From positions 1 to 22,065 of IMG/VR virus record IMGVR_UViG_3300048925_000605: a DNA stretch of 22,065 nt; one strand, given 5' to 3'. The notes beneath the pieces are model-generated. The model searched no databases and was not told the origin of the DNA. It saw nothing but the letters and a program-made list of their open reading frames with translations. The position numbers were made by a program, and so were the translations under genes. Positions 1 to 22,065 of the stretch are shown here, in pieces. Source of the stretch: a virus. The first letter of the stretch is position 1; each line of letters begins with the position of its first letter.

Positions 1-735
1 TCACTGGTCGATCCCCTGCTCGATCGTCACGCCGCTTGGCGGGCGGCGAAACACGCGGGCGGTGCGGTACTTTGTGACCTTTTCGTTTTTGGCGGACCAC
101 CCCCACAGACCCAGCAGCTTTCCGATCCGCAGCCTGGTCGACCAGTCCGGATCGCGCAGGCCCATTCCCTCGGCCGCCTCGGCGATCGTCGTCGCCATGC
201 GTCCCTGCAGGTATGCCTGCAGGGGAATGGCCAAAGGGTCACCGTCCATCGCCGCCTCGCTATCCACGGGAGGCAGGCCCACCTGCGCCCAGAGGCTACG
301 GGCGGCGGCGGGCCCGTACAGCCGCATGGCTGTACGGACTACGCTCACCCCTACCGAGAGGCGGGTAGGATCGAGATCGAGCGCCTGGACCGGCGGCGGT
401 TCGAACCCGGGCATTTCATAGCGGCCGGTGCGCCGCAGGGTGGGGAGAAGATCTCCGGTCACCCATTTGCGGAACCGGACGGCCACCTCTTTCCGCGACT
501 TGAAGCTGGCATGATACATGCCGGCCTCCGAGATGACGGACATTTCCTGCAGTCCACCAAGGGTCTGCACATTGTGCACACCCTTTTCATCGTCATCAAG
601 GACGCGGATCATATGATAGGCCTCACGATAATCGAGGGCCTTCGCCAGATCGCCAGCAACCCACCATGGGTCACCATCGATCATCACAACGCGGATCGGG
701 GTTTCTTCGAATTGAAAAGCCAACAATGCACTCAT
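1..735 (-). CDS. Bro-N domain antirepressor-like protein
   Basis: Complete 244-aa protein. Residues about 1-110 match the BRO-N fold found in phage antirepressors and baculovirus BRO proteins: an opening strand, then PWWVAGDLAKALDY, the DDDEKG turn, VISEAGMYHASFKSRK and FRKWVTGDLLPTLRRTGRYE. Residues about 190-235 (TIAEAAEGMGLRDPDWSTRL) look like a helix-turn-helix or other small C-terminal DNA-binding module, not a KilA-C or ANT domain I can name. BRO-N proteins bind DNA; in phages they typically antagonise a repressor and favour lytic growth. The ATG at 735 is chosen because GGAG lies 8 bases upstream; the reading frame stays open further upstream, but that stretch is the C4-like RNA region. 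The position directly downstream of a C4-like RNA supports an antirepressor role. Family is confident; the regulatory role is inferred. Confidence 0.88.
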   Translation of the reverse strand: MSALLAFQFEETPIRVVMIDGDPWWVAGDLAKALDYREAYHMIRVLDDDEKGVHNVQTLGGLQEMSVISEAGMYHASFKSRKEVAVRFRKWVTGDLLPTLRRTGRYEMPGFEPPPVQALDLDPTRLSVGVSVVRTAMRLYGPAAARSLWAQVGLPPVDSEAAMDGDPLAIPLQAYLQGRMATTIAEAAEGMGLRDPDWSTRLRIGKLLGLWGWSAKNEKVTKYRTARVFRRPPSGVTIEQGIDQ

Positions 736-739
736 GGAT

Positions 740-756
740 CGATCTCCAACAGATCG
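740..756 (-). promoter_or_regulatory. Bro-N ribosome binding site in a hairpin; C4 target a2
   Basis: Read on the minus strand, CGATCT (756-751) and AGATCG (745-740) form a 6-bp stem with a GTTGG loop, so the Shine-Dalgarno GGAG lies across loop and stem. The segment CTGTTGGAG (752-744) is a perfect 9-base complement of CTCCAACAG (851-843) inside the C4-like RNA. Pairing would cover the ribosome binding site of the antirepressor and block its translation. Confidence 0.72.
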
Positions 757-763
757 TCCGACC

Positions 764-781
764 CCGGGGGCTAATTCCCGG
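764..781 (-). promoter_or_regulatory. Hairpin presenting C4 target b2
   Basis: On the minus strand, CCGGG (781-777) pairs with CCCGG (768-764) around the 8-base loop AATTAGCC. The loop carries ATTAGCC, a perfect 7-base complement of GGCTAAT (835-829) in the C4-like RNA. Placing the complement in a hairpin loop is the geometry expected for a kissing contact between antisense RNA and target. Confidence 0.68.
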
Positions 782-808
782 AAGGGTCCCCATAAAGTGG
801 GGACCCTT
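782..808 (-). other. Perfect 10-bp stem-loop just 3' of the C4-like RNA
   Basis: AAGGGTCCCC (782-791) and GGGGACCCTT (799-808) are perfect inverted repeats around a 7-base loop. The hairpin starts 3 bases after the C4 closing stem and ends where the b2 hairpin begins. No T-run follows on the minus strand, so it is not a classical terminator in the direction of Bro-N; on the plus strand only three Ts follow. It may define the C4 3' end, help processing, or separate antisense from target. Confidence 0.6.
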
Positions 809-811
809 TGG

Positions 812-887
812 TGGCCGGACGCGCCATGATTAGCCTTACCGCCTGTTGGAGCGGCGCACCCGAAGGTGCTCACGACACGCCCGACCA
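812..887 (-). ncRNA. c4: C4-family antisense RNA controlling the antirepressor
   Basis: This 76-nt segment lies between the upstream terminator and Bro-N and is transcribed in the same direction. TGGTCGGGCG (887-878) pairs along all 10 positions (two G-U) with CGTCCGGCCA (821-812), forming a closing stem. Inside are a hairpin GCACC-UUCG-GGUGC (869-856) and a short GCC/GGC stem (855-841) whose loop shows CTCCAACA, then an apparently unpaired GGCTAAT (835-829). The two exposed segments are perfect complements of target sites near the Bro-N start (752-744 and 775-769) and match a second, partial set upstream (951-945, 935-929). C4 RNAs of phages P1 and P7 are antisense RNAs of about this size that repress an antirepressor operon through two such segments, and the family is widespread in prophages. 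Assignment rests on structure, complementarity and gene context; a covariance-model search was not possible here. Confidence 0.8.
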
Positions 888-888
888 T

Positions 889-922
889 AAAAAACCGCGC
901 CCCCTCGGGGCGAGAGGCGCGG
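889..922 (-). terminator. Rho-independent terminator, U-run abutting the C4 RNA
   Basis: On the minus strand, CCGCGCC (922-916) pairs with GGCGCGG (901-895), with an inner CTCG/CGAG helix, followed by six Ts (894-889). This is a textbook intrinsic terminator. It would stop transcripts reading leftward out of the lysis genes. It also lies between the candidate leftward promoter and the C4 RNA, so it may act as an attenuator or as a processing signal for C4. Confidence 0.78.
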
Positions 923-928
923 GCAGCG

Positions 929-955
929 CCAACAGTAACAGGGAGGCTAATCCCT
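929..955 (-). promoter_or_regulatory. Upstream copy of the C4 target segments (b1, a1)
   Basis: On the minus strand, AGGG (955-952) and CCCT (943-940) form a 4-bp stem around an 8-base loop, ATTAGCCT, carrying the same ATTAGCC as the downstream b2 loop. It is followed by CTGTTGG (935-929), seven of the nine bases of the a2 site. Both are complementary to the exposed segments of the C4-like RNA. Order (b then a) and loop size match the downstream set, so this is a second target pair upstream of C4. Confidence 0.65.
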
Positions 956-976
956 TGCGCGGGACATACCGCGCAA
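955..976. promoter_or_regulatory. Perfect inverted repeat, candidate operator
   Basis: TTGCGCGG (955-962) and CCGCGCAA (969-976) are perfect 8-base arms around the 6-base centre GACATA. The dyad covers the -35 of the plus-strand promoter candidate and the expected start point of the minus-strand promoter candidate. It could be bound by a dimeric repressor. An RNA hairpin role in the leftward transcript is an alternative. Confidence 0.5.
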
Positions 977-989
977 TGCCGCCTATAAC
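961..989 (+). promoter_or_regulatory. Candidate sigma70-type promoter for the 80-aa membrane protein
   Basis: GGGACA (961-966, 4/6 to consensus), a 17-base spacer and TATAAC (984-989, 5/6) precede the plus-strand gene, with a purine-rich AAGGGGGGAAG and a GTG start following at 1026. Its -10 overlaps that of an opposing promoter candidate. Confidence 0.42.
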
Positions 990-1010
990 CGGGCACGACT
1001 CGATTGTGAA
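982..1010 (-). promoter_or_regulatory. Candidate promoter reading into the C4/antirepressor region
   Basis: On the minus strand, TTCACA (1010-1005, 5/6), a 17-base spacer and TATAGG (987-982, 4/6) would start transcription near 975. The transcript would run through the b1/a1 segments and the terminator before reaching C4 and Bro-N. Its -10 shares four base pairs with the opposing plus-strand -10, so the two promoters probably cannot fire together. Confidence 0.42.
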
Positions 1011-1025
1011 GGGGGGAAGCGATCA

Positions 1026-1268
1026 GTGTTCTTGGTGTACTTGCTTGCCGGAATATTTTTGCCAGCATGGCCGTGGGCTCTATTTTCACTCATCACGACG
1101 CTAGGCGAATTTGCCATCAACCCGCACGAAAGAGTTTTCTTTGAGCAATGGTGGCACCGCTCGAAGGCGGTCGCGATCCAGAATTTTTCGTTTAAGTTCG
1201 TATTCTCGGTGATCGTCGATGTAGTCGCCATGCTATTCGGGAATGGGATCGGAGCCCTACTTTCGTAG
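1026..1268 (+). CDS. Small membrane protein, unknown function (possible lysogenic conversion gene)
   Basis: 80-aa protein and the only convincing plus-strand gene in the window. It starts with GTG after a strong GGGGGG-type ribosome binding site. Two hydrophobic segments are visible: residues about 1-27 (FLVYLLAGIFLPAWPWALF) and about 54-78 (FSFKFVFSVIVDVVAMLFG), separated by a polar stretch HERVFFEQWWHRSK. Its codons are clearly richer in A and T than those of the surrounding genes (many TTT, TTC, TTG, GTA, CTA), which suggests separate origin. It converges on the o-spanin gene and overlaps its 3' end by 12 bases. Placement beside a control region on the opposite strand is typical of genes expressed by a prophage, such as superinfection exclusion proteins, but I recognise no family and that role is a guess. 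Confidence 0.62.
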   Translation: MFLVYLLAGIFLPAWPWALFSLITTLGEFAINPHERVFFEQWWHRSKAVAIQNFSFKFVFSVIVDVVAMLFGNGIGALLS

Positions 1269-1565
1269 CGCCCCGATCACGCGCGATGCGGCCGCCCGGT
1301 GATGCCTCTCAGCGCAGTCGCCGTACTGCGTCACCAGCTTTTCCTCCCACACGCCCCGCTCCGGATCACGGAACGGTTGCGGCCGAGCGGCGATCGGGGG
1401 ACAATCCGCTTCCAGGTTCGCCTGTCCGGCGGGCGTTGGCGGTGGCGATCGCGTCGTCGAGCACGCTGCCAACGCCGGCAGGTACATCGCAGTCAGCAGG
1501 CACAGGCCGATCTTTGTAGATCTCGCGGATGGTGCCTTCGCGCACCGTGGATCTCGACTGTTCAC
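1257..1565 (-). CDS. Rz1: Outer membrane lipoprotein spanin (o-spanin, Rz1-like)
   Basis: Starts inside the i-spanin gene in another frame and runs 109 bases past its end. The protein (102 aa from the GTG at 1565) has a basic N-region, a hydrophobic stretch IGLCLLTAMYLPALAAC and a lipobox L-A-A-C with the lipidated Cys at residue 35, followed by a proline-rich STTRSPPPTPAG segment typical of Rz1 proteins. GTG 1565 is preferred because AGGAG lies 10 bases upstream; the ATG at 1583 lacks such a site, and the internal ATG at 1487 would leave too short a signal peptide. The product would sit in the outer membrane and join the i-spanin across the periplasm to fuse the membranes in the last step of lysis. 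Confidence 0.82.
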   Translation of the reverse strand: MNSRDPRCAKAPSARSTKIGLCLLTAMYLPALAACSTTRSPPPTPAGQANLEADCPPIAARPQPFRDPERGVWEEKLVTQYGDCAERHHRAAASRVIGALRK

Positions 1566-1764
1566 CGCTCTTGCTCTCCTCATACTGGTCGCCCTGGTCG
1601 CGCATGTATTTGGCCGCATTGTTCGCGGCCTTCGTGGCGTCCTCGAGGGCGATCAGGGCTCTGCTGTCATGACGCCAGTCATTGATCGTCCACCCGCCCC
1701 ATGCGCCCAGGGCGGCAAGACCGAGGCCGCCGATCGCGCACCAGGTCACCGGGATGGGGTTCAT
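1366..1764 (-). CDS. Rz: Inner membrane spanin (i-spanin, Rz-like)
   Basis: 132-aa protein with an N-terminal transmembrane segment (residues about 6-28, VTWCAIGGLGLAALGAWGGW), then an alpha-helical, charged periplasmic region (DSRALIALEDATKAANNAAK) and the EIYKDRPVPADCDVP stretch common near the end of Rz proteins. The ATG lies immediately after the endolysin stop (TGACATG). The o-spanin gene is embedded from 1565. Together they form the spanin complex that disrupts the outer membrane after peptidoglycan is degraded. Confidence 0.83.
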   Translation of the reverse strand: MNPIPVTWCAIGGLGLAALGAWGGWTINDWRHDSRALIALEDATKAANNAAKYMRDQGDQYEESKSGEQSRSTVREGTIREIYKDRPVPADCDVPAGVGSVLDDAIATANARRTGEPGSGLSPDRRSAATVP

Positions 1765-1765
1765 G

Positions 1766-2254
1766 TCACAACCCCTTGAGGCAGACCGCGCGTTCCGCCT
1801 TGCGCCGGTTGTCGAGCCCCTTCACCACGCGTCCGCCGGCGCGGTTCCACATCAGGATCGCATCGCAGGCGCCCTTCCAGTTCCCGGCACTGAAGCGCTT
1901 GGCCACCGTCGAGTTGCGGTAGGCCGCCACGCCGATATTGTAGGACAGCGAGCTGGCCGCGATGACCTGGTTGTCATGGCCGCGCAGTTCCGGATTGCGA
2001 GCGAGCACCGGCCCGGCGTAGTCGGCCAGGCGATCGGAGAGCATGGCGCTGCACTGCGCGTCGGAATAACGCTGCATCTTCGCCTGCGTCTCGCCGTAGC
2101 AAACCGTCCAGACGCCGACGATATCCTTGTAGGGATCGTTGCTCTTGCCCTCCCAGGCTCCGACCAGGGCAATCAGCGCGGCCGCCGCGCCGGCGCCGAT
2201 CGTCGCGGCCAGTTTACCGTTCGCTGGCTTCCGGTTGTCATTTGCGGGTGGCAT
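1766..2254 (-). CDS. SAR endolysin, GH24 lysozyme (R21-like)
   Basis: 162-aa muramidase from the ATG at 2254, which overlaps the upstream gene by 17 bases. Residues about 14-33 (GKLAATIGAGAAAALIALVG) form an Ala/Gly-rich, weakly hydrophobic signal-anchor-release segment. The catalytic residues follow directly: E35 in WEG, D44 in YKDIVG and T50 in VWTVCYGET, the same positions and spacing I recall for the phage 21 endolysin R21. The rest (LSYNIGVAAYRNSTVAKR, ILMWNRAGGRVVKGLDNRRKAERAVCLKG) is the standard GH24 C-terminal half. SAR endolysins are exported by the host Sec system, stay membrane-tethered and inactive, and are released when the membrane is depolarised, usually by a pinholin. Cys52 next to the active site could take part in redox control. 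Confidence 0.93.
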   Translation of the reverse strand: MPPANDNRKPANGKLAATIGAGAAAALIALVGAWEGKSNDPYKDIVGVWTVCYGETQAKMQRYSDAQCSAMLSDRLADYAGPVLARNPELRGHDNQVIAASSLSYNIGVAAYRNSTVAKRFSAGNWKGACDAILMWNRAGGRVVKGLDNRRKAERAVCLKGL

Positions 2255-2483
2255 CGATCTTCTCCTGTGTCCTGGGCTGCGGGATAAGGCGCGCGAGCAG
2301 TCCGGCCGCGAACAGCGCGATCGAGATATGCTGGGCGTAGGGCATGGCCTGGCGCAGATCCGGAGGCATCGAGGACCACGCATCGCCGGCGAACTGGCAG
2401 GCTGCGAGGAGCAGCAGCCCGAGGCCGTTGAGGCGGACCGACCAGTAGCGCCAGGCGTGACGCCATCCTTCAATTAGCTTCAT
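2238..2483 (-). CDS. Small membrane protein, DUF7940-like, probable holin or pinholin
   Basis: 81 aa from the ATG at 2483; an ATG at 2489 overlaps the previous stop as ATGA and is an alternative, but GGGA is better spaced for 2483. A short basic, Trp-rich amphipathic start (KLIEGWRHAWRYWSVR) is followed by two hydrophobic segments, LNGLGLLLLAACQFAG and ISIALFAAGLLARLI, joined by SMPPDLRQAMPYAQH. This pattern (WRxAW...PxDLR...L) matches small phage proteins grouped as DUF7940 as I remember them. Its place directly before a SAR endolysin makes it the best candidate for the membrane-depolarising holin or pinholin. Confidence 0.68.
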   Translation of the reverse strand: MKLIEGWRHAWRYWSVRLNGLGLLLLAACQFAGDAWSSMPPDLRQAMPYAQHISIALFAAGLLARLIPQPRTQEKIDATRK

Positions 2484-2485
2484 GG

Positions 2486-2749
2486 TCATTTCCCGAACAT
2501 GTGTTGGACGCCAAGCTTGACGCCGATCGCAACGGCGGTGACCGCCGCGACAAGGGCGCCAAGCCACTTGATGAATTTCCCCATCGTCTTCACCGCGCCC
2601 CAGGCTTCGACGATATCCTTGGTCTCGGCGACGGTACCGCGTAGCGTCGCCACTTCCGTCTTCACCTCGCGCAGTTCGTCGGTCATGGTCGCCATTGCCG
2701 TGAGCATTCGCTGTTCGGCCTGCGAGGGGCGCTCATGTGCTACCGTCAT
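2486..2749 (-). CDS. Coiled-coil, tail-anchored membrane protein (XhlA-like topology), lysis cassette
   Basis: 87 aa from the ATG at 2749, one base after the tailspike stop; a TTG at 2770 in the same frame has no ribosome binding site. Residues about 12-50 (QAEQRMLTAMATMTDELREV, then KTEVATLRGTV) are a charged heptad-like coiled coil. Residues about 64-82 (WLGALVAAVTAVAIGVKLG) are one transmembrane segment close to the C-terminus. This topology resembles haemolysin XhlA proteins of phage lysis cassettes, but sequence identity to that family is not evident. It may be a holin partner, regulator or antiholin. Confidence 0.62.
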   Translation of the reverse strand: MTVAHERPSQAEQRMLTAMATMTDELREVKTEVATLRGTVAETKDIVEAWGAVKTMGKFIKWLGALVAAVTAVAIGVKLGVQHMFGK

Positions 2750-2750
2750 C

Positions 2751-5144
2751 TCAGCCGCCCAGCGGGCCAAAGAGCGGCGTTGTGTAGAGCAGCCTGGTCG
2801 TCGGCGTGACGATACCGGCAGCGCCAGGCGTGCTGGCGGTGATGCGCCCTGCGCGATCCTCCGGCACGGACAACGTCTGACCGGTCACTGCCCTTGTGGA
2901 GTAGCTGGTGCGATCCAGATCTTCGTCCAGCATCGTCAGGTTACGCCAGTCGAAGGTATAGCCGGAAGACGAGGCATTTTTGTCGGCGACCGTCAGCCTG
3001 ATCGTGTGCCGCCCCCAGGCAAGGCCCTTCGCCACCAGGAATTGAAAGGTGGAAACACTGCCGACCGAGTACAGATCGATGGTGTGGCTATCGACACCGT
3101 CGACCCGGACAGTGACGCGGCCGTATGCAGGACCCATCGGCATATCCAAAGCCATGCCGGTGCCGATCACTTCGAACTCGACATAGTCGTTCTGCGTCGA
3201 TGTTCGCTTGAAGGTCCCGTTGTCTGACCACGTACCGGTCAGCGTTGCAAAGTCGGTGGAGTAGGTCAGATGTCCTGCGTTCCGCGCGTCCGAAACCAGA
3301 ATGCCGACCACGCCGATTTGACCGGACACCCAGCGAACTTTCACGTCGACTTTGCGACTATTGCCCTGTTGACTGGCGACATTCGATGCCACCCAGTACA
3401 GGTACTCTTTCTCGCTTTCGCCGTTGAAGACGACCGTGTCGCCCACCTTGACGCCGTTGACCAGGACCTCTGCCGATCCGGGCACTGCCTGTTTTGAGAA
3501 GAGCACACCCAGACCGTTTCCGACGAGCCGGAAGTTCGCTTCGTCGCCTGCCTGCGTCATCATCAGGTACTGGTCAGGGTATCCGAACATAGGCGGCGTG
3601 CGGACATTTCCGGGATGCGTCGCAGTGGTCACCGTGCCCGTTCCGCTTGTGCGATCCAACACCAGCTTCCACCGGTTGACGTTCATGAAATAGTTGGCCT
3701 GGCGGAACAGCCGCTTTGGCAGCACAGTGGGCACCGGCGCCGCCACTGTCGGAAATTCCGTGTCACCAAAGCGAGTGAACAACGGCAGAAACTCGGCCGC
3801 GTAGTATTCCAGCCCCAGATTGTTGCAGTGGACGTTGTCCGTCGCTGCATATCCGTAAGGATCGCCGACGTAGGGAAACAACTGATCGACGGTCTGGATG
3901 CCATCGTCGACCAGTTGGCGGAAGCGGTCCCGCATATTGACCACGGCGCAGCCGTAATACTGCGCAAGCCGAAGGCCGATGTCCTGTGATCGCGAAATGA
4001 TCGTACGATCGAGCGTCCTGCTGCCCACCACCCCGGTTGCCCGATCGTGCGGGATCAGGATGACCACCTCCACACCGCGCGCCAGGGCGGCCCGGATGGT
4101 CTCTTCGTAATGCCAGGCGAACTTCGCCATTCCTTCCCACGACGCGTACTCATTGTTGCCGTAGGAGAGGATCAGAAGATCGGCGCCGATCGACGGGTTA
4201 GGTTTAACGAGTTCGTCGAATTGCGAGAGGGTGGCGTGCGGCTTGTAAAGATGAGCCATGCGCGCCAGCGCGAGCGGAGATGAAGCGCCAGGGATCGCAT
4301 TGCGCTGCACAGCGATGCCGGGAATGGAGAAGATGTCCGAGAGCGAACAGGTCTCCCCCTGACGGCCGGGCAGCAGCTGAAAGACCTGCGTGGGGACAAA
4401 CAGCTTGAAGTGCCACTTAGTCGCACCTGAAGTGGACCCGGAGCTTTCGGCGATACTATCGCCGCAGATGCGTACCGAGGGAGCATATCCACTCTCAACA
4501 TACGCGCGCAGCGCTGCATTGAAGCGAGGGAGTGGGCGCGGCGTCGGCAATGCACGCAGCCGCTGCTGCAAGGTATCCCCGCGTTCCGTCCGGATCAGCG
4601 TTGCACCCTTGGTTCGCGAAGCCGTCGCCAGTTCCCCGCGAAGGACACCATCGGTGCCCGTTCCTTCTACCGCGATCGGCGAGCCATCGATCAGGCTGAA
4701 GCCAAGATATTTCCCGCGCCGGACGGCATCGCGTGGAAGCGTGATCGTATTTTCTCCGAACGGTGCCAGCACCGCACGGCCGATCGAGTTCTGCTGATCC
4801 TGGACGATCATGGTCAGCTTATCGACCACTTCCTCGTGGCTTTCCGCCGGGAAGCGATCGCCGTTCTGGTAATCGGTCTGCTGGTCAATCCGGGTTTCGC
4901 GGCGGATCTGCAGTTTCACGGCCGCCGGTTGCGGCGTCGTCACCGTCAACGTTCCCCCGGCGTCCGTCTCACCGCCGGAAACGGAATAGTCCACGCCTTC
5001 GGTTAGAGACACCAGCGTGCCGTCGGCCAGCTCGCGCGCTGCCTTGATGAACGACACGTCCAGGAAGCGACAGAGCACGGGAAATTGCGTCGTGACGCCG
5101 TCTTCCTGGTACTGGAATTCCGAAGGCGACTGCGCAACGGTCAT
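2751..5144 (-). CDS. Tailspike/tail fibre with T7-type N-terminus and SGNH hydrolase domain
   Basis: 797 aa from the ATG at 5144 (AGGAG 9 bases upstream). Residues about 1-150 resemble the T7 gp17 N-terminal attachment domain (FQYQEDGVTTQFPV, the DYQNGDRFPAESHEEVVDKL stretch). Residues about 222-455 carry SGNH/GDSL hydrolase blocks: G228-D229-S230 (nucleophile Ser), GNNE at about 329-332 in place of GxND, and D436-x-x-H439 in TDNVHCNNLG. Residues about 625-740 look like a galactose-binding/CBM beta-sandwich (DYVEFEVIGTGMALDM, GRHTIRLTVADKNASSSGYT); residues about 530-620 are another beta-rich module. The likely activity is O-deacetylation or ester cleavage of a capsule, exopolysaccharide or LPS receptor. 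The protein should form trimers on the tail. It is the last gene before the lysis cassette. Confidence 0.87.
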   Translation of the reverse strand: MTVAQSPSEFQYQEDGVTTQFPVLCRFLDVSFIKAARELADGTLVSLTEGVDYSVSGGETDAGGTLTVTTPQPAAVKLQIRRETRIDQQTDYQNGDRFPAESHEEVVDKLTMIVQDQQNSIGRAVLAPFGENTITLPRDAVRRGKYLGFSLIDGSPIAVEGTGTDGVLRGELATASRTKGATLIRTERGDTLQQRLRALPTPRPLPRFNAALRAYVESGYAPSVRICGDSIAESSGSTSGATKWHFKLFVPTQVFQLLPGRQGETCSLSDIFSIPGIAVQRNAIPGASSPLALARMAHLYKPHATLSQFDELVKPNPSIGADLLILSYGNNEYASWEGMAKFAWHYEETIRAALARGVEVVILIPHDRATGVVGSRTLDRTIISRSQDIGLRLAQYYGCAVVNMRDRFRQLVDDGIQTVDQLFPYVGDPYGYAATDNVHCNNLGLEYYAAEFLPLFTRFGDTEFPTVAAPVPTVLPKRLFRQANYFMNVNRWKLVLDRTSGTGTVTTATHPGNVRTPPMFGYPDQYLMMTQAGDEANFRLVGNGLGVLFSKQAVPGSAEVLVNGVKVGDTVVFNGESEKEYLYWVASNVASQQGNSRKVDVKVRWVSGQIGVVGILVSDARNAGHLTYSTDFATLTGTWSDNGTFKRTSTQNDYVEFEVIGTGMALDMPMGPAYGRVTVRVDGVDSHTIDLYSVGSVSTFQFLVAKGLAWGRHTIRLTVADKNASSSGYTFDWRNLTMLDEDLDRTSYSTRAVTGQTLSVPEDRAGRITASTPGAAGIVTPTTRLLYTTPLFGPLGG

Positions 5145-5145
5145 T

Positions 5146-7653
5146 TCATTCTCCTGCCACGTTGGAAATTTCGGGTGCGCGATCGGGGGCGAACTCGCCC
5201 GGCGCCCACCAGTAATCGGTACCCTGCTCGCGCGCGGTGCGCTCGAGGCGGCGAAAACTCTGACGATAATTGGGGTCGGCCCACTGCTGCAGCTGGTCGG
5301 CCCACATGCGGTTGAAGGCGGCACGCGTGTACCAAAGGTTGCTGCCGGGAGTGAGTTTGCGCGCCTGCGAGACAAGCTCGCTGGAAAGGTTGGTCTCCTT
5401 GCCGGAAGCCGCCTGCCCGATGTTTCCAAAGGTCAGCGCGATGGCAGGATCAACAAGGCTGCTCATGGTGGGCCCTACGACAAATCCCGTCGCCGCGCCG
5501 GTTGCACCGTGCTGCCCGGAGAGCCCTTCGGAGATGATGTCGCCAATGATGCCCAGGCCGCCGCCGCGCACGAACGCACGGCCCCAGGTGACCTCGCTGG
5601 TGATGGGCGAGGGATCCTTACCGTTGAAGATGTCGAGCATCCAGTTGGCCGAGAGCCCGCCGAGAGTAAGCAGCGTCGGGAGCGCGATCGCGTAAGCCGC
5701 GCGATCCATGCCGCCCTGCCCGTAAAGGGCGCGCTGCATATGGGTCATCATCATGATGACCGAATAGGTTTTGAACTGTGTGGCCGAGTGCAGCAGTTCA
5801 CCCCCGATCGTGCCGCGCTGCAGGCGCAGTGAATTTCCGATCGTCGCAACGGCCGTGGACGCTCGCAGGCTTTCACCCGGCACGCCGAAGCGCGTCTCGC
5901 TATCGATCAGCGCCATGAATTTCGTCGCGGTCTCGATCGACGCGCGATCGCCGATCCGCGCGAGATCTCCCGGGCGCAACATCTTCGTCCCATCCTGGTC
6001 GAAGATCCCGACTGCGCGCAGCCGATCCCAGTCGGCAGCATCGATGCCGTAGCGGCCGAGGGCGAGCCGATCGGCGGGATCGAGGCTGTCGAAGCTACGG
6101 CCGGCCGCCTCGCCCCAGTCCTTCATGAACCCAAGGCCCAAGGACTGTTTCATGGCAACCGTGTGCGGTGAGAGCAGCGAGGCACGCAGGAGCCCGTCAG
6201 CGCCGCGCCTGGTGAACTCGTGCAGGTTGAGCTTGCGTCCTTCCCGCCAGAGCCGTTCGGCCCGGGGCGTCATTTCCGAGAAGATCAAGCCGGCATGTTC
6301 GGCAAGGGCGCGGTGGGATGCATCGGCCGGATTGAACAGCCTGGCGTAGTCATAGAGCACCTGGCTCACGGGAAGCCCGTTGAACTTGGCCGTGATCCCG
6401 GCGAATACCGGATCGGTCGGGAGCGCCGAGATGAAGGCGCTACCCAGCTTGCTCATGACGTTCCAGTTGCGCAGCCCGGAGAAGAACCGCGCCTGGCCAC
6501 GATACTCGGGCGGCACTGCCGTCAGCGCGCCCGAGTAGTAATCCCACATGTTCTGAAGGGTATCGGCCCCCTTGCGCGCTGCCGCCTCCACGCGCGGCCG
6601 CTTGCCATCCGCCATCGTCGGCAATGCATCCTGCCGGAGCATGTCGCCAAGCCAGCGGATCGTCTGCGCCGGGTTCGGACCGAGCGACTGCATCGACGCG
6701 ATATCGCGCGTCATGCTGTCAATATGACTGACAATGCCGTCCAGAGCATCGCCCATGCCGAAGCGCTCATTGTAGCCAAGCCAGGCGTCGGCATCCTTGA
6801 AGACAAGGAAACGATGATCGGTGCGCCGACTTGCGACCTTGCCCTGCCCGGTAAAGGCACCCGGGATCTGCCCATCCATCCCCTCGGATGTGATGTTGCG
6901 CCAGACGGCCTCGAGCGCATCATCCAGCGCCGCGTCGCTGGCGAACGCCTTGCCGGTCGATTTATCGACCATCCGCGTCGGATCGAGCATCGGCTTGATG
7001 AAATCGCGCCAGGCCTCGAAACCGGCCTTGCCGATCTCGAGCGCGTCATGGCTTTGCGGCAGGCCCCATCCGTCCAGCTTCGCGATGTCCCCACCGGCCA
7101 TGTTGAATTCGCGGCGGAGCCATTCCAGCGTGTCCGCGACTGCGCGCGCCATCTCGGCAGCGCTGGCATTGCCAGTTCCCTCGCCGCGCAGCTCGCGCAC
7201 CACATCGGTCAGTTCGTCACCGTTGCGGACGCGGCCGAGCATGTCGCGGCCGTAGCGGCCGAGGAAACCATCCATGCGCGACCAGGCCAGACGATAGAGC
7301 GCAGCGCGGCGGTTCTCGACGCCGATCGCGCCGCCCCATACCGCCTCGTGATGCTCCATCAGCGAGATCGCGAACTGACCGGCCTTGCCGCCCTTATCGA
7401 TGTGGGCGACCAAGTCCGTCAGGATACGGCGCTGCGTATCGACCTGCAACATGGCCTGCCGGCGCTGCGTTCTCAGCTGGTAGTCCAGCGCCTGCATCGT
7501 CAGCTGAGTGACGTGCTCCTCATCGGCGGCCGCCCCGGCCTGCCGGCCGTATTCACGGTTGAGCCGATCATACTCTTCCTTGAAGCGCGCAGCCCGCTCG
7601 CGATCGATCGCGCCGCTCTGCGTCAACTGCGCAAGGCAGGCATTGATACTCAC
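5146..7653 (-). CDS. Large internal virion (ejection) protein
   Basis: 835 aa from the GTG at 7653, which overlaps the previous stop as GTGA with AGGGGG just upstream; a GTG at 7659 is an alternative. No catalytic domain is recognised. The N-terminal third is helical and charged (DRERAARFKEEYDRLNREYG). The C-terminal part has a hydrophobic segment, AYAIALPTLLTLGGLSANWM, and Gly-rich stretches such as GGGLGIIGDIISEGLSG that could enter a membrane. Its place after the transglycosylase protein and before the tailspike, and its size, correspond to the C-terminal part of T7 gp16, the DNA-ejection protein that crosses the host envelope. Function is inferred from position and composition. Confidence 0.7.
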   Translation of the reverse strand: MSINACLAQLTQSGAIDRERAARFKEEYDRLNREYGRQAGAAADEEHVTQLTMQALDYQLRTQRRQAMLQVDTQRRILTDLVAHIDKGGKAGQFAISLMEHHEAVWGGAIGVENRRAALYRLAWSRMDGFLGRYGRDMLGRVRNGDELTDVVRELRGEGTGNASAAEMARAVADTLEWLRREFNMAGGDIAKLDGWGLPQSHDALEIGKAGFEAWRDFIKPMLDPTRMVDKSTGKAFASDAALDDALEAVWRNITSEGMDGQIPGAFTGQGKVASRRTDHRFLVFKDADAWLGYNERFGMGDALDGIVSHIDSMTRDIASMQSLGPNPAQTIRWLGDMLRQDALPTMADGKRPRVEAAARKGADTLQNMWDYYSGALTAVPPEYRGQARFFSGLRNWNVMSKLGSAFISALPTDPVFAGITAKFNGLPVSQVLYDYARLFNPADASHRALAEHAGLIFSEMTPRAERLWREGRKLNLHEFTRRGADGLLRASLLSPHTVAMKQSLGLGFMKDWGEAAGRSFDSLDPADRLALGRYGIDAADWDRLRAVGIFDQDGTKMLRPGDLARIGDRASIETATKFMALIDSETRFGVPGESLRASTAVATIGNSLRLQRGTIGGELLHSATQFKTYSVIMMMTHMQRALYGQGGMDRAAYAIALPTLLTLGGLSANWMLDIFNGKDPSPITSEVTWGRAFVRGGGLGIIGDIISEGLSGQHGATGAATGFVVGPTMSSLVDPAIALTFGNIGQAASGKETNLSSELVSQARKLTPGSNLWYTRAAFNRMWADQLQQWADPNYRQSFRRLERTAREQGTDYWWAPGEFAPDRAPEISNVAGE

Positions 7654-10061
7654 AGGCACCCCCTCAGCGCTTCCAGCGCCTTCGCATCATCATCGAAACG
7701 GGCTAGAATGTTGGCCGCCCGATCGGCGGTTCCATCGCGCAGGGCCATGAAGGTCACGCCATCCAACGCCCCGCTGTCGGCCATCATGCGCAGATCGTGT
7801 TCCAGGAACTCGGTCTGGGCATCGGCTTCTTTCCCGGTCGGATCGTCGAACCGCTCCACCGCCGCATCGCGAAAGCCCGGGTTGGTTTCCCGTAGGCCCA
7901 GATAATCGCGCACCGCTTGGGCATCGGCCTGGCGCGCCGGAAAGGCGCCACTCACTTCACCCGTCGCCGGGTTCCACAGAAACCGGCCATCAGGCCCGTT
8001 GAACGCATGGTTGCCGGTCAGATGCTCCCCGGTCTCGGAAACCCCGTGCGGACGACTTGCCATGGCCAGATCACGCGGCAGGGCCGCAGCGGCTTCATCG
8101 GCGACCCGGCCGATCTCAGCGGCCAGCGCCGGGTCGCTCGCCCGCAAATCCGCCTCCGCTTCGTCGATCACGCGGCCCACGTCCGCCAACGCACCAGCAA
8201 CCTCTCCATCGGCATTTTCAGGTGCCACAGGCTCCCGCGTCGTCGGCGCGCCGACCTCAATTGCCCTTTCCAGCATGGGCGCAATATCTACGCCGTCGCC
8301 AGCAGCCGTTACGGCATCCGGGATTTCATCGGCCTGACGCTCGATCGGCGCCGTGCGGGGCTCCACGATGCCAAGAGCCTCGGCATCCACCTCACGCTGC
8401 GCGACTTCCCACGCCTCGTCGCTGTCGAAGCGATCCCGGGCGAGCGGAGGCGCAAGAGCATCTTCAACGCGCGCACCGTCCAGCCCCGCCTGGTCGGCGT
8501 CGAGCTGCGCACGCTGACGGGCGACGTCGGACATCTCGGCATCGAAGGTATCGGCACTGCGACCGACGGCGCCCATGTCCACGCCGTCATCCGCACGGCT
8601 GCCCATCTTGCCATGCGCCCATTCGATGACATCGCGCGCTGTCATCTTTTCCAGGAACGGATTGGCCTTCACGGCCTTTTCTCCCAAGACGTCGACGGCG
8701 CGCGCATTGGGATCAGCGGCATGGAGCTTGCGGGCACCCGCCTCCCCGGCGAAGTGTGCCAGGTACAGGTTGCCCTCAGTGATCGGCACGTTGGCGCGGC
8801 GCAGTGCAGCGACGTTGTCGGCGGTCAGGTCGCGCATCAGCACATCCTGCAGATTGCCGTCCGTCCGCTTTGCGAGGATCTGCCGATCGGTGAGCCCATC
8901 AGCCCCGAAGCGCGCCTTGTAGTAGCGCAGCCAGGTCCCGCCGGTGAACTGATAGCGGCCGGTAGCGCTCGAGCGCGGGTTACGCGCCACATCACTGGGG
9001 CTTTCCGCGCGGCCGACACGCGCCATGAACCCCTGCACGGCGCCCGGGTTCGATACGGGTTGATCGACACCACGACCCAGAACGCGCTGCGCGCCCTGCT
9101 GAAGGCGCGAGCCGTTGGCGCTCAGCCCCGCATGGCTGGCTGCGTAGGGACTTGCCGTGTCCACCTCGACCATGCGCCGGTAGGCATTCAGCGCGGCCGC
9201 CTGGTCGGGCGTGCGATACTGCTCCGGCACCGCCTCCTCGAAAGCGCGGATCAGATCACGACCGCCAACGGACGCAAACTGCAGACTATTCGTCTGCGCC
9301 AGCATGGCCTGCCCCTCGCGCTTCCCAGGCATGACGGCATCGAAGGCAGCAGCCGCACCTTTCCCCAAGGCCTTGCCCCCATAGTGCAAAGCCGGGCCGC
9401 CCACCGCACCGGTGACAGCGCCCAGGGCGATGTTCGCAACAGCTTCTCCGGCAGTCAGCTTTCGGCCCTGCTCGCGGCGCACGCTCGCAATGATCGGCTG
9501 CTCGACTGCTTCGGTAAGACCGTTGACGATCGCCTCGCGCGCGGCCAGGCGCCAGCCCGTCGCCGCACCGCCGGTCGCCAACATAGAACCGATGTTGAGC
9601 GGATCGGTCAGGCTGCCGAGGATCCCGCCCGCGAGGTGCGCCGGCATCGAACCCCGCGCGATGATCCGCGCGTCGCGCGCCTGGCGCTGCGCGAAATCCT
9701 TTTGCCAGCGTTGCTCGAGCTCCGCCTGAGAACTAGGCACCGACGCAAAGGCCTTGGGGTTGCGACGCCGGGCCTCCTCCATATCACCCCAGATCTGGTC
9801 GTAATCGAGCTGCTGTGCCGCCCAGGGATTGACGTAGCGATTGACGTCATAACCCATGTCGACGAGCGAATTGACGATCCCGGAATAGGCGCCCTGGCGC
9901 TCCTCATCGGAGTGCCCCCACTGATCGTCGCGAACGCCGCGCAACCCGGCCATGAGGGTTTCGCCCCAACCGATATCGCGGTTGTCCTCATTGCTCGCTG
10001 GCGCAGCCGGGGTCGTTACCGCCTCATCCGGGCGCGGCTGCATGACCGACAGGACGCTCAC
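7650..10061 (-). CDS. Internal virion protein with lytic transglycosylase-like domain
   Basis: 803 aa from a GTG at 10061 that overlaps the preceding stop as GTGA and has GGGGG upstream; GTG 10073 and ATG 10043 are alternatives. Residues about 340-490 form a transglycosylase/lysozyme-like domain: GFMARVGRAESPSD with a probable catalytic Glu (about 353), SSATGRYQFTGGTWLRYY, and NLYLAHFAGEAGARKLH. The region around 140-240 is rich in Ala/Gly with hydrophobic stretches (GGILGSLTDPLNIGSMLATG; VANIALGAVTGAVGGPAL). The C-terminal 300 residues are acidic and low in complexity. In T7, gp16 carries a transglycosylase domain that opens peptidoglycan during DNA ejection; this protein should do the same, with the following 835-aa protein supplying the remainder. 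Confidence 0.82.
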   Translation of the reverse strand: MSVLSVMQPRPDEAVTTPAAPASNEDNRDIGWGETLMAGLRGVRDDQWGHSDEERQGAYSGIVNSLVDMGYDVNRYVNPWAAQQLDYDQIWGDMEEARRRNPKAFASVPSSQAELEQRWQKDFAQRQARDARIIARGSMPAHLAGGILGSLTDPLNIGSMLATGGAATGWRLAAREAIVNGLTEAVEQPIIASVRREQGRKLTAGEAVANIALGAVTGAVGGPALHYGGKALGKGAAAAFDAVMPGKREGQAMLAQTNSLQFASVGGRDLIRAFEEAVPEQYRTPDQAAALNAYRRMVEVDTASPYAASHAGLSANGSRLQQGAQRVLGRGVDQPVSNPGAVQGFMARVGRAESPSDVARNPRSSATGRYQFTGGTWLRYYKARFGADGLTDRQILAKRTDGNLQDVLMRDLTADNVAALRRANVPITEGNLYLAHFAGEAGARKLHAADPNARAVDVLGEKAVKANPFLEKMTARDVIEWAHGKMGSRADDGVDMGAVGRSADTFDAEMSDVARQRAQLDADQAGLDGARVEDALAPPLARDRFDSDEAWEVAQREVDAEALGIVEPRTAPIERQADEIPDAVTAAGDGVDIAPMLERAIEVGAPTTREPVAPENADGEVAGALADVGRVIDEAEADLRASDPALAAEIGRVADEAAAALPRDLAMASRPHGVSETGEHLTGNHAFNGPDGRFLWNPATGEVSGAFPARQADAQAVRDYLGLRETNPGFRDAAVERFDDPTGKEADAQTEFLEHDLRMMADSGALDGVTFMALRDGTADRAANILARFDDDAKALEALRGCL

Positions 10062-12100
10062 TTGCGCCCCCACACGAACGAAATGAAGCGCTCACCCTTG
10101 CCGTTCAGAACGGTCCCGGCATCCGTCTCCCACCGGTATACTCCCGGTCGGATCATGACCGGGCGAGCGTTCTTCAGGTCAAACGGCGTTTTGCCGTCCA
10201 CATCGACGGGGCCCCGCCCTTCCCGCACCTGCCTGCGCAGATCCGTCGCCAATGCGCCCTGCCATTCCTTTTCGGTGTACCCATCCGAGATGACGAACGG
10301 ATGCCCAGGCCGGGATCGCGAATAATTGAACCCGCCACCCACGCCACCTGAAAAGCCACCCTCACGACGCTGCCAGTAGCCAATGCCACCCACGCCAGCC
10401 TGTGGATTTCGGAAATACCCGCCCAAGGAAACCCGAACGGCATCACGGTAGGCGTCTGCACTCCAATCCTCCTCGATGCGCTGCTTTCCGGACGAAAAAA
10501 GGCGACCTGCATAATATTCTTGCGCAGTTGTCTTAGCGGCAGCTGCGTAATTCGCAGGCATTGCTTTAAACGCCAAATCGATGTCATTCTCGATCTTGCG
10601 GCGCTCTTCGTAAACTGCCTTGCCCTGCGAAGTATTTACGTCGGGTTTTACAAGCGCTGCGTTTGCAACCTTTGCTTCCTGTCCGGCGATCACCATTCCG
10701 CGCTCGCCAGCATTGACCTGGGCGAGATGCTGGAAATTCACATCGTTCGGCGCGATCTGGCGCGCTGCCGCATCCCGCGCCTGATCGTCGATTATCGCAT
10801 CGAGATTGCCCAAGACGGCCTGGCGCTGTCGCGGGCCCTTGGCATACTCCTGTTTGAATTGCGCGAGTTCGGTACCCGAAAAGAACTTGTCGCCGCGCCC
10901 CTCCCTGACGTTGCGCTGCCAAGTCTTCGTGCGCGCATCGACCGACGCAGTATCCGCCAGATCGAGCATCGAGGCTTTACCGGCACGAACCTGCGCGCCA
11001 ACCGGATCTGCCGCTGCCGCCTGATCCCACCCGCCCGTCTTGTCGCGCAGGATCTTGAGCTCGTGCAGTTCGTCGGCGGTCACCTTTTCGCCCTTGGCCG
11101 CAAGTTCGACGATTCGCGCCTGACGCTGCAGGGGTGTCGCGTTGTCCGGCCCGTACACGCGGGTAACCCGCTGCACGTCGGCGATCTCGCCTACCCGGTT
11201 CGCCAGTTCCGGCTTACCCAGCGCAGCCGCGACGGTGGATGCGGCATTGAGATCCGCATCGGCGATGACCTCGCCCCGATCCTGCCGGCCCACAAGGTCA
11301 TTGATTTTGTCGACCAGATCGTCTTCGCGCTCTTTCTGCGCCTGCCGCGCCGCGACTGCGCGGGCCCGGATTTCCGTATCAGCCCGCCCCTCCAAGATGC
11401 GCATGCCGTCAGCACCGAGAAAATCGAACTCGCCGGTGCCCAGCAGCAGCTTGAATTCTTCCGGGTTCGAGTTCGCCAGGGTATTTCCCCGCGCCATACC
11501 CAGATCCTGCTGCGTAGCCGCCGCAGCCCTGACTTTCATCTCGGGTGTCCAGGCCTGCTGACGGATCGTATCCGCCATCAGGGCCATCTCGCTGGCGAAT
11601 GTGGAAGGATCCCGTGCTATGCGGGCGGCGCTTTCCTTGCTGGCCTGGCCGAAGTACGTGAAGCTTACGGCATCACGCTGCGCATCTTCCCATGCAGCCG
11701 CCCGCGACTGCACGCCGGCGCCGACCTGATCGAACTGCGCCCGGGCCGAGTTGAGGACGCTCTCCTCGGTAATCCCCGCGCTAAGCTTCTCCCATCCCTT
11801 GTTGTAGGTTTCGGCGACATCCTTGGCGTATCCGTCCAGCCCGCCCGACTGGCGCTGACGCTCCGCATCGTCGGCGGTGGTCCGATAGGCCGCGAAATCA
11901 CGCGACCACTTTGCCGACTGCTCAGCCGCCTGCTGCTGGCGATCGAGCTGATAGGCACGGATATCGCGCCGGTGCTGGTCATCCCCGAACTCGCCGATCG
12001 CACGGCCGAGGCCCGCACCGTAGTTCTCCGCTGTAGGCAGCGGCTGCGCAGCACCCGCGCTGGGCATCGTGCGCTGCTCATATCCACGCTCGACCGCCAT
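10058..12100 (-). CDS. Internal virion protein (T7 gp15-like by position)
   Basis: 680 aa, largely alpha-helical and rich in Gln, Ala, Arg and Asp, with long charged segments (RAYQLDRQQQAAEQSAKWSR, VVRTK-free helical repeats) and no membrane segment. Its start shares one base with the previous stop (TGATG). It lies between a small gp14-like protein and the transglycosylase protein, the position of gp15 in T7. Such proteins line the internal core and form the periplasmic tunnel during DNA ejection. The C-terminal 150 residues are different in character, aromatic and Gly-rich (FRNPQAGVGGIGYWQRREGG). Identity rests on order, size and composition. Confidence 0.72.
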   Translation of the reverse strand: MAVERGYEQRTMPSAGAAQPLPTAENYGAGLGRAIGEFGDDQHRRDIRAYQLDRQQQAAEQSAKWSRDFAAYRTTADDAERQRQSGGLDGYAKDVAETYNKGWEKLSAGITEESVLNSARAQFDQVGAGVQSRAAAWEDAQRDAVSFTYFGQASKESAARIARDPSTFASEMALMADTIRQQAWTPEMKVRAAAATQQDLGMARGNTLANSNPEEFKLLLGTGEFDFLGADGMRILEGRADTEIRARAVAARQAQKEREDDLVDKINDLVGRQDRGEVIADADLNAASTVAAALGKPELANRVGEIADVQRVTRVYGPDNATPLQRQARIVELAAKGEKVTADELHELKILRDKTGGWDQAAAADPVGAQVRAGKASMLDLADTASVDARTKTWQRNVREGRGDKFFSGTELAQFKQEYAKGPRQRQAVLGNLDAIIDDQARDAAARQIAPNDVNFQHLAQVNAGERGMVIAGQEAKVANAALVKPDVNTSQGKAVYEERRKIENDIDLAFKAMPANYAAAAKTTAQEYYAGRLFSSGKQRIEEDWSADAYRDAVRVSLGGYFRNPQAGVGGIGYWQRREGGFSGGVGGGFNYSRSRPGHPFVISDGYTEKEWQGALATDLRRQVREGRGPVDVDGKTPFDLKNARPVMIRPGVYRWETDAGTVLNGKGERFISFVWGRK

Positions 12101-12549
12101 CAGACAGCGCCCCCGACAACACCGCGGCGAACCTGCGCCCAGTCATCGATCATGCCCGACCCGGCGCCGTACGCGCCCAGCATGCCCTCGAGGAGCGAGG
12201 ACTGGCCCTGCCACTGGCGCAGGCCCGCTTCGCTTTCCAGCGCCCGGGTTTTCGTCGCGGCCTCGCGCCGCACCGTCATCGCATCCAGTTCGGCGTTGAC
12301 CTGGCTTTCCATTAGGTAATCCAGCGCCGATCCGCTGCCGCCCTGGAAGCCATTCGAGAACTGCGCGGCGACCTGTTGCCCGATCTGGCGCCGCGCCTGG
12401 GCCCGCACGCGCAGTTCCTGCGCCGCCCCGACATTCGCCGTCTCGCGCGCCTGCGCCCGCAGGATCTTCGCCTGGGCATTGCCCGCCTGCAGGCCGCCGA
12501 GCCCCTGCGCCAGGCGGCCGCCAACGGAGAAGAGCTCGGGCGTTTCCAT
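12100..12549 (-). CDS. Small internal virion protein (T7 gp14-like by position)
   Basis: 149 aa. Gly-rich start (FSVGGRLAQGLGGLQAGNAQ), then a helical Ala/Arg/Gln region (ILRAQARETANVGAAQELRV) and SNGFQGGSGSALDYLMESQ. T7 gp14 and its relatives are small helical proteins of this composition that are ejected first and form a pore in the outer membrane. Start and stop codons share single bases with both neighbours (TGATG), showing tight translational coupling within the ejection-protein cluster. Confidence 0.72.
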   Translation of the reverse strand: METPELFSVGGRLAQGLGGLQAGNAQAKILRAQARETANVGAAQELRVRAQARRQIGQQVAAQFSNGFQGGSGSALDYLMESQVNAELDAMTVRREAATKTRALESEAGLRQWQGQSSLLEGMLGAYGAGSGMIDDWAQVRRGVVGGAV

Positions 12550-13094
12550 CAGGCCGCCTTTCGCGCGGCCGCGCGGGGCGCGATGCGCTCGAGCAGCATG
12601 TAGGTTTCGTCGCCGCCGCCATACCGGCGCAGCACGTGCGCGGCGCTAAAGCCGAGCAGACGCGCCCAGCGGATCTCGGGCGTCTGCCGCGTCATGACCG
12701 TGGCGACCAGCTGGCCGGTGTCCATGTTCGGGTATCGGCCGACCAGGGCTTCCACGTCCTCGGCCCGGGCGAAGGTTTCGATCCGGGCATAGCCGCAAGC
12801 CGCCAGGCGCATGCGCGCGAAGCGCGTCAGGGCAACATGCGCGCGGCCAAGGCCGGAAGCCAGCACAGCCCAGGCAACACCGTGGTGCCCAGCGAAGATC
12901 TCCGAGATGCCGAAGCAGGCAATCGGGCGGCCGCCCACCAGCATCGCCCAGGCCTCCGGCATGCTGCAGAGGATCCGCGCCTCTTCCTCGGTGACCGACG
13001 CCTCCACGCCCAGCAGCACTTGCTGCGAGGGCTGGCGCTCGATCGCGAACAGGTGCTGCGGCTGCAGGCGGACAAAGGCAACGTCACGCTGCAT
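12549..13094 (-). CDS. GNAT-fold, T7 gp13-like virion assembly protein
   Basis: 181 aa; the ATG at 13094 overlaps the upstream tail gene by 11 bases. The middle has the strand-helix order of N-acetyltransferase folds: ARILCSMPEAWAMLVGGRPIACFGISEIFAGHHGVAWAVL, then a helix HVALTRFARMRLAACGYARI and a late ARLLGFSAAHVLRRYGGGDE, resembling the GF-x-x-x-x-x-x-G-x-D-x-x-x-Y pattern common in phage GNAT-like proteins such as T7 gp13 (DUF2833). In T7, gp13 is needed for virion assembly and is not a proven enzyme. A functional acetyl-CoA site is not evident. Confidence 0.75.
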   Translation of the reverse strand: MQRDVAFVRLQPQHLFAIERQPSQQVLLGVEASVTEEEARILCSMPEAWAMLVGGRPIACFGISEIFAGHHGVAWAVLASGLGRAHVALTRFARMRLAACGYARIETFARAEDVEALVGRYPNMDTGQLVATVMTRQTPEIRWARLLGFSAAHVLRRYGGGDETYMLLERIAPRAAARKAA

Positions 13095-15348
13095 CGCGGG
13101 TATCCAGTTCGATCTTGTAGAAGGCGGCCGAGACGATCGAGGGCAGCGGATCCTCGGACAAGAAGGTGACGCGGCCGCCAGACTGATCGAACACGTCGTC
13201 GACCCCTTTACCGAAATCGCCGGACTGTAGCGGCGGCGCGTCGCCCATGGGCGTATCCGCCGGCCGGATGATCATGGTCTCAAGGCCACGGCCGACCGCG
13301 CCGGCGCGCAGGCCGAAAGTGTCCAGGACGCGCAGCGCCAGCTTCATGACACGCTGTTTCAGGGCGTGACTGGGCCCGGCATCGGTGCGCAGATCCGGAC
13401 GCAGCAGCGTCGCGCGGGCAGTGTACGGCAGTCCGACGACCAAAGTGTATGGCTCCGCCGGCGCGAACCCGGGAGGCAGATCGAAGCTGCCGTCTGCGGC
13501 CACGAGGATATTGCGGACCACGCCGCCGCCGGCGAGCGCAACGACCGTCTGGCCCGCCAGGTGCGTCGCGCCGGTGAAATGCCGCTGCCCGCCGGCAGCG
13601 GTGGCGCGGGTGCCGCAGTCGACGAAAAAGGCTTCCTGCTGCTCGTCGCCGATCTCGCGCCATTCCGTCTGGCGCCAGATCTCGCGCACGGCCCCCGCCG
13701 GCGTGTCGCGTTCAATCAGGGCCCACAGTTCGTCGGTCTTGCCGTCGGCGCCAACGACGGACACGACCGAAAGCGCCCGGGCGCCGCCGCCCAGCACATA
13801 GCGCGTAAAGCCTTTTACATCGCCCCGGTTCTCCGGATGCGCAACGATCTGGCCGTCCTCACGGTTCGCCAGCAGCAGGCCGTGCGGTATGCGCTGATAG
13901 GCCAGCTGCACCAGGCCGGGCCGGGTGATGTGCCGTGCCGCCGCCGTCAAGTCATTGGGGACGTAGCGATCGCTCGCCAGATCATAGCCGGCCGCCCGGA
14001 TCCGGCGGCCGCCGCGCTCCACGAAAATGGTGCTCGTGCCCACTTGGACCGGAAAGACCATCTCGCTGCCGTAGAAACTCTGGACCTCGCTGGTGATGTT
14101 GTCGCCGGAAACCGCTTCATTCGTGTTGAGCGCGCCCACCATGAGCTCGCGACTGGCGGTACCGATCAGGAGCTTGCGGTCGGCCGTCGCCCAGATCACC
14201 GGATCATCGGTGGCGAGCGTGCGCCTGAAGCCGAGATCCGCTTCAGGGGTGTTGGAGCTGGTCAGCGACTGGAAATTGACCTTGCCCGCGCCGAAGCCGC
14301 CCGACACGCAGGCGTAGATCTCGAAGTCCTTCAGGTGGACCTGGCGGCCGTTCCAGTGGATGACGATCGAGGGATAGCCGCGCCGGGGCGAGAACGCCCC
14401 GAAGGTCCACAGGTCGGTCGGAACCGTCTGCACGCTATTGGCGATGCGCCGGCGCACGATGGCATCGACCTGCGTTGGCGAGGTGTAGCCGGTGATTTCG
14501 ACGATGCCGTAGCGGTCATACATGTACCGCCATTGCACGCCGAACGTGGTGGAACTGCCATCGCCGATACGGCCATGGCGCGAGCCATCCCACTCGGCGC
14601 CGCTGTCGTGTGTCGGCACGATGTTCCCGCAGGCACCGCCCGTCATGGCCTGGTAGGCTTTTCCGTCGGAGCGGCAGTACTCCCCGATCACGATGCTGTC
14701 CGACATGGCGTCCCACGCCTTGATATCGGAGAAATCCTTCGCCTCGATGCGGAACTGCCCGCCGACATCGCCCGCCTCGAAGATCGCCGAGCTCGCGGTG
14801 ATCGTCACCGTGCCGCCTACGTTCAGCGCTCCCGAAACGGTAACGGTGATACCTTCATCGCTGTTGTCGTTGAGGAACGGCCCATTGCTCAGCGCGCTCA
14901 CACCGTACTGGAACGTGACGGCATCGGTGCGCAGGAGCGATCCAGGCGGATGCGCCGGATGATTGAGGTAGAGCCGGTCATAGCTCTGCTGCGTCGACAG
15001 ATCCTGCGCCTGCAGCGCGGTGTACGGCGTCGTCACCTCATAGGCGACGCCTGGCGCCGTCTGGATCTGCGCGCCGTTGGTGTAGAACCGGGCCTTTTCC
15101 TCGGCCCATTCGATCACATATTCTTGCGTGATCGAGAAGCGGAACGAAGTGAGCCAGGTTGATGAGGGGTCTGCCGGGCAGATATACTCAAATCCCGGCC
15201 GCTTTACGAGCGGGCCTTCATTGACCGGCACGTAATTCTCGCAGATTTCGAGGCCGTACTTGTACGCCTCACTATCCACGCGCGCGTTGAGCAGCGGATT
15301 GAGCTCACCGGCGAGGAACGCCGACTGCATGTTGCGCACGACGGTCAT
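13084..15348 (-). CDS. Tail tubular protein B (T7 gp12-like nozzle)
   Basis: 754 aa, close to the length of T7 gp12. The N-terminus MQSAFLAGELNPLLNARVD, then KYGLEICENYVPVNEGPLVKRPGFEYI, is the family signature of this tail protein in T7-like and BPP-1-like phages. The body is beta-rich (FRFSITQEYVIEWAEEKARFYTNGAQI; GSEMVFPVQVGTSTIFVERGGRRIRA). Its product forms the hexameric nozzle at the tip of the short tail, to which fibres attach. The ATG overlaps the upstream stop as ATGA, so it is coupled to tail tube protein A. Confidence 0.93.
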   Translation of the reverse strand: MTVVRNMQSAFLAGELNPLLNARVDSEAYKYGLEICENYVPVNEGPLVKRPGFEYICPADPSSTWLTSFRFSITQEYVIEWAEEKARFYTNGAQIQTAPGVAYEVTTPYTALQAQDLSTQQSYDRLYLNHPAHPPGSLLRTDAVTFQYGVSALSNGPFLNDNSDEGITVTVSGALNVGGTVTITASSAIFEAGDVGGQFRIEAKDFSDIKAWDAMSDSIVIGEYCRSDGKAYQAMTGGACGNIVPTHDSGAEWDGSRHGRIGDGSSTTFGVQWRYMYDRYGIVEITGYTSPTQVDAIVRRRIANSVQTVPTDLWTFGAFSPRRGYPSIVIHWNGRQVHLKDFEIYACVSGGFGAGKVNFQSLTSSNTPEADLGFRRTLATDDPVIWATADRKLLIGTASRELMVGALNTNEAVSGDNITSEVQSFYGSEMVFPVQVGTSTIFVERGGRRIRAAGYDLASDRYVPNDLTAAARHITRPGLVQLAYQRIPHGLLLANREDGQIVAHPENRGDVKGFTRYVLGGGARALSVVSVVGADGKTDELWALIERDTPAGAVREIWRQTEWREIGDEQQEAFFVDCGTRATAAGGQRHFTGATHLAGQTVVALAGGGVVRNILVAADGSFDLPPGFAPAEPYTLVVGLPYTARATLLRPDLRTDAGPSHALKQRVMKLALRVLDTFGLRAGAVGRGLETMIIRPADTPMGDAPPLQSGDFGKGVDDVFDQSGGRVTFLSEDPLPSIVSAAFYKIELDTRDAA

Positions 15349-15962
15349 ACGATTTCCCAGCCCGGGCGACGGTACAGATCACCGCCCCAGCGCGACGTGA
15401 TCCAGCTGCTCTCCTCGGCTTCCTCAGGCGGGTTCTCGAGACTGTCGATCTGCTTGGCCTTGCCGATCGCGTCGTCGTACTTCGCCTGGGCGCCGGCCAT
15501 GTCGAAGGCGGATCCGGAAATGCGCGGACCTGCAGCAAGCGCCAGGCGGTAGGCGAAGGCCCGCGCGAAACTTTCGTCCCATAGTGCCGGCTCGACCACG
15601 TCGCGGGCGTAGCGCACGTAGAGCGGCGCGCTGATCGAGCAGAGGATGGCCTTACCCTCGAGCGCATAGGCATCACGCGCGACCAGGCCGAGGATTTCCA
15701 CGAAGCGAAGGCAGTCCGCCGGCAGCGGGTAGCGGAATTGCCAAGGGTAAAGCTCGGCGGCAGTAACGCCCTCTTGCGCCGGAAGACCCGCGCGCTTGAC
15801 GGCAAAGTTCCAGACGCCATCGCGGATCGTAGCGCGGCGCTCGACGTCCCACACTGTCTTGAGGGTGCGCGCGACGAACGTGTCTTCGCTCAGCGAGATC
15901 AGCCGGTCTTCCGTGCCGATCGTCGCTGCGGCCAGGTTCGCAACTTGCGCTTCCGTCGCCAC
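15345..15962 (-). CDS. Tail tubular protein A (T7 gp11-like adaptor)
   Basis: 205 aa, similar in length to T7 gp11. A GTG start at 15962 has GGGAG 8 bases upstream. The N-terminal VANLAAATIGTEDRLISLSEDT and the central RRATIRDGVWNFAVKRAGL, YPWQFRYPLPADCLRFVEI are characteristic of adaptor proteins that bind the portal ring and start the tail tube. It is followed by tail tubular protein B with an ATGA overlap, the conserved gp11-gp12 pair. Confidence 0.92.
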   Translation of the reverse strand: MATEAQVANLAAATIGTEDRLISLSEDTFVARTLKTVWDVERRATIRDGVWNFAVKRAGLPAQEGVTAAELYPWQFRYPLPADCLRFVEILGLVARDAYALEGKAILCSISAPLYVRYARDVVEPALWDESFARAFAYRLALAAGPRISGSAFDMAGAQAKYDDAIGKAKQIDSLENPPEEAEESSWITSRWGGDLYRRPGWEIV

Positions 15963-15984
15963 CCCGCGAACTCCCGATGCGCGC

Positions 15985-16185
15985 TTAGTTTACCGGCCAG
16001 CGGGCGGCGAGGACGGCGGCCTTGATGTTGTCGATCGCGATCAGCGCCTCGCCCTTGGTCAGCTTGTCAGCGTCGATGTTGAGGCTGATGATGTCGCGCC
16101 CCGCCTCGGCCGCGCCGGCGGTGATGACGACGTCGCCGGAGCGCGGCTTGCCCCGGGTCATGGTGAATTTCGCGGTGAAGGCCAT
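15985..16185 (-). CDS. Small conserved-looking protein, unknown function
   Basis: 66 aa. ATG at 16185 with GGAG 8 bases upstream. An N-terminal basic beta-like stretch (FTAKFTMTRGKPRSGDVVIT) is followed by a helix with DADKLTKGEALIAIDNIKAA. It sits between the capsid-gene terminator and tail tubular protein A. I do not recognise the family; a small head-completion or neck protein would fit the position. Confidence 0.6.
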   Translation of the reverse strand: MAFTAKFTMTRGKPRSGDVVITAGAAEAGRDIISLNIDADKLTKGEALIAIDNIKAAVLAARWPVN

Positions 16186-16203
16186 AACTCATGCTCCGGT
16201 TGA

Positions 16204-16255
16204 AAAGATTGCGGGGAGCGCCAGGCTGGTGTCGACCCGGCAGGGCGCTCCCCGC
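16204..16255 (-). terminator. Strong intrinsic terminator after the capsid genes
   Basis: On the minus strand, GCGGGGAGCGCC (16255-16244) pairs perfectly with GGCGCTCCCCGC (16222-16211); the 21-base loop can pair further (GGT/ACC). AATCTTTTC follows. It lies after the decoration protein and before the 66-aa gene, separating the capsid genes from tail genes. Partial read-through would give less tail than capsid mRNA. Confidence 0.78.
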
Positions 16256-16299
16256 TGGCGGCCCGGGAGAAACATCGAGCCGCCGTCCCAGTGACGCCG

Positions 16300-16740
16300 T
16301 CAGGCGCCCGAGAGGTAGATGTCGAAGGTGGCCAGCGTGCCGGACGCGATCGCCGCGACGCCGATCGTCAGCCACAGATCCTCGTCAGTGGTCAGCGGGT
16401 CGTCGTCGCGGATAGATGCGCGAGGCCCGATCGGCGTCGGCGTATCGGTCGCGGTGACGGTCTTGCCGGTCAGGAACTTGCCTGCCGTGGTGCCGTCGCC
16501 GAGATCGAGCGTCGCGGTACCGAACGAGGTATCGGTATTGGCATCGACGCGGACCAGCTTCTCGTGGGCCTTTTTGCGGCCGAGGTAGATGCGGTCGCCA
16601 ATGGCCCAGGCAACGCCCGGGACCTTGCTGGCGGTGATGATGCGGATATGCGCGCCGACCTGGCGGCCATCGAGCTTGGCCTTGGGGGTCTGCGTACCAT
16701 CCGCCACGCCGACCTGCTGCTGTGCATAACGGTCTGCCAT
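16300..16740 (-). CDS. Putative head decoration/cement protein
   Basis: 146 aa, beta-rich with few cysteines or charged clusters (GAHIRIITASKVPGVAWAIG; ATLDLGDGTTAGKFLTGKTV; LTIGVAAIASGTLATFDIYL). ATG at 16740 has AGGGAG 8 bases upstream. It follows the major capsid gene directly, the place of the Bbp16 cement protein in BPP-1, but I see no clear sequence similarity to Bbp16. The 59-bp gap between the two genes holds only a weak 5-bp GC hairpin. A role in stabilising the head is inferred from position and composition. Confidence 0.6.
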   Translation of the reverse strand: MADRYAQQQVGVADGTQTPKAKLDGRQVGAHIRIITASKVPGVAWAIGDRIYLGRKKAHEKLVRVDANTDTSFGTATLDLGDGTTAGKFLTGKTVTATDTPTPIGPRASIRDDDPLTTDEDLWLTIGVAAIASGTLATFDIYLSGA

Positions 16741-16799
16741 TTTTCGTACTCCCTAGGAGGCGCCAGTTTCGACGGGGCCTTCCCGCCCCGCCGAACTCG

Positions 16800-17720
16800 T
16801 CAGCCCTTCACGTTGCGGATGATGCCGGTCATGCCCTCCTGCGTGCGCGAGGCAGCACAGGTGGTTCCGGCGAGGACGCCCGGCATGAAGCGCTTCTCCG
16901 GGATCTTGCCGACTTCCGTGCGCAGATCCTGCCAGCTGTTCAGGACGAGCCCGGGCTTCACCCAGAACGGCGTGAGGCGGTAGCCGTTGCCATCGGTCGA
17001 CAGGCCGCTAACCGGGCCGAGCAGCGGATTATCCAGTTCCATGTGGATGAACCTGAAGCCGAGGAGGCCGGTGATCTTGCCGCTACCGTCGTAGGTCGCG
17101 CCGTAGGCCTTCTGGAAATCGCTGCTGGTCGCCTGCATCTCGGTGTAAAGCGAGTCGTTGTCGTCGGCGGTGAGCACCATGAAGCGCGGCGCTTCGTCCG
17201 GCACATACGCCTTCGTCAGCTGCTTGTTCGCGGCGCGCACCTTGGCGGCGTTGAATTTGACCGCAGTTGCGCCGCCGACATCGACCGCGATGACGCTGGA
17301 TGCCGGGAAGGCATTGACCGTCGTGCCATCCTTGCCGGAGATGCGGTTGCCGTAGAAGCCCTCGAGGATGCGGCGGCTCTTCGAGCGCTGGATCACGCCG
17401 CCGCCGTTCATGGTCGCGGCGCCCTGCAGACCGATCGCCGTCGCCAGCTGATCGGCGTTCTCGATGATCTCGGCGTAGTACAGTTCGTTGGGCTTGGGGA
17501 TCCACACGCCGTCGAACGAAGTGCGCTGCCACTTCGTGTCGCCGTTGCGCTCGTCGTCTTCCTGCGGAACGCCGTTGCCGACGATATCCTTGATCTTGAC
17601 CTTGACCGCCGAAGCATCGTTCGTGACGGTGACTGCCTCGAGGAGCGGGTTCGTCTGAACCTGCAGTTCCATCTCGAGGTTATTCTTGTACAGCAGCTGC
17701 TGCGTATTTTCGACGGACAT
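16800..17720 (-). CDS. Major capsid protein (HK97-fold, Phage_capsid_2-like)
   Basis: 306 aa. ATG at 17720 with AGAGGG 8 bases upstream. The N-terminal helical stretch ENTQQLLYKNNLEMELQVQT is followed by FDGVWIPKPNELYYAEIIEN and a C-terminal half including GLLGFRFIHMELDNPL and GLSTDGNGYRLTPFWVKPGL, a pattern I associate with podovirus major capsid proteins of the Bbp17 type. Location after scaffold and before a decoration protein agrees. The usual length of this family is about 300-340 aa, so the gene is complete. A long leader with its own candidate promoter precedes it, fitting the need for hundreds of copies per virion. Confidence 0.87.
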   Translation of the reverse strand: MSVENTQQLLYKNNLEMELQVQTNPLLEAVTVTNDASAVKVKIKDIVGNGVPQEDDERNGDTKWQRTSFDGVWIPKPNELYYAEIIENADQLATAIGLQGAATMNGGGVIQRSKSRRILEGFYGNRISGKDGTTVNAFPASSVIAVDVGGATAVKFNAAKVRAANKQLTKAYVPDEAPRFMVLTADDNDSLYTEMQATSSDFQKAYGATYDGSGKITGLLGFRFIHMELDNPLLGPVSGLSTDGNGYRLTPFWVKPGLVLNSWQDLRTEVGKIPEKRFMPGVLAGTTCAASRTQEGMTGIIRNVKG

Positions 17721-17947
17721 AGCCGTAGCCCTCTGTTCGTAACAAAACCGGAGTGTTGCTGCGAAGGGCTAAGGGGCACGAAGGCCCGGCCTTTCTACCG
17801 TTACGACGCCACGGGTTGGCGGTGCATCCACACGGGGCCCGGGGCGTATCGAGGCTAGGCCAGGTCTCGCCTACTCCCCAGGGGTTTTGCCCCCGGGTTT
17901 CGACTGGTCGCGAAAATGAGTCTTCCGAACGATGCTGTCAAGCGACT
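17721..17947 (-). other. 227-bp intergenic leader before the major capsid gene
   Basis: No gene is seen here. The minus strand holds a hairpin CCGGGGG-CAAAA-CCCCTGG (17896-17878, one G-U pair) with no T-run after it, and a short AAGGCC/GGCCTT palindrome (17781-17793). With the promoter candidate at its start, the mRNA would have a 5' leader of roughly 185 bases, unusual in an otherwise overlapping gene cluster. Confidence 0.5.
17913..17941 (-). promoter_or_regulatory. Candidate promoter for the capsid operon
   Basis: On the minus strand a perfect TTGACA (17941-17936) is followed after 17 bases by CATTTT (17918-17913), a poor -10 with three of six matches. It begins seven bases after the scaffold stop. 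The perfect -35 in the only sizeable gap of the structural cluster makes it a reasonable promoter candidate. Confidence 0.42.
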
Positions 17948-18937
17948 TTACGCAGCGCTCTCCTGTTGCGCCGCCCAGGCACCCGCCTGGCCCTGCAGGC
18001 GGTTCCACCTCTCGTTTTCGGGAGTACCGGCGGTGCGCACTTTCAGGGCGTAGGAACGATCGGTCTTGCCCTTGGCGATCATCTGATTGATCTCCGCCTG
18101 AGCTTCGCGCCCGGTAACGCTGAAGCGGCCCTGTCCGCCCGTGATCATCACATCCTCGGCCATGCCTTCGCCAAGCTTGGACAGGATATCGAGCGCGCGG
18201 CCGGAACCCAGGGCACCACGAAGAGCGATCATCTCCTCGCGCTGCAGACCAAGCGCGCGCCCCGCCGCATCCACCGCCGCCAGCTTGGCAGACGCCTGGT
18301 CGCCCTGCTGTGTAACCCATGCTTGGGCTGCCGATTTCTGATCGGCATCATCCTTGGCGACCGCGTCCAGCTGCAGCTGCACGAAATCCTCCACGAGGCC
18401 GTTCATCAGCGCAGACGGCACGCCGCGCTCGAGCGCCTTGGGAAGCAGCGCGCCAATGAGGCCCTTATCCAGCGGCACCACAGTGCCGTCCTCGGCCTGC
18501 AGCTGCGGCAGGCTGTAGCCCTCCACCGTCTCCGGCACGCCGATCGCGCTACGCCAGGCACTGACTTCTTCGGCCGACGCGCCGTCGCCCGGGATCTTGA
18601 CGCGGCCGCTATCACGAAGCGCGGCCTGATTGTCCCGGGCGATCTTGGCCAGGCCGTTCAGATCCTTCACGCCGGCAGCCTTCGCCCAGTCGCGCAAGCT
18701 GGCCTTGTCGCCCTCGGTTTCGGCGGACAGCCCGGCAAGCCACTCCGCATCGGCCGCGCCACCCTCGCCTGCAGCAGCGCCGGCGGCACCGCCTTCGGCA
18801 CCAGCACCCTCGCCGCTCGCCGCCGCGCCCCCAGCACCGGCAGCCGCCACGGCGCCGCCCAGCAGATCCGCAGCGCCGCCAAAGCCCGCAGCCGCGCCTG
18901 CGCCCTCGCCCCCGGCCGCACCCTCATTCAATTCCAT
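17948..18937 (-). CDS. Capsid scaffolding protein
   Basis: 329 aa; the ATG at 18937 overlaps the Bbp19-like gene by 14 bases and has GGAG 7 bases upstream. Residues 1-65 are almost pure Gly/Ala/Glu, an extreme low-complexity tract. Then comes EWLAGLSAETEGDKASLRDW and the FGS-like GVPETVEGYSLPQL motif typical of podovirus and siphovirus scaffolds, followed by long acidic helices (LQLDAVAKDDADQKSAAQAW) and a basic C-terminus that should contact the capsid shell. Position between portal and major capsid agrees. Scaffold directs procapsid assembly and then leaves the head. Confidence 0.85.
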   Translation of the reverse strand: MELNEGAAGGEGAGAAAGFGGAADLLGGAVAAAGAGGAAASGEGAGAEGGAAGAAAGEGGAADAEWLAGLSAETEGDKASLRDWAKAAGVKDLNGLAKIARDNQAALRDSGRVKIPGDGASAEEVSAWRSAIGVPETVEGYSLPQLQAEDGTVVPLDKGLIGALLPKALERGVPSALMNGLVEDFVQLQLDAVAKDDADQKSAAQAWVTQQGDQASAKLAAVDAAGRALGLQREEMIALRGALGSGRALDILSKLGEGMAEDVMITGGQGRFSVTGREAQAEINQMIAKGKTDRSYALKVRTAGTPENERWNRLQGQAGAWAAQQESAA

Positions 18938-19259
18938 CGTCGATCTCCATGAGTTGCTGGACCGTCTTTTCGTCCAGGTTGAGGAAGTATTGGATCCGCA
19001 GGAACACCTCGCGCCGGCCTTCGCGTCGCGCCATCACAAGCGGATCGGGATCAAAAATCGTGTCCTGCGGACCGGCGAAACAGAAGTCGCGCAGATCCGA
19101 CAGGACCATCTCGCCGGAGCGGCGCAACTCGCCATTCTCGCCCCGGAACATCCAGCGGTAGAACCAGCCACGCGGCAGCACCGGCAGCCAGAACAGATCC
19201 TTGTAGATCCGCGAGACGCCGATCGCCGCGCGGCGGATCAGGTTTTGCATCACCGCCAC
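18924..19259 (-). CDS. Bbp19-like phage protein
   Basis: 111 aa from a GTG at 19259 directly adjoining the portal stop (TAAGTG), with GGAGG 8 bases upstream; an ATG at 19250 is an alternative. The segment LSDLRDFCFAGPQDTIFDPDPLVMARREGRREVFLRIQYFLNLDE is the recognisable core of the Bbp19 family, named from Bordetella phage BPP-1. The N-terminal 55 residues are basic and aromatic (LFWLPVLPRGWFYRWMFRGE), more than a minimal family member has. Family function is unknown; its constant position between portal and scaffold suggests a role in head assembly. Confidence 0.78.
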   Translation of the reverse strand: MAVMQNLIRRAAIGVSRIYKDLFWLPVLPRGWFYRWMFRGENGELRRSGEMVLSDLRDFCFAGPQDTIFDPDPLVMARREGRREVFLRIQYFLNLDEKTVQQLMEIDDGIE

Positions 19260-20912
19260 TTACGCGGCCTCCGAGATCTGGCCGGCCTTCGCGAAGTCGA
19301 GCGTCGCGCCCGAAGCGGCCTTCAGCATTTCCGCTTCGATCGCAGCGCGCTTCTCTTCCTCGCGCGCCTGGCGCTTGGCAGCCACCTGATCCGGGCCGCA
19401 GATCCACTCTTCCGGCACGCCGATATCCTCGGCCATGCCCGGCGCCATCGCGTCGTAGTCGAGATAATCGAGAACGGCGCCGCCATCGAGCTGGGCGAGC
19501 GGCGTCAGGGCCTCGATGTAGCGCATGCCCTTGCTGACACGCTCCGCACGGGCCATCGCCGCCAGCGGGTTCTCGTATTCCGCACGCGGCCAGGCGCCCG
19601 CCTCAAAAACCTCGGGCGGCATCGGCGGCAGCTGGCGATACCGGATCGCCAGTTCCAGTTCGCGCTGCGAAACAGGATCCTGTTTTTCCGTGGCGTAGCG
19701 GCTTGCGAACGGGCGGACCAGGACGCCCTGTTTCGCCATGACCTCGAGCACTTCTGTGGTCGTCATGCGCGAATTGGGATCCGTCAGGATCTTGTAGAAC
19801 TCCTCGAGGAACGCCTTGCGCACCTCGGCACGTTCCTGTTCGATCATCTCGAGGGCGTACGGAATGCCGTTTTCGCCGCCCGGAACACGGCCCACCAGCA
19901 ATTCGCCGCGGTCACCCATCAACCCCGCCGCGATGCCGCCAGCGCGGGTCGCAATCCGCTTGATCGTGGTATCGTCGGGGATCGCCAGAGCGGGATCCAC
20001 CGCCTTTTGCCCCGCCCGCAGTGTCGTGTGACGCATCGCGTTGAGGCCGGAAATCGTCGGCGCCTGCTTGATCGCCGGCGACCGGCCGTAGATTTCGCCC
20101 GGCGATGTCGTGTGGCGCGACACGGCGATCGGCATGGTGAAGTACCCGCTGCGGCGCAGGTAAACCTTTTCCTTCACCGCCAGCCAGCGCGAGACGATCG
20201 GCATACGCCGCCAGTCCAGCTTTTCGCGGTCCCACGAGCGGTTCGGCGCCACGACAAGCAGGAGCTCGAATTCCGTGTTTTCCTTGCCGTTGCCGGCTGC
20301 CAGCGCGTCGCGCATGTCCGGCGTTAGCGCGTCCATACCGAACTCTTTTTCAATCTGACGGGCCGTCAGCGAATAGCAGCGATGGACGGTATCGACGCGG
20401 CGCGATGCATCGACGTCGATGAAGACCTGGGAAAGGTGGAGCGTCTCATAGCTCATGCCGTACCCGGGGCGCCCGTTCACGAACATCGGGCTGGTGCCGT
20501 ACCGGCCCAGCTGGTCCCAGTCCTCGTTTGCAGCCGTGATGAAACCGGTGCTCACCGCGTGACGGATCGCGTAAAGCCGCTGGCTGGCCATCGAGCACCA
20601 CAGCTTCACCGAGCGCAGCTTCATCAACTCGGGGTTCATGAACTTGACGCGGATGTACTGCTGTTCCTCCGGCGTCGTGATCGCAACGCCGGCGGCCGCG
20701 AAGCGCTCCAGGGCCGAGATATGCGTGGTGTCGTAATTGCGCTGCCCGCGAATGTCGCCCAGCGTGCCCTTGTTGAAGCCGCCGGCGCCGTCCGGGAACC
20801 GCTCATCGATCTCGCGATAGGTGCTTTCCCAGGCCGCGCGCACGCCCTTCAGGCGTTCGTGCTCCCGCAGATCCGCCTTCGCAAGTTCCTCGTCCTGGAT
20901 ATTCTCGTTCAT
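19260..20912 (-). CDS. Portal (head-tail connector) protein, T7 gp8-like
   Basis: 550 aa from the ATG at 20912 (AAGGG 8 bases upstream), close to T7 gp8 (536 aa); the open frame extends to 20969, but that stretch is the terminator-like hairpin. Recognisable family segments include REHERLKGVRAAWESTYREI near the N-terminus, GVAITTPEEQQYIRVKF, the central GRYGTSPMFVNG and YETLHLSQVFIDVD, SPGEIYGRSPAIKQAPTISGLN, and EEFYKILTDPNSRMTTTEVLEVMAKQGVLVRP. Twelve copies form the ring at one capsid vertex through which DNA is packaged and leaves. The C-terminus is helical and charged (AAKRQAREEEKRAAIEAEML), as in the barrel region of portals. Confidence 0.94.
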   Translation of the reverse strand: MNENIQDEELAKADLREHERLKGVRAAWESTYREIDERFPDGAGGFNKGTLGDIRGQRNYDTTHISALERFAAAGVAITTPEEQQYIRVKFMNPELMKLRSVKLWCSMASQRLYAIRHAVSTGFITAANEDWDQLGRYGTSPMFVNGRPGYGMSYETLHLSQVFIDVDASRRVDTVHRCYSLTARQIEKEFGMDALTPDMRDALAAGNGKENTEFELLLVVAPNRSWDREKLDWRRMPIVSRWLAVKEKVYLRRSGYFTMPIAVSRHTTSPGEIYGRSPAIKQAPTISGLNAMRHTTLRAGQKAVDPALAIPDDTTIKRIATRAGGIAAGLMGDRGELLVGRVPGGENGIPYALEMIEQERAEVRKAFLEEFYKILTDPNSRMTTTEVLEVMAKQGVLVRPFASRYATEKQDPVSQRELELAIRYRQLPPMPPEVFEAGAWPRAEYENPLAAMARAERVSKGMRYIEALTPLAQLDGGAVLDYLDYDAMAPGMAEDIGVPEEWICGPDQVAAKRQAREEEKRAAIEAEMLKAASGATLDFAKAGQISEAA

Positions 20913-20934
20913 CGTCAGTCCCTTTCGAAGGCCG

Positions 20935-20966
20935 GAAAAGGACCGCGCCGGCATCAACCGGCGCGG
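20935..20966 (-). terminator. Terminator-like hairpin upstream of the portal gene
   Basis: On the minus strand, CCGCGCCGG (20966-20958) pairs perfectly with CCGGCGCGG (20951-20943) around a 6-base loop, followed by TCCTTTTCC. It lies 15 bases after the stop of the 256-aa gene. The T-tract is imperfect, so partial termination is likely. Confidence 0.62.
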
Positions 20967-20981
20967 CAAGTGGTCGCCTGG

Positions 20982-21752
20982 TTAGAGGATCACGTCGGGC
21001 GTCAGATCGAACTGCGTACCCGATCCGAGCGTGAGCTTGCCGCTCGGCCGCTCGCGCCAGGCCACAAGCTCGCCGTCGACGTAGAGCCCCCAGCTGGTGA
21101 TGCTGACGGTGGTATCGGTCGGGCCCAGCACCAGCCATTTCTCGTACCGGTTGAGCGTAACACCCTCCCCGCCCTCGCTCAGGCTGGCAGCGACCTGGCC
21201 CTTCAGGTCGAGCGGCTTGATCTGCAGGATCTCCGCGTCATCCTCGAACGCGACGATCTCGGCGCGATCGGACGCGGCGACCAGATCGATGATGGCCTGC
21301 CGGTCGTCGCGCGAGATCAGCGGCCGATCCTCCGGCAGCTTGCGGGCATTGGCGTCCGGCGTGCGCGCAGCCTCATTGCGAGCCTTCGTCACCTGGCCCT
21401 TTTGCGCGGAAAGCTGGCGCTTGACCGCAGACAGCTGCTCCTCCGCCTGGGCTGCCGTATCGACCAGCCCCTGCAGCACCGCGCAGACAGCCACGCTTCC
21501 GCTGGCATCCTCCGGGATTTCGTATCCGAGCTCACGCACTTTGGCCGTGATTTCGGCAATTGCCGCAGTGTTGGCATCCGCCCCGGCGTTGCTAGCTTCC
21601 ATGCGATCCGCAAGGCCATTCAGCGCCGCGACATAGGTGTCGGTATCCATACCGTTGTCGTCATCGAGAACGATGCCGAGGCGCGCGAAAGCCGCCGCTA
21701 CCTGCGCTTCCGGGCCGTTTCCCTGCGAATTTTGTTCCAAGTTTTCGGACAT
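20982..21752 (-). CDS. Unknown phage protein with coiled-coil segment
   Basis: 256 aa from the ATG at 21752, which has AGGAG about 9 bases upstream; the frame is open upstream but that part overlaps the preceding gene. Residues about 1-80 are acidic and helical (AAFARLGIVLDDDNGMDTDT). Residues about 100-150 form a coiled coil (AAQAEEQLSAVKRQLSAQKG). The C-terminal 80 residues are beta-rich (EKWLVLGPTDTTVSITSWGL, YVDGELVAWRERPSGKLTLG). I do not recognise a family. Location before the portal suggests a virion or packaging accessory role. Confidence 0.68.
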   Translation of the reverse strand: MSENLEQNSQGNGPEAQVAAAFARLGIVLDDDNGMDTDTYVAALNGLADRMEASNAGADANTAAIAEITAKVRELGYEIPEDASGSVAVCAVLQGLVDTAAQAEEQLSAVKRQLSAQKGQVTKARNEAARTPDANARKLPEDRPLISRDDRQAIIDLVAASDRAEIVAFEDDAEILQIKPLDLKGQVAASLSEGGEGVTLNRYEKWLVLGPTDTTVSITSWGLYVDGELVAWRERPSGKLTLGSGTQFDLTPDVIL

Positions 21753-21768
21753 AACTTTCACTCCTCGC

Positions 21769-22065
21769 TCAGTTGCCCAGGACGAACTTGCCCAGGCTGG
21801 ATCCCACCGCTTCCGCACCACGGACGCCGGTGACGATGTCGGCGGCAGAACCGCGACGGCTACGCAGCTCGCGCGATCGGCGCGCCGCTTCCTCGGCCGC
21901 ATCGCGCGTGGCGACGCCGGTAACGGCAGCCTTGGGCGTCGGCGCCAGGAGCGCGCTGGCGACGGACGGCGCCGCCGCAATCGCCGCGCTCTTCGCCATC
22001 GTGCCCGTCTTGCCGGCCTTGGCCGCCTCCGCCTGAGTTTCCGCAGCGCCGTTCTGCGCAGTCGC
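21769..22065 (-). CDS. Unknown Ala-rich protein, 5' end outside the window
   Basis: The frame is open to the right edge, so the gene probably starts beyond it; an internal ATG at 21999 would give 76 aa but has no good ribosome binding site. Visible sequence is rich in Ala, Lys, Thr and Gly (ETQAEAAKAGKTGTMAKSAA), then VTGVATRDAAEEAARRSREL and a C-terminal GAEAVGSSLGKFVLGN. It ends 16 bases before the next ATG. I recognise no family. Confidence 0.55.
   Translation of the reverse strand, partial: ATAQNGAAETQAEAAKAGKTGTMAKSAAIAAAPSVASALLAPTPKAAVTGVATRDAAEEAARRSRELRSRRGSAADIVTGVRGAEAVGSSLGKFVLGN

Follow-up and report, generated by a model that had tools for sequence, protein, structure and literature searches.

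A C4-family antisense RNA directly upstream of a Bro-N gene in a podovirus-type phage and its probable role in antirepressor control

The window, by which we mean the whole 22-kb fragment of viral DNA analyzed here (22,065 nt), ends at the stop codon of a Bro-N gene, so that the remainder of the immunity region, including the repressor, lies out of view. The protein encoded by this gene matches PF02498 with 68.1 bits and PHROG 130, "anti-repressor Ant", with 145 bits; these profile matches establish its identity, while its role as an antirepressor would follow by analogy with P1/P7. The window also encodes a head-tail connector (PF12236), which fits a podovirus, and to this extent the assignment made previously from the letters alone (in the following called the sequence-only reading) holds. 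On the minus strand, the elements follow each other in the order promoter, 5′ hairpin, a1, b1, terminator-like hairpin with U6, C4, extra hairpin, a2, b2 and Bro-N:

1010-982, minus: probable sigma-70-type promoter of the C4/Bro-N transcript, TTCACA-17 nt-TATAGG (predicted by comparison with relatives)
974-957, minus: 5′ leader hairpin GCGCGG-UAUGU-CCCGCGC (sequence)
954-941, minus: a1 hairpin GGGA-TTAGCC-TCCC, with a1 ATTAGCC at 951-945 complementary to a′ (sequence, relatives)
935-926, minus: b1, CTGTTGGCGC, upstream complement of b′ (sequence, cognate tests)
930-916, minus: possible antiterminator stem GGCGC-UGCCC-GCGCC, -9.4 kcal/mol (fold; function putative)
922-889, minus: intrinsic-terminator-like hairpin (922-895) followed by U6 (894-889), between b1 and C4 (independent scan, covariation)
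892-807, minus: C4 antisense RNA (full-length match to Rfam RF01695, fold, covariation)
851-843, minus: b′ loop of C4, CTCCAACAG (sequence, target comparison)
835-829, minus: a′ single-stranded segment of C4, GGCTAAT (sequence, target comparison)
808-782, minus: extra strong hairpin AAGGGUCCCC...GGGGACCCUU between C4 and a2 (sequence; nearest relatives only)
781-764, minus: a2 hairpin with a2 ATTAGCC (775-769), complementary to a′, in the 8-nt loop 776-769 (sequence, fold)
752-744, minus: b2, CTGTTGGAG, complementary to b′ and including the Shine-Dalgarno sequence (sequence, fold)
735-1, minus: Bro-N/Ant-type antirepressor, 244 aa, the target gene (PF02498, PHROG 130)

The sequence-only reading had recognized a C4-type antisense RNA at this place and had named the Rfam covariance model as a means of checking it. 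We ran this model, and the observation was confirmed: RF01695 is matched over its full length (model positions 1–87 of 87) with 58.1 bits, above the gathering cut-off of 45 bits (E-value 4e-9 over the window), and it is the sole Rfam match in the whole window. The predicted mature RNA (886-810) comprises 77 nt with the ends GGU...CCACC. This core folds with -47.5 kcal/mol, compared to a mean of -30.2 kcal/mol for dinucleotide shuffles (z = -5.5), none of 200 shuffles folding as well. The fold has three helices: a long one that closes it, one capped by a UUCG loop and a third hairpin bearing b′. The UUCG hairpin had been described before, as had the long closing helix; its length, given earlier as 10 bp, is 18 pairs in the covariance model. 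Judged from sequence and fold, this podovirus-type phage carries a genuine new member of the C4 antisense RNAs, a known family whose first representative was discovered in phage P1.

The two exposed C4 segments had also been described as perfect complements of two sites just before the Bro-N start, and both complements are indeed exact. The 9 nt of b′ pair with b2 (duplex -16.0 kcal/mol) and the 7 nt of a′ with a2 (-9.2 kcal/mol). Both targets sit in hairpin loops, as proposed, a2 in the 8-nt loop of a hairpin with a 5-bp stem and b2 in the hairpin CGATCT-GTTGG-AGATCG with its GTTGG loop at 750-746. The inclusion of the Shine-Dalgarno sequence in b2 was likewise correct, the motif GGAG lying at 747-744 and the Bro-N start codon ATG at 735. 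The pairing score at this downstream site is 40.5, compared to a mean of 24.6 and a maximum of 30.5 for composition-preserving shuffles of a′/b′ (n = 60), and the window's own C4 is the best partner there, the 58 other C4 RNAs reaching at most 33. The a2 and b2 hairpins taken alone are weaker evidence, surpassing shuffles by a small margin only (z = -1.9). A candidate for a2 inside the Bro-N gene was dismissed as a chance match; a search limited by order and distance yields 775-769. Bro-N starts 71 nt past the end of the C4 model, without any open reading frame in between, hence a P1-type icd gene is absent from there.

We then considered relatives of the locus. When annotated phages were searched at the DNA level with the locus from the window, no matches were obtained. 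Related Bro-N genes were present in 27 viral records, of which 14 have an RF01695 match, nearly always just upstream of Bro-N. For the eight closest viral Bro-N relatives, C4 is present in the same record in all eight and directly upstream of Bro-N in seven. Additional Bro-N and C4 loci were drawn from bacterial genomes and viral contigs. The alignment of 31 distinct relatives revealed double changes at 25 of the 27 pairs of the C4 helices, and 98.1% of the cells are paired, compared to a mean of 75.2% after shuffling (0 of 500 shuffles reach the observed value). Compensatory changes, which the sequence-only reading had suggested looking for, are thus found inside C4.

The letters of a′ and b′ vary between loci, and their targets vary along with them. 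When the C4 RNAs of 59 distinct loci were compared at each downstream site (a2/b2), the locus's own C4 was the best of 59 in 43 cases and among the top three in 56. At the upstream site (a1/b1), the own C4 ranked best in 34 of the 59 loci and among the top three in 50. A second set comprised 45 C4 loci, mostly from Pseudomonas and other chromosomes, and here the own C4 was among the top three in 40 at each site. In the phages P1, P7, D6, SJ46 and JL22, two types of a′ and three of b′ occur in combination, and the targets a1, a2, b1 and b2 match in each case. In relatives carrying C4, the complementarity of a′/b′ to a2/b2 is therefore kept by covariation. Comparative sequence evidence of this kind establishes the C4 fold, its pairing potential and the co-evolution of the pairs.

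These helices, both perfect loop-target pairs, the terminator and the Bro-N reading frame are all intact in the window, which makes it very improbable that the locus is a decayed copy that has lost either production of the RNA or its control of Bro-N.

The arrangement with C4 directly in front of Bro-N and without an intervening gene occurs in ~30 loci (e.g., L002–L008 and L046–L048); in others, a small gene comes first. These phages and prophages share the order and the covarying targets with the window, and the longer spacing between C4 and Bro-N is common only to its nearest relatives L002, L003 and L048. A similar GC-rich insert between C4 and a2 exists in L002 and L003. The direct order is hence common and no special feature of the window phage: the sequence-only reading rightly contrasted a Bro-N target lacking an icd-like gene with P1, but the peculiarity to this phage that it implied does not stand.

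Two further arrangements were observed. In L056, L142 and L132, a small gene of the DUF3077 type lies between C4 and Bro-N, at the position of icd in P1. Single Pseudomonas genomes contain 18–30 C4-family RNAs each (L206–L212, L225–L230 and L241–L270, from Pseudomonas and Azotobacter chromosomes), mostly 40–55 nt upstream of small DUF6124/DUF3077-type genes ("MKKxVPDPP..." or "MFKITPNPP..."). These RNAs usually match their own leader and start site best, so that a chromosome harbors many parallel antisense pairs. We found no mention of DUF6124 in the literature searched.

From this sequence evidence we consider it highly probable that the C4 antisense RNA controls the Bro-N antirepressor in the window phage. 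The promoter near 1010-982 would give rise to a single transcript comprising the leader, C4 and Bro-N, from which the 77-nt C4 RNA would be cut, as in P1. The RNA would then act in trans on further molecules of this transcript, with a′ kissing the a2 loop and b′ pairing with b2 across the Shine-Dalgarno sequence. The Bro-N antirepressor would remain untranslated and lysogeny would be protected. Expression of C4, its processing and the repression are here expected by analogy with P1/P7. In P1, RNase P generates the 5′ end of C4; for the window, agreement with RNase P-type processing is limited to the GGU...CCACC sequence and the length of 77 nt.

The similarity to P1/P7 C4 (RF01695) extends over the fold, the 77-nt length, the GG...CCACC ends, the a′/b′ segments, the order a1-b1-C4-a2-b2, the position of b2 over the Shine-Dalgarno sequence and the antirepressor downstream. 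There are differences too. The start codon targeted in the window is that of the Bro-N antirepressor itself, whereas it is that of icd in P1/P7; in the P1-type immI operon, icd lies between c4 and ant with coupled translation, and the window has no such gene. Moreover, the window possesses the extra strong hairpin between C4 and a2, and its a2 and b2 are both located in hairpin loops. The sar RNA of phage P22, 68/69 nt long, is distinct in kind and does not belong to the C4 type. It blocks translation of the antirepressor gene ant by antisense pairing, as is proposed here for Bro-N (PMC12197685). The Group 1 C4-like sRNAs of Acinetobacter baumannii share the C4 fold and an apparent RNase P-type processing with the window RNA but are without known targets, unlike the window C4 with its target adjacent (PMC5320573).

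The leader upstream of C4 contains elements that were absent from the sequence-only reading: a1 and b1, a second copy of both C4 targets, and the adjoining terminator-like hairpin. The b1/b′ duplex amounts to -14.8 kcal/mol, and the a1 hairpin is paired in 92% of the cells (15 relatives). The P1 record shows the same order a1, b1, c4, a2, b2, with a1 and b1 annotated only as "putative" target sites, and a supplement by Weinberg from 2010 reportedly lists a "c4-a1b1" motif. At the position of the 5′ leader hairpin, relatives possess hairpins of differing sequence. The probable promoter was not recovered by a strict consensus scan; sphingomonad-type relatives have a TTGNNN-17-NATANN pair at the same place. 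In several relatives, the promoter spacer contains a repeated GAGTC-N6-GAC-like sequence. By analogy, this sequence could be an operator of the phage repressor; the P1 record annotates a C1 operator at c4. Divergent from the C4 promoter, an 80-aa small, probably membrane protein is encoded at 1026-1268 on the plus strand. It matched no PHROG family, and a weak relative (27% identity, E-value 3e-6) adjoins C4 in L048 and L221.

Of the 59 loci, 51 have a terminator-like hairpin between b1 and C4, as does the window (-19.5 kcal/mol), and its stem covaries among 15 aligned sphingomonad-type leaders. In P1 it occupies 48282-48305, a position downstream of the two annotated c4 promoters. In P1-type and other gamma- and betaproteobacterial leaders (1283-1306 and its surroundings in L045; L233, L215, L190), sequences flanking the terminator with its U tract are able to pair, as in the outer stem GCGGACGT/ACGTCCGC of L233; sphingomonad leaders are without such a stem.

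These elements suggest that a1/b1 and the terminator hairpin may form a transcription attenuator, an addition to the main explanation rather than a replacement, to which we assign slightly less than an even chance. Without C4, the sequence adjoining b1 would pair with the 5′ arm of the terminator and polymerase would read on into C4 and Bro-N. This alternative stem shares part of its 5′ arm with b1 and uses part of the terminator's 5′ arm as its own 3′ arm. Owing to the overlap with b1, C4 bound there should favor formation of the terminator. C4 would then act twice, on transcription and on translation. Besides the position of the hairpin in most loci, including P1 behind both promoters, and the covariation of its stem, the alternative stem itself argues for an attenuator. 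It can form in 47 of 49 examined loci, P1 included, from sequence at the 3′ edge of b1 and the 5′ arm of the terminator, and reaches p < 0.05 versus shuffles in 28, although these per-locus p-values are not independent and their Fisher sum was not used as a probability. The arm variants are matched between loci: GGCGC/GCGCC in the window, TGCGG/CCGCA in P1, AGCGG/CCGCT in ECO95, TCGCA/TGCGA in L188, GGCGG/CCGCC in L233 and L275, and AGCGCGT/ACGCGCT in L004. The logic proposed here resembles that of the plasmids pT181 and pIP501, in whose attenuators antisense pairing blocks an antiterminator. The window shares with them a terminator-like hairpin downstream of the antisense site, but C4 lies downstream on the same strand and is no countertranscript.

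Several observations weigh against an attenuator. The antiterminator arm is nearly invariant in the sphingomonad relatives, and therefore pair counting gave no antiterminator covariation in their leader alignment. Own and foreign arms were indistinguishable in an arm swap test, GC-rich arms pairing promiscuously. In the second set, the hairpin exists in only 22 and the alternative stem in 18 of the 45 loci, and in the window a second hairpin (912-898) near the U tract could form alongside the antiterminator. In A. baumannii, C4 reads far exceed those of the upstream leader (PMC5320573); this excess could alternatively result from the stability of C4.

Alternatively, a1/b1 could serve as a decoy or in processing, or have arisen as a side effect of duplication, and would soak up C4 or shape the RNase P precursor, the hairpin and U tract being a mere spacer or an ordinary terminator. 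In about half of the second set, which is dominated by Pseudomonas, a1/b1 are kept without a terminator-like hairpin, in agreement with this possibility, and the pairing across the U tract in P1-type and some other leaders is compatible with a folded precursor. Yet a1 and b1 keep co-evolving with a′/b′, in the second set as well as among the 59 loci, and are therefore functional sites, and a mere decoy would hardly account for the strict order of b1, hairpin and U tract that most loci show. We regard this alternative as plausible, its probability lying appreciably short of even.

Returning to the attenuator, C4 would also pair with the a1/b1 copy, block the antiterminator and favor termination ahead of itself, limiting its own operon; this step is weaker than those proposed for the Bro-N start. 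Extended to C4 RNAs generally, P1 included, a second conserved function might be to pair with a1/b1 of the own leader, displace the antiterminator and terminate transcription before C4 and the antirepressor. This generalization from leader sequences is put forward tentatively, at somewhat under an even chance. If true, it would make C4 a self-limiting circuit acting on both transcription and translation, and the conserved a1/b1-terminator leader would offer a concrete explanation for sites that are labeled "putative" in the P1 record.

An immunity switch known from P1 is now placed in a phage of the podovirus type with relatives among sphingomonad prophages. C4 directly before a Bro-N antirepressor gene is a widespread design with co-evolving RNA pairs, which should set superinfection immunity.
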